In this document: piece after piece, positions 1-64,000 of the stretch
Layout of the letters: each line of letters begins with the position of its first letter
Position numbering within the stretch: position 1 is the stretch's first letter
NCBI RefSeq assembly: GCF_022879595.1
Contig: NZ_CP084267.1
Coordinates: 620,001-684,000 of the forward strand
Direction of reading: 5' to 3'
DNA length: 64,000 bases
From: Caballeronia sp. Lep1P3
GTDB lineage: Bacteria; Pseudomonadota; Gammaproteobacteria; Burkholderiales; Burkholderiaceae
The notes under the pieces: generated by a model
The model's input: only the letters and a program-made list of their open reading frames with translations
Told to the model about the DNA's origin: nothing
Databases searched by the model: none
Program-made: the position numbers and the translations under genes

Positions 1-635
1 ATCACGCGGCTCGTGAACGTCGATGCATTGAACTCATGTTCGGCGTAGAGATTCAGCGAGACGTGCATCGCCTGAACCCACGATTGCGAAGGCTCGACGC
101 CATGCAGCAGATGCAGGAAGTGGCCGCCGATGGAATCGTCGTCGGTCTCGACTTCGATGCGCTTGCCGTTGTGCGAATAGTGGTACCAGTAAAGCAGCAT
201 CGAACCGAGCGACGCCATCAGCTTGTCAGCAATGTCCTTCGCGCCCGGAACGTTGTGATCGTCCTTCTCCGGCAGGATGGTGCCGAGCACGGAGACGCCG
301 GTGCGCATGACGTCCATCGGATGCGCCGACGCGGGAATCCATTCGAGCGCCGCCTTCAGGTTCGCGGGCAGGCCGCGCAATGCCTTGAGCTTCGTCTTGT
401 ACGCCTTCAGTTCCGCGACGTTCGGCAGCTTGCCATGCACGAGCAGATGCGCGATTTCCTCGAATTCACTCGTGGTCGCAACGTCGAGAATGTCGTAGCC
501 GCGATAGTGCAGGTCGTTGCCGGTCTTGCCGACGGTACACAGCGCGGTGTTGCCCGCCGTCACGCCTGACAGCGCGACGGACTTCTTCGGCTTGAATGCG
601 CCGACGGATGCGGTGCTGTTGTCTGCTTCGCTCAT
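1..635 (-). CDS. prpC: 2-methylcitrate synthase PrpC (N-terminal part, cut by window edge)
   Basis: Condenses propionyl-CoA with oxaloacetate to 2-methylcitrate, the first committed step of the cytosolic methylcitrate cycle. About 211 N-terminal residues lie in the window and the rest runs off the left edge. The translation starts MSEADNSTAS and contains the conserved stretches GNTALCTVG, LHYRGYDILD and DDSIGGHFLHLLHG typical of PrpC-type citrate synthases. The ATG has a GGAGA ribosome site just upstream, and the gene lies 23 bases after prpB, so the two are probably one operon. The closest alternative is housekeeping citrate synthase, but adjacency to prpB and prpR makes PrpC the clear choice. 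Confidence 0.95.
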   Translation of the reverse strand, partial: MSEADNSTASVGAFKPKKSVALSGVTAGNTALCTVGKTGNDLHYRGYDILDVATTSEFEEIAHLLVHGKLPNVAELKAYKTKLKALRGLPANLKAALEWIPASAHPMDVMRTGVSVLGTILPEKDDHNVPGAKDIADKLMASLGSMLLYWYHYSHNGKRIEVETDDDSIGGHFLHLLHGVEPSQSWVQAMHVSLNLYAEHEFNASTFTSRV

Positions 636-658
636 TGAATTCGTCTCCAGAACCTGAG

Positions 659-1555
659 TTATTTCTTCGCCGCGAAGAGCTGATCCAGCTTGTCTTCGTA
701 GGCGTGATAGCCGAGATACGCGTAGAGATCGGCGCGGGTCTGCATCGTTTCGACGGCGGCCTTTTGCGTGCCGTCGCGCTTCACGGTCTCGTAGAAGTTC
801 AGCGCTGCCGCGTTCATTGCGCGATACGCGCCGCAGCAATACAGCGCGATATCCACGTTCGCGCCCTTCAACTCTTCGACGGTGAACATGGGCGTCGAGC
901 CGAACTCGGTCAGATTCGCGAGGATCGGCACGCGCACGGCAGCCTTGAAGCGGCGATAGTCGTCGAGCGTCTTCATCGCTTCGGGGAAGATCATATCCGC
1001 GCCCGCTTCGACATACGCGAGCGCGCGTTCGATCGCCGCGTCGATGCCTTCGGAGGCGGCTGCGTCGGTTCGCGCCATGATAACGAACGACTCGTCCGTG
1101 CGCGCATCGACGGCGGCCTTCACGCGATCGACCATCTCGCTCGTGGACACGACTTCCTTGCCCGGCCGATGCCCGCAACGCTTCTGTCCGACCTGATCCT
1201 CCAGATGCACGGCCGCGACGCCCGCCTTGATGAACGAACGGATCGTGCGCGCGATGTTGAAGGCGCCGCCCCAGCCGGTGTCGATATCGACCATCAGCGG
1301 CAATGAGGATGCATCGGTGATGCGGCGCGCGTCGATCAGCACGTCTTCCATCGTGCTGATGCCGAGGTCGGGCATGCCGAGCGAATTCGCCGCGACGCCG
1401 CCGCCGGAGAGATAGAGCGCCTTGAAGCCGACGGCCTCGGCCATTTTCGCGGCATAAGCGGTGATCGCGCCGACGACCTGCAACGGCGATTCCTCGCGGA
1501 CGGCGTGGCGAAAGCGCGCGCCGGCAGTCTGTACGGTCTGGATTTGGGAATTCAC
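659..1555 (-). CDS. prpB: 2-methylisocitrate lyase PrpB
   Basis: Cleaves 2-methylisocitrate to pyruvate and succinate, the last step of the methylcitrate cycle. The 298-residue length is normal for the PEP mutase/isocitrate lyase superfamily. The catalytic loop KRCGHRPGK carries the active-site Cys, and VDIDTGWGG and MARTDA are family metal- and substrate-binding segments. The start is GTG ([11 protein letters not shown] follows), chosen because a perfect AGGAGG lies five bases upstream at 1561-1566. The frame stays open far upstream of this GTG, but that part is antisense to prpR and not coding. It is the first gene after the sigma-54 promoter and is followed by prpC. Confidence 0.96.
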
Positions 1556-1584
1556 AATTGCCTCCTGAAAAGATGCGCGGTGAC

Positions 1585-1602
1585 GTGCAAGTAGCTTGCC
1601 AA
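1585..1602 (-). promoter_or_regulatory. Sigma-54 (-24/-12) promoter of prpBC
   Basis: On the minus strand the sequence reads TTGGCAAGCTACTTGCAC, with GG and GC separated by exactly ten bases. This agrees with the sigma-54 consensus TGGCAC-N5-TTGCW except for one base. The predicted start near 1575 leaves a leader of about 20 bases that contains the AGGAGG of prpB. The divergent activator PrpR is a sigma-54-dependent protein, so promoter and regulator match. Confidence 0.88.
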
Positions 1603-1664
1603 GATGGATCGTGCGCGCAAGTACGTGATTCTTCAGCAAAAGCCACTCTACGTTTGCGACCCGC

Positions 1665-1700
1665 ATTTCGAAACTGAAATCGCGCCTTTCGAATCTGAAA
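1665..1700. promoter_or_regulatory. Probable PrpR upstream activating sites (two repeats)
   Basis: Two near-identical elements, TTTCGAAACTGAAA (1666-1679) and TTTCGAATCTGAAA (1687-1700), differ at one base. Their centres are 21 bp apart, two helical turns, so both lie on the same face of the DNA. They sit about 100 and 120 bases upstream of the predicted prpB start, the usual place for sigma-54 enhancers. Each element is itself an inverted repeat of TTTC/GAAA arms. That PrpR binds here is inferred from position. Confidence 0.6.
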
Positions 1701-1750
1701 CGCATGCCGCATACTCCCTGCATTGCGCCGTCACTCCACATGGACGCTTC

Positions 1751-3703
1751 ATGCAAACCGAAACCGCGCCTCGCCCGCGCATCTGGGCCGTCGGCATAAG
1801 CCGGCTCAGACAACTGTTCATCGATATCGCCGGCGCGTATGCCGGGCGCGCCGAACTCGATGTCGTGCCGCTCGGCTTCGAAGACGCGGCCAGCAGCATC
1901 GAAGCCGCGGGCGCGGGGCGGCCGGACGTCGTCGTCGCGGGCGGCTCCAACGGCGCTTATCTCAAGGGCCGCGTGTCGGTGCCGGTCGTCATCATCAGTC
2001 CGACCGGCTTCGACGTGATGCACGCGCTCACGAAGGCGCGGCGCGAGGGCGCGAGCGTCGCGCTCGTCACGCACGGCGACACGCCCGCTGAAATCCGCCG
2101 ATTCCTCAGCGCGTACGGCATCGACGTGATCTGCGAGTCGTATCGCTCGGCGCAGGACGCGGAGAATCTCGTGCTGGATCTTCGCGACCGCCGCGTCGAT
2201 GTCGTCGTCGGCCCCGGTCTCGTGGCCGATCTTGCGGCGGACGCGGGCATGAGTTCGGTGTTTCTGTACTCGCGCACGTCCGTCGCCGCTGCATTCGACA
2301 CCGCGCTCGAAGTCGCCCACGCAATGCGCCGGGAAGCCGCGCGGCGCGATCGGCTCGACAACCTGCTGCAGCATCTTCGCGATGGCGTCGTCGCCGTCGA
2401 TGCGGCCGGCTGCATCGAAGCGATCAATCGCCGGCTGGCTGATGCGCTGGGAATCGCGGACCCGTCGCGTGCGGTCGGGCAAGCGCTGCTCGACGTCGCG
2501 CCAGAGCTCGATGGCGTCTTGCCCGCCGCCGACGGCGACGTGTTCGGCGCGGTGCGCGGCGTGAGCTATGCGATCCATCGCGGTCCGCTGGCGAGCGACG
2601 GCGCATCGGGCGGCACGATCTTCACATTTCAGGAATCGCGTGCGGTCGAGCGGCTGGATCGCTCGCTGCGATCGCGGCGCGGCGCGCAGGAATTCGCCGC
2701 GCGCTACCGGCTGGAGGACGTGGTCGGCGAGTCCGAGCCGATCGAGCGGGTGAGGGCGCTCGTGCGCCGTTACGCGAAATCGGATGCGACCGTCCTGATC
2801 CTGGGCGAAAGCGGCACGGGCAAGGAGATGGTCGCGCAGAGCATGCATCGGCTGAGCCGGCGCAAGGACTTTCCGTTCGTCGCGATGAACTGCGGCGCGT
2901 TCCCCGAAGCGCTGCTGGAAAGCGAGCTCTTCGGCTACGAGGAAGGGGCGTTCACCGGTGCGCGCAAGGGCGGCAAAGCGGGGTTGATCGAGGCGGCGCA
3001 TCGCGGCACGTTGTTTCTCGACGAAATCGGCGAGATGCCGCCCTCGCTGCAAAGCCGGCTGTTGCGCGTGCTGCAGGAAAGAGAAGTCATCCGCCTCGGA
3101 TCGACGGAGCCGACGCGCGTGGATATCCGCGTGATTGCCGCGACGCATCGCACGCTCGCCGACGGCGTCGCGAACGGATCGTTTCGGGCCGATCTTTTTT
3201 ATCGCATCAACATTCTGAGCATCGCCGTGCCGCCGTTGCGCGCGCGCTCCGGCGACATCGTGCCGCTGGCGGCGGCGCTGCTGTTGCAGGCAGCAAGGCG
3301 CGACCGCGCGCTCGCGTTGCGCGTGCCGTCCCGCGAGGCGGCGCTGCGCGTGCTTGCGCCGCTCGCGCCTGCGCTTTGCGACTATCCGTGGCCCGGCAAT
3401 GTGCGCGAGTTGCAGAACGTCGTCGAGCGCATCGCGGTGGAGATTTCGGACATGGAGACGGACGGGGATCGGCCCGTCGCGCTCACGTCGAATGAACTGC
3501 GAGCCATTGCGCCGGAGTTGTTCGATGTCCGGCGCGAGAGCAACGTGGATCGATCGCTTCGGGATCTCAGCCGTTCGGTCGAGGCCGATCAGGTGCGCGC
3601 TTCGCTGGCCGCTTTCGGCGGCGATCGGGACGCCGTGTGCAAGGCGCTCGGCATCAGCAAGACGACGCTTTGGCGGAGGCTCAACACGAAGGGGCTGGAT
3701 TGA
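1751..3703 (+). CDS. prpR: Propionate catabolism activator PrpR (sigma-54-dependent)
   Basis: Enhancer-binding activator of the prp genes, normally responding to 2-methylcitrate. The 650 residues comprise an N-terminal PrpR_N sensor (about 1-185), a PAS-like linker (about 195-290), a sigma-54 AAA+ domain and a C-terminal Fis-type helix-turn-helix. Visible motifs are Walker A GESGTGKE (from residue 352), the sigma-54 contact loop GAFTGA (from about 399) and [11 protein letters not shown] (Walker B). The ATG at 1751 ([15 protein letters not shown]) begins where PrpR proteins normally begin. The frame is open further upstream to 1604, but that would overlap the activating sites and the sigma-54 promoter. 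It is transcribed divergently from prpBC. Confidence 0.94.
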
Positions 3704-4286
3704 AGGTTGGTTTTTTGGGAACTGGAGCGCTTAGTCCGGCGACGCGCTAGCGGGCGGGGCGTCTTGGTAGCGCCGTGTCGGGAATCGAGTTCCAGAATGG
3801 CTAATCGGCGCTCATCCGCTGCGGCGCGCTCATGAAAAGACCCGTCGGCCGCGGTTCGCGCCGAAGCGGTCGAAGCTCACGGGGCCGGGCATGACGAGAT
3901 GGATCGCTTCGGTTTTGTGCCGGCTATACGTTTCGTGTCAGGAGTTTGCGCGGCGGCTGTCGCGCCACCAGCGCGATGAGGCTCGCTGCGAGGGATTGCT
4001 TCGACACTGTCCAGCGCAACCTTAGAATTGACATAATGTAAATTAGCACCTTTTTGATTGTAGGTCCCAGATAGAAATGTCGTGTCTCGATGTAGGTTCA
4101 TTGCGAGACAAGCGTTTCATGCGCGCTGGCGATGAACACCGCTGGGACCATCACGATGTCGATGCGCGAGCTACGTAGCCGCGCGGCTCGATTCCCGCGT
4201 AAGACCAGATAGCTTCATGGCCCGACCCGTTAGCCGATCAATGCCGCGACGGCCGCTCCGTCAATCGAAACCGCACGCCGTCCCCT
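3704..4286. other. Intergenic region without a convincing gene
   Basis: This 583-base stretch lies between the 3' ends of prpR and the GGDEF gene. Only short ORFs occur, without ribosome sites or recognisable similarity. A locally AT-rich patch at 4021-4090 contains TTGACATAATGTAAA, which includes a -35-like TTGACA and a small palindrome ACAT-A-ATGT, but no good -10 at proper spacing was found. No terminator with a strong stem and T-tract was seen. The patch could be the relic of a promoter or an operator for an unseen small RNA. Confidence 0.4.
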
Positions 4287-5270
4287 TCAAACGACGCACG
4301 AATTCCCCGACTCATGGCGTTCGCGGACATCGACATCGATCTCCACACGATTGCGCCCCGCATGCTTCGCGGCATACAGCGCCTTGTCGGCACGCGCCAG
4401 CACTTCCTCGGGACGCTCGTTGCACGCCGCCTGCGTCACGCCCGCAGAAAACGCCACGGAAATGGTCGCGGGCTGACAATCTTTGACGGGCACCGGCGGA
4501 ACTGTCGCGAGTATGCGATCGAGGACCGCCTTGGCCTGTTCGGAATTCAGGCCGGGAAGCAGAATCACAAACTCCTCCCCGCCGAGCCTGCCCACCAGAT
4601 CCAGGCTGCGCACGCTGGACACGCAATGCTTTGCGAAGTGCCGCAGCACGAGATCGCCGGTCTCGTGGCCGAATGTGTCGTTGATCGACTTGAAGTGATC
4701 GAGGTCCAGCAAAGCCACGCTGAAATCCGCTTCTGCGCTGTCGAGGCTGTTGAGCACGCTAGCGAGCTTCGACAAGGCGAAGCGACGGTTCGGCACGCCG
4801 GTCAGCTCGTCGACGCGGCTAAGCATCAGCGCGCTGTCACGCGCCGCCGCTAACTCCCTTTCCGCCTGCTTGAGCGATGTGATATCCGCACCGGTCAGCA
4901 CGATCCAGCCGCTCGGCAGCAGCGTTTCCGTGCACCAGAACCATGTACCGTCGACGAAATCGATTGGAAACGAACGCTGACGCGCCACTGAAGGCGACGG
5001 ACGGCGACGGACTTGCGCATCCGCAATGAACGATTCGGGATCGTCCGAATCGATTCGGACTCCGATCTTATCCCGAAAGCATGCGTGAATGATGCTATCG
5101 AAACTCGCGACGTCGCCGATTGTCAGGTTGAAGGCCCGCAGGAACGCATCGTTCGCATGGCGCAGATTATCGCGCTCGTCGTAAATACCGACTAAAGCGC
5201 TGCCGATCGACCATGCATCCAGTAATGCGGACGAGTCGCACAAAGGGGCAATTCGGGGTGCACTGTGCAT
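4287..5270 (-). CDS. PAS-GGDEF diguanylate cyclase
   Basis: Predicted cytosolic diguanylate cyclase that makes c-di-GMP from two GTP. An N-terminal PAS-like sensor (about 15-140) is followed by a short helical linker and a GGDEF domain (about 160-318). The signature is GGEEF at residues 230-234. Nine residues upstream, RSLD followed by five residues before GGEEF forms a canonical product-inhibition I-site. No membrane segment or signal peptide is visible. The ATG at 5270 is preferred; an in-frame TTG at 5279 would add three residues. The gene diverges from the globin-GAF-EAL phosphodiesterase, giving a synthesis/degradation pair. The PAS ligand cannot be told from sequence. Confidence 0.88.
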   Translation of the reverse strand: MHSAPRIAPLCDSSALLDAWSIGSALVGIYDERDNLRHANDAFLRAFNLTIGDVASFDSIIHACFRDKIGVRIDSDDPESFIADAQVRRRPSPSVARQRSFPIDFVDGTWFWCTETLLPSGWIVLTGADITSLKQAERELAAARDSALMLSRVDELTGVPNRRFALSKLASVLNSLDSAEADFSVALLDLDHFKSINDTFGHETGDLVLRHFAKHCVSSVRSLDLVGRLGGEEFVILLPGLNSEQAKAVLDRILATVPPVPVKDCQPATISVAFSAGVTQAACNERPEEVLARADKALYAAKHAGRNRVEIDVDVRERHESGNSCVV

Positions 5271-5449
5271 GGTGCGCAAAGCTCATGTTCCGCGGCGTCA
5301 TATTGCAAACACGCCGCCCCAGGCAGACGCCGTTGTCACAGGGTGGTCGCATCATTGTTTACGGCAGATCTATGAAATTCTGAACGTCGGATAAGCAATC
5401 CCGATGCGGGCGGTGCTTGACGCGATCAGTGTCGCCGCGGGACGGACGC

Positions 5450-5476
5450 TAAAGTTTCCAGGCGATGTGCCGTTAT
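5450..5476 (+). promoter_or_regulatory. FliA (sigma-28) promoter upstream of the globin-GAF-EAL gene
   Basis: TAAAGTTT at 5450-5457, an 11-base spacer, then GCCGTTAT at 5469-5476. The flagellar sigma-28 consensus is TAAAGTTT-N11-GCCGATAA, so the -35 is perfect, the spacing exact and the -10 matches six of eight. Transcription would begin near 5484, after the ATG at 5475, which argues that the coding start is the later ATG at 5649 and leaves a leader of about 165 bases. Confidence 0.75.
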
Positions 5477-5648
5477 GCGCGGTGAGCAGAAGACACCGGG
5501 CGCCTTGAGCGGTGTCAGGCGCTATCGCTTTGTCGCCGGCTATGGGGAAAAGGCGTCCGTGCCGCCGCCCGCCAGGAGAAACGCTCCTCCATCGAAAGAG
5601 ATATTCAAGCGCGCCGTCATACCGACTGTCGGCCGAGGCTGCCTAACG

Positions 5649-7769
5649 ATGTTCGCGAAGTTTGCACCACCGAATGTACTGACCGACGACTGGCATCGGC
5701 ATGAGGCCCAGTTATACGGCAGCGAGCATGCGCCTCATATGGCGGCACTCTGCAGCGAGGCAGAAAGCATCGTCGGACGTGTCGTCGACCGGTATCATCG
5801 CAACCTTGACGCGCTGCCGAGCATCGCGCAGATCGTGCGCAGTCTGTCCGAGGTGGAACTGCGCAACGCGAAAGCAGTTCAAAGCAGCTATCTCATCGCG
5901 CTTGCACGTCCCGATCTGACCGCTCAGACGCACGCTCGGGCAGCACGCGGGGCCGGCCTTCGCAACGCGATTCTCGGCGTGAGCCGCGAAGAGATCGCGG
6001 ACAGTTTCGGCTTGCTCATGTCGTCTCTTCAGAACGAATTCGGATCGGACGCACACGCTGCCGCGCTTTCCACGCTTGCGCAACGCCTGATGCGCGAGGT
6101 GACCATCCAGTTGCAGGTCTACGCCGAGCTGCAGAGCGCGCGCACCGACGTCCTTCAGCAAGTGACGAATCTTGCATGGACCGTCGACAGCTATGCCGAT
6201 CTGATCCAGAGCGTCACGCGCATTGTCGGCGCACACGCGGAAGTGGCGGGCTGCTGCGTCGGACGCCCCGATTCGCACGGCGTCTTCCGATACGAGTCGG
6301 TATTCGGGCAGCAGACGGAGGACTACATCGCCGTGCTGGAGCAGGATGCGATGCAGCGCATCACCATCGGCGACCAGCCTCAGGGAAGAGGCCCGACCGG
6401 GCAGGCGTGGATCAATCGGCGCATCGAACTGAGCATCAACCTCGCGACAGACCCGCGCGTAGCCACGTGGCGAACCAGCGCCCTCGCCGCGGGCTTTCGT
6501 TCGAGCGTGGCGATTCCACTCTGTCCGCCCGATGGCAAGCCGCGCGCCGTGATGACGCTCTACCGCCGATTACCCGGCGGCTGTTCGAACGAGCAGATTG
6601 CCTTCGTCCAGCAACTTCAATCGCTTCTCGCCTTCGCGCTGGCACGGATCGAGGAAAAGAACGGCCGCAGCCGGACGGTTCCTTATGCAACGAGAAAACG
6701 GTGGTCGGGGCTACTGCGCTCCAAGTGCCTCGAAATGCATTACCAGCCGATTCTCGATCTGCAATCGGGCACGATCTCGTCAGTCGAAGCGCTCGCGCGT
6801 CTGCGTGATGGCGACACGCTCATCACGCCGGGACAATTCCTTCCGACGCTCACTTCCGAGGATCTTCTCGTGCTCTTCATGCAGGGGCTCGAGCAGGCAA
6901 CGAGAGACGTCTGCGCGTGGCGCGATGCGGGTTTCGCACTGAGCGTCACGGTGAATCTCCCGCCCGTCGCATTCGCAGATCCACGGTATTTCGAGCATAC
7001 CCGCCGCGCTCTCGAAGCGGCTTCCTGCCCGCCTCACGCATTGATGCTCGAAGTCCTGGAGACGGAAGACAACCCTGCTGGCGCCGATATCCGCAAGGAG
7101 CTCAACAAGTACAAGAGGCTTGGAATAGGCCTCGCGCAAGACGATCTTGGCGCGGGCTATAGCAGCCTCGCGCGCTTGCGGGACTTGCCGTTCGACTGTA
7201 TCAAGATCGACCGGAGCATCGTCGCGCGAAGCGATCAGGATGCGTGCGACATGCTCAAGTTCGCCATTCAACTGACGCGGCTCGCGCATTCGATGGGCAA
7301 GTCCGTCACGGTAGAGGGCGTCGAAGACTCGGCGCTGCTCGAAGCGATGGCGATAATCGGCGCCGAGCGCGTGCAAGGTTTCGCGATCGCGCGACCAATG
7401 TCCGCGCGGAAACTCGATTCATGGCTCGGCAATGGCATGCAGCGCGTGCTTGCCGACTTGAGCCGCCCGTCGAGCCGGCTAGGCAAGCTCGCACAATTGC
7501 TGGTCTGGGAAGAGAGCTTGTGCATGTGTTCGATCGCCATGTCGGAGACGCGCAAGCTCAAGGCGGGAAGCGCGAGCGCCGGAAACATGAAACAGTGCGT
7601 CGATCCGCTACTGATCGAACTGTCGAACGGCCTTCCGCATCTGGCCGACGCCGACACTCACGCGAAGCTGGTCTGCGCGGCGACGCATCATGGCTTCGGA
7701 AGTCCGCAGTATCTAAACGCGCGCCGCGAAATGGTGGACCGCATCGCGGATGACGAAGCGTTCGACTAG
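5649..7769 (+). CDS. Globin-coupled GAF-EAL c-di-GMP phosphodiesterase
   Basis: Predicted heme-based gas sensor that hydrolyses c-di-GMP. Of 706 residues, about 10-165 form a globin-sensor domain (candidate proximal His95 in QTHARAARG), about 180-335 a GAF domain, and about 355-605 an EAL domain. EAL is at residues 380-382 (SSVEALARL). Other catalytic elements are present: VNLPP, LEVLETED, DDLGAGYSS, CIKIDRS and VTVEGVED, so the enzyme is probably active. A C-terminal tail of about 100 residues with several Cys and His matches no domain I recognise. The ATG at 5649 is preferred because the upstream in-frame ATG at 5475 lies inside the -10 of the sigma-28 promoter. The gene diverges from a GGDEF gene. 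Confidence 0.85.
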   Translation: MFAKFAPPNVLTDDWHRHEAQLYGSEHAPHMAALCSEAESIVGRVVDRYHRNLDALPSIAQIVRSLSEVELRNAKAVQSSYLIALARPDLTAQTHARAARGAGLRNAILGVSREEIADSFGLLMSSLQNEFGSDAHAAALSTLAQRLMREVTIQLQVYAELQSARTDVLQQVTNLAWTVDSYADLIQSVTRIVGAHAEVAGCCVGRPDSHGVFRYESVFGQQTEDYIAVLEQDAMQRITIGDQPQGRGPTGQAWINRRIELSINLATDPRVATWRTSALAAGFRSSVAIPLCPPDGKPRAVMTLYRRLPGGCSNEQIAFVQQLQSLLAFALARIEEKNGRSRTVPYATRKRWSGLLRSKCLEMHYQPILDLQSGTISSVEALARLRDGDTLITPGQFLPTLTSEDLLVLFMQGLEQATRDVCAWRDAGFALSVTVNLPPVAFADPRYFEHTRRALEAASCPPHALMLEVLETEDNPAGADIRKELNKYKRLGIGLAQDDLGAGYSSLARLRDLPFDCIKIDRSIVARSDQDACDMLKFAIQLTRLAHSMGKSVTVEGVEDSALLEAMAIIGAERVQGFAIARPMSARKLDSWLGNGMQRVLADLSRPSSRLGKLAQLLVWEESLCMCSIAMSETRKLKAGSASAGNMKQCVDPLLIELSNGLPHLADADTHAKLVCAATHHGFGSPQYLNARREMVDRIADDEAFD

Positions 7770-7940
7770 AATTCACGCCATCGATTGCGTCACGTTGCTT
7801 ACAGATCCTTGTCGGAAGCGACTGTCAGAACCAGCGCGCGCCATGCGTAACGCCTGAACCCATTTCATCAGTAATCCTACTAACCAGCGTCGAAGAAACG
7901 AGGCGGCTCATGCCATCGAGCCAGAGCCGCCCGCCCTCTC

Positions 7941-8960
7941 CTACTTCTTCCCGTCGACCACCGCGACGACTTCCTCTCGCGTGTATTCCTTGTTCGCGAG
8001 CGCGCCCGCCGGCGTTTTTGCGAGCACGGCGTCGAGTTCGTCCGGCTTCACTTCGAGAACCGGCATGCGGATATCGTGCGGCACCTTCTTGCCGGCGAGA
8101 ATCTGCTGCGTCACCCAGAACGCGAACGAGGACGCGCCGGGCGGAATCGTCACCGACATCGTCTCGTAACCGCTCTTCTTCTGATCGGCCCACCACGCGA
8201 GTTCTTCCTGCCGGTTGCCGAGAATGATGATCGGCGTCGGCCGCCCCGCTGCCTTGATCGCCTGCGCCGCGCCGAAGCCGTCGCCGCCCTGCGTGACCAC
8301 GCCGTCGATCTTCGGCAAGGTCGGCAAGATGCCCGCGACCTGCTTCTGCGCGACCGTCTGTGTCCAGTCGCCATGCACCGAACCGACGATCTTCAGCCCC
8401 GGATACTTCTTCAGTTCATCGACGATCCCTTGATGAATCTCGTCGTCCACGGACACGCCCGCGAGCCCGCGAATCTCGAGCAGATTGCCCTTGCCGTTCA
8501 GCCGCTTCGCCAGATAATCCACCTGCATGCGGCCCATTCCCTGAAAATCCACCGCGATGCGATACGCGCACGGCTCGGTCGCGATGCCATCGAACGAGAC
8601 GACCGTCACGCCCGCGCCGCACGCCTGCTTGATGACGCCGTTGAGCGCCGTGGGCGACACGGCATCGACGGCAATCGCCTTGAAGCCCTGCAAAATGAGG
8701 TTCTGAATCTGCTGAACCTGCTCGGTCGCCTGGCTTTCCGCCGTGGTGAAACTGGGCGCTGCCGCGACGATCTTCTGCTTCACGGCGGGATCGGCGACGT
8801 TGGACCAGCTCTTGAGCATCTGCTGTCGCCAGCTATTGCCCGCGTAGTTGTTCGATAGCGCGATCTTCATCGACGATGTGTCGCCCGTTGCGACTTGCGC
8901 CGACGCGCCCGCCGATGCCGCGGCCATGCACAGTGCCACGGCGAATCTAGTCATTCTCAT
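7941..8960 (-). CDS. Periplasmic sugar-binding protein of ABC transporter (paralogue 1)
   Basis: Substrate-binding component of a ribose/galactose-type ABC importer (peripheral-binding-protein fold 1). It has 339 residues with a Sec signal peptide ending about ASAGASAQ, followed by VATGDTSS. The core segments AVDAVSPTALNG, VVSFDGI and ILPTLPKIDGV are shared almost word for word with the protein encoded at 13398-14432. GGAG precedes the ATG at 8960. The gene lies downstream of the lactonase, permeases and ATPase on the same strand and is separated from the lactonase by about 36 bases, so it is probably the last gene of the operon. The sugar cannot be named; the linked SMP-30 enzyme suggests an aldose oxidised through its lactone. 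Confidence 0.85.
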   Translation of the reverse strand: MRMTRFAVALCMAAASAGASAQVATGDTSSMKIALSNNYAGNSWRQQMLKSWSNVADPAVKQKIVAAAPSFTTAESQATEQVQQIQNLILQGFKAIAVDAVSPTALNGVIKQACGAGVTVVSFDGIATEPCAYRIAVDFQGMGRMQVDYLAKRLNGKGNLLEIRGLAGVSVDDEIHQGIVDELKKYPGLKIVGSVHGDWTQTVAQKQVAGILPTLPKIDGVVTQGGDGFGAAQAIKAAGRPTPIIILGNRQEELAWWADQKKSGYETMSVTIPPGASSFAFWVTQQILAGKKVPHDIRMPVLEVKPDELDAVLAKTPAGALANKEYTREEVVAVVDGKK

Positions 8961-8996
8961 GCTCGTCTCCGGTTGTCGATTTGATGTTGTGACGCT

Positions 8997-9905
8997 TCAC
9001 CGTCCCGCGCCGCGCACGCCGACATGAAGCGAATAGATCGATGACGTCGCCGCGATGAACAGGCGGTTCCGGTTGATCCCGCCGAACGTCAGGTTCGCGA
9101 CGACCTCCGGTATCAGTACCTTGCCGAGCAGCGTGCCGTCGGGCGCGTAGCAGTGCACGCCGTCTTCCGCGCTCGTCCAGACATTGCCGTGCTCGTCGAT
9201 ACGCATGCCGTCCGGCACGCCGCTCTGCATCTCGATGAACACGCGTCCGTGGCGCAACGCGCCTTCGCCCGATACATCGAATACGCGGATATGACGCGGC
9301 GCTTCGTCGTCGTGGGAAGCGGCCGAATCCGCAATATAGAGCCGCGATTCGTCCGGCGAAAAAGCGAGACCGTTGGGCTTCACGAAGTCGTCGCAGACCA
9401 GTTGCACGCGTGCGTCATCGCGCGACACGCGATACACGTTGCATCGCCCGATCTCGCTGTCGGCGCGATAGCCTTCGTAGTCGCTCAGGATGCCGTAGTC
9501 GGGATCGGTGAACCAGATGTCGCCCTTCGAATCGACGACGACATCGTTCGGCGAATTCAGCCGCTTGCCTTCGAAGTGCGATGCAAGCACGGTCACGCTG
9601 CCGTCGTGCTCCGTGCGCGTCACGCGCCGCGCACCGTGTTCGCAGCTCACGAGCCGCCCTTCGCGGTCGCGCGTGTTGCCGTTGCTGTAGTTCGACGGCG
9701 CGCGAAACACGCCCACGCCCATGCCCGGCGCCCAGCGCAGCATGCGGTTGTTCGGTATGTCGCTCCACACGAGCAGATCCGTCGCCGGAAAATACACCGG
9801 CCCTTCGGCCCAGAGACATTCGTCGGTCAGGCGGCTCAGGAACGCGTTGGGCTGAAGCAGCAGCCTGAAACGCGGATCGTGCACTTCGAAATCGCTGGGT
9901 TTCAT
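8997..9905 (-). CDS. SMP-30/gluconolactonase-family lactonase
   Basis: Predicted metal-dependent lactonase that opens a sugar-acid lactone. The 302 residues form a six-bladed propeller of the SMP-30/LRE family. Metal and active-site positions are recognisable: Glu in WAEGPVYFP, Asn in LNSPNDVVVD, Asn in VKPNGLAFSPD and Asp in SGVPDGMRID. The ATG at 9905 (MKPSDFEVHD) is chosen because GAGGAGAC lies directly before it; a start nine codons upstream has a poorer site. The gene lies between the transporter permeases and a binding protein on the same strand, so imported sugar probably passes through a lactone intermediate. No signal peptide is seen, so it acts in the cytosol. Confidence 0.88.
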   Translation of the reverse strand: MKPSDFEVHDPRFRLLLQPNAFLSRLTDECLWAEGPVYFPATDLLVWSDIPNNRMLRWAPGMGVGVFRAPSNYSNGNTRDREGRLVSCEHGARRVTRTEHDGSVTVLASHFEGKRLNSPNDVVVDSKGDIWFTDPDYGILSDYEGYRADSEIGRCNVYRVSRDDARVQLVCDDFVKPNGLAFSPDESRLYIADSAASHDDEAPRHIRVFDVSGEGALRHGRVFIEMQSGVPDGMRIDEHGNVWTSAEDGVHCYAPDGTLLGKVLIPEVVANLTFGGINRNRLFIAATSSIYSLHVGVRGAGR

Positions 9906-9946
9906 GTCTCCTCGCCTGGTGTCAATTGCCATCTCATCGCGCCATA

Positions 9947-10933
9947 TCAGCGCGCCGTCTTTCCGCCGGCCGCGACCGTCACCGCGATGATGAGCACGCC
10001 ATAGACGATCGCGCGCACGCCGGCATCCGCGCCGACCGCGTTGAGCGCGGCGTTCGTGAGAAACAGGAACATCGACGCGCCCCATACGCCGACGATCGTC
10101 GCCTTGCCGCCCGTCACCAGCGTGCCGCCGATCACGACCACGGCAATCGAGATCAGCATGTACTCGACGCCCATGTCGAGCGACGCGCCGCCCGATGTCG
10201 CCGCGAGCAGGAGCGCCGTGAGCGCCGCGATCATCGAGGAAAGCACATAGGCGAGGCAGCGCGTGCGGTGCACGTTTACGCCCGCGAGCCAGGCGGCCCG
10301 CGCGTTCTGTCCGATGGCGGAAAGCCTGCGCCCGTACACGGCGCGATGCAGCAGCACGGCGAGCGCCACCGACAACGCGAGCGCGACGAACGCGATATAC
10401 GGCACATGCAGGAACCGGCCCGTGGCGAACGCGCCGAGCGCGGGCGGCGGCGGCGGAAGCTGGCGTCCTTGCGTGATGGCGATCGACTGGATGATGAAGC
10501 TCGACGACAACGTCGCGATGATCGGCGGAATGCGCAGGAGGCGGATCAGCATGTAGTTCGCGATGCCGACGGCGACGCCCACGCCGAGCGCCGCCGCCAC
10601 GCCGAGCGCGATGCGCCCGTCGACGCCGCCCATCGCGTGCATGCCGACGACGCCCGCGAGCGCGATCGTCGATGGCACCGAGAGGTCGATGTTGCCAACG
10701 CCCGACGTGATGACGAGCATCTGCCCGAGTCCGACGAGCACCATGAACACGCCGTAGGTGAGCGCCGTCTGCGCGACGTTGCTCGCAATGCCGAAGCCGA
10801 AGATGCCGACGATGCCGAACCACACGAGCACCGTGCCGACGAACGACCACGCCCACGGCGCCTGAAGGCTTCTGAGCCGCGTCCACGCGGTTTCGCCGTT
10901 GGCGACGGCTTCGCCCGATGTCTGCGGTTTCAT
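9947..10933 (-). CDS. Sugar ABC transporter permease (RbsC type) 1
   Basis: Inner-membrane permease of the ribose/xylose-type (BPD_transp_2) family, 328 residues with about eight to ten hydrophobic segments. Recognisable elements are the early loop SGVGNIDLSVPS and the late segment ISIAVVVIGGTLVTGGKA, which are diagnostic for this family. Its ATG overlaps the stop of the upstream permease by four bases (ATGA), indicating translational coupling. Two different permeases probably form a heterodimer with the ATPase encoded upstream. A proline run (PPPPP) occurs in a periplasmic loop near residue 165. Confidence 0.9.
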   Translation of the reverse strand: MKPQTSGEAVANGETAWTRLRSLQAPWAWSFVGTVLVWFGIVGIFGFGIASNVAQTALTYGVFMVLVGLGQMLVITSGVGNIDLSVPSTIALAGVVGMHAMGGVDGRIALGVAAALGVGVAVGIANYMLIRLLRIPPIIATLSSSFIIQSIAITQGRQLPPPPPALGAFATGRFLHVPYIAFVALALSVALAVLLHRAVYGRRLSAIGQNARAAWLAGVNVHRTRCLAYVLSSMIAALTALLLAATSGGASLDMGVEYMLISIAVVVIGGTLVTGGKATIVGVWGASMFLFLTNAALNAVGADAGVRAIVYGVLIIAVTVAAGGKTAR

Positions 10934-11880
10934 TGCCGCTCCCCGCGTTGCAGCAGCACGCGCAGCGACAGCACGACGATCAGGATCGCGCCCTGCATGC
11001 CGACTTGCCAGTCCGCCGAGATGTTGAGAAAGGCGAGGAACGATGCCGCGAGCGTGAGCGTGATCGCGCCAAGGACCGCGCCGATGACCGACACGCGCCC
11101 GCCGACGAATTCGCCGCCGCCGAGAATCACCGCCGCGATCGACAGCAGCGTGTAGCGCAGCGCGAGGTTGGCATCGGCGGAAGTCGTGAGGCCGAGCAGC
11201 GACAGACCCGACAGCACGCCGAACACGCCCGCGATGCCGTAGAGCGTCGCCTTCGCGCGCACGAGCGACCAGCCGAAGCGCCGCATGGCGCGCGGATTGC
11301 CGCCCGCGCCGCGTATGCGCACGCCGGCCGAGGTGCGCATCAGCAGAAAGTGCCCGACGATGGCGATCAGCACCGACCACACGATAGGCGCGGCGATGAG
11401 CGGCGTCTGATAGCTCATCGCCGTGCCGAGCCAGCCGGGGCTCGTACCGCCCGGCGAAGGCAGCAGCACGATGGCGAGTCCGCTCCACACGAACGAAAGC
11501 CCGAGCGTCACGACGATGGACGGAATCTGCCGCAATTCGATCAGCGCGCCGACCGCCGCATACGCCAGCACGCAGCCGGCGAGCGCGAGCACGCCGAGCC
11601 ACGGCTTGCTGACGAGCAGCGTCGCGCCGATGCACGCGACGAGACTCACGAACGGACCGATGGACAAGTCCAGATCGTTGACGGTGATGATCGCGAGTTG
11701 CGCGAGCGTCGCGAGCACGATCGGCACCGCGAGGTTGAGCAGCAGGCTCGATCCGAAATAGGTCATCACGGTGGGCTGCATGACGAGGATCGGCACCAGC
11801 ACCGCGACGAGCGAGATGGCCGGCAGCAGCGCGCGCAGACGCGCCTGCGTGCCCTGAAACGTGATGCGCGCGGGCGTCAT
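10930..11880 (-). CDS. Sugar ABC transporter permease (RbsC type) 2
   Basis: Second inner-membrane permease, 316 residues, same family as its neighbour. ITVNDLDLSIGPFVS and SIAAVILGGGEFVGGR match the conserved cytoplasmic and coupling regions of RbsC/XylH-type permeases. It overlaps both neighbours by ATGA junctions, downstream of the ATPase gene and upstream of permease 1, so the ATPase and both permeases should be translated in a coupled way. Two divergent permease genes rather than one homodimeric permease is a common variant in Burkholderiaceae sugar importers. Confidence 0.9.
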   Translation of the reverse strand: MTPARITFQGTQARLRALLPAISLVAVLVPILVMQPTVMTYFGSSLLLNLAVPIVLATLAQLAIITVNDLDLSIGPFVSLVACIGATLLVSKPWLGVLALAGCVLAYAAVGALIELRQIPSIVVTLGLSFVWSGLAIVLLPSPGGTSPGWLGTAMSYQTPLIAAPIVWSVLIAIVGHFLLMRTSAGVRIRGAGGNPRAMRRFGWSLVRAKATLYGIAGVFGVLSGLSLLGLTTSADANLALRYTLLSIAAVILGGGEFVGGRVSVIGAVLGAITLTLAASFLAFLNISADWQVGMQGAILIVVLSLRVLLQRGERQ

Positions 11881-13364
11881 GCGGCGTGCTCCTCGAAGCT
11901 CGCTGCGAGCAGCGCTTCTTCCGTGCATTCGTCGGCGTGCAGCACGCGCGTGACCGCCGACGAGCGGAAAACATACGTGCGGTCGCAATGCGACAGCTCT
12001 TCGTTTTCGGTCGTGTACCAGACGAACGTGCGGCCTTTCGCGGCTTCGTCGTGGACAAGCTGGTAGATGTCGCGCTTGGTGCCGACATCGACGCCGCGCG
12101 TGGGATCGTCCATGAGGATGAGCTGTGCGTCCGAAGCCAGCGCGCGCGCGAACAGCACCTTCTGCTGATTGCCGCCCGAGAGCGACAGAATGCCCGCGTT
12201 CATCGACGCCCCGCGTATGCCGATCTTCGTGCGCCACGCTTCGACGAGCGCGCGCGCCGCCGCGAGATCGACAAGGCCGCGTCGGCGTTTCGCGCCGCCG
12301 AGCAGCCACCGCACATCCAGATTCTGCGCGATGGACCACACCGGAAACACGCCGTCGCGCCCGCGATCGCCCGCGACGAACGCCGCTTTCACGCGGCCCG
12401 CGCCGTGGCTCGTCGCGGCATCGTAGATGGCGAGCAGCGCCTCGGTCTGACCTTGCCCGGCGAGTCCCGCAAAGCCGACGATTTCCCCGCGCGACGCCTC
12501 GATCGTCGTATGTTTTCTCGCGCCGACGTGCCAGCGAAACGCACGCTCGTCGCGCAGCGCTTCGCGCGTGCGCGCGGTCGCGGGCGTTTTCTCCGCTTCG
12601 AGATGCTGGCCCATCGCCTGAATGATCGACGCGCGCTGCGCTTGCTCGCGCGGCAACACGCCGACGATGCCGCCGTCGCGCATCACCATCACGCGATCCG
12701 CCACGCGCTCGATTTCGCCCAGCATGTGCGTGATGAGCAGGCACGTAATGCCGCTTTCTGCCGCGCGCCGCACGAAGGCGAGCAGTTGATCGGCGGTGTG
12801 CGCGTCGAGCGACGAAGTCGGTTCGTCGAGAATCACGAGGCGCACGGGCGTGTCCGTCACCGTGAAGCCGCGCGCGATCTCCACCATCTGCTGTTGCGTG
12901 AGCGTGAGATCGGAAACGAGCTCGTTACCCTTGAGACCGTTGCCGGGGAAAATCTCTTCGAGCTTCTCGCGCATGAGCGCGGTGGCCTTGCGCCGCCAGC
13001 CGCGTCCGTGCAATTGCGGATGCACGATGGTCATGTTCTCCGCGACCGTCAGGTTCGCGCACAGCGACAGTTCCTGAAACACGCAGCGCACGCCGGCCTC
13101 GCGCGCGGCGTTGGCGTCGTAGTGCGGCGCGGCCGCGCCTTCCACTTCGATGCGTCCCTGCGTCGGCGGATACACGCCCGCGAGCACCGCCATCAGCGTG
13201 GATTTGCCCGCGCCGTTGTGTCCCGCGATGCCGACGCATTCGCCGCGCACGAACGCGAAGTCGATGTCCGCGAGCGCGCGCACCCGCCCGAAAGTCTTGC
13301 CGATGCCTTCGAAGCGAATCAGCGCGCGCGGTTGCTCGTTGCCGATCGTTGCTGTTGCGCCCAT
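11877..13364 (-). CDS. Sugar ABC transporter ATPase (RbsA/XylG type, duplicated)
   Basis: Energising subunit, 495 residues, two ABC domains in one chain. The first half has Walker A GHNGAGKST and Walker B LVILDEPTSSLD, with a degenerate signature (LTQQQMVEIAR). The second half lacks a proper Walker A (GLAGQGQTEALL) but has a good signature LSGGNQQKV and LILMDDPTRGVD. This asymmetry is normal for RbsA, MglA and XylG. GGAGG lies seven bases before the ATG. The binding-protein gene at 13398-14432 ends 33 bases upstream and the permeases follow by four-base overlap, defining one operon that reads leftwards from about 14.6 kb. Confidence 0.92.
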   Translation of the reverse strand: MGATATIGNEQPRALIRFEGIGKTFGRVRALADIDFAFVRGECVGIAGHNGAGKSTLMAVLAGVYPPTQGRIEVEGAAAPHYDANAAREAGVRCVFQELSLCANLTVAENMTIVHPQLHGRGWRRKATALMREKLEEIFPGNGLKGNELVSDLTLTQQQMVEIARGFTVTDTPVRLVILDEPTSSLDAHTADQLLAFVRRAAESGITCLLITHMLGEIERVADRVMVMRDGGIVGVLPREQAQRASIIQAMGQHLEAEKTPATARTREALRDERAFRWHVGARKHTTIEASRGEIVGFAGLAGQGQTEALLAIYDAATSHGAGRVKAAFVAGDRGRDGVFPVWSIAQNLDVRWLLGGAKRRRGLVDLAAARALVEAWRTKIGIRGASMNAGILSLSGGNQQKVLFARALASDAQLILMDDPTRGVDVGTKRDIYQLVHDEAAKGRTFVWYTTENEELSHCDRTYVFRSSAVTRVLHADECTEEALLAASFEEHAA

Positions 13365-13397
13365 TCACATGCCTCCATGCGTGGCGTCACGCCATGC

Positions 13398-14432
13398 TTA
13401 CTTCTTGTCGAGCAGCGCCACCGTCTGCGGCAAAGTGTAGGTCACGTCGGCGATGCCGCCCGGAGGCGTCGCTGCGAGCTTCGCGGGCAGTTCCTGCTGC
13501 GAGATGGCGAGCAGCGGCACGTTGATGGTCACTTCCTTCGGGATCTTCTTGCCCGCGAGCACCTGCTGCGCGACCCAGAACGCGAACGAGACCGCGCCGG
13601 GCGGGTTCGACAGCGAGCGCGACTGATAGCCGGTCTTCGCCTGCTCGCTCCACCATTGCAGTTCGGGATACGTGCTGCCGATGATCATCGGCGGCGCGGG
13701 GCGATTGGCGGCCTTGAACGCCTGCGCGATGCCGAAGGACATCTCGCCTTCGGTGGCGACGCCATCGACTTGCGGCAGCGTCGGCAGAATGCCTGCGACG
13801 GCCTTTTGCGCGACTGATTGCGTCCAGTCGCCGTTCACCGAGCCGACGAGCTTGAGACCCGGATGCTTTTTGAGGCCGTCGAGCACGCCTTCGTGCATGA
13901 GGTTGTCGACGGAAATGCCGGCCACGCCGCGCACTTCCAGAACGTTGCCGTGGCCGTTGAGCCGCGTCGCCAGATAGTCGACGCCCTGCTCCGCCCAGCC
14001 CTTGAAGTCGAAGTTGACGCGATACGCGCACGGTTCGTCGACGACGCCGTCGAACGACACGACGACCACGCCCGCGGCGCAGGCCTTTTTGATCGTACCG
14101 TTGAGCGCGGTGGGCGACACGGCGTCGATGACGATCGCGTTGTAGCCCTGCAGGATGAGGTTCTGGACCTGCTGCGCCTGTTCCGTCACCTGATTTTCGG
14201 CGGTCGTGAAAGCGGGCGCGGCGGCGATCTTCTTGTCCGCAACCGCCTGTTGCGCGACGGCGTTCCAGCTCTTGAGCATCGACTGCCGCCACGCGTTGCC
14301 GGCGAAGCTGTTGGACAGCGCGATCTTTTTCTGCGAGGTGTCGCCGGTTGCGACCTGCGCGTGCGCGGCGCCTGCGAGCGCGCACGCGGCAAGCGCGAAC
14401 GCGGCCCTGACCTGCATTCCTTTACGGAACAT
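13398..14432 (-). CDS. Periplasmic sugar-binding protein of ABC transporter (paralogue 2)
   Basis: First gene of the sugar importer operon, 344 residues. A Sec signal peptide (about residues 1-25, ending ALAGAAHAQ) is followed by VATGDTSQKKIALSNS. It is clearly paralogous to the protein encoded at 7941-8960: both share VATGDTS, the NLILQG region, DAVSPTALNG and FAFWV.QQ.LAGKK. The ATG at 14432 (MFRKGMQV) has AAAGGAGA upstream. The frame is open further upstream to 14672 but that part reads through the promoter region. Having two related binding proteins for one membrane complex suggests two ligands or a recent duplication. Confidence 0.88.
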   Translation of the reverse strand: MFRKGMQVRAAFALAACALAGAAHAQVATGDTSQKKIALSNSFAGNAWRQSMLKSWNAVAQQAVADKKIAAAPAFTTAENQVTEQAQQVQNLILQGYNAIVIDAVSPTALNGTIKKACAAGVVVVSFDGVVDEPCAYRVNFDFKGWAEQGVDYLATRLNGHGNVLEVRGVAGISVDNLMHEGVLDGLKKHPGLKLVGSVNGDWTQSVAQKAVAGILPTLPQVDGVATEGEMSFGIAQAFKAANRPAPPMIIGSTYPELQWWSEQAKTGYQSRSLSNPPGAVSFAFWVAQQVLAGKKIPKEVTINVPLLAISQQELPAKLAATPPGGIADVTYTLPQTVALLDKK

Positions 14433-14604
14433 CGAGTCGTCTCCTTTCATTCTTCTTGTCGAGAGGCGCTGCGCGACTTCATCTACAGCACGCCCCTTCC
14501 GGGCGCATCGGACAACAATGCCGATGCGACGCTTCCAGTCAGTCTGCTTGATTCGTCCTGCGGTCAGGCCAATCGCGGTGGTCAGGCCACCCGATCGCCG
14601 AGCC

Positions 14605-14634
14605 AGTATAGCGACTGTTGGGCGGCTCGTGCAA
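14605..14634 (-). promoter_or_regulatory. Sigma-70-type promoter of the sugar ABC operon
   Basis: On the minus strand, TTGCAC (14629-14634) is followed after 18 bases by TATACT (14605-14610), close to the -35/-10 consensus. Transcription would start near 14598, giving a leader of about 165 bases before the first binding-protein gene. Confidence 0.6.
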
Positions 14635-14642
14635 TTCGCGTG

Positions 14643-14656
14643 CGTTACCGGTAACG
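14643..14656. promoter_or_regulatory. Perfect palindromic operator CGTTACCGGTAACG
   Basis: A 14-bp perfect palindrome, with a central CG step typical of LacI/GntR-family (LacI-fold) repressor operators. It lies immediately upstream of the -35 of the sugar ABC operon promoter. A near copy, TTTACCGGTAAC, occurs at 39710-39721 upstream of the FAD-linked oxidase gene. No LacI-family regulator gene is in this window, so a trans-acting regulator is inferred. Confidence 0.55.
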
Positions 14657-14724
14657 GCGCCGGACTCGGCACCGGCGAAAGCGTCGGGAGACGGTCGACG
14701 CTTTCGCCATTCTGCGCGCCGCGC

Positions 14725-16266
14725 TCAGTGCGACGTGCGGAACACGGCCATCGTCGAGCGAAGCTGTTCGGCCTGATCCTGAAGCGAGCCGGCGGCGGCA
14801 GCGGCCTGTTCCACGAGCGCCGCGTTTTGCTGCGTGACTTCGTCCATCTGGCTGATCGCCTGATTCACCTGCTCGATGCCCCGGCTCTGCTCGTTCGATG
14901 CCGACGCGATTTCGTCCATGATGTTCGTCACGCGCTCGATCGCCGAGCCGATCTTGTTCATCGTTTCGCCCGCGAGACCGACGAGTTCGGTGCCCGCCTG
15001 AACGCGCGAACTCGACGCCTGGATCAGCTCGCGGATTTCCTTCGACGCCGTGGACGAGCGTTGCGCGAGACTGCGCACCTCGCCCGCGACGACCGCGAAG
15101 CCGCGGCCCTGATCGCCCGCGCGCGCCGCCTCGACCGCCGCATTGAGCGCGAGGATGTTCGTCTGGAACGCGATACCTTCGATCATGCCGATGATCTCGG
15201 CGATCTTATGCGAACTCTGCTCGATCTCGGCCATCGTGCCGACGACTTCGCCGACGATGTTCGCGCCTTCCTTCGCGACGTCGCGCGCATTGCCGGCAAG
15301 CCCGCTCGCCTGACGCGCGTTCTCCGAGTTGTGCTTAACGGCGGCCGTCAGTTGTTCCATGCTCGCGGCGGTTTCCTGGAGCGACGCGGCCTGTTCTTCC
15401 GTGCGCGAGGACAGGTCCGTATTGCCGACGGCGATTTCACGGCTCGCGCTCGCAATCGCGTTGGCGGCGGTTTTCACGCTGCCGATTGCCGCGACCAGTT
15501 GCGTGCGCATGCGCGCCATCGCATACATGAGGCTCGCGCGGTCGTTCGCGAGCACGGCGACGTCCACCGTCAGGTTGTTGTTCGCGATCTGATTGGCCAC
15601 TTCAGCCGCGTAGGCCGGCTCGCCGCCCATCGCGCGAAGAATGCCGCGATTGAGCCGCGACACGACGATGCACAGCGCGAGCGCGATCACCGCGAGCAGG
15701 CCGAGACTCCAGCCGAGCGACGTGTAGAACGCGGCGTCGATGTCGTCGATATAGACGCCCGTCACGATGAGCCAGTCCCACGGCTGGTACATCGACACGT
15801 AGGACATCTTCGGGAGGATTTCATTCGTGCCGGGCTTCGCGAACGAATAGTACGTGTAGCCCGCGCCCTCGCGCTTGCCCACGTCGATGAGCTCGCGATA
15901 CAGATAGACGCCCTTCGGATCCTTGAAGTCCATCATGGTCTTGCCGACGAACTCCGGCTTCATCGGGTGCGCGAGAACCTTCGCCTGCGAATCGAACACG
16001 CTGAAGTAGCCGCTGTCGCCGAAGCGAATGTCGCGGAGCGCGTTCAATGCGCCCTGCTTCGCCGCCTCCTGCGTGATCGCGCCGGAAGCCGCCTGCTGCG
16101 CGAATTCCTTGATGATGCTGTTCGCCACCTCGGTCGCGTGCTTGATGTCGAGCCGCGTCTCTTCGGTGCGCAAGGCGCGCATGCGAAACGCGTCGGCGAC
16201 CGAGATGCCCGCGAGGCACGCGAGACTCAGGATGAGAGGAAGCCACAGTTTTCTGGAAAAAGTCAT
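14725..16266 (-). CDS. Methyl-accepting chemotaxis protein with periplasmic Cache-type domain
   Basis: Inner-membrane chemoreceptor of 513 residues. An N-terminal TM (about 7-27) and a second TM (about 185-207) enclose a periplasmic single-Cache-like domain ([34 protein letters not shown]). A HAMP region follows, then a cytoplasmic signalling domain whose tip reads [15 protein letters not shown], with methylation helices on each side ([16 protein letters not shown]). Cache domains of this kind often bind small organic acids or amines, but the ligand cannot be named here. A sigma-28-like promoter lies upstream at 16336-16362, consistent with flagellar regulon membership. It is a single-gene unit. 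Confidence 0.93.
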
Positions 16267-16335
16267 GCGTTGCTCGTTGCTAATTTCGTTGATGTGCGCC
16301 GCAGTGGGCGTCGGCCAATGAGCCTTCGTGCTGCA

Positions 16336-16362
16336 TTAACGGAAACGGACGGGGCGACTTGA
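16336..16362 (-). promoter_or_regulatory. Sigma-28-like promoter of the chemoreceptor gene
   Basis: Minus-strand TCAAG, 14 bases, then TCCGTTAA. The spacing is identical to the TAAAG-N14-GCCGTTAT promoter at 5450-5476, and TCAAG is a frequent -35 variant of FliA promoters in pseudomonads. The start would be near 16329, about 63 bases before the chemoreceptor ATG. The match is weaker than the other, but the gene class fits. Confidence 0.5.
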
Positions 16363-16445
16363 TGGTGCGCGCGGAAAAATGCGGCGGCGCAAGCGCGATC
16401 GCCCGCCGCGCGAGGAAAAAAGACGAGGGAAAACCCTGACGACGG

Positions 16446-16466
16446 GATTCCCACGGCGCGGGAATC
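16446..16466. promoter_or_regulatory. Inverted repeat with following T-run upstream of iclR-type gene
   Basis: GATTCCC-N7-GGGAATC, perfect seven-base arms, followed by GCATTTTT. It resembles a rho-independent terminator pointing right, yet it lies in a divergent promoter region 62 bases before the IclR-type gene. An operator for that regulator, or an attenuator, is equally possible. Confidence 0.4.
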
Positions 16467-16527
16467 GCATTTTTGTCCGGCGGGAGCGGCGTGGCATGCT
16501 TCGGCTACGTCTTCATCGCTTCTTTCC

Positions 16528-17292
16528 GTGCTCAAACACAACGTGAAACAGGAATCGGGCGCAACGGGCGCCGAGCGGCTGCTCCTCGTGCTGACCGCGC
16601 TCGCGGGCCACGGCAAGGCCATGTCCGTGAAGGACATGCTCGGCGCGACCGGTCTCGCGCAGAGCACGCTGTATCGGCAAGTGGCGCTGCTCAAGCGCTG
16701 GGGTTTCGTGACCGAGGATTCGGGCTACTACGCGCCCGGCCCCATCAGTCTTCAACTCGCGCTCGGTTTCGACATCAATTCGATGCTCGTCGAAGCGAGC
16801 CGCGACGCGATGATGCAGCTTTCGCGCGCGACGCAGGAAAGCGTCGGGCTGATCGTCGCCGTCAACGATCAGGTGATCTGCCTCGAGATGATCGAAAGCA
16901 CGCACTCGCTGCGCTGCTCGTTCGAAAAGGGCCGCGCGGTGCCGTTGCGCGCGGGCGCATCGGCGAAGTCGCTGCTCGCGTTCATGGCGGAGAAAACGCG
17001 CGCCGAGACGCTCGCGCGCCAGTTCGCCGAAGGCGACGCCGCGCGCGCCGCGCTCGAAGCGGAACTGGAACGCATCCGCGCGCGCGGCTACGCAATGAGC
17101 GACAGCGAAGTCGATCCCGGCGTCTGGGGCGTGAGCGCGCCCGTGTTCCGGCGCGCGTCGCGCGGCGCGGGCGCGAGCGCCTCGATCACGCTGATGGCGC
17201 CTTCCTCGCGCGCGGCGGGCCGCGAGCAGCAGTTCGCCGACTGGACCGTGCGAGCGGCCAACGCCATATCCGCGCGGCTGCAAGCCGCCTGA
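16528..17292 (+). CDS. IclR-family transcriptional regulator
   Basis: DNA-binding regulator of 254 residues. An N-terminal winged helix-turn-helix (about 12-65, with LAQSTLYRQVALLKRWGFV) is followed by an IclR effector domain (about 80-250; RAGASAKSLLAFM, ERIRARGYAMSDSE). The start is GTG at 16528, chosen as the first start with full N-terminus; a GTG at 16543 is an alternative and neither has a strong ribosome site. It directly precedes an amino acid ABC transporter and hutDFG on the same strand, so it probably regulates them. The ligand is likely a histidine breakdown product or the transported amino acid, which is an inference from context. Confidence 0.88.
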   Translation: MLKHNVKQESGATGAERLLLVLTALAGHGKAMSVKDMLGATGLAQSTLYRQVALLKRWGFVTEDSGYYAPGPISLQLALGFDINSMLVEASRDAMMQLSRATQESVGLIVAVNDQVICLEMIESTHSLRCSFEKGRAVPLRAGASAKSLLAFMAEKTRAETLARQFAEGDAARAALEAELERIRARGYAMSDSEVDPGVWGVSAPVFRRASRGAGASASITLMAPSSRAAGREQQFADWTVRAANAISARLQAA

Positions 17293-17334
17293 CCCCAACG
17301 CAAGACTGATCCCACACCTTTCGGAGCCCACACG

Positions 17335-18105
17335 ATGAAACTCAAGACTCTCCTCTGCGCCGCGAGCCTCGGCATCGCGATGACGATGGCCGCGCCCGGC
17401 GCGGCCTTCGCGCAAGACTCGAACGTGCTGAACGTCGCGACCGACGCCACCTTCCCGCCGATGGAATTCGTCGACAAAGGCCAGCGCACCGGCTTCGACA
17501 TCGACATCATGAACGCGCTCGCGAAAGCGATGGGCAAGCAGGTCCAGTGGACGGACATCGACTTCAAGGGGCTGATTCCGGGCCTCGTCGCGCACCGCTT
17601 CGACGCGGCGATCTCGGGCATCTACATCACGCCGGAGCGCGCGCAGGTCGTCGACTTCACGCAGTCGTACTTCGCGGGCGGCCTCTCCGCACTCGTCAAG
17701 GCCGATTCGCCCATCAAAACGCTCGCCGATCTCAACGGCAAGAAAGTGACCGTGCAGGTCGGCACGAAGTCGGTGAACTTCCTGCGCGACAACTACCCGC
17801 AAGTGGAGCGCGTGGAAGTGGAAAAGAATCAGGAGATGTTCGATCTCGTCGGCATCGGCCGCGCGGATGCCGCCGTCACGGGCAAGCCCGCCGCGTATCA
17901 GTTCGTCCGCACGCGCGCAGGCTTTCGCGTGCTCGACAAGGAGCTGACCACCGAAGCGTATGGCATCGCGGTGCGCAAGGACGAGCCGAAGCTGCGCGAC
18001 GCGATGAACGCCGCGCTCGCGAAGATCAAGGCGGACGGCACGTATGACGCCATCGTGAAGAAGTGGTTCAGCGGCAGTGGCAGCACCACGGCAAGCGCGA
18101 AGTGA
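17335..18105 (+). CDS. Polar amino acid ABC transporter, periplasmic binding protein
   Basis: Extracytoplasmic solute-binding protein family 3, 256 residues. The signal peptide ends at GAAFAQ (about residue 27). Conserved parts are [44 protein letters not shown] and GRADAAVTG, typical of glutamine/histidine/arginine binders. It is the first gene of a transporter-catabolic operon: permease follows after two bases, then ATPase and hutDFG. The context favours histidine, urocanate or formiminoglutamate as ligand, though the family cannot be resolved by eye. Confidence 0.9.
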
Positions 18106-18107
18106 CG

Positions 18108-18776
18108 ATGCAGCTCGACTTTACGCCGGCCCTCGCCGGATGGACCGATATCGCGCACGGCGCGCTCGTCACTGTCGAAGTGACCGCCGCCGCGCTCGTG
18201 CTCTCGTGCCTGCTCGGGCTGCTCATCGGCATCGGCAGGCTCGCGCCGCAGCGTCGCCTCGTCTACGGCTTCTGCACCGGCTATCTGGTGTTCTTTCGCG
18301 GCACGCCGCTGCTCGTGCAACTGTTCCTGCTCTTCTTCGGGCTGCCGCAGTTCGACATCCTGTTGCCCGCGTTCGTGTGCGGCATGCTCGGACTCGGTCT
18401 CTACTCGGCGGCCTATGTCTCGGAGATCGTGCGCGGCGCGATTCAGTCGGTGGATCGCGGGCAGATGGAAGCGGCGCGGTCCATCGGCATGTCGGCGGGA
18501 CAGGCGATGCGCGCGATCATTCTTCCGCAAGCCATCGTGCGCATGATTCCGCCGCTCGGCAACGAGTTCATCGCACTCATCAAGAACTCGGCGCTCGTGT
18601 CGCTTCTGACCATTCACGATCTGATGCACGAAGGCCAGAAGATCATCAGCGTGTCGTACCGGTCGCTCGAGGTGTATATCGTGATCGCGCTCGTCTATCT
18701 CGTGCTCACGCAGGCGACCAACTACATTCTTCATCGCGTCGAGCGGCGGCTGCGCGCAGGAGGCATGGTGCAATGA
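18108..18776 (+). CDS. Polar amino acid ABC transporter permease
   Basis: Inner-membrane permease of the His/Glu/Gln/Arg family, 222 residues with about five TM helices. The EAA loop reads [20 protein letters not shown], followed by [15 protein letters not shown], both diagnostic. The ATG at 18108 directly follows the stop of the binding-protein gene. Its stop overlaps the ATPase start (ATGA). Only one permease gene is present, so a homodimer is expected. Confidence 0.93.
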
Positions 18777-19537
18777 ACAGCGCTCAACCCATCGTCAGCA
18801 TTCGCGACCTCGGCAAGTCGTTCGGCGCGCAGCGCGTCCTCAACGGCATCGACTTCGACATTGCGCCGAGTCAGGTCGTGGTCGTCATCGGGCCGAGCGG
18901 GTCCGGCAAAAGCACGTTTCTGCGCTGCTGCAACGGACTCGAGAAGCCTGAGCGCGGCACGGTCGATATCTGCGGGCATCGGCTCGTCACTGACGGCGCG
19001 ATGCTCAAGGACCGCGCCCTCGATGCGCTGCGCACCGAAGTCGGAATGGTGTTCCAGTCGTTCAACCTGTTTCCGCATCTGTCGGTGCTGCACAACATCA
19101 CGGTCGGTCCGCGCATGTTGCGCGGTGCGACCAAGGCCGACGCCGAATCCGCCGCGCTCGCGCTGCTGAAAAAGGTGGGCCTCGAACACAAGGCACATGC
19201 GATGCCCGCGAGCCTGTCGGGCGGCCAGAAGCAGCGCGTCGCGATTGCGCGCGCGCTCGCCATGCAGCCGCGCGTCATGCTCTTCGACGAACCCACGTCC
19301 GCGCTCGACCCCGAACTCGTCGGCGAAGTGCTGCAGGTCATGAAACTGCTGGCAGCCGAGGGCATGACGATGCTCGTCGTCACGCACGAAATGGGCTTCG
19401 CGAAGGAAGTGGCGGATGTCGTCGTCGTGATGGATGGCGGCGAAATCGTCGAGGCCGGTCCGCCCGCGCAGATTTTTTCGACGCCGACGCAGCCGCGCAC
19501 GCGCTCGTTCCTGCAAGCGGTGTTGTCGCGGGCATGA
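18773..19537 (+). CDS. Polar amino acid ABC transporter ATPase
   Basis: ATPase of 254 residues: Walker [11 protein letters not shown]-loop [10 protein letters not shown], signature LSGGQKQR, Walker [13 protein letters not shown], switch His in VVTHEMGF. This is the GlnQ/HisP family. It overlaps the permease upstream and hutD downstream by ATGA junctions, so the transporter and the hut enzymes are translationally coupled. This coupling is the main argument that the transporter serves histidine-pathway compounds. Confidence 0.94.
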
Positions 19538-20091
19538 ACGTCGCGCTGATACGCGGTGCGGATCTCGTCGCGACGCCGTGGAAGAACGGCGGCGGCATCA
19601 CGCGCGAAGTCGCGGCGCGCGCCGATGCGTGGCGCGTGAGCATCGCGGACATCGACCGGCCGGGGCCGTTCTCGCGCTTCGACGGCATCGACCGCATGCT
19701 CGTCGTGCTCGACGGCGCGGGCTTGATGCTCGGCGCGCAGAGCGTCCTGCGCGCGTTCGGCATCGCGCGATTCCCCGGCGAATCGCAGGTCGATGCGCGG
19801 CTCGCCGACGGTGCCGTGCGCGTCTTCAACGTGATGACGCATCGCGGCGCGGCGCGGGCGCGCGTCGATCTCTGGCGCGCGCCGGCAAGCCGTATCGTCG
19901 ATGCCGGCACGGCGCTGCTGCATTGCGCGCGCGGTCCGCTCGACGTGCGCGTCGGCGATACGCGCATCGCGTTGATGCAGAACGACACGCTGCGCATCGA
20001 CGGCGCGAATCGCGCTGAAATCGACATACAGGGCAATACATGCGATGCCGTGCTGGTGTGCGCGTCGCTCGACATAGAAGGCCAACCATGA
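19534..20091 (+). CDS. hutD: HutD family protein
   Basis: Cupin-fold protein of 185 residues, close to HutD ([43 protein letters not shown]). HutD has no proven enzymatic reaction; in Pseudomonas it is thought to limit hut operon activity, perhaps by binding a pathway intermediate. The gene overlaps the ATPase stop and the hutF start by four bases each. The conserved KNGGG and FSRFDGIDR elements make the assignment secure. Confidence 0.9.
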
Positions 20092-21497
20092 ATTCACGTA
20101 CCCAGGCACGAACGCGGGCGCTTTTCGCGGCGCATGCGCTGCTGCCCGAAGGCTGGCGCACCGGCGTGCTGCTCGAATGGAACGATGCGGGCACGCTCGT
20201 CACTGTCAAGCCCGATACGACGAATCCGCATGCGATCCCCGCCGCCGCTGGACCCATCATTCCCGGCATGCCGAACCTGCATTCGCACGCCTTCCAGCGC
20301 GCGATGGCCGGGCTGACCGAATATCGCGCGAATCCGTCGGACAGCTTCTGGAGCTGGCGCGAGCTGATGTATCGCTTCGCGCAGCGCATCACGCCCGAGA
20401 CGCTCGGCGCGATCGCGCGCTGGCTTTATGTCGAAATGCTGAAGGCGGGCTACACGTCCGTCTGCGAATTCCATTACGTGCATCACGCGGCGGACGGCTC
20501 GCGCCACGCGAATCCGGCGGAACTCGCGCAACGTGTCGTCGATGCCGCGAGCGAGACGGGCATCGGCATGACGATGCTGCCGGTGCTTTATCAGTACAGC
20601 GGCTTCAACGCGCAGCCGTCGCGCCACGACCAGCGCCGCTTCGTCAATACGACGCACGACTTTCTCGCGCTCTTGAGCGCATTGCGCGATGCGCGCCCCG
20701 AACACGGCGCGCTGCGCTACGGCGTCGCGCCGCACTCGCTGCGTGCGGTGTCGGAGGCTTCGCTGCGCGATGTGATCGAAGCGCTCGATGCGATGTCCCC
20801 CGGCGCGCCGGTTCACATCCACATCGCGGAGCAGACGGCGGAAGTCGATGCATCGCTCGCGGCGCTCGGCGCGCGGCCCGCGCAATGGCTGCTCGATCGC
20901 TTCGACGTGAACGCGCGCTGGTGCCTCGTGCACGCGACGCATATCGACGCGAAAGAAACGCGCGCCCTCGCACAAAGCGGCGCGATTGCGGGCCTGTGTC
21001 TCACGACCGAAGCGAATCTCGGCGACGGCATCTTTCCCGCGATGGATTATCTCGACGCGGGCGGCGCGTTCGGCATCGGCTCGGACAGTCACATCGCCGT
21101 GGACTGGCGCGCGGAACTGCGCCTCCTCGAATACGGCCAGCGGCTCGCGCGGCGGGAGCGCAACGTGCTTGCGTCGCGTGACACGGCGCACGTCGCCGAC
21201 CGGCTCTTTCGCGGTGCGCTCGCAGGCGGCGCGCGCGCGACGGGCCGCGGGGTCGGCGCGTTGCAGGAAGGCGCGCGCGCGGACTGGCTCGTGCTCGACG
21301 CCGACCATCCGAATCTCGCCGGGCAGACGAGCGCGACATGGCTTTCGTCCGCCGTGTTCTGCGAGCATGGGCAAACGCCCGTGCGCGATGTGTTCGTCGG
21401 CGGCGAGCGCGTCGTGCAGGATCGGCGGCATCGCGCCGAGGCGCGCCATTACGCGGACTACCGGCGCGCGCTATCGCACGTTCTCGCCAACGATTGA
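20088..21497 (+). CDS. hutF: N-formimino-L-glutamate deiminase HutF
   Basis: Amidohydrolase-family enzyme of 469 residues that deaminates formimino-L-glutamate to formyl-L-glutamate and ammonia, in the five-step histidine pathway. Metal ligands are visible in MPNLHSHAFQRAM (HxH), HIHIAEQ (His) and FGIGSDSHIAVDW (Asp). The sequence HAFQRAMAG with FWSWRELMYRFA distinguishes HutF from guanine deaminase. The ATG at 20088 overlaps the hutD stop. It works together with hutG, 28 bases downstream. No histidase, urocanase or imidazolonepropionase gene lies in the window. Confidence 0.94.
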   Translation: MNSRTQARTRALFAAHALLPEGWRTGVLLEWNDAGTLVTVKPDTTNPHAIPAAAGPIIPGMPNLHSHAFQRAMAGLTEYRANPSDSFWSWRELMYRFAQRITPETLGAIARWLYVEMLKAGYTSVCEFHYVHHAADGSRHANPAELAQRVVDAASETGIGMTMLPVLYQYSGFNAQPSRHDQRRFVNTTHDFLALLSALRDARPEHGALRYGVAPHSLRAVSEASLRDVIEALDAMSPGAPVHIHIAEQTAEVDASLAALGARPAQWLLDRFDVNARWCLVHATHIDAKETRALAQSGAIAGLCLTTEANLGDGIFPAMDYLDAGGAFGIGSDSHIAVDWRAELRLLEYGQRLARRERNVLASRDTAHVADRLFRGALAGGARATGRGVGALQEGARADWLVLDADHPNLAGQTSATWLSSAVFCEHGQTPVRDVFVGGERVVQDRRHRAEARHYADYRRALSHVLAND

Positions 21498-21525
21498 CTG
21501 CACAGCGCTCAAGGACCGACACACC

Positions 21526-22332
21526 ATGAACGATCTCTTCTCTCTAGAACGCGGCGATGCGCCGCTTCTGATCTCGATTCCGCACCTCGGCACGCACATT
21601 CCCGATTCGTTGCGCAGCCAGTACACGGACGCGGCGTTGACGGTCGAGGATACCGACTGGCATCTCGACCGCCTCTATGCGTTCGCCCGGTCGCTCGGCG
21701 CGACGATGCTCGGAGCGCGCGTGTCGCGCTATGTGATCGACCTGAACCGGCCATCGAACGACGAAAGCCTGTATCCCGGACAGACGACGACATCGCTCTG
21801 CCCGACCGAAACGTTCCGCGGTGAGCCGCTGTATCGCGACGGCGCAACGCCCGACGCCGCCGAGCGCAGCCGGCGCGTGGCGACTTACTGGCAGCCGTAT
21901 CACGACGCCTTGCGCGGCGAGCTTGCCCGCTTGCGCGCGCAGCATGCGAACGTGCTGCTGTGGGAAGCGCATTCCATCGCGAGCGTGCTGCCGCGTCTTT
22001 TCGAAGGCAAGCTGGCCGACCTCAACATCGGCACGCAGGACGGACGCACGGCGGCGGCGCCGGTGCAGCAGGCGGTCGAGCGTGCGGCGGCGGCCGGTCC
22101 GTTCACGTGGATCGCGAATGGACGCTTCAAGGGCGGCTTCATCACGCGGCACTTCGGCGCGCCGCAAGACGGCGTGCACGCGGTGCAACTGGAGATGTGC
22201 CAGTCCACTTACATGAGCGAGGACGCCCCGTTCGGCTATCTGCCCGATGCCGCGCGCAAAGTCGAGCCTGTCGTGCGCGCGATGGTGAGCGGCGCGCTGG
22301 AGGCGGTCGTCGCGATGAATAGGTCGGCGTAG
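21526..22332 (+). CDS. hutG: N-formylglutamate deformylase HutG
   Basis: Hydrolyses N-formyl-L-glutamate to glutamate and formate, the last step of the HutF-HutG branch. 268 residues of the FGase family: ISIPHLGTHIP, VIDLNRPSNDESLYPGQ, WEAHSIASVLP and FKGGFITRHFG are conserved. The ATG at 21526 follows hutF by 28 bases. The operon appears to end here, ten bases before the 3' end of the convergent citrate synthase-like gene. Confidence 0.93.
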   Translation: MNDLFSLERGDAPLLISIPHLGTHIPDSLRSQYTDAALTVEDTDWHLDRLYAFARSLGATMLGARVSRYVIDLNRPSNDESLYPGQTTTSLCPTETFRGEPLYRDGATPDAAERSRRVATYWQPYHDALRGELARLRAQHANVLLWEAHSIASVLPRLFEGKLADLNIGTQDGRTAAAPVQQAVERAAAAGPFTWIANGRFKGGFITRHFGAPQDGVHAVQLEMCQSTYMSEDAPFGYLPDAARKVEPVVRAMVSGALEAVVAMNRSA

Positions 22333-22342
22333 CGCCGGCGCT

Positions 22343-23494
22343 TTACCGCGTCGCTTCGTCGGTATCGGCGACCGGCGGGCCGACGTAATGCGCGCGTGGC
22401 CGCAGCAGGCTGCCGTTCGTCATCTGCTCGATGGAATGCGCGATCCAGCCCACGCTGCGCGCGATGCAAAAGAGCGCGAAAGCCGCGTCTTCGGCAAGCC
22501 CGCAATGCCCGGCGAGCGCGGCGAGCGCCACGTCGATGGTCGGCTTGCTGCCGTCGATGCGCTCGACGCATTCGACCAGCGCGCGCACCTCGTCAGGCGG
22601 CTCGAACGCAGACAAGAGCGCCGCCGCGCGCGGATCGCCCTGCGGATAGAGTTCATGCCCGAATCCCGGCAGGCTTCTGCCGGCGGATCGCCGCGCGCGC
22701 ACCGCGGCCTCGGTTCCGACGCGCCGCGCTTCATCGAGCAATTCGCGCACGGGCACGATCGCGTTGCCGTGCATCGGCCCGGAAAACGCCGCGAGTCCCG
22801 CGACGAGACTCGCACCGAGCGATGCGCCCGTCGATGCCGTGACGCGCGCCGCAAACGCCGAACTGCTCAACTCCTGATCGGCCAACATGACGAGCACGCG
22901 GCGCAGCAGGTCCGCGTGATGAGCGACGCCCCACGCATCCGCGATGCGCGCGTGCAGCGGGCCATCGTCCGTGCGCAATTGGACCAGATTGCTCGCGAGC
23001 CGGCCGATGAGACGCGCGCCCTCGTCGCAGAGCGCATCGAAACCGGGCGTCTCGCCGATTGCGCGCTCCGCCGCCGCCATGCCCATCGCCGCATAGACGC
23101 GCGCGCCGACCGTGCCGGCGAGACGAAGCGGTTCGACCGTCGGAAAGCGCGGCACATCCGCCGACGCCCATAGCAGCCCGGCCGCTTCCTCGAGCGTGGC
23201 GGTGGCGGCGAGCCGCACCGCGTCCTTGCCGCGATAGAAAAGCCGCCCGCGCGCGATGGTCGAAATGCTCGTATTGATGATCGGCTCGCCCCAGGCCATC
23301 GTGCTCGCGGCGATCTTGTTCCTCGCGCGGCCGAGGCTGCGCTTCTTGAGCAGCCCGGCGATGTCCGAGCCGCGATACAGGTTGCGGTTCGCATGTTCCG
23401 GATCGCCGCGCACCTCGATCTGCCCGCGGCTCGCGTAGGCGTACAAGGTCTGCCGGCGCACGCCGAGCGCTTCGCAGGCCTCTTCCTGGCTCAT
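22343..23494 (-). CDS. HTH-citrate synthase fusion protein
   Basis: An N-terminal helix-turn-helix of MerR/excisionase type (about 1-50: EEACEALGVRRQTLYAYA) is fused to a citrate synthase domain (about 60-375). The catalytic triad is retained: His in GPMHGNA, His in LPGFGHELY and Asp in KPTIDVALA; RPRAHYVG at the C-terminus matches the CoA/citrate region. It could be an enzyme that senses its own state and binds DNA, or a transcription factor built on an enzyme fold. The ATG at 23494 is chosen; GTG at 23506 is possible and is overlapped by a palindrome (23508-23524). It diverges from an MFS carrier and a hydroxyacid dehydrogenase gene, its likely targets. Confidence 0.85.
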   Translation of the reverse strand: MSQEEACEALGVRRQTLYAYASRGQIEVRGDPEHANRNLYRGSDIAGLLKKRSLGRARNKIAASTMAWGEPIINTSISTIARGRLFYRGKDAVRLAATATLEEAAGLLWASADVPRFPTVEPLRLAGTVGARVYAAMGMAAAERAIGETPGFDALCDEGARLIGRLASNLVQLRTDDGPLHARIADAWGVAHHADLLRRVLVMLADQELSSSAFAARVTASTGASLGASLVAGLAAFSGPMHGNAIVPVRELLDEARRVGTEAAVRARRSAGRSLPGFGHELYPQGDPRAAALLSAFEPPDEVRALVECVERIDGSKPTIDVALAALAGHCGLAEDAAFALFCIARSVGWIAHSIEQMTNGSLLRPRAHYVGPPVADTDEATR

Positions 23495-23507
23495 CCAGTT
23501 CTTCACG

Positions 23508-23524
23508 TTGATTGAGTCGATCAA
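23508..23524. promoter_or_regulatory. Palindrome TTGATTGA-G-TCGATCAA
   Basis: Eight-base arms around one central base with a single mismatch, 13 bases upstream of the citrate synthase-like ATG and in the divergent promoter region shared with the MFS gene. A binding site for the HTH domain of the neighbouring protein is a reasonable inference. There is no direct proof. Confidence 0.35.
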
Positions 23525-23642
23525 GATTGACGGCTTCGCGATGGCATCGGTCTAATGCAGCAAAACGCAATGGCAAAAAGACCGCGCCGCTTCAGCGACG
23601 CAGGCAGCGCCACACAGGGACATCGAAAGGAGGAGACATCGG

Positions 23643-24998
23643 ATGGCTTCGGACAGAACCAACGAGTATATATCGACGGCATCGGTCCCCATGACCCGCA
23701 CCCGCTATGGCGTGCTCGCCGTGATCCTGCTGCTCGCGACGGTCGCCTATGCCGACCGCGCCATTCTCTCGATTGCCGGCCCCGGCATATCGAAGGAGTT
23801 CGGCCTGAATCACGTCCAGCTCGGCTACGTGCTGTCCGCGTTCAGCTGGGCCTATGTCGTCGGGCAGATTCCGGGCGGCCTGCTGCTCGACCGGATCGGC
23901 ACCAAGACGATGTACGGCGCCACGCTCGTTCTCTGGTCCGTCGCGACGATGCTCGTCGGTTTCGTCGGCCACGTCACGTCGGATTTGTCGGATGCGCTCG
24001 GCCTGCTGTTCGCGCTGCGCTTCGCGCTCGGTCTCATCGAAGCGCCGAGCTTTCCGGCGAACGGGCGCGTCACCGTCATGTGGTTCCCGAAGGAAGAGCG
24101 CGGCCTCGCGACGTCGCTGTTCGCCTCGGCGTCGTACTTCGCGGTCGCGATCTTCTCGCCGTTCGCGGGCTGGCTCACCGCGAAGTTCGGCTGGCCCGCG
24201 CCGTTCATCGCGCTCGGTCTCATTGGCATCGCGTCGGCGGGATTGTGGGCGCTCGTCATGCACGAGCCGCGCAAGCATCCGCGCATGTCGAGCGCGGAGT
24301 TGGATCACATCGTGAACGGCGGCGCGATGATCGACATCGACTCGAAGCACGAACTGCAATCGCGCCCGACGCTCACGTGGGCCGTGGCGCGCACGCTCGT
24401 GACCAATCGCATGCTGTGGTGCGCGTATATCGGCCAGTACTGCACGATCGCGCTCAGTTACTTCTTCATCACCTGGTTTCCCATCTATCTCGTTCAGGCG
24501 CGCGGCATGAACGTGATGCAGGCCGGCTTCGCGACGATGATTCCCGCCGTCGCGGGCTTTCTCGGCGGCATCGCGGGCGGCGTGATCTCCGACGCGCTGA
24601 TCCGCCGCGGCTGGAGCATTTCGTGGGCGCGCAAGACGCCGTATATCGTCGGGATGTTGGTCGGCTGCTGCCTCGTCTTCTCCGCGTTCACCGAAAGCAA
24701 CGTCGTGATCGTGATGCTGATGACGCTCGCGTTCTTCGGCAAGGGCGCGGCGGCGGGCGCGGGCACATGGGCCGTCGTGAGCGACACGGCGCCGCGCGAA
24801 GCCGTCGGCCTCGCGGGGGCGGTGTTCAACTGCGTCGGCAACATCGGCGGCATCGTCACGCCGATCGTCTTCGGCTATATCGTCCAGGCAACGGGTGCCT
24901 TTACCGTCGGCCTGTACTTCGTGGCCGCGCATTGCCTCGTCGCGGCGCTCGTCTATCTCTTCGCGATGGGCACGATCGAACGCGTGAAGGTCAACTGA
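23643..24998 (+). CDS. MFS transporter, anion:cation symporter (sugar-acid type)
   Basis: Twelve-TM major facilitator of 451 residues. The start of the membrane domain (RTRYGVLAVILLLATVAYADRAILSIAGP) and LDRIGTKTMYG resemble the glucarate/galactarate/galactonate (GudP-like) anion:cation symporters. LFALRFALGLIEAPSFPAN and MWFPKEERGLATS are family-specific. GGAGGAGA lies just before the ATG. The hydroxyacid dehydrogenase follows after 49 bases, so uptake of a sugar acid or tartronate/glycerate-like compound followed by reduction or oxidation is plausible. Confidence 0.88.
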   Translation: MASDRTNEYISTASVPMTRTRYGVLAVILLLATVAYADRAILSIAGPGISKEFGLNHVQLGYVLSAFSWAYVVGQIPGGLLLDRIGTKTMYGATLVLWSVATMLVGFVGHVTSDLSDALGLLFALRFALGLIEAPSFPANGRVTVMWFPKEERGLATSLFASASYFAVAIFSPFAGWLTAKFGWPAPFIALGLIGIASAGLWALVMHEPRKHPRMSSAELDHIVNGGAMIDIDSKHELQSRPTLTWAVARTLVTNRMLWCAYIGQYCTIALSYFFITWFPIYLVQARGMNVMQAGFATMIPAVAGFLGGIAGGVISDALIRRGWSISWARKTPYIVGMLVGCCLVFSAFTESNVVIVMLMTLAFFGKGAAAGAGTWAVVSDTAPREAVGLAGAVFNCVGNIGGIVTPIVFGYIVQATGAFTVGLYFVAAHCLVAALVYLFAMGTIERVKVN

Positions 24999-25047
24999 GC
25001 GGCCGTCACGACTCAAAGCATTTCAACTGAAAACACGTCATAGGGCT

Positions 25048-26022
25048 ATGGTCAAGCCGGTCATTCTCAACGCAGCCGAACTTCCCGGCTGGGCGCACGA
25101 AGAACTGCACGCGCTCTTCACGGTGCTCGATCTCCCGAAAGATTGCGCCGATGCGCGCGCCTTTCTCGCCCAGCACGGCCCGAAGGTGCGCGGCATTGCG
25201 CTGCGCAAGACGCCGATCGACGCCGCGTTTCTCGACGCCCTTCCCGCGCTCGAGATTATTTCAAGCTATAGCGCGGGCCTCGACAATCTGGACGTGAACG
25301 CGGCGAAGGCGCGCGGCGTCTCCATCGCGAACACGTCGCACATTCTGTCCGACGACGTCGCGAACGCGGCTGTCGGCCTCGCGCTCGCCGTGACGCGCGA
25401 TTTCGTCAACGCGGATGCCTTCGTGCGCGCCGGGCGCTGGCCGCAGGAAAAGGAGTATCCGCTCGCGCGTTCCCTCACGCGCATGAAGGTGGGCATCGTC
25501 GGGCTGGGCACGATCGGCTCGGCCATCGCGCTGCGCCTTGCCGCGTTCGGCTGCGAGCTCGCGTATTTCGGGCCGAGCCGCAAGCCCGTCGCGATGCCGT
25601 ATTTCGACGATGTCGCGCAACTCGCGCGCGCGTGCGACATGCTGATCCTGACGTGCCCGCTCACGCCCGCGACGCATCATCTCGTCGATGCGAAGGTCAT
25701 CGATGCGCTCGGGCGCGACGGGTTCATCGTGAATATCGCGCGCGGTCCGGTGCTGGACGAACGTGCGCTCGTCGAGGCGCTGGCCGCCGACAGAATCGCG
25801 GGCGCGGCGCTCGATGTGTTCGAGCACGAACCGCGCGTGCCGGATGCGCTGATGCGCGATCGCCGGGTCGTGCTGACGCCGCACCTCGGTTCCGGAACGA
25901 AGGAAACGCGGCGCCGCATGGCCGAGCATGTCGTCGATGCGCTCGCGCGCCATTTCGATGTCGCGGGGCCGCGTGATGCGGTGCATCGCGTGGCCGGGCG
26001 AGGCTGCGCGGTGGAGAGCTGA
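25048..26022 (+). CDS. D-2-hydroxyacid dehydrogenase (glyoxylate/hydroxypyruvate reductase type)
   Basis: NAD(P)-dependent oxidoreductase of 324 residues. The nucleotide motif VGIVGLGTIGSAIA lies near residue 152. Catalytic residues are Arg in NIARGPVLDE, Glu in VFEHEPRVP and His in TPHLGSGT. The substrate-side sequence SYSAGLDNLDV is typical of hydroxypyruvate/glyoxylate reductases. It is co-directional with the MFS carrier upstream and probably acts on the imported organic acid or its aldehyde product. Confidence 0.9.
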   Translation: MVKPVILNAAELPGWAHEELHALFTVLDLPKDCADARAFLAQHGPKVRGIALRKTPIDAAFLDALPALEIISSYSAGLDNLDVNAAKARGVSIANTSHILSDDVANAAVGLALAVTRDFVNADAFVRAGRWPQEKEYPLARSLTRMKVGIVGLGTIGSAIALRLAAFGCELAYFGPSRKPVAMPYFDDVAQLARACDMLILTCPLTPATHHLVDAKVIDALGRDGFIVNIARGPVLDERALVEALAADRIAGAALDVFEHEPRVPDALMRDRRVVLTPHLGSGTKETRRRMAEHVVDALARHFDVAGPRDAVHRVAGRGCAVES

Positions 26023-26059
26023 ACGGCGCTTGCATCGGCATCGCCTCCATTGCTTCGCT

Positions 26060-26320
26060 CTACGGCTGAATCCGGCCGTCGCTCCAGCCTGCGCCCGGCG
26101 TCTCGTCGGCGGGTTTCGCCGCGTCGCGCCGGTTCGTTTTCAAGCCGCCATCGCGCGCGGTGAGCGCTTCGCGCTGCGGCCCGCCGCCCGCATTCGCGCC
26201 GGCCGCCGAAACAGCAGGTTCGTCGAAGGCATTCACTTCTTCCTGCGAATACGCGAACGCGCCCTGCGCGAGCGCCGCCGATGCGAGCGCACACGCCGTC
26301 AGTACCGCATGCTTCCTCAT
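26060..26320 (-). CDS. Small secreted hypothetical protein
   Basis: 86 residues with a clear signal peptide (MRKHAVLTACALASAALAQG, cleavage near AFAYSQ). The mature part is short, hydrophilic and rich in Ala, Gly and Asp (NAFDEPAVSAAGANAGGG), with no recognised domain. AGAGGTG precedes the ATG. It starts three bases downstream of another small ORF, forming a two-gene unit. Function unknown; mature sequence suggests an unstructured periplasmic protein. Confidence 0.65.
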   Translation of the reverse strand: MRKHAVLTACALASAALAQGAFAYSQEEVNAFDEPAVSAAGANAGGGPQREALTARDGGLKTNRRDAAKPADETPGAGWSDGRIQP

Positions 26321-26323
26321 GAT

Positions 26324-26596
26324 TCACCTCTCGCTGCGTTGCAACGTCATGTCCGTCGGTGTGCGAAACAGCAATGGGCTGTCGCCGAAGCGCATCGGCT
26401 GGCCCTGACTCCCGATGAAGCCGGAAAGCGCGTGATGCGCGCCGAAAACCCCGCTTCCCGCGTCGATCTGTTCGAGCGCGGTCCAGGCGTCGCCGAGCCG
26501 CGACATGTCCGCGGGCAGCCGGGCGTCGGCGAGCGGCGAAACCGGCGCGCGCAGCACCAGCGCCACGATCATTCCGGGGATCATTTCGCGCTTCAT
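26324..26596 (-). CDS. Small hypothetical protein, possibly exported
   Basis: 90 residues starting MKREMIPGMIVALVLRAPVSPLADA, an N-terminus resembling a signal peptide. The rest (DAWTALEQIDAGSGVFGAHHALSGF) matches nothing I recognise. GGGAGA lies before the ATG at 26596; a longer reading of the frame to 26713 lacks a ribosome site. It is followed after three bases by the secreted 86-residue protein, with which it is probably co-transcribed. Confidence 0.5.
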   Translation of the reverse strand: MKREMIPGMIVALVLRAPVSPLADARLPADMSRLGDAWTALEQIDAGSGVFGAHHALSGFIGSQGQPMRFGDSPLLFRTPTDMTLQRSER

Positions 26597-26799
26597 GATG
26601 CGTCTCCCAAAGCACGGCGGCCTCGACGGAAAAAAGCGGCTGCCGTAGACGCATTTGTATAGGCGCGGCGCCCCCGTGCAAATAGCGAGGAATGACCATC
26701 GCGGCCTCATCACTTCCTGCGGGTGAACTAAACTTTTGTAGGCTTGGCGGCACCGTCCGGGCCGAATGTGCGTCGTCCTTGTGTCGAAACGGAGGCACC

Positions 26800-27066
26800 A
26801 TGACTCTCTTTCTGATCGAGCGCAATTTCGCGGAGCAACTCGAATTCACGGTCGAGGGCGCCGCCGAGGTGACCGAAATAAACAACGAAGTCGGCGTCAA
26901 ATGGCTCGTCTCGTTTCTGACGGCGGACAAGCGCAAGACGTATTGCCTCTACGAAGCGAACAACATGGAAGCCATTCGCGAGGCAGCGAAACGCGCGGAC
27001 ATCCCCGCTGACGAAATCATCGAAGTCACGGAACACAGACCGGAGTGGCTCATGCCCGCCGGCTGA
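26800..27066 (+). CDS. DUF4242-like small protein
   Basis: 88 residues starting MTLFLIERNFAEQL, with WLVSFLTADKRKTYCLYEA and IREAAKRADIPADEIIEV. This pattern is that of DUF4242 proteins, a ferredoxin-like fold related to a nickel-binding Streptomyces protein. GGAGG lies nine bases before the ATG. It appears monocistronic. Metal binding is a family-level suggestion only; role unknown. Confidence 0.8.
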   Translation: MTLFLIERNFAEQLEFTVEGAAEVTEINNEVGVKWLVSFLTADKRKTYCLYEANNMEAIREAAKRADIPADEIIEVTEHRPEWLMPAG

Positions 27067-27148
27067 CGCGGTGATCAGAATTGACTATATGCACGCCGCG
27101 CCGCCGTGCGTATAAACGCTGCATGCCACGCCGAACCGGAGAGCCGAC

Positions 27149-28072
27149 ATGAGAAATCGCGCACGCATGGCGTTGTTGTCGGTCTTGGCGCTCTTTTTAT
27201 CGATGCTCGCCGCGTGCGGATCGGCGAAGCTCGATGCGGGCCAGCCGCAGCTTCGCGAGACGAACGTGAACGGCGTGCCGCTGCGCTACGAAGAGCAGGG
27301 CGCGGGCGAAACGGTCGTGCTCATTCACGGCGCCATCGCCGATTACCGCGCGTGGGACGCGGCCCGCGATGCGATCGCCGCGCACTATCGCGTGGTCGCG
27401 CCGTCGAACCGCTATTTCGGCGCAGCGTCCTGGCCGGATGACGGCGCGCGCTTCTCGATGCAGACGCACGCCGACGATCTCGCCGCCTTCATCCGCGCGC
27501 TGAACGCGGGACCGGTCGATCTCGTCGGCTGGTCGTATGGCGCGGATATCGGCCTCGTCGTTGCGGTCCAGCATCCGGAACTGGTGCGCAGCGTGTTCGC
27601 CTACGAACCGTCGCTCACCACGTTCGTCACGGACGCATCGGACCGCAAGGCGATCGCCGCCGATCAGCAGCAGGCGTTCGGCCCCGCATTCGTCGCATCG
27701 AAACGCGGCGACCAGCAAGCGGCGCTGCGTCCATTCGTCGATGGCGTGAACGGCGCGCCCGGCACCTACGACGGGCTTCCCGACCGCGTGCGCGTCGTGC
27801 TGTCGGACAACGCCCGGACGATTCCGCTGCAGCTTAACGCGCCGCCGCCTCCGGCCATCACCTGCGCGCAGCTCGGCACGATCGCGGCGCCCGTCGCGAT
27901 CGCGCGCGGCACGCTCACGCGGCCGTTCTTTCGCATCGCGGCGGATACGGCGCATCGCTGCATCCCCGCTTCGCGGCTCGTGCTGCTTGAAAACGGACGC
28001 CATCTCGCGCCCGTCGAAATGCCCGGCGATTTCGACGCCGCCCTGCTCGGCTTCCTGTCGCGGCGCGACTAA
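27149..28072 (+). CDS. Alpha/beta-hydrolase lipoprotein
   Basis: 307 residues. The N-terminal signal ends in a lipobox LAACGS, so the protein should be lipid-anchored after cleavage at Cys. The hydrolase fold shows an oxyanion segment VVLIHGAIADYRAWD, the nucleophile elbow GWSYGAD (G-x-S-x-G) and a late His in GRHLAP. Substrate unknown; the family includes esterases and lactonases. It lies head to head with no gene and ends 19 bases before the convergent LuxR-type regulator gene. Confidence 0.87.
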   Translation: MRNRARMALLSVLALFLSMLAACGSAKLDAGQPQLRETNVNGVPLRYEEQGAGETVVLIHGAIADYRAWDAARDAIAAHYRVVAPSNRYFGAASWPDDGARFSMQTHADDLAAFIRALNAGPVDLVGWSYGADIGLVVAVQHPELVRSVFAYEPSLTTFVTDASDRKAIAADQQQAFGPAFVASKRGDQQAALRPFVDGVNGAPGTYDGLPDRVRVVLSDNARTIPLQLNAPPPPAITCAQLGTIAAPVAIARGTLTRPFFRIAADTAHRCIPASRLVLLENGRHLAPVEMPGDFDAALLGFLSRRD

Positions 28073-28091
28073 AGCGTCGCAGCGGAGCGCG

Positions 28092-31091
28092 TCAGGCATC
28101 GAGCAATCCGGCGTGACTCGCGAACGCGGCGGCTTCCGTGCGATTGGCCGTGTACGTCTTCTCGAGGATGCTGCGGATGTGGTTCGCGACGGTATTCGAA
28201 CTGATGTCGAGCACGCGCGCGATGTCCCGATTGTTTCGCCCGATGGCGACAAGGCGCAGCACTTCCACCTCGCGCCGCGTCAGGCCGCACGGATAGACCG
28301 GCTCCGCGCCCGACGCATCGATGGCCGCACGCAACGCCCCGATGCGCGCGACGAGCGTCGCCATGCCGAGAGGCCGCGCATCGGCGAGCGCGGCATCGAG
28401 CAACTGGATCGCGGCCGCGCGGTCCTGCGCCGCGCCGCGCGCGTGCAGCATGCGCGCGTATCGGTAACGGCCGTGCGCGAGCCAGACGCGCGCGCCCGTT
28501 CGCTCGTCGATGGCGAGCGCCGCGATGAAATGCTTCTGCGCCGCTTCCCAGCGCTTCCCGGCGGCGGCGAGCATGCCGAGCAGACGGTCCGCCGCGCCGA
28601 GACACGGCCCGCCGATGTCGACCAGCAAGGTCGTGCCTTCGTAGGGTTCGAGCATGCGATACAACGCCGCGGCGCGCGGCGCGTCTTCCAGGTAAACGCA
28701 CACTTCCGCCGCGAAAGACGCGCGCGTGAGCGCGTCCACGTTCGCCGGGACGCCGGCCATTGCCTCGACGTGCAGCGCGTCGAATTCGGCGCGCGCCCCG
28801 TCGCGCATGTCGAGCTCCGCGTAGATCAGCGCGATGCCCGGCCGCCAGAGCGATGCCGTCGTGCTGTGGCGAAGCATCAGTTGCATGGCGGGCAGCACTT
28901 CGGCGAGGCGCCCCTGTTCTCGCCGGATGCAGAACATCTGCATGCCGAATGCCGTCGACGCCACGTCCTGCGCGACGCGCTCGCCCATCGCGAGCGCCTG
29001 CTGCGCCTCGCATTCGGCGCGGTCGAACGCGCCTTCGTTGATCGACAGAAGCGTTTCGAAGCACAGCACGACCGCCTGGTGATAGAGCGAATTCATGTCG
29101 CGGGAGACGCGGCGGTCCGCATCGAGCGCGGCGCGCAGCCCGGCCATGTCGCCCACGCGGAAGAGGTCGCACAGGCGATACGCCATGAGGTCGGCAAGCG
29201 TCCATTTCAGCTCGCTCGACGTCTGCGCGATCGACCACGCCTCGCGGCCCGCGGCCAGGCGCTCGTGCAGCAGCGTCGGCCAGTAACCGGCGGACGTGAT
29301 GGCCGTCAGCGCGAGATAGAGGCCCCGCGCATCGCCAAGCTCCCGCGCGAGCGCGACGCACGCGTGCCACGTCCGCTGCGCTTCGTCGGCGAGATTGGAG
29401 TACACGTAGGCGCGGCACAGACACGCGAGCAACTCGACGCGCATCGCGTCGTTGCGCTCGTGCGCGTCGATGGCGCGGATCAGCAGCGCGACGGACGCTT
29501 CGCCGGAGCGCGCGCTGCGGAAATTCGCCTGCTCGAAGCCGATGGCCGCGCGCGCGAACTGCGCCGTCAGGCCGTTGTCGCCCGCCACTTCCGCCGCTTC
29601 CAGAAACGCCGCGCGGCTCGGCTCGGGCGCGCCGACATCCGCCTCGGCGCGCCCGAGCGTGAGAAGCAGCTCGCAACGCAGAGGCGCATCGCCGGGACAG
29701 TGCGCGGCCTGCAGCGAAAGCGCAAGACGATAGAGCCGCGACGCTTCCTCGAACGCGAACGACCGCGCGGCCTGATCGGCGGCTTCGCGCGCGTAGCCGA
29801 GCGCTTTCGCGGCATCGGCGTGGCGCCCGGCCTGCGCGAAGTGATGCGCGAGCTGCGCGAGCCGCGAGGCCCGGCTGCCGCGCTCGTGCGCTTCCAGCCA
29901 TTCGCCGATTGCGCCGTGCAGCCGGGCGCGGCGCGCGGCGAGCAGGTCGTCGTAGAGCATGTCGCGGATCAATACGTGACTGAACCGCAATTCGCCTTTG
30001 TCCGTCGTTGCCGTCGTTGCCGTCGTTGCCGTCTCGATCAGGCTCGCGCGAAGCGCCGCTTCGAGGCTTGCCAGCACGGCTTCTTCATCGTCCTCGGGGG
30101 CGAGCGCCATCAGCAGTTCGATGTCGAACGTTCGTCCGATGCACGCGGCCATCGCGAGCAGGCGCCGCGCGCGCTCGGGCAGATGCCGCACGCGTTTGGC
30201 GATGACATGGCGCACGCCTTCGGGAATGGCCGTGAGCAGCACGGACTCGTCGCGCGCGACGACGCCCGCGCGCTCGCGATGTTCGATCAGATAGCGCACC
30301 GTCTCCTGCAAAAAGAGCGGATTGCCTTCGGTGCGGCCATAGAGCGCCTGCGCGAGCGGCGCGTTCGGCACGGCCCCGCTCGCCGCGAGAAAGAAAAGCC
30401 CGGACTCGCGGCAATCGAGTCCCTTCAGATGCAGCCGACGAAAGCCCGGCGTGCGGACGAGATCGGCGAATGCGTCGTTCAAGGGATGATCGCCGGCGAC
30501 GTCCGTATCGCGGTAAGTGGCGAGCACCATCACCGGCACTTGCGCGAGCTGGGCGGCGAAGAACGACAGCAGCCGGATGGACGTGGGATCGGCGCAATGC
30601 AGGTCGTCGAAGACGAGCAGCACCGGCCGATGCGCCGCCGCGCGCTGCCAGAAGCGCGTGATCGCGTCGAAGAGCGTGAAGCGCGCCTGAGCCGTGTCGA
30701 GTTGCGGGGCCGATGCCGCGTCCGCCGCGTCGCGGGCCAGCACGTCCGGAATCGCCGCGCCGATGATGGCGCTGTCCGCGCCGCTCGCCTCGTCGTCGAT
30801 TGCGCCCGGCGCGCCCTCGCTCGACGCCGAACGGAAGAGTTGTCGCCACGGCCAGTACGCGGGCGCGCCCGGCTCTTCCGGGCAGCGCGCCCAATGCACG
30901 GCGAAGCGCCCGCCTGCCGCCGTCGCGACGATCTGTTGCGCGAGCCGCGTCTTGCCGATGCCGGCGTTGCCCGCCAGCAGCATGACGCGGCCGTGCCCGT
31001 CGGCGGCCTTCACGAGCGACGCCTCCGCCAGCCGTAATTCGTCGTCCCGGCCGATGAAGAAGCCGGGCGTTCCGGTGGTCGTTGCGTCCAT
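28092..31091 (-). CDS. Large ATP-binding LuxR-family (LAL) transcriptional regulator
   Basis: 999 residues. The N-terminus has an AAA/STAND-type ATPase with Walker A GNAGIGKT (41-48) and Walker B VLLVFDDLHCAD. The middle (about 350-900) is Ala-rich helical repeat material of TPR type. The C-terminal LuxR helix-turn-helix (LTRREVEVLRLVAIG, ISSNTVANHI) occupies about the last 65 residues. This is MalT/LAL architecture: ligand and ATP drive oligomerisation and activation. Targets may include the neighbouring convergent hydrolase or the divergent LysR-linked cluster, but nothing in the sequence decides. A short run of TTGCCGTCG triplet-like repeats near 30001-30030 encodes Thr-Ala-Thr-Thr. Confidence 0.88.
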   Translation of the reverse strand: MDATTTGTPGFFIGRDDELRLAEASLVKAADGHGRVMLLAGNAGIGKTRLAQQIVATAAGGRFAVHWARCPEEPGAPAYWPWRQLFRSASSEGAPGAIDDEASGADSAIIGAAIPDVLARDAADAASAPQLDTAQARFTLFDAITRFWQRAAAHRPVLLVFDDLHCADPTSIRLLSFFAAQLAQVPVMVLATYRDTDVAGDHPLNDAFADLVRTPGFRRLHLKGLDCRESGLFFLAASGAVPNAPLAQALYGRTEGNPLFLQETVRYLIEHRERAGVVARDESVLLTAIPEGVRHVIAKRVRHLPERARRLLAMAACIGRTFDIELLMALAPEDDEEAVLASLEAALRASLIETATTATTATTDKGELRFSHVLIRDMLYDDLLAARRARLHGAIGEWLEAHERGSRASRLAQLAHHFAQAGRHADAAKALGYAREAADQAARSFAFEEASRLYRLALSLQAAHCPGDAPLRCELLLTLGRAEADVGAPEPSRAAFLEAAEVAGDNGLTAQFARAAIGFEQANFRSARSGEASVALLIRAIDAHERNDAMRVELLACLCRAYVYSNLADEAQRTWHACVALARELGDARGLYLALTAITSAGYWPTLLHERLAAGREAWSIAQTSSELKWTLADLMAYRLCDLFRVGDMAGLRAALDADRRVSRDMNSLYHQAVVLCFETLLSINEGAFDRAECEAQQALAMGERVAQDVASTAFGMQMFCIRREQGRLAEVLPAMQLMLRHSTTASLWRPGIALIYAELDMRDGARAEFDALHVEAMAGVPANVDALTRASFAAEVCVYLEDAPRAAALYRMLEPYEGTTLLVDIGGPCLGAADRLLGMLAAAGKRWEAAQKHFIAALAIDERTGARVWLAHGRYRYARMLHARGAAQDRAAAIQLLDAALADARPLGMATLVARIGALRAAIDASGAEPVYPCGLTRREVEVLRLVAIGRNNRDIARVLDISSNTVANHIRSILEKTYTANRTEAAAFASHAGLLDA

Positions 31092-31349
31092 GTGCGGTTC
31101 CGGAAAACCGGGGCGCGGCGCGCGCGCGGTTGAAAGCCTGTCTAGTCGGTTATAGGCAACGCGCGGGTTTGCATCAAGCGGGGACGGCTCTCGCGGCTCG
31201 TTCGTGGACTTTCGTTCGTTTTCCGAAGCGTTTCTCAGCCGCGCGCATCTGTTTTAAGCGCATTGGGCGAAGCGCGCGGCGAAACATGGCACCGCATGGC
31301 CGCTGCTAGAATCGGTCCGGCCCCGCAACGACTCTCGATCATCGACCGC

Positions 31350-32240
31350 ATGCGCATCGACCCGTACAGCCTGGAACTATTCATTTCGGTCGTGGAAGAA
31401 GGTTCCATCGCGCGCGCGGCGAGCCGCAATCACATTGCGTCGTCGGCGCTCAGCCGGCGCATCGCGGACCTCGAAGCGGCCATCGGACTCGCGCTGCTGA
31501 TTCGCTCGCCCGCGGGCGTCGAACTCACGGAAGCGGGACGTCCCGCGTATGCGCGCGCGGCCTCGTTCCACGATCAGCTTCAGCGCTTCGCGCGCGAAGT
31601 GCAGTCGATGAGCGGCCAGATCGCGGGCGTCGTGCGGCTCTTCGCGAACGCGTCGGCCATCGTGGGCTTTCTGCCCGAGCGATTGCAGGCGTTTCGGGCG
31701 CGCTATCCGCTCGTGCGCATCGCGCTCACGGAACAGATCAGCGATGAAGTCGTGCGCGCCTGCATCGACGATCGCGCGGACATGGGCATCAGCGCGAGCA
31801 GCCACGCGCCCGCCGGACTCGACACATGGCACTTCGCCGACGATCCGCTGATGGTCGTGCTGCCGCCCGGTCACGAACTCGCCGCGACCGCCGCGCCTTC
31901 CTTCGCCGACGTGCTGCGCTATCCGCTCGTCGCGCTGCAGGCGGGCGGCTCGCTCGATCAGGTGCTGAAGGAACGCGCCGACGCCGCGCGCACGCCCTTG
32001 CAGTTGTCCGTCACGGTGAACAGTTTCGACGCGCAGTGCCGCATGGTCGAAGCGGGGCTCGGCATCGGCATCGTGCCGACGAGCGCGGCCTCCGCGTTCG
32101 CCGGATCGCGCGGTTTCGTGCGCAGGCCGCTTGCCGAGACGTGGGCGCGCGAACGCACGCTGCGTCTTCATGCGCTCAGGAAGTCGCCGCGTCTGAAAGC
32201 GGTGCAGGCGTTGATCGATACGCTCACATCGGACGCATAG
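31350..32240 (+). CDS. LysR-family transcriptional regulator
   Basis: 296 residues: winged HTH in the first 60 (LELFISVVEEGSIARAA, HIASSALSRRIADLEA) and a periplasmic-binding-like effector domain thereafter (GVVRLFANASAIVGFLPE, MVEAGLGIGIVPTSAA). The ATG at 31350 (MRIDPYSLELF) is where LysR proteins normally begin, although the frame is open upstream to 31263. It lies 105 bases upstream of and in the same direction as the aconitase-family and MFS genes, its probable targets. Confidence 0.9.
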   Translation: MRIDPYSLELFISVVEEGSIARAASRNHIASSALSRRIADLEAAIGLALLIRSPAGVELTEAGRPAYARAASFHDQLQRFAREVQSMSGQIAGVVRLFANASAIVGFLPERLQAFRARYPLVRIALTEQISDEVVRACIDDRADMGISASSHAPAGLDTWHFADDPLMVVLPPGHELAATAAPSFADVLRYPLVALQAGGSLDQVLKERADAARTPLQLSVTVNSFDAQCRMVEAGLGIGIVPTSAASAFAGSRGFVRRPLAETWARERTLRLHALRKSPRLKAVQALIDTLTSDA

Positions 32241-32345
32241 CGCGCGGGTTTACGAGGACATCGCGATGCGCGATGCCCCCCTTGCCGATCGAGCACTTCG
32301 CGCGCGCCCGTCGACGTGGCTAGATTGCGGGCAAGGAGAGCTTGC

Positions 32346-34304
32346 ATGTCGACACTGGAACTCAACGGCCGCGTGCTGTTTCTGAGCGCGGACCCCGCGA
32401 AGATCGAGCGCCAGCTCGAAGGCGCCGATCTCGACGAAGCAACGGCCGGCCCGTTGCGCGACGATGTCTCCACCGACGAGATCACGCCGATGAGCGTCCT
32501 CACGCGCTTCGACGAACGTCTCGGCCGCTTTCCGTATCTCGGCTTTCGCGCGGGCGGACGCAATCCGTTCGGTACCGACGCGGTGCGCGCGGGCCATTTC
32601 CGCGTGACGGTGGCGGGCAATCGCTACGGCAAAGGCTCTTCGCGCGAGCATAGCCCGGTGGCGGAATACCGCGCCGGCATACGGCTCGTGATTGCGAAGA
32701 GCTTCGAGCGCATCTATCGGCAGAACGCGGACAATCTCGGCCTTTTCACGTCGACCGATTTCGGTCTCATCGAGCGCATTCGTCGCGACGAGGCGATCGA
32801 TATCGACGAACTCGTCGCCACGCGCGACAGTCTCGCGGCGGCCATTCTGCGAAGCGGCGGATTGCTCGGCTACGGCGCGCGCCATATGCGGCGCATCGAG
32901 CCGATTCCCCGCGCGAACGATGACGCTCCGCGCACGCTCGTGCAGAAGATCATCGAACGTCATGCGCTGCGCACGGAAGCCACCGGCGAATCGCTCGCGC
33001 CGGGCGCGGGTATCTTCGTGCGCGCGGACTGGCGGTTCATCCACGAGTACTACACCGGCATGGCGACGCACCTGCTGCACGCCGCCTTCGGTAAGCCGCT
33101 CGCGCTGCACGAACCGCAGACGATCCTCGCGTTCGAAGACCACCTTTCGTATTCGCACAAGAGCGAGCTTCATGTGCGCCACGGCCTGCTCGCGGATGTG
33201 GGCGAACTCTCGGCGGCGCATCGCGCGTTCGTGCGCGACTACGGCATCGCCGATCACGGCTATCTGAAATCGCTCGGCGATGCCAACGCCGAAGGCTCCG
33301 AAGGCATCTCGCACGCGATGATGGCCGAGCGTTACGCGCTGCCGGGGCAAGTCGTCGTCGGCACGGACTCGCATACGCCGCATAGCGGCGCGCTCGGCTG
33401 CGTGGCGTTCGGCGTCGGCACGACCGACATGGCGAACGCGTTCATCACCGGAGCGGTGCGCATGACCGTGCCGCAGACGCTTCGCATCGAGTTCGGCGGG
33501 ACGATTGCGCCGGGCGTCACCGCAAAGGATCTCGTGCTGCATCTTCTCGCGGACCCGCGCATTCGCGCTGGCGCGGGCGTCGGCAAGGTGTTCGAGTTCG
33601 CGGGCGCGGCCATCGCGCAATTGAGCACCGACGAGCGCACGACGCTCACCAACATGACCGCCGAACTCGGCGGCTTTACGGGCATCGTCGCGCCGGATGC
33701 CGAGACCGTCCGTTTTCTGAAGGAGCGGCGCGGCATCGACTTCGTGATCGAGCCGTGGATGACGAGCGACCCCGGCGCGCCTTACGCGGACGTCATCGAA
33801 ATCGACTGCGCGCACGTCACGCCGATGCTCGCCGCGCCCGGCGATCCCGGCAACGGCGTCGCGCTGAACGATCTCGCGGAGCGTCCGCGCATCGACATTG
33901 CGTATGGCGGTTCGTGCACGGCGGGCAAGCGCGAGGACTTCGACCACTATCACGAAGTGCTCGCGTGGGCCGCCTCGCGCGGGCTGCGCGTGCCGGCGGG
34001 CGTCACGCTCTACCTTCAGTTCGGCACGTCCGCTGTGCGCGATTACTGCATCGAGCGCGGCTACATCGACGCATTCGAGCGCGTCGGCGCGATCCTCCTG
34101 CAGCCGTCGTGCGGCGCGTGCGCGAACTGCGGACCGGGCGCATCCACCGATTCGGCGCAAGTGACGATCAGCGCGATCAACCGCAATTTCCCCGGCCGCT
34201 CGGGACCGGGCAGCGTGTGGCTCGCGAGCCCGCCGACGGTCGTGGCGAGCGCGCTTGCGGGCACGATCGCGTCGTTCGCGGAGTTGCAGCAACGCCACCG
34301 CTGA
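32346..34304 (+). CDS. Aconitase/isopropylmalate dehydratase family enzyme with N-terminal swivel domain
   Basis: 652 residues forming a single-chain 4Fe-4S hydro-lyase. Domain order is inverted relative to aconitase: the small swivel domain (GNRYGKGSSREHSP, about 95-115) comes first and the large catalytic part follows (VVGTDSHTPHSGALG, DMANAFITGA). Cluster ligands are Cys524 (GGSCTAGKRE) and a C589-x2-C592-x2-C595 motif (PSCGACANCG). Reaction by family: stereospecific dehydration/hydration of a 2- or 3-hydroxy dicarboxylate or tricarboxylate; exact substrate unknown. AAGGAGAG lies before the ATG. An MFS carrier follows after 40 bases and a LysR gene precedes it, suggesting catabolism of an imported organic acid. 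Confidence 0.88.
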   Translation: MSTLELNGRVLFLSADPAKIERQLEGADLDEATAGPLRDDVSTDEITPMSVLTRFDERLGRFPYLGFRAGGRNPFGTDAVRAGHFRVTVAGNRYGKGSSREHSPVAEYRAGIRLVIAKSFERIYRQNADNLGLFTSTDFGLIERIRRDEAIDIDELVATRDSLAAAILRSGGLLGYGARHMRRIEPIPRANDDAPRTLVQKIIERHALRTEATGESLAPGAGIFVRADWRFIHEYYTGMATHLLHAAFGKPLALHEPQTILAFEDHLSYSHKSELHVRHGLLADVGELSAAHRAFVRDYGIADHGYLKSLGDANAEGSEGISHAMMAERYALPGQVVVGTDSHTPHSGALGCVAFGVGTTDMANAFITGAVRMTVPQTLRIEFGGTIAPGVTAKDLVLHLLADPRIRAGAGVGKVFEFAGAAIAQLSTDERTTLTNMTAELGGFTGIVAPDAETVRFLKERRGIDFVIEPWMTSDPGAPYADVIEIDCAHVTPMLAAPGDPGNGVALNDLAERPRIDIAYGGSCTAGKREDFDHYHEVLAWAASRGLRVPAGVTLYLQFGTSAVRDYCIERGYIDAFERVGAILLQPSCGACANCGPGASTDSAQVTISAINRNFPGRSGPGSVWLASPPTVVASALAGTIASFAELQQRHR

Positions 34305-34344
34305 CACGGCGCGGCGTCGTTCAAAAGACATACAGGAGACGATC

Positions 34345-35799
34345 ATGGCCATCATGCAGCGCGCCTCGCTGTGCGCGACGGATTATCCAATAGGCGCGCA
34401 AACCGCGATCACCGCGGATGATCCCGTCATCGACTCTTCGACGCTGGCCGCCCGCCTCGACCGTCTGCCCGCGACGCGCGCCGTCTGGAAGCTGATCCTG
34501 CTCCTGAGCCTCGGCTTCTTTTTCGAACTCTACGACCTGCTCTTCACCGGCTACGTCGCGCCGGGACTCGTCAAAAGCGGCCTGCTCACGCCGACGACCT
34601 CCGGGCTTTTCGGCAAGGCGGGCGTGGCGAGCTTCATCGCGGCGCTCTTCAGCGGCCTCTTTATCGGGACCATCGCGTGCGGCTTTCTCGCGGACCGCTT
34701 CGGGCGCCGCGCGATCTTCACCTGGTCGCTGCTGTGGTACGTCGCCGCGAACACGGTGATGGCCTTTCAGGACACGGCGTTCGGCCTCAATGTCTGGCGC
34801 TTCGTGTCGGGCATGGGCATCGGCGTGGAGTTGATTACCATCGGCACGTATATGTCGGAACTCGCGCCCAAGCATCTGCGCGGACGCGCCTTCGCAGTGT
34901 GTCAGGCGGTCGGCTTCTCGGCGGTTCCGGTAGTCGCGTTTCTGTCGTATCTGCTCGTGCCGCGCGCGCCGTTCGGACTCGACGGCTGGCGATGGGTCGT
35001 GCTGCTCGGCGGCGTGAGCGCGCTCTTCGTGTGGTACTTCCGCCGCAATCTGCCGGAAAGCCCGCGCTGGCTCGCGAGCAAGGGTCGCCTGGACGAAGCG
35101 GACGCGGTGCTCGCGCGGCTCGAAGCCACCGTCGCGCGTCAGCATGGCGCGCCGCTGCCGCCGCCGGGTCCGTCCGATCCCGCGCCGCGCAAGGCCGGTT
35201 TCGCCGACATGTGGAAGCCGCCGTATCGCCGGCGCACGGTGATGCTCGTCGTCTTCCACGTCTTTCAGACGGTGGGCTTCTACGGCTTCGCGAACTGGGT
35301 GCCGACGCTGCTCGTCAAGCAGGGCATCACGGTGACGTCGAGCCTCTTCTATACGACCGTGATCGGGCTTGCCGCCCCGCTCGGGCCGCTCATCGGCTAC
35401 TGGATCGCGGATCGCTTCGAGCGCAAGCATGTGATCGTCGGCATGGCGGCGGTCAATATCGCGAGCGGGCTCATGTTCAGCCAGGCGTCGTCGGCGGCGA
35501 GCATCGTCGCGCTCGGCGTGCTGCTCACGCTCGCGGGCAACATCATCTCGCTCACGTATCACACGTATCAGCAGGAGCTTTATCCGACCGCGATTCGCGC
35601 GCGTGCCGTCGGCTTCGTGTATTCGTGGAGCCGGCTGTCCGCCGTGTTCAGTTCGTTTGTGATCGCGTTCACGCTGAAGGAATTCGGCGTGCATGGCGTG
35701 TTCGTTTTCATCGCGGGCGCCATGACGCTCGTGATGCTCGCCATCGGCCTGATGGGTCCGCGCACGCTCGGCAAATCGCTCGAAAGCATCTCGCATTGA
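34345..35799 (+). CDS. MFS transporter (sugar/aromatic-acid porter type)
   Basis: 484 residues with 12 predicted TM helices. LADRFGRRAIF and YMSELAPKHLRGR are signatures of the sugar porter and NiaP-like groups; a cytoplasmic loop with PPPGPSDPAPRK separates the halves. CAGGAGAC precedes the ATG. It lies immediately downstream of the aconitase-family gene and is probably co-transcribed with it, importing that enzyme's substrate or precursor. The ligand is not deducible from sequence. Confidence 0.87.
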   Translation: MAIMQRASLCATDYPIGAQTAITADDPVIDSSTLAARLDRLPATRAVWKLILLLSLGFFFELYDLLFTGYVAPGLVKSGLLTPTTSGLFGKAGVASFIAALFSGLFIGTIACGFLADRFGRRAIFTWSLLWYVAANTVMAFQDTAFGLNVWRFVSGMGIGVELITIGTYMSELAPKHLRGRAFAVCQAVGFSAVPVVAFLSYLLVPRAPFGLDGWRWVVLLGGVSALFVWYFRRNLPESPRWLASKGRLDEADAVLARLEATVARQHGAPLPPPGPSDPAPRKAGFADMWKPPYRRRTVMLVVFHVFQTVGFYGFANWVPTLLVKQGITVTSSLFYTTVIGLAAPLGPLIGYWIADRFERKHVIVGMAAVNIASGLMFSQASSAASIVALGVLLTLAGNIISLTYHTYQQELYPTAIRARAVGFVYSWSRLSAVFSSFVIAFTLKEFGVHGVFVFIAGAMTLVMLAIGLMGPRTLGKSLESISH

Positions 35800-35815
35800 G
35801 GCGCTTTCGCGCGCC

Positions 35816-36589
35816 TCAGAGCGTTGCGGTCACGCCGCCATCGACATAGAGGATGTGGCCGTTCACGAAGCGCGATGCATCGCTCGCGAGGAACACCGCC
35901 GCGCCGACGAGATCCTCCACATCGCCCCATCGACGCGCGGGCGTGCGTGCGACGAGCCATTTGCTGAAGGTCTCGTCATCCACGAGCGCCTGATTCAGTT
36001 CCGTCTTGAAGTAGCCCGGTCCGAGGCCGTTCACCTGAAGTCCGTGCGGCGCCCAGTCGATCGCCATGCCTTTCGTGAGCATCTTCACCGCGCCCTTGCT
36101 CGCGGTGTACGCGGCGATATTCGGGCGCCCGAGTTCGCTTTGCACCGAACACACGTTGATGATCTTGCCCGCGCCGCGCGCGATCATGAAACGCGCGACC
36201 GCCTGACCGACCAGGAATACGCTGTCGACGTTGGTCTGCATGAGTTCGCGCCATTGATCGTGCGAGAACGATTCGAGCGGCGCGCGGCGCTGCATGCCGG
36301 CGTTGTTGACGAGAATGTCGATCGCGCCGATCTCCGCTTCCACCCGTTCGATGCCCGCGCGCACGTCCTCGGGCGACGTGACGTCGAAGCCCGCGGCGTC
36401 CGCCTCGATGCCTTCGTCGCGAAGCTGCCGCACGGCTTCATCGAGCCGCGTGCGGTTGCGGCCGTTCAGGATCACGCGCGCGCCCGCGCCGCCGAGCCCC
36501 CGCGCAAGTGCGAAGCCGATGCCGGTGCTCGATCCGGTGACGAGCGCGCGGCGGCCGGTGAGATCGAATAGGTTGAGGACGGTGTTCAA
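35816..36589 (-). CDS. SDR oxidoreductase (gluconate 5-dehydrogenase-like)
   Basis: Short-chain dehydrogenase of 257 residues. NAD(P) motif VTGSSTGIG, NNAG, and the catalytic Ser and YTASK (Tyr-x3-Lys) are present; YFKTELNQALV and LYVDGGVTATL resemble gluconate 5-dehydrogenases. The start is a TTG at 36589, chosen because a strong AAAGGAG lies seven bases upstream and no ATG fits; the frame upstream is open but non-coding. It converges with the MFS gene, 16 bases apart. Confidence 0.87.
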   Translation of the reverse strand: MNTVLNLFDLTGRRALVTGSSTGIGFALARGLGGAGARVILNGRNRTRLDEAVRQLRDEGIEADAAGFDVTSPEDVRAGIERVEAEIGAIDILVNNAGMQRRAPLESFSHDQWRELMQTNVDSVFLVGQAVARFMIARGAGKIINVCSVQSELGRPNIAAYTASKGAVKMLTKGMAIDWAPHGLQVNGLGPGYFKTELNQALVDDETFSKWLVARTPARRWGDVEDLVGAAVFLASDASRFVNGHILYVDGGVTATL

Positions 36590-36773
36590 TGTGTGGCTCC
36601 TTTGTTGTTGCGGGAGGGTGATTGGTCCAGTGTGACATGCTTGGTGCGGGTGGTAGAACGCGAGCACCGCTAGCACTTTGCGGATCGGACTGGCCGAGTG
36701 ACGCATCCCCATTCGAGACACTTCGTGTCCCGCCTCGGGCGCATATTTGTCATAAACCTACATCGCCCGAAAC

Positions 36774-37304
36774 ATGACCTTCAAAGACGAAACAACGCAC
36801 GCCCCCAGCCGCGCAAACGATTGCCGCCGCTACGATCCACCCGAGAACGTAGACACGCTCCTGCTGGCATGGGCGCGACGCGCCCGCGAAGCGCAGATGC
36901 GCCATTACGCGCTCGCCGAGCGCCTCGCCACGCGCGCCAAGCGTCTCGGGCTCGCGGTCATCGCCATTACGACGCTCACCGGCACGTCCGCGTTCCTGTC
37001 GCTCGTCATCATGGCGGTGTCGCCCGGACTGCGCCTCCTCGTCGGCATGACGAGCATGAGCGCGGCCGTGCTCGCCTCGCTGCAGACGTTTCTGCGCTAT
37101 GGCGAGCGCGCGGAAGCGCATCGGCGGGCGGGCGCGCGCTATGGCGCGGTACGGCGGCGCATCGAGACCATTCACGTAGGCGATCCGCTCGGGCTCGACA
37201 TGCGCGACATCGCGCGCGTTCGCGACGAACTCGACGACATCGCGCAGACCGCGCCGCATCTGACGCACGAAGCGTCCACATGCGCGCCAAGCGCCGCGCG
37301 TTAG
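36774..37304 (+). CDS. SLATT-like two-TM membrane protein
   Basis: 176 residues. A charged N-terminal helix (WARRAREAQMRHYALAERL) leads into two closely spaced TM helices (about 59-79 and 84-104, AVIAITTLTGTSAFLSLVIM and LVGMTSMSAAVLASLQ), followed by a long charged helix (YGERAEAHRRAGARYGAVRRRIE). This matches the SLATT group of predicted membrane effectors that accompany SMODS nucleotidyltransferases or SLOG sensors in antiphage systems. No such partner is adjacent: the neighbours are an SDR and a binding protein. It may be an orphan effector or a housekeeping derivative. The family call is by pattern and not certain. Confidence 0.7.
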   Translation: MTFKDETTHAPSRANDCRRYDPPENVDTLLLAWARRAREAQMRHYALAERLATRAKRLGLAVIAITTLTGTSAFLSLVIMAVSPGLRLLVGMTSMSAAVLASLQTFLRYGERAEAHRRAGARYGAVRRRIETIHVGDPLGLDMRDIARVRDELDDIAQTAPHLTHEASTCAPSAAR

Positions 37305-37329
37305 CGCCGATGCGTCGCTTATTTGCGGT

Positions 37330-38112
37330 TTATTGCGCGATCGGGTCCAGCCCCGTCTTGCGCACGGTCGGCTGCGCGGCCGGCGATGCGAGGAACCGGA
37401 GCAGCGCACGCGCCTCCTCGGGATGCTTCGAGCCGACCGGAATGCCCGCCGCATAGCGCGTGACGGATTGCACTTCCTCCGGCACCTTGCCGACGAATTC
37501 CACGCCCGGCACAGGCAGCAGTTCCGCGACCTGCTGAAAGCCGATCTCATAGTCGCCGTTCGCGACGACCGAGGCGACGGGAATGCGCGGAATCATCGTC
37601 GCCTTGGGCGCGACTTCGTCCTGGATACCGAGCTTCCTGAACATCTCGTTCTTGATATACACGCCGCTCGCGCTATCCGAATACGCGATGGACTTCGCGT
37701 GCAGAAGCGTCTGCCGCAGCCCATCGACGCGCGCGATGTCGGGCTTCGGCGCGCCCGCGCGCACGACCATGCCGATGCGCGAATCCGCCAGTTCGACGCG
37801 CGATTGCGGCATCACCTTGCCGTCCTTGATGAGACCGTCGAGCGCGTAGCCGACCATGATGACCACATCCGCCGGTTCGCCGCGCGCGAGGCGGTTGGGA
37901 ATCGCCTGCGGCGACTCGCCCATCGAAGGGCCGAGGATGGTGTCGAGCGTGTCGCCGGTGCGTTCGGTGAACGCCGGCCCGAGCGCCTTGTACGCGGCGG
38001 TGAAACCGCCCGACGTCATGACGTGCAGTTCGACGGCGCGCGCCGCGACACTCGCAAAGGACGCGGCGGCGACGAAGGAAAACGCCGCAACGCGGGAAAA
38101 CAATGTCTTCAT
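37330..38112 (-). CDS. Substrate-binding protein, ModA-like
   Basis: 260 residues with a signal peptide (SFVAAASFASVAARA). The mature protein resembles molybdate-type and other periplasmic binding proteins (ELHVMTSGGFTAAYKALGP, LARGEPADVVIMV, SDSASGVYIKNEMFRKLG). No permease or ATPase gene is adjacent, so it may act as an orphan binder or in a chemosensory role. It is followed by, and may be co-transcribed with, nothing obvious; a FAD-linked oxidase gene lies 48 bases upstream on the same strand, making a two-gene unit likely. Confidence 0.82.
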   Translation of the reverse strand: MKTLFSRVAAFSFVAAASFASVAARAVELHVMTSGGFTAAYKALGPAFTERTGDTLDTILGPSMGESPQAIPNRLARGEPADVVIMVGYALDGLIKDGKVMPQSRVELADSRIGMVVRAGAPKPDIARVDGLRQTLLHAKSIAYSDSASGVYIKNEMFRKLGIQDEVAPKATMIPRIPVASVVANGDYEIGFQQVAELLPVPGVEFVGKVPEEVQSVTRYAAGIPVGSKHPEEARALLRFLASPAAQPTVRKTGLDPIAQ

Positions 38113-38160
38113 GTAAGTGTCGTGCGAAGCCGCGAAAAAAAAGACGACGAAAAAGCGGCG

Positions 38161-39549
38161 TCAAACTACCTTGCCGGGATTGAGAATGCCGAGCGGATCG
38201 AGCGCGCCCTTGATCGCGCGCATCGCGTCGATGTCGGTGGCGCGGCGGCTTTGCGGCAGGAAGTGCCGCTTCTTGACGCCGATGCCGTGTTCCGCCGAAA
38301 TCGATCCGCCCAGCTCGCGCGTCACGTCGTAGATCACGCGGTCGATGTCGTCGTGATCGTGCTTGCCGAGGCCCGGCACGTCGATGACGATATGAATATT
38401 GCCGTCGCCCAGATGCCCGTAGATCAGTACGAGCGCCTGCGGCCAGCGTTCGCGCAGCCGTTGTTCGCAGCGCGCGGCGGCCTCGCCGACCTGCGCGATC
38501 GAGAAGCTCACGTCATAGGCCGCGTGATTCGGGATGAAGCGCTGATATTCGCCGGGCGCATCGCGGATGGCCCAGAACGCGAGCGCATGCGCCTCCGACG
38601 ACGCGATCGCGGCATCCGCGACGATGCCTTCCTCCAGCATCGCGCCGAGAAATTCCTCGAAGGCATCGTTGTGGCGCGCGGGATCGGCGCCGACGCTTTC
38701 CAGCAGCACATAGAACGGATGCGCCGAGCCGAGCGGCGCGCGCAGCTGCGGCAGATTGGCGAGCACGGCGTCGTGGTAGCCGGACCACATGACTTCGAAC
38801 GCGGAGACGCCCGCCGCGAGGCCGGCCTGCGCGCGCGTGAGCAGCGTCGTCACGGCCTCGAAGTCCGGCAGGCCGCACCACGCGGTCGCGGTTGCCGTGG
38901 GCTTCGGACGCAGACGCAGCACCACGCGCGTGATGACCGCGAGCGTGCCTTCGCTGCCGATCAGAAGATGGCGCAGATCGTAGCCGCTGTTGTTCTTGAT
39001 CATCTTGTTGAGATCGCCGACGACCGCGCCGCTCGCGAGCACCGCTTCGAGGCCGAGCACCTGATCGCGCATCATCCCGTACTTGATGACGCGGTTGCCG
39101 CCCGCGTTCGTCGCGAGATTGCCGCCGATCGAACAACTGCCGCGCGCGCCGAGATCGAGCGGAAAGTAGAAGCCCGCCGCGCTCGCCGCTTCCTGCACCG
39201 TTTGCAGCGCGGCGCCGGCTTCCACTGTCATCGTGCCGGACACTTCGTCTATTTCGACGATGCGGTTCATGCGGTCCAGGCTCAGCGCGACCTCGCCGCC
39301 CAGCGCGTTCGCGCCGCCGACGAGTCCCGTCAGCCCGCCTTGCGTGACGACCGGCTGGCCGTGGCGCGAGCAGATTTCGAGCGCCTTCGCGACTTCCTCC
39401 GTCGTGCGGGGACGGATGACGGCGAGCGGCACTTCGCCTGGCAGCCCGCTCCAGTCGACGACGCGCCGCTCGCCGAATTCGTCCGGCAGCGCGACCACGT
39501 CCGCGCCGAGGGTGTCGCGCAATGCGCGTACAGCTTCGCTTGCCATCAT
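38161..39549 (-). CDS. FAD-linked oxidase / D-2-hydroxyacid dehydrogenase (GlcD/D2HGDH type)
   Basis: 462 residues with FAD_binding_4 (QGGLTGLVGG, ARGSCSIGGNLATNAGG) and FAD-oxidase_C (IYGHLGDGNIH, SAEHGIGVKKR) domains. The family oxidises D-lactate, glycolate or D-2-hydroxyglutarate using FAD. The ATG at 39549 has AGGAG upstream, slightly distant. A palindrome TTTACCGGTAAC at 39710-39721 lies upstream in the intergenic region. Its products would enter central metabolism; context (several hydroxyacid enzymes) agrees but does not name the substrate. Confidence 0.9.
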   Translation of the reverse strand: MMASEAVRALRDTLGADVVALPDEFGERRVVDWSGLPGEVPLAVIRPRTTEEVAKALEICSRHGQPVVTQGGLTGLVGGANALGGEVALSLDRMNRIVEIDEVSGTMTVEAGAALQTVQEAASAAGFYFPLDLGARGSCSIGGNLATNAGGNRVIKYGMMRDQVLGLEAVLASGAVVGDLNKMIKNNSGYDLRHLLIGSEGTLAVITRVVLRLRPKPTATATAWCGLPDFEAVTTLLTRAQAGLAAGVSAFEVMWSGYHDAVLANLPQLRAPLGSAHPFYVLLESVGADPARHNDAFEEFLGAMLEEGIVADAAIASSEAHALAFWAIRDAPGEYQRFIPNHAAYDVSFSIAQVGEAAARCEQRLRERWPQALVLIYGHLGDGNIHIVIDVPGLGKHDHDDIDRVIYDVTRELGGSISAEHGIGVKKRHFLPQSRRATDIDAMRAIKGALDPLGILNPGKVV

Positions 39550-39709
39550 GTGCTGCGTGTCTCCTTGATGTTGTGTGCATCGCCGGCGGTCATGGCCAAG
39601 GTTTCGATCTTCTTTCGGCCTTCGCACGACGACGCCTCAGTGCCGCACCTTATACCGCGCGGGCGTGCGACGGCAATAGGCAACGCTGCGGAGCGCGCCG
39701 CCTCCCTGC

Positions 39710-39721
39710 TTTACCGGTAAC
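39710..39721. promoter_or_regulatory. Near-palindrome TTTACCGGTAAC
   Basis: Matches the perfect GTTACCGGTAAC at 14644-14655 in 11 of 12 bases. It lies about 160 bases upstream of the FAD-linked oxidase ATG and after the stop of the reductase gene. Possible second operator of the same LacI-type regulator. Confidence 0.4.
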
Positions 39722-39751
39722 ATCCGCGCGGCTCGCTGCGGCGCGCGGGCA

Positions 39752-40801
39752 TCACGGAATCGCCTTTCGCTCGCGGAATTCGTCGAAGAGACGCAGGAAC
39801 ATGCCGGTGCTGTCGACGACATCGTGGAACCCGGCTTGCCGGATTTTCGTCGTGCTGGAGATGACGTCCCAGTCGCAACGAAAGATGAAGTCGCCAAAGC
39901 CCCACGCCGCGACGTGCTCGTAGGGAACCGGCACGAGACCGTGCTTCTTCACGATGCGCTCCCAGAGCGGACCCTTGTCCGCCATGTATTCGCGCAGGCT
40001 GATGGTCTGCGGCTCCGCGAGCGGCATGCCGAGATGATCGGCGATGGCGGGCCATAGCTGGTCCCAGCGGAACACGTCGCCGTTCGTGAGGTTGTAGCTC
40101 TCGCCGCCCGGCGCGTCGGTCGCGGCCCACACGGAACCGCGCGCGAGCTGCGCCGCATCGGTGACTTGCGCGAGCTTGCCGTAGCAGGTCGCGGTGCCGG
40201 GAAAGCGCAGCGGCAGGCCGAGTTCCTTGCTGATCGCCGCGTACACGGCGATGACCATCGAGAGGTTCATCGGATTGCCGAGCGCGAAGCCGCACACCAC
40301 GTCCGGCCGAAGCACGACGGCATCCCACGGCTTGCCCGACGCTTCCTGCGCGAGCCAGTCCTGCATGTCGTAGTAGAAGTTCGGCGGCATGTGGCGCGCA
40401 TCGTCCTCGCGCGCGGGCGTCCTGAACCGGCCGAGATGCGCCCCGTAATACTTCGCGCCCTCGTAGAGCACGACGCGCTCGAGCGCCGGCGAGTGCTCGC
40501 CGACCACGCTCACGAGGTTGCGCAGCATGCCGAGATTCACGTCGATGAGCGCCTGCGGCGTCGGCTGCTCCTGATACGCGGCGTGAAAGATATGCGTGAT
40601 GTCGTTCAGACCGCCGAGCTTCGCGCGCACGTCTTCGGCATCGAGCAGATCGACGGCGATGTGCGCGCCCGGTTTCGCATCGTCGGGCGTGCGCCGCGAC
40701 AGGCCGATGACGTCCCATCGCGGCAGCGACGCGAGATGATCCACGAGCTGACGCCCGATCACGCCGACGCCGCCCGCCACGAGTGCCTTGTACTGTTTCA
40801 T
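39752..40801 (-). CDS. PRISE-like SDR reductase (progesterone 5-beta-reductase type)
   Basis: Atypical extended SDR of 349 residues. The nucleotide-binding motif is AGGVGVIGRQL near the N-terminus, followed by VIGLSRRTPDD for NADP recognition. NFYYDMQDWL is the PRISE signature with the catalytic Tyr, and VVLRPDVVCGFALGNPMNL and TNGDVFRWDQLWP are family conserved. PRISE enzymes reduce activated C=C bonds of enones using NADPH. The biological substrate in bacteria is unknown. The ATG at 40801 begins MKQYKALV. It seems to be monocistronic. Confidence 0.88.
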   Translation of the reverse strand: MKQYKALVAGGVGVIGRQLVDHLASLPRWDVIGLSRRTPDDAKPGAHIAVDLLDAEDVRAKLGGLNDITHIFHAAYQEQPTPQALIDVNLGMLRNLVSVVGEHSPALERVVLYEGAKYYGAHLGRFRTPAREDDARHMPPNFYYDMQDWLAQEASGKPWDAVVLRPDVVCGFALGNPMNLSMVIAVYAAISKELGLPLRFPGTATCYGKLAQVTDAAQLARGSVWAATDAPGGESYNLTNGDVFRWDQLWPAIADHLGMPLAEPQTISLREYMADKGPLWERIVKKHGLVPVPYEHVAAWGFGDFIFRCDWDVISSTTKIRQAGFHDVVDSTGMFLRLFDEFRERKAIP

Positions 40802-40949
40802 GCAATTCCTTGGCCGATGAAGTGCTTCGCGCGTTCCGCGTTCTTGCGAAGCGATCCGGTCCGCGCAGCAATCGGCGCACCAAGAATCGTGGCGCCGCCC
40901 GAGCGACCCATGCACGGCCACTGCTTTGTTTCGCGTCACGAACAACATC

Positions 40950-41330
40950 ATGCGAGACATCGTCATCTTTAATCTGGACGGCACCATCGGGCCGATCCCG
41001 CACCGCGAGCATTACGTTCGCCGAAAACGTCGCGACTGGCACGCGTTTTCGTGCGATGAAGCATCGCATCTGGATCGCCTCGGGCCGCAGCGACGAAGCT
41101 CGCGCGGAAACGAAAAGCGTGGCCCGACGCGCACGTCGGCATGCGCCGCGCGGGCGACCGACAGGCGGACGATCGCCTGAAGCGCGGCTGGCTTTGGAGC
41201 GGCGTGATCCCGAAGGAGCGCATGCTGTGCGTCTACGACGAACGCCAGCGCGTCATCGACATGTGTTCGCGCGCAAGGGCTTGCGTGCTTTCAAGCCGCG
41301 CCCGGCGATTTCCAGCGCGGCACGCGGCTT
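40950..41330 (+). pseudogene. Broken HAD-like phosphatase gene (several frameshifts and a deletion)
   Basis: Pieces of one small HAD-type protein appear in successive frames: MRDIVIFNLDGTIG with HREHYV in the first (from 40950), HRIWIASGRSDEARAET in the second (from about 41062), MRRAGDRQADDRLKRGW with IPKERMLCVYDERQRVIDM in the third (41141-41265) and GLACFQAAPGDF back in the first (about 41274). About 25 codons seem missing after DWHAF. The first motif has Asn instead of the nucleophile Asp (NLDGT). The order and joining of segments fit a phage-type HAD/polynucleotide phosphatase domain, so this is a decayed gene. Confidence 0.75.
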
Positions 41331-41375
41331 GCGCTTTTTTGTATCGAGCATCGATGTCGATGCGGGAGACTCACG

Positions 41376-41729
41376 ATGAAATCCAGACTTGCGGTCACGG
41401 CGTTGCTGCTCGCTCTCGCGGGCGGCGCGCATGCGGAGGGCGCGGCGGGCGGCGATATCGGCGGCGCGGCGGGCGGCGCGGTCGGCGGCACGAGCAGCGC
41501 GGGCATGAATACGACCGGCGTGAACGGCGCGAATGCGCCAGGAACGACGACCGGCGGCACAAGCACGCGCGGCGGCGGCATCGGCGGCGCGAACAACGGC
41601 ACGCTCAGCAGCGGCGCCGGCATGGGCGGCATGCAGCCGCCGGGCAGCACGCGCAGCATGGGCACCGGCGTGACGAGTCCGCAGAACACGCCATCGCCGA
41701 GCGGCGGCGGATCGAGCGGCGGCTGGTGA
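41376..41729 (+). CDS. Gly-rich secreted hypothetical protein
   Basis: 117 residues with a signal peptide (MKSRLAVTALLLALAGGAHA). The mature part is almost entirely Gly, Ala, Ser, Thr and Asn in loose repeats (GGAAGGAVGGTSSAG, GTTTGGTSTRGGG), ending in GGGSSGGW. GGGAG precedes the ATG. Low-complexity exported proteins like this are frequent in Burkholderia; the role is unknown. It lies directly after the broken HAD-like gene. Confidence 0.7.
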   Translation: MKSRLAVTALLLALAGGAHAEGAAGGDIGGAAGGAVGGTSSAGMNTTGVNGANAPGTTTGGTSTRGGGIGGANNGTLSSGAGMGGMQPPGSTRSMGTGVTSPQNTPSPSGGGSSGGW

Positions 41730-41844
41730 ACGTGCGTTGCGCCTTATTCGACGATTCGCATTTGCTAAGCAATAAAGATCGTTAATTGGCGTGACGCGTG
41801 GAAGGTACGATAGCTCGCGCATCGACTACTTTCCCACGCCCGCC

Positions 41845-42840
41845 ATGTCCAGAACGATCGTATACGCCGACCGTCGCGCCTTTCTCTCCACGACGTTGCG
41901 CGCAGCCGCCGCCGCCGCCGTCGCAACGCTTCCGGCAGCGACTGCCGCGTTCGCGCAAGGCAACGCGCAGAACGCGCCGCGCGTGCTTCGCATCGGCAAT
42001 CAGAAGGGCTATCTCAATCTGCTGAAAGGCCGCGGCACGCTGGAAAAGCGTCTCGCGCCGCTCAACGTCTCGGTGACATGGACAGAATTCGGCGCCGGCC
42101 CCGTTCAGCTCGAAGCGCTCAATGTCGGATCGATCGATTTCGGCGATGTCGGCGAAGCGCCGCCCATCTTCGCGCAGGCCGCCGGCGCGCCGCTCGCGTA
42201 TGTCGCCGCCACGCCCGCGCGACCGCGCTCCGAAGCGGTGATCGTGCCGGCGCGCTCGCCGATCCGCTCGGTCGCGGACCTCAGGGGCAAGAAGATCGCG
42301 CTCAACAAGGGCAGCAACGTGCATTACTTTCTCGTCAAGCTGCTGCGTCAGCATGGGCTGCAATACAGCGACGTGAACCTCGTCTTTTTGCCTCCCGCCG
42401 ATGCGCGCGCCGCGTTCGAGCGCGCGTCGATCGATGCGTGGGTCATCTGGGACCCGTTCTTCGCAGCGGCGCAAAAAACGCTCGATGCGCGCGTCGTCGC
42501 CGATGCGAGCGGTGTCGTCGGCAATCGGGCGTACTACTTTTCGTCGCAGAGTTATACGGCGAAGAATCCCGACGTGGTCCGCGTTCTCATCGAGGAAATC
42601 GGCAAGGTGGACGACTGGGGCAAGGCGAACCACGACGCGCTCGCGACCGAACTCGCGCAGCTCTGGGGCTTGCCGAAGGCTGTCGTGGAGCTTGCGGTGA
42701 GCCGGCAGACGTTCGGCACCGAGCCGATCACGCGCGCGATCCTCGGCGAGCAGCAGCAAATCGCCGATACGTTTCTCGACCTCGGCCTCATTCCGAAGCA
42801 CGTCGAAGTATCGAAGGCCGCGCCGCCCAACCTCGCGTGA
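41845..42840 (+). CDS. Sulfonate/nitrate-type ABC binding protein (SsuA-like)
   Basis: 331 residues with a signal peptide containing an Arg pair (YADRRAFLSTTLRAAAAAA, Tat-like but not canonical). Mature features: LRIGNQKGYLNLLKGRGTLE, DFGDVGEAPPIFAQAAG, LNKGSNVHYFLVKLLRQHG and DAWVIWDPF, typical of aliphatic sulfonate binding proteins. No ssuB or ssuC is adjacent. It converges with the cytochrome c/SoxC pair, ten bases apart, suggesting a link to sulfur compound use: sulfonate-derived sulfite would be oxidised by the SoxC-like enzyme. Confidence 0.9.
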   Translation: MSRTIVYADRRAFLSTTLRAAAAAAVATLPAATAAFAQGNAQNAPRVLRIGNQKGYLNLLKGRGTLEKRLAPLNVSVTWTEFGAGPVQLEALNVGSIDFGDVGEAPPIFAQAAGAPLAYVAATPARPRSEAVIVPARSPIRSVADLRGKKIALNKGSNVHYFLVKLLRQHGLQYSDVNLVFLPPADARAAFERASIDAWVIWDPFFAAAQKTLDARVVADASGVVGNRAYYFSSQSYTAKNPDVVRVLIEEIGKVDDWGKANHDALATELAQLWGLPKAVVELAVSRQTFGTEPITRAILGEQQQIADTFLDLGLIPKHVEVSKAAPPNLA

Positions 42841-42850
42841 TGTCTGCGCG

Positions 42851-43387
42851 TCACAGCGCGCCGGGCCGCGGATCGCCGACGAAACCATCGCGGTTCGGCA
42901 TCTTCACTTTCGGAAGCGACTTCGCATCGAGGCGCGCGTCGCCGGGCACGATGCCGTTCAGGTTCAGCACATACGCGCTCACGGCATAGACTTCGTCGGC
43001 GGAGAGCGACTGCGGCGCGTTGTACGGCATCGCGCGGCGAATGTAGTCGAAGAGCGTCGTCGCATAGGGCCAGTAACTGCCGACCGTCTTCTTCGGCTTC
43101 GCGCCGGTGAGCGTGCCGATGCCGCCCGCGAGCGGATCGCCGATGCCGCCCTCGCCTTTCGCGCCGTGACACGCGGCGCATTTCGCCGCAAAAATCTCCC
43201 AGCCGTGCGCGACATCGCCGGAACCGGCTGGCAGGCCGTGTCCGGCTGGGTCCACGTCGATGTTCCATGCGGCAAGCGCTTTTTCATCGACGGGCTGTCC
43301 GATGCCGTAATCGGCGCTCGCGGCATGGATGGTCGTGGAGAGGGCGCAGATCATCGTGAACGAAGCTATAAAAAGCGGCTTACGCAT
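42851..43387 (-). CDS. Periplasmic monoheme cytochrome c, partner of SoxC-like enzyme
   Basis: 178 residues with a signal peptide (MRKPLFIASFTMICALSTT). One heme-c site, CAACH, in a class I cytochrome c (GWEIFAAKCAACHGAKGEGG), with a likely axial Met in RRAMPYNAP. Its ATG overlaps the 3' end of the SoxC-like gene by eight bases, so they are expressed together. It would take electrons from sulfite or sulfane oxidation and pass them to the respiratory chain. SoxD usually has two heme domains, so this is a shorter version. Confidence 0.88.
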   Translation of the reverse strand: MRKPLFIASFTMICALSTTIHAASADYGIGQPVDEKALAAWNIDVDPAGHGLPAGSGDVAHGWEIFAAKCAACHGAKGEGGIGDPLAGGIGTLTGAKPKKTVGSYWPYATTLFDYIRRAMPYNAPQSLSADEVYAVSAYVLNLNGIVPGDARLDAKSLPKVKMPNRDGFVGDPRPGAL

Positions 43388-44672
43388 TGCGCACCTCGCC
43401 CGTCGCCTCGACATGCCAGTTCTGTATGCCGTTGTAGTGGTATTGCGAATTGACGCCGCGCGCGGCCACGAGCGCATCGTGCGTGGGCTGCACATAGCCG
43501 GTCTCGTCGATGGCGCGGCTTTGCAGATTCGCCGGCGCGCCGTCCCATTGCCAGTCCGCTTCGAAGCGCGTGAGCGCGCGGTCGTGGACGGCGCTCGTCA
43601 GGCGCGCGGGCCGCCAGGTCTTACCGCCATCGGTCGAGACATCGACGCTGCGTATGCGTCCGCGGCCCGACCACGCGTAGCCGCTGATCGCGTAGTAACC
43701 GCGCGCCGTCAGGCGGTGCCCCGCCGACGGGCGCGTGATGACCGATTTCGCGTCCATCTCGAAGACGAACTGGCGCGCGCGGCCATCGGGCAGAAGTCCC
43801 GTGTACTTGGACGTTTCCTCGCGCGTCATCTCCGGGCCGCGCACGAGCTTCAGGCGCCGCAGCCACTTGATGTTCGTGTTGCCCTCGAAGCCCGGCACGA
43901 TGAGCCGCACCGGATAGCCGTTCTCCGCGCGCAGACGCTCGCCGTTCTGCGCATACGCGACGAGCGCCCGCTCGACGATGCGCTCGAGCGGCAGGGTGCG
44001 CGTCAACGCGGCGCCGTCCGCGCCTTCGGCGAGCACCCATTGCGCGGACGGGTCCACGCCGACTTCGTCGAGCAGCGTGGAAAGACGCACGCCGGTCCAT
44101 TCGCAGCACGAAAGCAGGCCGTGCGTGAGTTGCACGGGCAAGCCGCTCGGACCGTTCCATTCGGTGCCGGTATTGCCCGAGCATTCCAGAAAATACACGC
44201 GCGATTCGGACGGCAGGCGCAACAGGTCGTCCATGCTGAAGATGCGCGGCTCGCGCACGAGGCCGTGAATCGCGAGCCGATGCCGCTCGGGATCGATGGC
44301 GGGCACGCCCGCGTGATGACGCTCGTAGACGAGGCCGTTCGGCGTGAGCGTGCCGGACAGGTCCGCGAGCGGCGTCATCGACGAGCCGGAGCCGGGCATC
44401 GCGGGGGCGCGCGCGCTGCGCCGGAACACGTCGGCTTCGAACGATGAAGGCACGCCGTAAGGCGGCGACAGCAGCGATGCGCCCGGCGCGAGCGTCCACG
44501 GCTCGACTTCGAGCGGTGCGATGCTGGCCGTATCGGGCGTCGTGCGCGCATGAGCCCGCAATGCGGCGCCTGCCGCGAGCGCGCCGACCGCGAGCTTGCG
44601 CATGGCGTCGCGCCGCGCATTCGGCGCATCCGGCGCACTCCCGCGCCGCTTCTTCTTCGATAACTCTTGCAT
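43380..44672 (-). CDS. soxC: SoxC-type sulfite/sulfane dehydrogenase (molybdoenzyme)
   Basis: 430 residues. An N-terminal region with Arg-rich segment and hydrophobic stretch (KLAVGALAAGAALRAHA) suggests Tat export. The sulfite oxidase molybdopterin domain contains FLECSGNTGTEW (Cys ligand of Mo) and SCCEWTGVRLSTLLDEVG; the C-terminal dimerisation domain ends with WHVEATGEVRNA. Family role: oxidation of sulfite or of the sulfane sulfur on SoxYZ, in the periplasm. It is coupled to the monoheme cytochrome gene. No soxXYZAB genes are near, so a sulfite dehydrogenase role is more likely than a full Sox cycle. Confidence 0.85.
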   Translation of the reverse strand: MQELSKKKRRGSAPDAPNARRDAMRKLAVGALAAGAALRAHARTTPDTASIAPLEVEPWTLAPGASLLSPPYGVPSSFEADVFRRSARAPAMPGSGSSMTPLADLSGTLTPNGLVYERHHAGVPAIDPERHRLAIHGLVREPRIFSMDDLLRLPSESRVYFLECSGNTGTEWNGPSGLPVQLTHGLLSCCEWTGVRLSTLLDEVGVDPSAQWVLAEGADGAALTRTLPLERIVERALVAYAQNGERLRAENGYPVRLIVPGFEGNTNIKWLRRLKLVRGPEMTREETSKYTGLLPDGRARQFVFEMDAKSVITRPSAGHRLTARGYYAISGYAWSGRGRIRSVDVSTDGGKTWRPARLTSAVHDRALTRFEADWQWDGAPANLQSRAIDETGYVQPTHDALVAARGVNSQYHYNGIQNWHVEATGEVRNA

Positions 44673-44689
44673 AACTCGCTATCCGCACG

Positions 44690-45004
44690 TCATTTGATCT
44701 GCAACATCGCCTCGCGCACACCGATGCGGCGTGGAATGACCTTGTCCCGAAACGCGAGATCGGCCGAATCCTGCTGCGCGGCGATGACTTGCTCGCTGAT
44801 CGGATAGGTTACGCCCCATTCGAGCCGGCCGATGGCTTTCGTCCGCACGTCGTTCGGCACGCCCGTAATGCTCGAGAGAAAGCGCGCCGCTTCGTCGGGA
44901 TGCGCGGCAAGCTGGTCGAGGAGCAGACGCAGCGCGGCGGGATATTCCCGCGCGAAGCTGCGCGTCGCAATGGACGAAGAGGTTCGGGTCAGTGGTCGTG
45001 GCAT
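44690..45004 (-). pseudogene. C-terminal remnant of an SsuA-like binding protein
   Basis: 104 residues readable from an ATG at 45004. The part ATRSFAREYPAALRLLLDQ, HPDEAARFLSSITGVPNDV and YPISEQVIAAQQDSADLAF matches the last third of sulfonate-binding proteins, where a full-length protein has about 330 residues. The N-terminal two thirds and the signal peptide are missing, and a few residues seem deleted between LLLDQLAA and HPDEA. It lies upstream of the SoxC-like gene. It is probably a dead fragment. Confidence 0.7.
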
Positions 45005-45211
45005 GGACGCGCGGTGATGAGCCGGAAGCCCGGCGAAGGCGAACCATTCTAGTCACGGCGTTTCGCGGCACGAAACAACGAGGTTTCATATCGATATCGA
45101 GCGCGGCTCCGCATGACCATCAGCGCCGCGCATGGGGATGCGGAAACGTTAAAATATGATGCAGTTCTGCCGGCGCAGCCCGGCATCCGGAACCTCGATC
45201 ATTCACGACCG

Positions 45212-46138
45212 ATGCTCGTCCCCATTCAACCAGCCAACGAAAGCGAGCGCATCGCGGCGCTGCGATCGCTCAACATTCTCGACACGCCGCCGGAAGAGCG
45301 GTTCGACCGCCTGACGCGGCTCGCGAAGCGCGTGTTCGGCGTGCCGATCGCGCTCGTGAGTCTCGTCGACGAGAACCGCCAGTGGTTCAAGTCGTGCAAC
45401 GGGCTAAAGACCCGCGAGACGTCGCGCGACGTGTCGTTCTGCGCGCACGCCATCGTCGGCAGCGACGTGCTGATCGTCCCCGATGCGCGCGCCGACTTCC
45501 GGTTCCACGACAATCCGCTCGTGGTCGGGCAGCCGTTCATCCGCTTCTATGCGGGCTATCCGCTCGGCCTGCCCAATGGCGAGAAGCTCGGCACGCTCTG
45601 TCTCATCGACGAGAAGCCGCGCGCGTTCGGCGAGGAAGAGCGCCGGCTTCTGCGCGATCTCGGGCGCATGGCCGAACAGGAGATCGCCGCGCTGCAACTC
45701 GCGACCATCGACGAACTGACGCTGCTTTCGAACCGGCGCGGCTTCGAGGCGCTGGCGCAGCACGCGCTCAACGTCTGCAAGCGGCTCGCGCGGCCCGCCA
45801 CGCTGCTCGTCTTCGATCTCACCGGCTTTCGCGCGATCAACGACACCTACGGGCACGCCGAGGGCGATCGCGCGCTGCAGACCTTCTCCGAAGCGTTACG
45901 GGAGGTGTTCGATGAAAGCGACGTGATCGCGCGGCTCGGCGGCGACGAGTTCGGCGTGCTGCTCACCGATGCGGGCCTGACAGAAACCGAGGCGCTCGTC
46001 GAGCGCGTGCGTGCGGCGGTCGGCGAGCGCGAGGCGCGTGTGCACCGGGGGTATCGCATCGAGTTCGCGGCAACGCACACGCCGTTCGATCCGGCGAGCC
46101 ATCGCGCCGTGGCGGATCTGCTCCCCGAAGAGGATTGA
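45212..46138 (+). CDS. GAF-GGDEF protein (diguanylate cyclase, short C-terminus)
   Basis: 308 residues. An N-terminal GAF domain (about 8-165, with FGVPIALVSLVDENRQWFK and DVSFCAHAIV) is followed by a GGDEF domain with an intact GGDEF at residues 243-247 and DLTGFRAINDTYGH. No I-site Arg-x-x-Asp precedes it. The C-terminus ends in ADLLPEED soon after the domain core and lacks the usual last helix (ADxALYxAK). Activity is therefore uncertain. The ATG at 45212 (MLVPIQPANESERIAAL) is preferred over an upstream in-frame ATG at 45113. Confidence 0.84.
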   Translation: MLVPIQPANESERIAALRSLNILDTPPEERFDRLTRLAKRVFGVPIALVSLVDENRQWFKSCNGLKTRETSRDVSFCAHAIVGSDVLIVPDARADFRFHDNPLVVGQPFIRFYAGYPLGLPNGEKLGTLCLIDEKPRAFGEEERRLLRDLGRMAEQEIAALQLATIDELTLLSNRRGFEALAQHALNVCKRLARPATLLVFDLTGFRAINDTYGHAEGDRALQTFSEALREVFDESDVIARLGGDEFGVLLTDAGLTETEALVERVRAAVGEREARVHRGYRIEFAATHTPFDPASHRAVADLLPEED

Positions 46139-46152
46139 AGGGCGGCAGGACT

Positions 46153-46494
46153 TTACTTCGCGCCGGTCCCGGATGCGCCGGAATGTCCGGCTTGTCCGCG
46201 CTGGTGCGCCTCTTCGTCGCGCTTGAGCTGCGCGGGCGGCGTGCCGGTCTGCGTCGCGGCGCCCTGCCCGCCCTGCGGACTCGCGCCCTGACCGCTCTGG
46301 CCCGACTGCCCGCCGCGCACGCCGACGCCTTCGTTGCGCTGCTGGTTGCCCGGCGTCGCCTGCGCCAGAACGAGCGTTCCGCCTGCCGCGCCGCGCGTGG
46401 TGTCGTCGGCGTGCGCGGCTGTCGGGATCATCGTGGCTACCGCGCTCGCTGCCGACAGCATCAGGGCGAAACTGGTTATGCGTTTGCTTGTCAT
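46153..46494 (-). CDS. Secreted Gln/Gly-rich hypothetical protein
   Basis: 113 residues with a signal peptide (MTSKRITSFALMLSAASAVA, cleavage near AAHADD). The mature part is low complexity, rich in Gln and Gly (GGQSGQSGQGASPQGGQG), ending GHSGASGTGAK. AAAGGAG precedes the ATG at 46494. It converges with the GGDEF gene, 15 bases apart. Unstructured periplasmic protein of unknown role. Confidence 0.65.
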   Translation of the reverse strand: MTSKRITSFALMLSAASAVATMIPTAAHADDTTRGAAGGTLVLAQATPGNQQRNEGVGVRGGQSGQSGQGASPQGGQGAATQTGTPPAQLKRDEEAHQRGQAGHSGASGTGAK

Positions 46495-46600
46495 GGCGTG
46501 CTCCTTTCTGGTCGACTCATGGGATTGAGCCGACCCTGCAATGCACATGCCACGTTTTCGGAAGCGGACTACCGCGTGCGTCACCACGCGTCACCGCATG

Positions 46601-47614
46601 TCACCATTCCACGCAGACCTTGCCCAGATGCGCGCCGCTTTCCTGATGCCGGAACGCATCGGCGAGGGCATCGAAGGGAAATGTCCGGTCGATGACGGGC
46701 CGCACGCCGCCCTGCTCCAGCGCGCGCACGTACTCCTGCTGCTGCCGCCGGCTGCCGACGATGAGACCCTGCAGCCGCGCCTGCCGCGCCATCAGAAGCG
46801 CAGTCGGCACGGTGCCTTCGCGTCCGGTCAGCACGCCGATGAGCGAGATATGCCCGCCCACGCGCACCGCTTCGATGGACTGCGCGAGCGTGCCCGGCCC
46901 GCCGACCTCGATAACGTGATCGACGCCGCGCCCGCCCGTCAGTTCGCGCACCTTGCCGGCCCACTTCTCGTGCGTCCGATAGTTGACGACATCGTCGGCG
47001 CCGAGCGCGCTCACGCGCGCGAGCTTCTCGTCCGAGGAGGATGTGACGATCACCCGCGCGCCCATCATCTTGCCGATCTGCAACGCCGCGATCGACACGC
47101 CGCCCGTGCCGAGCGCGAGCACCGTGTCGCCGGCCTTCAGCGCGCCGTCCACGACGAGCGCGCGCCAGGCGGTGAGGCCCGCCGTCGTGATGGTCGCGGC
47201 TTCGGCATGGCTCCAGCCGCGCGGCGCATGCGTGAACGCGCCCGCCGCGCAGACGACGTGCATCGTCGCCATGCCGTCGATGCCGTCGCCCGGCGTGCCC
47301 GCGAAGTTGCCGACCTCGGCCTGCGGCAGGCCATCCGGCCATTGCGGAAAGAAGCACGACACGACGTGGTCGCCCGGGCGGAATTCGCTCACGCCCTCGC
47401 CGACGGCTTCGACGACGCCCGCGCCGTCGGCCATCGGGATACGGCCATCGGCGGTCGGGCTCTTGCCGCTCACCACGAGCAGATCGTGAAAATTGAGCGA
47501 GGTCGCGTGCAGCGCGACGCGAATCTGGCCCGGACCCGGCTGGCCGGGATCGGGAACGTCGCGGATTTCGAGCTTGTCCAGTCCGCCCGGCGCGCGGACC
47601 ACGAATGCCTTCAT
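46601..47614 (-). CDS. Zinc-type alcohol dehydrogenase / quinone oxidoreductase (MDR)
   Basis: NAD(P)-dependent medium-chain reductase of 337 residues: GroES-like N-terminal part (LDKLEIRDVPDPG, PMADGAGVVEAVG) and Rossmann domain (LALGTGGVSIAALQ, VGGPGTLAQSI). The catalytic zinc Cys is not in the usual position (SLNFHDLLVVSG), so the protein may be zinc-free and act like a quinone oxidoreductase. GGAGA lies before the ATG. An aldo/keto reductase gene lies 111 bases upstream on the same strand. Confidence 0.87.
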   Translation of the reverse strand: MKAFVVRAPGGLDKLEIRDVPDPGQPGPGQIRVALHATSLNFHDLLVVSGKSPTADGRIPMADGAGVVEAVGEGVSEFRPGDHVVSCFFPQWPDGLPQAEVGNFAGTPGDGIDGMATMHVVCAAGAFTHAPRGWSHAEAATITTAGLTAWRALVVDGALKAGDTVLALGTGGVSIAALQIGKMMGARVIVTSSSDEKLARVSALGADDVVNYRTHEKWAGKVRELTGGRGVDHVIEVGGPGTLAQSIEAVRVGGHISLIGVLTGREGTVPTALLMARQARLQGLIVGSRRQQQEYVRALEQGGVRPVIDRTFPFDALADAFRHQESGAHLGKVCVEW

Positions 47615-47725
47615 GAAAATCTCCTTCGCCGCGCTGCGGCTTTCGATTAGCGGTGATGCCGCGCGCTTTCCCGCATCGCGCAGACCGAGCGAGCCTTGCA
47701 ACTCGCGGACCCGCCCGGCGGCGTT

Positions 47726-48730
47726 TCAGTGCGTCTCGCTGTCGAGATGCGCCATTTGCGCGGCCGCGTAGCGGTCGCCGGCCGCGGCGCCCTTTGGCAC
47801 GGCCGCTTCGATCGCGGCGAGGTCGTTCGCATCGAGCGTCACGTCGAGCGCGCCGAGCGATTCGTTCAGGCGTTCCCGCCGCCGCGCGCCGATGAGCGGA
47901 ACGATATCGTCGCCCTGCGCGAGCACCCACGCAATCGCGATCTGCGCGACGCTCGCGCCTTTTGCCTGCGCGATTTTTGCGAGCGCATCGACGAGCGCGA
48001 GATTGCGTTCGACGTTGCCTTGCTGAAAGCGCGGACTGTGCGCGCGCCAGTCGCCCGACTGCGCGGAATCCTTCGTCCAGTGTCCGCTGATGAGTCCGCG
48101 CGACAGCACGCCATACGCGGTGATGCCGATGCCATGCGCGCGGCACGCCGGCAAGATCGCGTCCTCGATGCCGCGCGAGATCAGCGAATACTCGATCTGG
48201 AGGTCGCAGACGGGATGCACGGCGGCGGCTTTTGCGATCGTCGCCGCGCCCACTTCCGAAAGGCCGACGTGACGCACATAGCCCGCCCGGATCATGTCGG
48301 CGATGGCGCCGACGGTGTCCTCGATCGGCACCTTCGGATCGAGCCGCGCGGGTCGATAGATGTCGATATGGTCGACGTTGAGACGCTGCAACGTGTAGGC
48401 GAGAAAGTTCCTGACGGCGTTGGGCCGCGCATCGTAATCGGTCCAGTTGCCTGCCGGGTCGCGCATGCCGCCGAACTTCACGCTCAGGATCGCATGATCG
48501 CGGCGCGAGGGCGGCGCGCTCTTCAACGCTTCGCCGATCAGCATCTCGTTGTGGCCCATGCCGTAGAAGTCGCCGGTATCGAGCAGCGTGACGCCCGCCT
48601 CCAGCGCCGCGTGAATGGTGGCGATGCTCTCGGCGCGATCGGACGGCCCGTACATGCCCGACATCCCCATGCAGCCGAGGCCGATGATCGACGATTGCGG
48701 ACCGGTTGCGCCCAGTCGACGTTGTTTCAT
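47726..48730 (-). CDS. Aldo/keto reductase
   Basis: 334 residues, TIM-barrel NADPH-dependent reductase. Catalytic Asp and Tyr in LLDTGDFYG and Lys in LSVKFGGM are present. The usual catalytic His is not seen; the site reads DIYRPARLDP. This is a known variant in some bacterial AKRs but reactivity may differ. LIGARRRERLNESLGAL is the NADPH-binding C-terminal segment. AAAGGAG is before the ATG at 48730. Substrate unknown; it may work with the neighbouring MDR. Confidence 0.88.
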   Translation of the reverse strand: MKQRRLGATGPQSSIIGLGCMGMSGMYGPSDRAESIATIHAALEAGVTLLDTGDFYGMGHNEMLIGEALKSAPPSRRDHAILSVKFGGMRDPAGNWTDYDARPNAVRNFLAYTLQRLNVDHIDIYRPARLDPKVPIEDTVGAIADMIRAGYVRHVGLSEVGAATIAKAAAVHPVCDLQIEYSLISRGIEDAILPACRAHGIGITAYGVLSRGLISGHWTKDSAQSGDWRAHSPRFQQGNVERNLALVDALAKIAQAKGASVAQIAIAWVLAQGDDIVPLIGARRRERLNESLGALDVTLDANDLAAIEAAVPKGAAAGDRYAAAQMAHLDSETH

Positions 48731-48931
48731 GTTCGCTCCTTTGGGAGGGTGTTCATTGAGGCTTCGAATTCGCAATAAGCGGGCCGAACGATATGCAACG
48801 CCTTAGCTATCCAGGTCTCGTTTTGATGATCGGAACAGCCGAATAACAAAACTCCCACCGAAAGCATGAACTGGCCATCCGCCTGCGGATTCCAGACCGC
48901 ATTCTGTTTTCCTCTCAGGAGAGTTACCCGA

Positions 48932-48997
48932 ATGCATGTATCCCTGACTCTCGTCGCATATTCATTTCGTTATGCGTTTTTGAGGCATCTGCTTTGA
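48932..48997 (+). CDS. Possible 21-residue leader peptide
   Basis: A small ORF, MHVSLTLVAYSFRYAFLRHLL, is preceded by AGGAGAG at ideal spacing and ends in TGA. It lies about 330 bases before the catalase ATG, in an AT-richer leader. No homologue is known to me, so it could be chance or a regulatory leader; the good ribosome site is the main support. Confidence 0.3.
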   Translation: MHVSLTLVAYSFRYAFLRHLL

Positions 48998-49330
48998 AAA
49001 CGCTCACAAATCGATGAGACAGTCCAGCATACAACTACATAAGCGACAGGCGACCAAGCCTACACATTTCGACAGCAAGCAAACGGGCGTAACGGGCCGC
49101 GCCGAATGCGCCTTATCCAGGCCCTCACGCACCCATTGCATCCCTCCCGACTTGCGCCTTAACTATAAAGACACACCGACGCGCGATCATCGACGAATCT
49201 TCGACACGCGTCGCCTTCGAACGGAATCGAAAAAACGGTATGCAGTTTGCTGTACCGAACGCCGGTGCGCCGCGGGATGCGCCGGCGCCCAACGTCAACT
49301 ATGAAGCTGGCACGGAGCAAGGAGCACGTT
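48998..49330. other. Catalase upstream region
   Basis: About 330 bases without a convincing gene. A TATAAA-like element at 49164-49169 could be a -10, but no well-spaced -35 was identified. A longer ORF across 49014-49304 has no ribosome site and coding-unlike composition. OxyR-type sites could not be recognised with confidence. Confidence 0.35.
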
Positions 49331-50905
49331 ATGAGCGAAAAACAAGTACTGACCACGCGACAGGGACACCCTGTCGAGGATAACCAGAGTTTGCGCACCG
49401 TCGGCGAACGCGGGCCTGCGACGCTCGAAAACTATCCGTTCATTGAAAAGATCACGCACTTCGACCGCGAACGGATTCCCGAACGCGTCGTGCATGCGCG
49501 CGGCACGGCGGCGCACGGTTATTTCGAGGCTTACGGCAAAATCGGCGACGAATCCGCGGAGAAATACACGCGCGCGAAAGTGCTAACGAAAGCCGGCGTA
49601 AAGACGCCAGTCTTTTTGCGCTTCTCCACGGTAATCGGCGGAAAGGAATCGCCCGAGACGGCGCGCGATCCGCGCGGCTTCGCGATCAAGTTCTATACCG
49701 AAGACGGCAATTGGGATCTCGTCGGCAATAATCTCAAGATTTTCTTCATTCGCGATGCGATCAAGTTTCCCGACATGATCCACGCATTCAAGCCCGATCC
49801 CGTGTCGAACCGGCAGGAAGCGTGGCGCTTCTATGACTTCATCGCGCATCATCCAGAATCGCTGCACATGGTCACATGGGTGAAAAGTCCGTGGGGCATT
49901 CCCGCCGACTATCGCCACATGGAAGGTTCGAGCGTCAACACGTACAAGCTCGTGAACGATCAGGGCGAAGCGGTGCTCGTCAAGTTCTCCTTCCAGCCGA
50001 AGCTCGGCGTGAAGAACTTGACGTCCGAGCAGGCGGCCGAGATTCAGGCGCGCGATGTCGGCCATGCCACGCGCGATCTCTACGATGCCATCGAACGCGG
50101 CGACTATCCCGAATGGGAAATGTGCGTGCAGATCATGTCCGACGACGCGCATCCCGAACTGGACTTCGATCCGCTCGACGACACCAAGCGCTGGCCCGAG
50201 GACACGTTCCCGCTGTTGCCGGTAGGCCGTCTCGTGCTGAACGCGAATCCGAAGAACGTCTTCGCGGAAACGGAGCAGTCGGCATTCGGCACCGGCGTGC
50301 TGGTGGACGGCATCGACTTCTCGGACGACAAGATGCTGCAAGGACGAACGCTATCGTATTCGGATACGCAGCGGTATCGAGTGGGGCCGAACTATCTGCA
50401 ATTGCCGGTCAACGCGCCGAAGAACGGCGCGCGCACCAATCAGCGCGACGGACAAATGGCCTATTACGTGGACAACGCGGGCGAGAATCCGCATGTGAAC
50501 TACGAGCCGAGCATGATCGGCGGACTCGAGGAAGCGCCCAAGAAGGAGCACGACTATCACCAGTGGGTCGAAGGTCATCTCGGGCGCTATCAGACTTCGC
50601 GCACGCAGGACGACTACCGGCAGGCGGGCGAACGCTACCGCAGCTTCGAGGACTGGGAGCGCGACGATCTCATCGCGAATCTCGTCGCCGACATGAAGGC
50701 TTGCCCGAAACCCATCGCGTTGCGCATGGTCTGGCATTTCTGGCATTGCGACCCGGACTACGGCACGCGCGTCGCGCAAGGCGCGGGCATCGATCTCGAA
50801 GAGGCGAAGAAGCTGCCGCCGCTCGAAGGCAAGCCCGCGCCGAGCGAGCGTCGGGAAACACCGGTCTATACGAGCAACGAGCCGGAAAACGCGACCGCTC
50901 GATAA
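49331..50905 (+). CDS. Monofunctional heme catalase
   Basis: Decomposes hydrogen peroxide to water and oxygen. 524 residues of the catalase family, small-subunit size. Active-site His in [17 protein letters not shown], Asn in [15 protein letters not shown] and the heme-proximal Tyr in [15 protein letters not shown] are present. The NADPH-binding region and the C-terminal immune-responsive extension ([12 protein letters not shown]) follow. GGAG precedes the ATG at 49331. It stands alone, with a long upstream leader, and probably serves oxidative-stress defence. Confidence 0.94.
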
Positions 50906-50971
50906 GCGCGGTTTAGCGTCATACAAGCCGTCGGCGCGGCGTTCATCCGTCGCGCCGATGCGCTCCCGTCC

Positions 50972-51946
50972 TCAATCATCGCTGGCGCCGCCGCGTATCT
51001 CGCGCACGCCGCGTCCCAGACGCCGGCGCAATAGCGTGCGCAGCGTCGCGCCGTCCGCATAGCCGACTTGCATCGCGATGGCATCGACGCCGAGCCGGCT
51101 CGTGCGCAGCAGATGCACCGCGCGCTCCACGCGAAGGTCCTGAAAATACGCAAGCGGCGATTTGCCCAGCACGGCTTCGATGCGCCGCTGCAAGGTTCGT
51201 CCGCTGGTGGCGAGCGTTTTTGCTGCGGCGTCGAGCGAGAAGCCTTCCGCGAGACGGCCGCGCGCCCAGCGCTCGAAGCGTTCGACGAGCGGATCGGCGC
51301 GAGCCAGATGCGCGGGGATCATGTAAGGCGCCTGCGAAGGCCGCGGGTCCACGAGCAAATAGCGCGCGACGGTGGACGCGATATCCGGGCTTGCCTGATT
51401 GATGAGCCACAGCGCGAGATCGAGATGGCCCATCGCGGCGCCCGCCGTCGCGATGTCGCCGGAAGGCACGAGCATCCGCGTGCTGTCCAGCCGAACCTGC
51501 GGATACCGCTGCCGGAAGAGCGGCGCGAGCCACCAGCTCGTGGTCGCCTCGCGCCCGTCGAGCAAGCCGGCCTCCGCCAGCACGAACGTGCCGATGCACG
51601 CCGCCGCGACCTTCACGCCGCCTGCATGGCGCTCGTTGACGAGCGCCATCGCGTCGGCCATGTCGCGGCGCGCGAGGGCCGGCAAGAGTTGCTCCGGCAT
51701 CTTGGTGCCGGGCGCCGGCACGACGAGCCAGTCCGAATCGCGCATCGCGGCGAGCGGTTCGACAGGCACACGCATGCCGAGCGCCGTCCGAACTTCGCGA
51801 CGCACGCCGATCACCTCAACGTCGAAGTGCGGGCGCGCGCCGCGCGCGTCGATGCCCGCGAGTTCGTTCGCGGTGTTGAACGCATCGAGCACGGTGCAAA
51901 GCGCGGTATCGAACACGCCGTCGAGGGCGAGAACCGTCAGTCGCAT
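50972..51946 (-). CDS. GlxA-type AraC-family regulator (DJ-1/PfpI + HTH)
   Basis: 324 residues: an N-terminal DJ-1/PfpI-like domain (about 1-170; VAAACIGTFVLAEAGLLDG) and a C-terminal AraC helix-turn-helix (about 220-315; TLATSGRTLQRRIEAVLG, AMQVGYADGATLRTLLRR). GlxA-type proteins regulate amine, arginine or betaine catabolism by sensing a small metabolite. The ATG at 51946 begins MRLTVLALDGVFD. It is divergent from a GNAT acetyltransferase gene, a possible target. Confidence 0.9.
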   Translation of the reverse strand: MRLTVLALDGVFDTALCTVLDAFNTANELAGIDARGARPHFDVEVIGVRREVRTALGMRVPVEPLAAMRDSDWLVVPAPGTKMPEQLLPALARRDMADAMALVNERHAGGVKVAAACIGTFVLAEAGLLDGREATTSWWLAPLFRQRYPQVRLDSTRMLVPSGDIATAGAAMGHLDLALWLINQASPDIASTVARYLLVDPRPSQAPYMIPAHLARADPLVERFERWARGRLAEGFSLDAAAKTLATSGRTLQRRIEAVLGKSPLAYFQDLRVERAVHLLRTSRLGVDAIAMQVGYADGATLRTLLRRRLGRGVREIRGGASDD

Positions 51947-52049
51947 GGCGTAAATGACCCCCAAAGTTGGCATTCGCGACAATAGTACCCGCGCCACGCG
52001 CCGTCTACAGTAACGACGATGCTCGAATCCCACTCAACCGGACGACGCC

Positions 52050-52745
52050 ATGCCCGCCTTTCCCTCTCCGCTCGATCAACCCATCTGGACCGCGCTCGCC
52101 ACGCAGCAAGCGCACCTCGGCGCGGGCGATGCGCTCGCGCGCCGCTATCTCGCCGATGTCGCGCCGTTCGCCGCCGTCGCATGCGAGACCGAGGCCGCGT
52201 GGCAGGCGCTGCATCGGTTGTTGATGCCGGGGGAACAGGTCGTCGTCTTATCCGCCGATGCGCCCGCCGTGACCGATGCGCTGCAGGCGACGCATATCGG
52301 CACGATTCATCAGATGGTGGCGACGCGCGAAGCGCCCGCGCGCATCGAAGAAAGCGGTTTCGTCACGCTCGGCGCGGCGGATTCGCCCGACATGCTGGCG
52401 CTCGTCGCGCGCACGCAGCCCGGCCCGTTCGGCAAGCGGACGCACGAAATGGGCAGCTACATAGGGCTGCGCGACGCGGGGCGGCTCGTCGCGATGGCGG
52501 GCGAGCGCATGAAGATGAGCGGCTACGTGGAAATCAGCGGCGTCTGCGTGGACGACGCGTGGCGCAATCGCGGCATCGCGGGGCGGCTCGTCAGCGTGCT
52601 GCGGCGGCAAATCGAAGCGCGCGGCGACACCGCGTTCCTGCACGTCTTCGGCCACAATCACGCCGCCATCGCGGTGTACGAACGTCTCGGCTTCGCGTTG
52701 CGCCGGACCTTCGCGCTCACGCGCATCGCGCGCCGCGACGCGTGA
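52050..52745 (+). CDS. GNAT-family N-acetyltransferase
   Basis: 231 residues. The C-terminal half contains the acetyl-CoA binding pattern (VCVDDAWRNRGIAGRLV, with R-x-x-G-x-G/A) and a FR47-like ending (HNHAAIAVYERLGFALRR). The N-terminal half is divergent. Substrate unknown. It lies head to head with the GlxA-type regulator and ends 10 bases before the convergent GlpM-like gene. Confidence 0.83.
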   Translation: MPAFPSPLDQPIWTALATQQAHLGAGDALARRYLADVAPFAAVACETEAAWQALHRLLMPGEQVVVLSADAPAVTDALQATHIGTIHQMVATREAPARIEESGFVTLGAADSPDMLALVARTQPGPFGKRTHEMGSYIGLRDAGRLVAMAGERMKMSGYVEISGVCVDDAWRNRGIAGRLVSVLRRQIEARGDTAFLHVFGHNHAAIAVYERLGFALRRTFALTRIARRDA

Positions 52746-52755
52746 GCGCGCGCGG

Positions 52756-53085
52756 CTACAGGAAGCGCGGCGCGAGAAAGATCGTCAACGCGACGACGAG
52801 CCACGCGGCCAGTCCGCCGAGAATGGCGAGCCGATAGTCGACGTAATGCGTGAGCACGTAGCACGCGCCGAGAAAGACGAGGTACGCGGGGATGGTTCGC
52901 GCACCGGAAAGGCACGCGGTCCGAAAGCCGTCCGCGTCGCCTTTCGAGCCTACGGCGATGAGCGCGATGATCGCGAACGTGGGCACGAGCGGCAGGATGC
53001 CGGGCAGCACGTTGCCTCGCCTGGATGCCATTGTGATGAGCGCGGTTACGAGACCGCCGACCAGAGCCTTCCACAAAACGTCCAT
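52756..53085 (-). CDS. GlpM-like small membrane protein (DUF3147-type)
   Basis: 109 residues with about four short TM segments (MDVLWKALVGGLVTALITM, LPGILPLVPTFAIIALIAV, PAYLVFLGACYVLTHYV, LAAWLVVALTIFLA). GlpM of Pseudomonas is linked to alginate production; function elsewhere is unknown. The ATG at 53085 is chosen; the frame is open upstream but lies in non-coding sequence. Confidence 0.75.
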   Translation of the reverse strand: MDVLWKALVGGLVTALITMASRRGNVLPGILPLVPTFAIIALIAVGSKGDADGFRTACLSGARTIPAYLVFLGACYVLTHYVDYRLAILGGLAAWLVVALTIFLAPRFL

Positions 53086-53372
53086 CGGATTCCCGCCGCT
53101 GCCGCTTCGAAAAACGGCGATTATAGGGAAACGCGGGCAAAGGCGCCGCGCCCGCAAGACGCGACTATGCCTCGCCTCCGCGTGTCCAGTGTCGCGCACG
53201 AGGCGTCGCAAGTTAGCGACATGAAAGAACGGTACGCCGAGCCGCCCTACAGCGCCACACCGCCGCCCGCCCTAAAGCTTCCCCGCCGATGCGTCGTAAA
53301 CACGCTTGAATCCATCGCGCGGCCGGTACCCGAATCCGCGTTCATCGAAAAAATTCCCGCATCAAGACGTCA

Positions 53373-55748
53373 ATGCTCCACCACGCCTCGCCCGCTTCGC
53401 CCGATCCGCTGCGCGGCCACCCGACACAGGGAGATGCGCGTTCGGAGCTACGCTTCCCGCAGAATCAGGGCTTCCTCGCGTTCTTTCTTGCGCTTCGCGC
53501 GCGAGGCGCGGCGCTCCCGCTCACGAGCATCGCGCAGCATGCGCTGGCGGCGCTCGGCGCTTATGTCGCCGTGTTCTTCGCCCTCGCGGCGATTTCGCGC
53601 GAAGCCGCGTTCGGGGTCGCCGCGGCGGCTGCCGCGATGGTTCTCGTGCTCGGGCTGCGCCACGCGCAGCAGGCCGCCGCGCGCGCGAAAGCGACCGGCG
53701 CGCTCGCCAAGGCCCTGCTCGATGCGAACCGCGAGTGCCTCAAGCTGCTCGATTCGAACGGCCGCATGGTCCGCATTTCCGAGTACGGCGCGCAGTTGAT
53801 GCACGCGGCCAACCCGGAGGCGCTCGCGGGCGCCGACTGGCTCGGCTTCTGGTCAGGCGACGACGCACGCGCCGCGCGCACCGCGCTCGAAGGCGCGCTC
53901 GCCGGCTCGCGCACCGCGTTCACCGCCGCATGCCCGACGACGGCAGGCATCCCGAAGGTATGGGAGTCGCGCCTCATTCCGATCGACGACGGCAAGGGCG
54001 GCGTCTTTGGCGTGCTGTGCGCGTCGCTCGACGTGACCGCGGAGGCGGCGCTCATCGCCGATCTGCGCGCGAAAGATGCGCTCATGTCGGAAATGGAAGC
54101 GCACGTCAGCCTGTGCTTCTACTCGTACAGCGCGGATTTCAGCTTCTTTCATCACGTGAGCGCGGGCTGCGCGTCCGTGTTCGGGCTGGACGCCGCGTCG
54201 CTCAGAAAGCGCCCGCAGGCGTGGATGGACCTCGTGCTTGCGGATGACCGGCCGCATGTCGAGGCGGCGATGCGCCTCATCGCGGAAAATGCGACGGGCG
54301 GACGCATGCAGTACCGCATTCGCAGGCCGGGCGGTGACGTGCGCTGGATTCGCAGCACCGGCTATCCCGTCATCGACGAGGGCGGCAAGGTCGCGCGCAT
54401 CGTTGGCATCAGCGAGGACATCACCGCGGAACACGAACGGCTCGCGGAACTGGACCGCCTTGCGTTCTCCGATTCGCTGACGGGTCTCGCCAATCGCGGC
54501 GCGCTCGTGCGCAGGATCGAGGAACGCTGCGCGCAGAGCGAGGCGTTCGCGCTGATGTTCATCGATCTCGACCGCTTCAAGGTGCTGAACGACACGCTCG
54601 GCCACACCGCCGCCGACCGCCTGCTGCGCTCGCTCAGCGAAACGATCAGCGCCACGCTGCCCGCCGATGCGTTCCTCGCGCGTCTCGGCGGCGACGAATT
54701 CGCGGTGCTGGTCGAGGGCGCCGAAGACAAGGAACGGCTCGCGCAGATCGCGAGGAACATCCTCGGCGCGCTTCTCGGAACGCGCCAGAGCGCGGGGCTG
54801 CGCGCGTTCGTGACCGCGTCGATCGGCATCTCGGTGTATCCGGAAAATGGCGCGGACCCCGAAACGCTTCTCACGAGCGCCGATATCGCGATGTACGCCG
54901 CGAAAAAGGCCGGGCGCAACGGCTTTCGCTTCGCGGACAAGGATGCGACGGAACGCATCGTCGATTTCGAGCTCGAACGCGATCTGCCCGCCGCGCTCGC
55001 GAACAACCAGTTCATCCTGCACTATCAGGCGATCCACGAGCCGCGCACGCTCGAAGTGCATAGCGTCGAAGCGCTGATCCGCTGGCGGCATCCGACGCGC
55101 GGCCTCGTTTCGCCGGGCGTGTTCATTCCGATTCTCGAAGAGAGCGGCTTTATCAGCGAAGTCGGCGCGTGGGTGCTCGACGACGCGCTGCGCCAGCTCG
55201 CGCAATGGCGGCGCGCGGGGGCGGTCGCGCTCGGCGTGTCGGTGAACGTGTCGGCGCGGCAGCTGCGCGATTCCGATATCGTCGATGTGGTGCGCGGCGC
55301 GTTGCGGCGGCATCAGTTGCCGGCATCGAGCCTGCAGCTCGAACTCACCGAAAGCGCGCTGATGGAGAACGCCGCGCTCGCGCAGCGCACGCTGTCGTCG
55401 CTCAAGGCGCTGGGCGTTCGCATTGCCATCGACGACTTCGGCACTGGCTATTCGAGCCTGCGCTATCTCGCGGATTTCGCGCCGGACTCGCTCAAGATCG
55501 ACCGCTCGTTCGTCGCGCGCCTCGAAAACGACGACGCCACGCGCAACATCGTGTCCGGCATCATTCAGATGTCGCATGCGCTCGGCGTGAGCGTGACCGG
55601 CGAAGGCGTCGAGGAGCCCGCGCAGCTCGACCTGCTGCGCCGCGCGCAATGCGACTTCGTGCAGGGCTTCCTGTTGAGCCGGCCCGTTGCGTCCGAGCGC
55701 GTGCTCGGGCTGTCCGCGATCGCGGCGGTCGAGCGCGAGCGCGTGTAG
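53373..55748 (+). CDS. PAS-GGDEF-EAL membrane protein (dual c-di-GMP enzyme)
   Basis: 791 residues. A hydrophobic N-terminus with about two TM segments (about 33-95) is followed by two PAS regions (about 110-360; [20 protein letters not shown] and [14 protein letters not shown]), a GGDEF domain (GGDEF at 439-443; [14 protein letters not shown]) and an EAL domain (EAL at 566-568 in [43 protein letters not shown]). No I-site Arg-x-x-Asp is seen before GGDEF. Both domains keep signature residues, so the protein may make or break c-di-GMP. A 9-bp tandem repeat begins 38 bases after its stop. Confidence 0.92.
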
Positions 55749-55786
55749 CCGACGGACGCAGTCGCGCATTCATGTTCGGGCGGGTG

Positions 55787-56022
<236 letters not shown>

Positions 56023-56167
56023 GCCGAACACCCGGCATCCCGCCTCTATTCCCTCGCTTCACAAAAATATTCTCCCCACCGGGCGCGGAACAAATCCGCC
56101 GCGCCCGTTGTTTTCGTAGCGAACGCAGCAGCAATCAACGCCTGCCGCGCATCCAACGGAGACAGTC

Positions 56168-56302
56168 ATGCACCGCGCCATCTATGCCATGGATCAGAGC
56201 TTCTTCAATCTCGGCTGTTTCTATCGCGTCGATGTGCGCAGCCGCAGCGGGCGGCTCATCGAAACGCACTACGTGGAACTGAGCGACATCACCTGGTGCT
56301 GA
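56168..56302 (+). CDS. Small 44-residue protein ahead of T6SS accessory genes
   Basis: Reads [20 protein letters not shown] and ends [19 protein letters not shown] precedes the ATG, resembling the site of the next gene. It is 69 bases upstream of the 511-residue protein gene and in the same direction. Composition (aromatic residues, Arg, Asp) is protein-like but no family is recognised. It might be a genuine small protein of the operon. Confidence 0.45.
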
Positions 56303-56371
56303 GTGCGCGCTTCGTGACGCGTGACGAGTGACGCGTGCCGCGTTCATTCATCGAACCGCAGGGAGACCTTC

Positions 56372-57907
56372 ATGACCTATTCGTATGCCCGGCTGCCCGA
56401 CATCGTCTCTTACGAGAAATGGCTGCGCCGGACCTCGTCGCGGCTTCAGGTGCGCAGCGCCCCGCTGAAGCGCCTCGACGAACAGATTCTCTTCTACGGA
56501 CGCAACCACACCGTCTATCGGTTCCACGAACTCGTGAAGGCGTTCGAGGACTGGAAGGCGTCCATCGGTCCCGGCGATGCCTGGAAGAACAGTTCGCGCA
56601 ACGATTCGGATTACTTCACGCTACTCGAGCGGCAGTTGCGCGGCGAAGGCGACACCGATGCCGCGGCGGGCGCGATGGACTTCATGACGCCCGCGCTCAT
56701 CAACTCGCGGCTCGGCGTGCTGTATCTCTTCGGCAACATGGAGATCGAGGACGACACCTTCCAGGTGCTGCTCGAAGGCGCGTTCGAAGTGACGAACGCG
56801 GGCCTCGGCCTCGCGCCGGAATCGAACGTGGCGGCATCGCGCGCGGGCGCCGTGCTGGACAACAGTCTCGTGCAAAAGTCGGCGTCGGTCGCGCTCGAAC
56901 AGGTTCAGAAGAAGATCAAGAAGCACAAGGGACCGAAGCTCGTCGATGCGAAGGAACTCGACCGCAGCACCGTCACGCTGCCCGCGCTCGGGAGCGCGGC
57001 GCGCCGGCTCTACGATTCGATTCGCGCGAAGGTCGAGGAAGCCGCGAAGAAGCTCTGGGACATGATCCGCGAGAAGGTGGCCGACATTCGCAACGATCCG
57101 GGCGGCTTCGCGCTCGACACCGTGCCGGGACTCTTGCGCAAGCTCGTCAACGTGCTGTGCGACAAGCTGCTCGCCACCGCCGCGCCGTTCATCGGCGCGG
57201 GGCTGGACATTGCGAAGGGCATCGCCAATACGGTGGACAGCAGCATCACGAAGTATCGCGAATGGGTGGCGGGCCGCGACGTGCAAGTGCTCGCGGGACA
57301 TCCGGGAACCATCATCGAGGCGATCCGGCGCGCGATGAAGCTCTCCATCGGCTCGGGCGTCTACGATCTCGTGAAGGGCGGCGCGAGCCTCGGCCTGCAG
57401 ATCGGCAGCCAGGGCGCGACCGCAATCGTCGATGCCGTCGTGTCCATCGTCGAGACGCTCGCTAAGACCATCTGGAAGCTCGTCGAGATCCGGCGCATCA
57501 AGCGCTTCTGCGAACTCGCGAAAAAGCACTGGCAGGCGCGCCTGGAACGCGACGCGCTGCACACGCGCCCGATCGCCTTCAATAGCTGGTACAAGCGCTA
57601 TGCCGTGTCGATACCGGCGCTCTCCGTGCTCACGCTGAACTCGGGAATCTGCGGCGACAAGATGCATTTTCTGGCGATGTTCAAGGACGACGCGACGGTC
57701 ATCAGCGAGTCGCAGTTCGCATCGGGCTGCCGGTACATCGACAGCCTCAAGGTCTGGGGCACCGAGTATCTGAACGATTCGGGCTTCACCTTCAAGTCGA
57801 AGGACCCGATGATCCAGGGCTTGCTCAAGTTCGCCGTGAGCCACACCGAAGAGCAGACCTGGGCGCTCGCGTTCCGCAAGGTCGTTCTCGGTTTTCTCAA
57901 CGCCTAG
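56372..57907 (+). CDS. Unrecognised 511-residue protein at T6SS locus
   Basis: No family recognised. The N-terminal third is soluble and mixed (RLPDIVSYEKWLRRTSSRLQ, YFTLLERQLRGEGD). Residues about 205-390 consist of amphipathic and weakly hydrophobic helices with many Gly and Ala (LYDSIRAKVEEAAKKLWDMI, PFIGAGLDIAKGIANTV, GGASLGLQIGSQGATAIV), reminiscent of membrane-inserting proteins. GGGAGA lies before the ATG. It sits between a small ORF and a FecR-like gene, in a T6SS regulation cluster. A secreted effector or envelope component is a possible interpretation, but unproven. Confidence 0.85.
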   Translation: MTYSYARLPDIVSYEKWLRRTSSRLQVRSAPLKRLDEQILFYGRNHTVYRFHELVKAFEDWKASIGPGDAWKNSSRNDSDYFTLLERQLRGEGDTDAAAGAMDFMTPALINSRLGVLYLFGNMEIEDDTFQVLLEGAFEVTNAGLGLAPESNVAASRAGAVLDNSLVQKSASVALEQVQKKIKKHKGPKLVDAKELDRSTVTLPALGSAARRLYDSIRAKVEEAAKKLWDMIREKVADIRNDPGGFALDTVPGLLRKLVNVLCDKLLATAAPFIGAGLDIAKGIANTVDSSITKYREWVAGRDVQVLAGHPGTIIEAIRRAMKLSIGSGVYDLVKGGASLGLQIGSQGATAIVDAVVSIVETLAKTIWKLVEIRRIKRFCELAKKHWQARLERDALHTRPIAFNSWYKRYAVSIPALSVLTLNSGICGDKMHFLAMFKDDATVISESQFASGCRYIDSLKVWGTEYLNDSGFTFKSKDPMIQGLLKFAVSHTEEQTWALAFRKVVLGFLNA

Positions 57908-57919
57908 CGAGACACGACG

Positions 57920-58837
57920 ATGAACGCCCGCGCTTCCCTGCGATGGCTTCGATTCTGCGCACCGATGGCGCTCGCATGCGCGGTCCACGCCGCACAAGCC
58001 ACCGAAGCCGCCCACGCGACGCTGCTGCCCGAAGGCCCCGTCACGCTGATCCGCGCCACGACGGTCTATGAAGTCGATGCGCCTTTGGCGCTCGAACCGG
58101 GCGATCTGCTCGCGACGGGCCCGCACGCGAGCGCGCAGATCGAATGCGACGACGGCTCCATCGCCGCGCTCGCCGCCGATACGCGCGTGGGCATCGATGC
58201 GACGGCCGGCGCGTGCGGTTCGCTGTCGCTGCTTTCCGGCTGGATCAAGGTCGCGCGCATGCACGCGGCGCCGGGGGCGTGGCCGATCGATACGGCGGCG
58301 TGGCGCGCGGCGGTTTCGGAAGGCTCGGCCGTCGTCCATACGGATATGAACGCGGTGTCGCTCTTTCTGGAGAACGGCAGCGTCGCGCTGACGCTCTCCG
58401 GGCGCGGGCGTGAGCCGCAGCTTCTCTCGGGCGAGCGCTACCTGCAACGCTCGCCCGCCGATGCCGCCAGGCCGCTCGATACGGCGCCACGCCCCGCGCC
58501 GGATTTCATCGCCGCGATGCCGCTGCCGTTTCGCGATCCGCTCGGCTCCATCGCGCGGCGCGTCGTGTCGAAGGAAAAGGCGCCGGCAGCGGGCCGCACT
58601 GCGTCGTATGCGGATGTCGGCGACTGGCTGATCTCTCCGCTTGCCCTGCGCGGCACGTTCGTCGCGCGGTTTCGCCCGCTCGCTCAGGCGCAGCCTTTCC
58701 GCGCGCAAGTGCGGGCGCATCTGCGCGAGCTTCCGGAATGGCGGCGCGTGCTCTGCCCGCCTGCTCCGCCGCAGCGCCGTCCCAAGATCACACCCGCTGC
58801 ACCGATCGAATCGAACGCCTCCGAGGACCAATCATGA
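57920..58837 (+). CDS. FecR-domain periplasmic protein
   Basis: 305 residues with a signal peptide (LRFCAPMALACAVHAAQA). The FecR-like core has LEPGDLLATGPHASAQIECDDGS and WIKVARMHA, a beta-rich fold used in sensing and in peptidoglycan-linked proteins. The C-terminus is Pro/Arg-rich. Its stop overlaps the start of the heme sensor gene (ATGA). FecR-like proteins of this kind occur in T6SS and other envelope loci; no LysM is visible. Confidence 0.82.
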   Translation: MNARASLRWLRFCAPMALACAVHAAQATEAAHATLLPEGPVTLIRATTVYEVDAPLALEPGDLLATGPHASAQIECDDGSIAALAADTRVGIDATAGACGSLSLLSGWIKVARMHAAPGAWPIDTAAWRAAVSEGSAVVHTDMNAVSLFLENGSVALTLSGRGREPQLLSGERYLQRSPADAARPLDTAPRPAPDFIAAMPLPFRDPLGSIARRVVSKEKAPAAGRTASYADVGDWLISPLALRGTFVARFRPLAQAQPFRAQVRAHLRELPEWRRVLCPPAPPQRRPKITPAAPIESNASEDQS

Positions 58838-59712
58838 GACTGTCGCTTGCCGTCAAGTTCAACCTCGTCTTTCTGGCCGTGTTCGTGATCGGCTTCGTGT
58901 CGGCGGGACTGGCCGCGCGGGAGTTGCTGCGCCGCGCCGCCATCGACGAAACCGTGCAGAACGCGCGCGTGCTCATGGAAGCGGCGAGCGCGTCGCAGAA
59001 CTACACCGCGACGCAGATCACGCCGCTCTTGCAGACGCAGCTCAAATATGGCTTCGTGCCGCAATCCGTGCCCGCGTTTTCCGCGGTCGAGACGCTGATG
59101 GCGCTCGAAAAGCATCTGTCCGGCTACGCGTATCGCTCGACGATGCTCAATCCCACGAACCCGCGCGACCGGCCATCCGACTGGGAAACCGACGTCATCC
59201 GTCATCTGCACGACAAGCCCGAGCTGAAGGAAGTCGTCGGCCTGCGCGATACGCCGACGGGCAAGACGCTCTATATCGCGCGCCCGAACCGCATAACCGA
59301 TGCGGCGTGCATGGAATGCCACAGCGTGCCGTCGCGCGCGCCGCGCACGCTCATCGACAAGTACGGCCCCGACAACGGCTTCAACTGGGCGATGCACGAA
59401 GTGATCGGCGCGGACTTCGTCTCGGTGCCGATGGCGCTGCCGGTCGCGCGCAGCGACGCGTTGCTGCGCACGTTCCTCGTTTCGCTGCTCGGCGTGTTCG
59501 TGCTGCTGCTCGTCGCGCTCAACGTGATGGTGCATCTGCTCGTCACGCGCCGCATCCGCGCCCTCTCGCGCGCCGCCGATCAGGCGAGCCTCGGCCAGCT
59601 CGACGACGCCACCTTCAGCGAACGCGGCCGCGACGAGATCGCTTCGCTCGCGGCGTCGTTCGCGCGCATGAAGACGAGTCTCGTCGAAGCGTTCCGAATG
59701 ATCGAAGCTTAA
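58834..59712 (+). CDS. Membrane heme-sensor protein (Tll0287/DUF3365-like + HAMP)
   Basis: 292 residues. An N-terminal TM (about 8-28) precedes a periplasmic domain with a c-type heme site CMECH at residues 159-163, similar to Tll0287/DUF3365 sensors. A second TM (about 206-232) leads to a HAMP-like cytoplasmic part (VTRRIRALSRAADQASLG, ERGRDEIASLAASFARMK). No output domain follows. It could pass a redox or gas signal to the kinase encoded next (start 17 bases after its stop). Confidence 0.85.
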   Translation: MRLSLAVKFNLVFLAVFVIGFVSAGLAARELLRRAAIDETVQNARVLMEAASASQNYTATQITPLLQTQLKYGFVPQSVPAFSAVETLMALEKHLSGYAYRSTMLNPTNPRDRPSDWETDVIRHLHDKPELKEVVGLRDTPTGKTLYIARPNRITDAACMECHSVPSRAPRTLIDKYGPDNGFNWAMHEVIGADFVSVPMALPVARSDALLRTFLVSLLGVFVLLLVALNVMVHLLVTRRIRALSRAADQASLGQLDDATFSERGRDEIASLAASFARMKTSLVEAFRMIEA

Positions 59713-59728
59713 CGCCCGCCATGACGCC

Positions 59729-61087
59729 ATGACCGAACCGTCCTTGACCACGCTCGGCAAGTACCGCATCGGCGAGACGCTCGGCGCGGGCGCGATGGGC
59801 ATCGTCTATCGCGCGTTCGATCCGCATATCGCGCGGCACGTCGCCATCAAGACGGTGCGGCGCGAACTGCTGGAAAACGGCGAACGCGCGAGTCTCATCG
59901 CGCGTTTTCGGAACGAGGCGCAGGCTGCGGGACGGCTCGCGCATCCGAATATCGTCGGCGTGTACGACTACGGCGAAACCGACGACACCGCGTATATCGT
60001 GATGGAACTCGTGAGCGGGCGCAGCCTCAAAAGCGTGCTCGAAGGCGGCCGCATTCCGGACCTCGCCGCCGCGCTCGAGTGGTTCGCGCAGTTGCTCGCG
60101 GCGCTCGGCTTCGCGCACGAACGCGGCGTGATTCATCGCGACGTGAAGCCGGCCAACTTGCTGATCGACGCCGATGGCCGGCTCAAGGTGACGGACTTCG
60201 GCATTGCGCATGTGGAATCGTCGGCGCTCACGATGGTCGGCGCAATGATCGGCACGCCCGGTTATATGTCGCCGGAGCAGTTTTCAGGCGACGCCGTCGA
60301 TGCGCGCTCCGATCTCTTCTCGGCGGCGGTCGTCCTCTATCAGATGTTGGCGGGACAGCGCGCGTTCGCGGGCGCGTCGCAGGCCGCGGTGATGCAGCAG
60401 GTCATGCACGAGACGCCGCGCGCGCCGTCGGCGTGCAATCCCGCGTTGCCGCCCGCGTTCGATGCGGTGCTGATGCGCGCGCTCGGCAAGGCGCGCGCGT
60501 CGCGCTTTCCGAACGCAGCCGCATTCGGCGATGCGATTCGCGAAGCGGCAGGCGCGGCAGGCACGGCATCGGGCCGCGACGACGACCGCACCGTGCTTGA
60601 AGCGCGTGCTTCGAATCTCGCGCCTTCGTCGCATGGCTCGCTGCCTTCGCTGAGCGCGTGGCCGGACAACACGCTCGGGCAAATCGAAGCGTGTCTTGCC
60701 GCGCAGATCGGCCCGGTCGCCCGCCTGCTCGTCGCGCGGTGCGCGCAGCGCGCGACGGATATCGGCGCGCTAATCGCGTTGATCGCGCCGAGCATTCCGT
60801 CGGAGAAAGGCCGGGCGCAGTTCATCGCGGCGTTTCGAAACGACGCCTCTCTCACCGGTCCGCTCGCGAGCCACTCCCCGCCGGACGCTCGCACTTCGCT
60901 CGCAGCGGACGAAGTGCACGCGGCGGCGCGCAAGCTCGCCGTCTATCTCGGGCCGATCGCGGGCATCATCGCGAAGCGGGAAGCCCCACGCGCCGCGAGC
61001 ATCGGCGCGCTGCACGAAAGACTCGCGGCGGCGATCTCCGATACACGGGACCGCGAGCGCTTCGCGCGCGACGTCGGCCTGCGCTGA
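59729..61087 (+). CDS. Serine/threonine protein kinase of the T6SS locus
   Basis: 452 residues. Kinase domain (about 12-270): Gly loop GAGAMGIVY (19-27), Lys41 in VAIK, HRDVKPAN with catalytic Asp138, DFG at 156 and MSPEQ. The C-terminal 170 residues are helical with no TM visible, unlike membrane-bound PpkA. In T6SS loci such kinases phosphorylate Fha and trigger assembly; the paired phosphatase reverses it. The stop overlaps the region upstream of the pppA-type gene. Upstream neighbours supply a possible heme-based input. Confidence 0.92.
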   Translation: MTEPSLTTLGKYRIGETLGAGAMGIVYRAFDPHIARHVAIKTVRRELLENGERASLIARFRNEAQAAGRLAHPNIVGVYDYGETDDTAYIVMELVSGRSLKSVLEGGRIPDLAAALEWFAQLLAALGFAHERGVIHRDVKPANLLIDADGRLKVTDFGIAHVESSALTMVGAMIGTPGYMSPEQFSGDAVDARSDLFSAAVVLYQMLAGQRAFAGASQAAVMQQVMHETPRAPSACNPALPPAFDAVLMRALGKARASRFPNAAAFGDAIREAAGAAGTASGRDDDRTVLEARASNLAPSSHGSLPSLSAWPDNTLGQIEACLAAQIGPVARLLVARCAQRATDIGALIALIAPSIPSEKGRAQFIAAFRNDASLTGPLASHSPPDARTSLAADEVHAAARKLAVYLGPIAGIIAKREAPRAASIGALHERLAAAISDTRDRERFARDVGLR

Positions 61088-61128
61088 TGACCCCTCACTC
61101 GCACCGCGCCGACGATGGAGACCGCCGC

Positions 61129-61965
61129 ATGAACCGCCATCCTTCGCACGCGTGCGCGCCCGTTCGTCTCGATAGCTGCGTCGCATCCGGCGCGACCGAT
61201 GCGGGGCGCGTGCGGCGGGAGAATCAGGATCGCTTCGTGTTCGATCCGCGCGCGAAGGTCATCGCGGTGGCAGACGGCATGGGCGGCCACGCGTTCGGCG
61301 CACGCGCTGCGGCACTCGCGCTGGAACGCATCGCGGCATCGCTGACGCGCGCGGTGGATGCGCTGCGGCCATCGTCCCTCGATGCCACGCTCGCCGACGA
61401 CCCCGACGCGACCGTGTTCGACGCATCGCTCAATGCGGCCCGCGTGCTCACGAACGCGCTCGACGACGCCAACGCGACGCTTTACGCGCTCAATCGTGGC
61501 GAACGCATCGACGCGCACCGGTCGATGGGAACGACCGTCACCGGCATCTGGCTGCCGCCCGGCTTGGGCGTGCTCTTTGCGTTTCATGTCGGCGACAGCC
61601 GCCTGTACCGTCTGCGCGACGGCGCACTCACGCAACTCACGCGCGATCAAACGCTCTTCCAGCATGCGCTGGAGACGGGCGACGTCGAACACTTGCCGCC
61701 GCGCAACGTCCTGTTGCAGGCGCTCGGTCCGGAGCCGTCGATTGCGCCGGAGGTCGCGGCGCATGCGTGGCGGCCCGGCGACCGTTACCTTCTGTGCAGC
61801 GACGGGCTTCACGGCGAAGTGCCGCATCACGAGATCGAGCGCACGCTCGCGCAGATGTCGTCGCGTGATCTGGATGCGGCTTGCGGGCGGCTTATCGAGC
61901 TTGCATGCGAAGCGGGCGGCAAGGACAACGTGACGGCGGTGATCGTGTGCTTCGAGGGGCGGTGA
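61129..61965 (+). CDS. pppA: PP2C-family phosphatase PppA
   Basis: 278 residues, metal-dependent Ser/Thr phosphatase. Motifs: GRVRRENQDRFVFD, VADGMGGHAFG (metal Asp), HVGDSRLYRL, LCSDGLHGEV and GGKDNVTAVIV (late metal Asp-Asn). It should dephosphorylate the T6SS kinase target. ATG 61129 is chosen for its GGAG site; an ATG at 61087 overlapping the kinase stop would add 14 residues. The last 100 bases of the gene are repeated several times in decayed form downstream. Confidence 0.9.
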   Translation: MNRHPSHACAPVRLDSCVASGATDAGRVRRENQDRFVFDPRAKVIAVADGMGGHAFGARAAALALERIAASLTRAVDALRPSSLDATLADDPDATVFDASLNAARVLTNALDDANATLYALNRGERIDAHRSMGTTVTGIWLPPGLGVLFAFHVGDSRLYRLRDGALTQLTRDQTLFQHALETGDVEHLPPRNVLLQALGPEPSIAPEVAAHAWRPGDRYLLCSDGLHGEVPHHEIERTLAQMSSRDLDAACGRLIELACEAGGKDNVTAVIVCFEGR

Positions 61966-62470
61966 AGAGGGCCGTTGCCCTGCTTCTATTGAAGATGCCG
62001 GATGCGGCTTGACGGCGTCTATGACAACGTAACGGCGGTATTCGCCTGCGTCGAGCCGCGTTGAGAAAGACGGTCGCCACGCTCCTATCGAACATGCCGA
62101 CGCGCGATGCGGATGTGGATTACCGGCGTCTGATCGAGCTTGCTTGCGAGGTGAGCGACAAGAACAACGCGACGGCGGTGACCGCATGCTTCGAGGCGCG
62201 TTCAGAAGGACCGTTGCCCTGCTTCTGTCGAATAGGCCGCCACGCGAGGCCGATTTGGCTTACCGGCATCTAATCGATCCTGTTTGCGAAAGCGGGCGGT
62301 AAGGACAACGTGACGGCGGTGATCGTGTGCTTCGCGGGGCGCTGAGAACGACCGTCGCGACGCGACGCGACGCGGATGCAGCATGCCGGCGTCTGATCGA
62401 GCAAGCATGCGAAGCGGGCGGCAAACGCAACGGCACGGCGCTGACCGCGTGCTTCGAGGGACGCTACGGC
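61966..62470 (+). repeat. Four decaying copies of the 3' end of pppA
   Basis: Downstream of the pppA stop, four blocks resemble its last 100 bases. The anchor (gacggcggt and its variants) recurs at 62031, 62171, 62312 and 62434, at offsets of 99, 140, 141 and 122. Each block partly encodes the phosphatase tail: RRLIELACEVSDKNNATAV, GGKDNVTAVIVCFAGR and RRLIEQACEAGGKRNGTAL. A common spacer (CCGTTGCCCTGCTTCT) recurs between some blocks. Frames are shifted or carry stops, so the copies are not one protein. They fill the whole gap to the convergent tagF stop. Confidence 0.88.
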
Positions 62471-62472
62471 AC

Positions 62473-63141
62473 TTACACGACGCGTCCATCGAACAACGCC
62501 GCGACGAAGGCGGCATCCGGCAGGCCGGCTGTCACGCGCACCGATTCTTCCGTCCACCATGCGGACATGCCGCGCACGCACGCCGCACAAGTCATGCTCG
62601 GCGGCGCATCGGCGGTGGCGGCGGGCGTGTCGGGCGCGTCGGCAAGGGCAATCAACGCGGCATCGAAATCGGCGAGACGCGCGCCCGGCATCAACGTCGA
62701 AAGCGCGAGCTCACGGCAACGCGCGAACCAGCCGGCGCAGGAATCGACGCAGAATTCGGCGCGGAAATCGGCGCCAGATTCGACGCAAGGTCCGACGCGG
62801 AAATCGACGCGCGAACCACCGCAAGAACCCACACAAACCCCACCCCCAACCGGCGCCACAATCGTCAGCGGAAAATAACGCCCCGCCGCATCGACGCTCG
62901 GCATCAGCACGCCCGCCCACGCCCCGCTCCCGATCACATCGCCGGCGAGCGCAAAGCACCAAACCGGCGCCGTCAGATAAGCATCGAGCCACGCGGACCC
63001 CAGCGCGTCGCGGCTCGCGACGAGTCCCGCCTGCAGCATCGCGTCCCACGGCACGACGAAGGACGCCGGAAGACGCCGCGTCACGAAATCGCCGTTGCTG
63101 CGCAGCTTGCCGAAGCATCCGGCCGCGCCAGGCGCGCGCAT
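62473..63141 (-). CDS. tagF: T6SS-associated protein TagF
   Basis: 222 residues of the TagF family, a negative post-translational regulator of T6SS. GCFGKLRSNGDFVTRRLP, VPWDAMLQAG and MPSVDAAGRYFPLTIVAP are conserved. The middle (about residues 98-140) has a Cys-rich low-complexity insertion (GGGVCVGSCGG, DFRVGPCVESGADFRAEFC) not expected in the family. The ATG at 63141 overlaps the tssM stop by one base; GTG at 63144 is alternative. The stop abuts the last pppA-like repeat. Confidence 0.85.
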   Translation of the reverse strand: MRAPGAAGCFGKLRSNGDFVTRRLPASFVVPWDAMLQAGLVASRDALGSAWLDAYLTAPVWCFALAGDVIGSGAWAGVLMPSVDAAGRYFPLTIVAPVGGGVCVGSCGGSRVDFRVGPCVESGADFRAEFCVDSCAGWFARCRELALSTLMPGARLADFDAALIALADAPDTPAATADAPPSMTCAACVRGMSAWWTEESVRVTAGLPDAAFVAALFDGRVV

Positions 63142-64000
63142 CACGGCAGGTCCGGGCAGCGGAACTGTTCGAGCGGCGCGCGCCGGAACGGATTCACGAC
63201 GCTATTCGCGTCCACTTCCAGCACCGCCTTGCGCCCCGCCGATTGCAGCGTCAGCGTGTAGCGGTCCGGCTCGCGCGTGGCGTCGAGCTTGCCCGCGTCG
63301 AGCAGATGCAGGAGCGCCCACGGGCCGCTCGCCTCGAACGATGCTCCCCCCGCCGGCGCGTCGAACTGCGCGCTCGCGCGGCCCGTGTTCTTGCCGCCCG
63401 GCCATTGCAGCGGCATCGACTGGGCGCCATCCTGCGCCACGGCGAACTGCTGCCCGTCGATTTCGAAATTCACGCGCGCGACGGCGGGATCGAGCGCGAG
63501 CGCCTTCACGCGAAAGCGAATGGCCATGGCGCGGCTGCCGTCGCCGAAGAACGCGTCGCGAATCTGCGCGGCGCGCTGGAACTGTGCGAGCGCATCGCGC
63601 GGCACGCCCGCCGGCGACGCGCCCGCGCGCCATTGCCACACGGGCTTCGTCGTATCGACGAGCGCGGCGAGGTTCTTCTGAAAGAAATCGTCAATGAGGC
63701 CGCCCGGCGCAAAAAGCCGCGCGAAGTCGTCGGCTGCGGCATCGCGCGCCGATGCGCGCACGAGCGGATAGCGGCCATCGAGCGCCTTGTGGCACAGCGG
63801 CCCGACGCTCGCGTTCCACTGCGCGGCAAGACGCGCGCGCTCCCCGCCTTCGACGAGCGACGCGCCCGCCGCCGCCACCGACGCCGCCACCGGCGTGAGC
63901 GGCGCGGCGCCGGTCTGACCCGCGAGCCGCAGCCTCGTCAACGCATCGCCCGCGGGCGCGGGCTGCCCGAGGCGGCGCGCGGCGTCGGCGGCGTCGAGAT
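63141..64000 (-). CDS. tssM: T6SS membrane protein TssM (C-terminal part, cut by window edge)
   Basis: TssM (IcmF) forms the membrane complex of the T6SS, with its large C-terminal part in the periplasm. About 286 C-terminal residues lie in the window. GRYPLVRASARDAAADDFAR, FAPGGLIDDFFQ, QFQRAAQIRDAFF and NPFRRAPLEQFRCPDL are typical of its end. The frame is open to the right edge; no start lies in the window. tagF follows directly with overlapping stop and start. Confidence 0.9.
   Translation of the reverse strand, partial: LDAADAARRLGQPAPAGDALTRLRLAGQTGAAPLTPVAASVAAAGASLVEGGERARLAAQWNASVGPLCHKALDGRYPLVRASARDAAADDFARLFAPGGLIDDFFQKNLAALVDTTKPVWQWRAGASPAGVPRDALAQFQRAAQIRDAFFGDGSRAMAIRFRVKALALDPAVARVNFEIDGQQFAVAQDGAQSMPLQWPGGKNTGRASAQFDAPAGGASFEASGPWALLHLLDAGKLDATREPDRYTLTLQSAGRKAVLEVDANSVVNPFRRAPLEQFRCPDLP

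Follow-up and report, generated by a model that had tools for sequence, protein, structure and literature searches.

The window, a stretch of 64,000 nt from Caballeronia sp. Lep1P3, harbors the gene pppA for a PP2C-type phosphatase at positions 61087–61965 of the plus strand (PF13672, E 4.5e-14) and the gene tagF at positions 62473–63144 of the minus strand (PF09867, E 3.8e-37). Both genes are whole, with full open reading frames that include their Pfam domains, and they are oriented convergently, tail to tail, with a gap of 507 bases between them. A kinase gene (59729–61087, plus strand, PF00069) precedes pppA, and a gene with an IcmF_C domain (TssM-type) is located beyond tagF. TagF and PppA are described as acting post-translationally on the T6SS, and in Agrobacterium they form one fused protein according to the same source (PMC5995506), in contrast to the two convergent genes of the window. 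Two further repeats were seen nearby. In the interior of tagF, a 12-base unit is present seven times in register (62721–62828) and results in a repeated DFR...C stretch in the protein. At 55784–56024, an array of simple short repeats lies between called genes, with hits at periods 108, 162, and 180.

Within the gap between pppA and tagF, the terminal part of pppA, roughly its last 65–115 bases, occurs in four decayed copies in tandem, all on the plus strand and arranged head to tail in the order tail, then spacer. The 3' end of pppA itself (tail 0, about 61855–61965 from alignments) is followed by a spacer (61966–61999) that aligns with the spacers after copies 1 and 2. Copy 1 (62000–62065), which carries an internal deletion of about 40 bases, was recognized by repeats, by alignment with 0 of 1000 shuffles as high, and by a profile match (E 1.4e-6); the spacer behind it (62066–62093) was assigned by alignment. 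Copy 2 (62094–62205) is supported by repeats, alignment scores, and the profile (E 2.1e-17), and the spacer behind it (62206–62235) is the only one with fair similarity to the tagF ends of relatives. Copy 3 (62236–62346; alignments, profile E 3.1e-17) is followed by a short stretch (62347–62357; alignment) and by copy 4 (62358–62467; alignments, profile E 4.6e-15), which adjoins tagF. The recurring spacer mentioned in an earlier note on this DNA is thus evident in the alignment after the first three tails, and a remnant of it is left after copy 3.

The same note had described blocks resembling the end of pppA at spacings of 99, 140, 141, and 122 bases. A repeat search returned identical values, with starts of the core motif at 61923, 62022, 62162, 62303, and 62425. 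A 90-base repeat family comprised four members, the gene and three copies, with 66%–82% identity, and self-blastn of the pppA-tagF stretch gave E values from 6e-45 to 1e-9. The pppA tail reached a local score of 111 against the gap, while none of 1000 dinucleotide shuffles scored as high (maximum 37) and 42 was the highest score among 900 real pieces of 507 bases taken from this genome. The similarity is far above chance. Each of the four copies also singly exceeded all 1000 of its own shuffles, the weakest being copy 1 (42 versus a maximum of 29). All four copies were matched, at 18–53 bits (E 1.4e-6 to 2.1e-17), by a profile built from the pppA ends of 20 relatives, and the same profile reached at most 4.4 bits on 200 shuffles of the gap. 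The blocks are therefore real, scoring far above shuffles and above other pieces of the genome. An assembly artefact is very unlikely, as the five tails, including that of the gene, are only 56%–79% identical pairwise and comparable arrays are also present in relatives from separate records. A genome search with the array gave one match only, and other copies of the tail were found solely beside pppA. In a plasmid collection, one record matched, over about 80 bases of the pppA tail.

We compared the junction between the two genes in relatives. The search returned 69 loci, of which 22 close ones (L032–L052 and L073; 60%–78% identity) were examined, and tagF was located in 21 of these. In 15 of the 21 relatives, pppA and tagF adjoin without a gap, their stop codons overlapping by 4 bases, so that the unduplicated state is present among relatives. 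The junction shows an overlap of 13 bases in L046, a gap of 64 bases in L050, and an insert of 1286 bases in L039, and gaps of 229, 504, and 932 bases are found in the array-bearing relatives L041, L032, and L033, respectively. In the window, copy 4 ends in CTAC at 62464–62467, at the place of the 4-base stop overlap in most relatives, and the CTA corresponds to a TAG in frame with tagF, three codons past the present tagF stop. Since copy 4 ends at the overlap site with an in-frame tagF stop codon, its end looks like the old pppA/tagF junction. No second strain of the species was found; the nearest other protein among the matches listed was 79% identical.

Some of the relatives showed other rearrangements at or near this site. 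The junction insert of C. catudaia (L039:3817–5102) harbors two ORFs, one with an Aspzincin_M35 peptidase domain (PF14521, E 9.3e-12) and one that matches no Pfam family. C. arvi carries a recent tandem duplication (L042:4294–4639; 97.7% identical, period 173) that spans the end of tssM and the start of tagF. In Paraburkholderia translucens (L048:3976–6827), no tagF was found beside pppA, which is followed instead by a tandemly repeated stretch of about 1.4 kb (period 1454).

We also compared the spacers of the window with tagF. Only the spacer after copy 2 has fair similarity to the tagF ends of relatives: 1 of 500 and 4 of 500 shuffles scored as high against the tagF ends of L032 and L033, and 0 of 200 did so in a further shuffle test. 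For the spacers after tail 0 and copy 1, 74 and 148 of 200 shuffles were as high, and the spacer after copy 3 was not above shuffles against tagF ends. The end of the window's own tagF matched the gap at chance level (43 of 300 shuffles as high), a profile of tagF ends found no tagF end in the window gap, and the tagF match in a lenient joint alignment on the window was at chance level as well. The idea that all spacers of the window are stubs of tagF was tested in three ways and applies at most to the one behind copy 2. The comparisons lend weak support to a window unit with tagF sequence, a point against the explanation that follows.

We consider it very likely that the gap arose by tandem duplication at the convergent pppA/tagF junction and subsequent neutral decay. 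In the ancestor, the stop codons of the two convergent genes would have overlapped. The duplicated stretch would have started within the terminal part of pppA and ended at the junction or slightly beyond it, and amplification would have raised the number of tandem units, each about 140 bases long, to five, with an intact pppA ahead of the array and an intact tagF behind it. Because the duplication would leave the flanking genes whole, the units between them would be unconstrained and would accumulate substitutions, deletions, and frameshifts, while recombination between units may still occur occasionally. We infer the direction of events, a tagF stop within the unit, neutrality, and slippage or short-homology recombination as the mechanism of duplication. 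Repeated partial duplication followed by decay, as had been suggested before, is supported by the repeats, the alignments, the shuffle scores, the profile matches, and the divergence of the copies. The stop overlap of most relatives, the weaker third-position bias of the copies, the arrays that three relatives carry at this junction, further arrays over gene 3' ends elsewhere in this genome, and the lack of an RNA family or of unusual folding also speak for the explanation.

Tandem repeats are also present in the junction gaps of Burkholderia sp. 8Y (L032), Caballeronia sp. GAFFF1 (L033), and C. glebae (L041), that is in 3 of the 21 relatives. Unlike the array of the window, they are built mainly from the tagF end. 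In profile searches, the gap of 8Y showed two ends of tagF plus two short ones of pppA (the second pppA end with E 0.026 only), that of GAFFF1 four tagF ends (the fourth marginal, 9.8 bits versus 8.2 in the best shuffle), and that of C. glebae two tagF ends. In 8Y, the true tagF end is immediately adjoined by a piece of the pppA end (E 2.2e-7), as is expected if the duplicated unit spans the junction. The tagF ends of 8Y formed one group in a tree (support 87/88), while those of GAFFF1 did not in the best tree, although one group was not rejected (p 0.47). The tagF parts end 274 and 293 bases into tagF in 8Y and 319, 277, 234, and 277 bases into tagF in GAFFF1 by lenient alignment, and strict blastn also gave differing joint ends for the two strains. 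A joint common to both is suggestive only.

The window unit is rich in pppA sequence and about 140 bases long, whereas the units of 8Y and GAFFF1 are rich in tagF sequence with periods of about 231–268 bases. Because make-up and period differ, we infer that the array of the window, the arrays of 8Y and GAFFF1, and the array of C. glebae had separate origins, which suggests more than one event. Alternatively, the window, 8Y, and GAFFF1 could have inherited a single duplication that predates their split and was later reshaped in each of them. These three are mutually nearest in pppA (77%–78% protein identity) and all carry junction arrays, and the tails of the window form one group with a support of only 52/51. 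Besides the differences in unit and period, however, all five tails of the window end in an Arg codon, while 8Y and GAFFF1 have Gly (Arg is also found in C. catudaia), and C. glebae, not a member of this group, likewise carries its own array. We therefore regard a single ancestral array as possible but doubtful.

It is considerably less likely that the array was selected as a spacer or terminator that separates the two convergent transcripts. The recurrence of arrays at this junction in 3 of 21 relatives and two terminator-like sites in the array, versus 0.6 expected, would fit such a role. On the other hand, most relatives (15 of 21) lack a gap altogether, the copies show divergence and internal gaps, the array had no match to an RNA family in Rfam up to E 1, and its folding energy was like that of shuffles (15 of 100 as low). 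No promoter-like sites were found in the array, and the two terminator-like sites leave some room for a role in termination. No function of the copies is shown by anything found here.

The copies carry the substitutions, frame shifts, and stops that had been noted before, and in addition an internal gap and lost stop codons. The gap, of about 40 bases, is the one in copy 1. Copy 3 has a one-base insertion and, ahead of it, a TAA in the pppA frame, both in its first half. In copies 2 and 4, the pppA frame remains open and the pppA stop is gone, so that reading would run past the old stop if one of them were joined in frame to pppA. The copied part was said to code for the Asp-Asn pair of the phosphatase, the Asp of which we take to be metal-binding as in PP2C enzymes. 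This applies to copies 1 and 3, in which the pair is kept, but not to copies 2 and 4, in which the Asp is lost. At the first, second, and third codon positions, 13, 36, and 35 differences were counted among copies 2, 3, and 4 (n = 84; copy 1 was left out, and the pairs are not independent), compared to 40, 72, and 162 (n = 274) among seven functional orthologs. The share of third positions was weaker in the copies (35/84 versus 162/274), and these counts may point to weak coding constraint on the copies. First-position differences among the copies are unusually few (13/84), which counts against duplication with neutral decay.

Of the 23 differences between pppA and copy 3, 19 were concentrated in the first half, leaving 4 for the other half, which is nearly identical to pppA (6 pairs were compared; both shuffle tests gave p 0.0006). 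Such a patch indicates that recombination between the gene and the copy probably occurred locally. Because the coding sequence of the patch is intact, the exchange may have gone from the gene to the copy, the opposite direction to that of an archive being read. Tail 0 and copy 4 share an identical run of 20 bases (p 0.04, uncorrected). The earlier note had proposed that recombination could regenerate alternative C-termini of pppA from an archive of tails; exchange with the gene is indeed probable, but the archive itself is unsupported. That silent partial copies recombine into pppA like cassettes is extremely unlikely: the near-identical patch, the 20-base run, and the open frames of copies 2 and 4 would be in line with it, but the third-position bias is below that of functional orthologs, the Asp and the pppA stop are each absent from 2 of the 4 copies, all copies are decayed versions of one sequence and not diverse, intact alternative tails, and the arrays of relatives consist mostly of the end of the other gene, tagF.

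We estimated how common arrays like the one at the pppA/tagF junction are. The tandem survey covered 2,459,395 of the 6,178,487 bases of the same genome, with genes called by a simple script. The filter left 25 tandem clusters: 12 were contained in genes, 9 fell between genes, and 4 reached across a gene end, which was the 3' end each time. One of these four (L216) is presumably in a transposase gene, as judged from a motif. When 1699 genes were scored (the gene of L178, lying at the edge of a stretch, was left out), a score of at least 50 was reached by 4 tails against the downstream sequence and by 2 heads against the upstream sequence; with these numbers, this direct test did not establish a 3' bias of arrays. 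The tail of pppA ranked second. Among relatives, the pppA tail scored at least 50 solely in the window (1 of 23 loci) and the tagF tail in 3 of 22. Each of two comparison genes reached this score in 1 of 30 loci, the L211 gene in L283 of strain 8Y and the L178 gene in L304 of the own genome. The recurrence of arrays at the pppA/tagF junction thus appears moderate and not unique. In our judgement, the array of the window is best read as the result of ordinary mutational processes and decay at a junction where arrays recur moderately.

Several other arrays were noted in the survey. L178:987–1363 (G000 C3:80987–81363) has three tandem units whose sequence includes the final 80 or so bases of a gene with a thioesterase domain, and among 30 loci of this gene only its own one scored at least 50. 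L211:8245–8632 (G000 C2:288245–288632) has four units of about 100 bases that include some 30 bases of the 3' end of the gene and contain a GC-rich inverted repeat, terminator-like by eye. Arrays of this gene are present in the own genome, where they are short, and in 8Y, where the array of the homologue L283 covers the end of the gene. Intergenic tandem arrays without overlap to called genes were seen at L161:16475–16843 (about 124 bases), L217:18423–18629 (50–100 bases), and L230:16926–17229 (108 bases). At L154:6076–6481 (G000 C3:690076–690481), the repeats lie within a long open frame located downstream of the window and have periods in multiples of 9 bases.

Among the matches listed, no title or abstract start dealt with bacterial arrays of gene 3' ends, but partly similar systems are described. 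Confirmed spontaneous tandem duplications in Salmonella had short direct repeats at their endpoints (PMC3411829). Like the array of the window, they are local direct duplications; as described there, they were detected in growing cultures and are mostly much larger, whereas the unit of the window has about 140 bases and is amplified, old, and decayed. The tandem arrays reported for Burkholderia, a related GC-rich genus, are also mostly located between genes, but are mostly made of 4–10 units with motifs of 6–9 bases (PMC1853098) and not of about 140 bases from the end of a gene. Orphan cdiA-CT and rhs-CT modules are partial 3' copies downstream of a full-length gene as well, and exchange of them was seen between strains (PMC3150448). 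According to this source, they comprise diverse toxin ends with immunity genes, some of them shown to be functional, in contrast to the copies in the window, which are one decaying sequence from a phosphatase gene.

As a speculation that we consider unlikely to hold in this general form, stop/stop overlaps may be sites at which short tandem duplications preferentially survive, because duplication across such an overlap harms neither gene. Arrays would then recur there, part the convergent genes, exchange with the live gene end, and admit new genes, for which the two-ORF insert at the pppA/tagF junction of C. catudaia would be an instance. Decayed copies of a gene tail, like those described here, should not be read as a functional archive. 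The window provides a clear case of how tandem duplication can open a gap between overlapping convergent genes, with the likely pre-duplication state kept in relatives.
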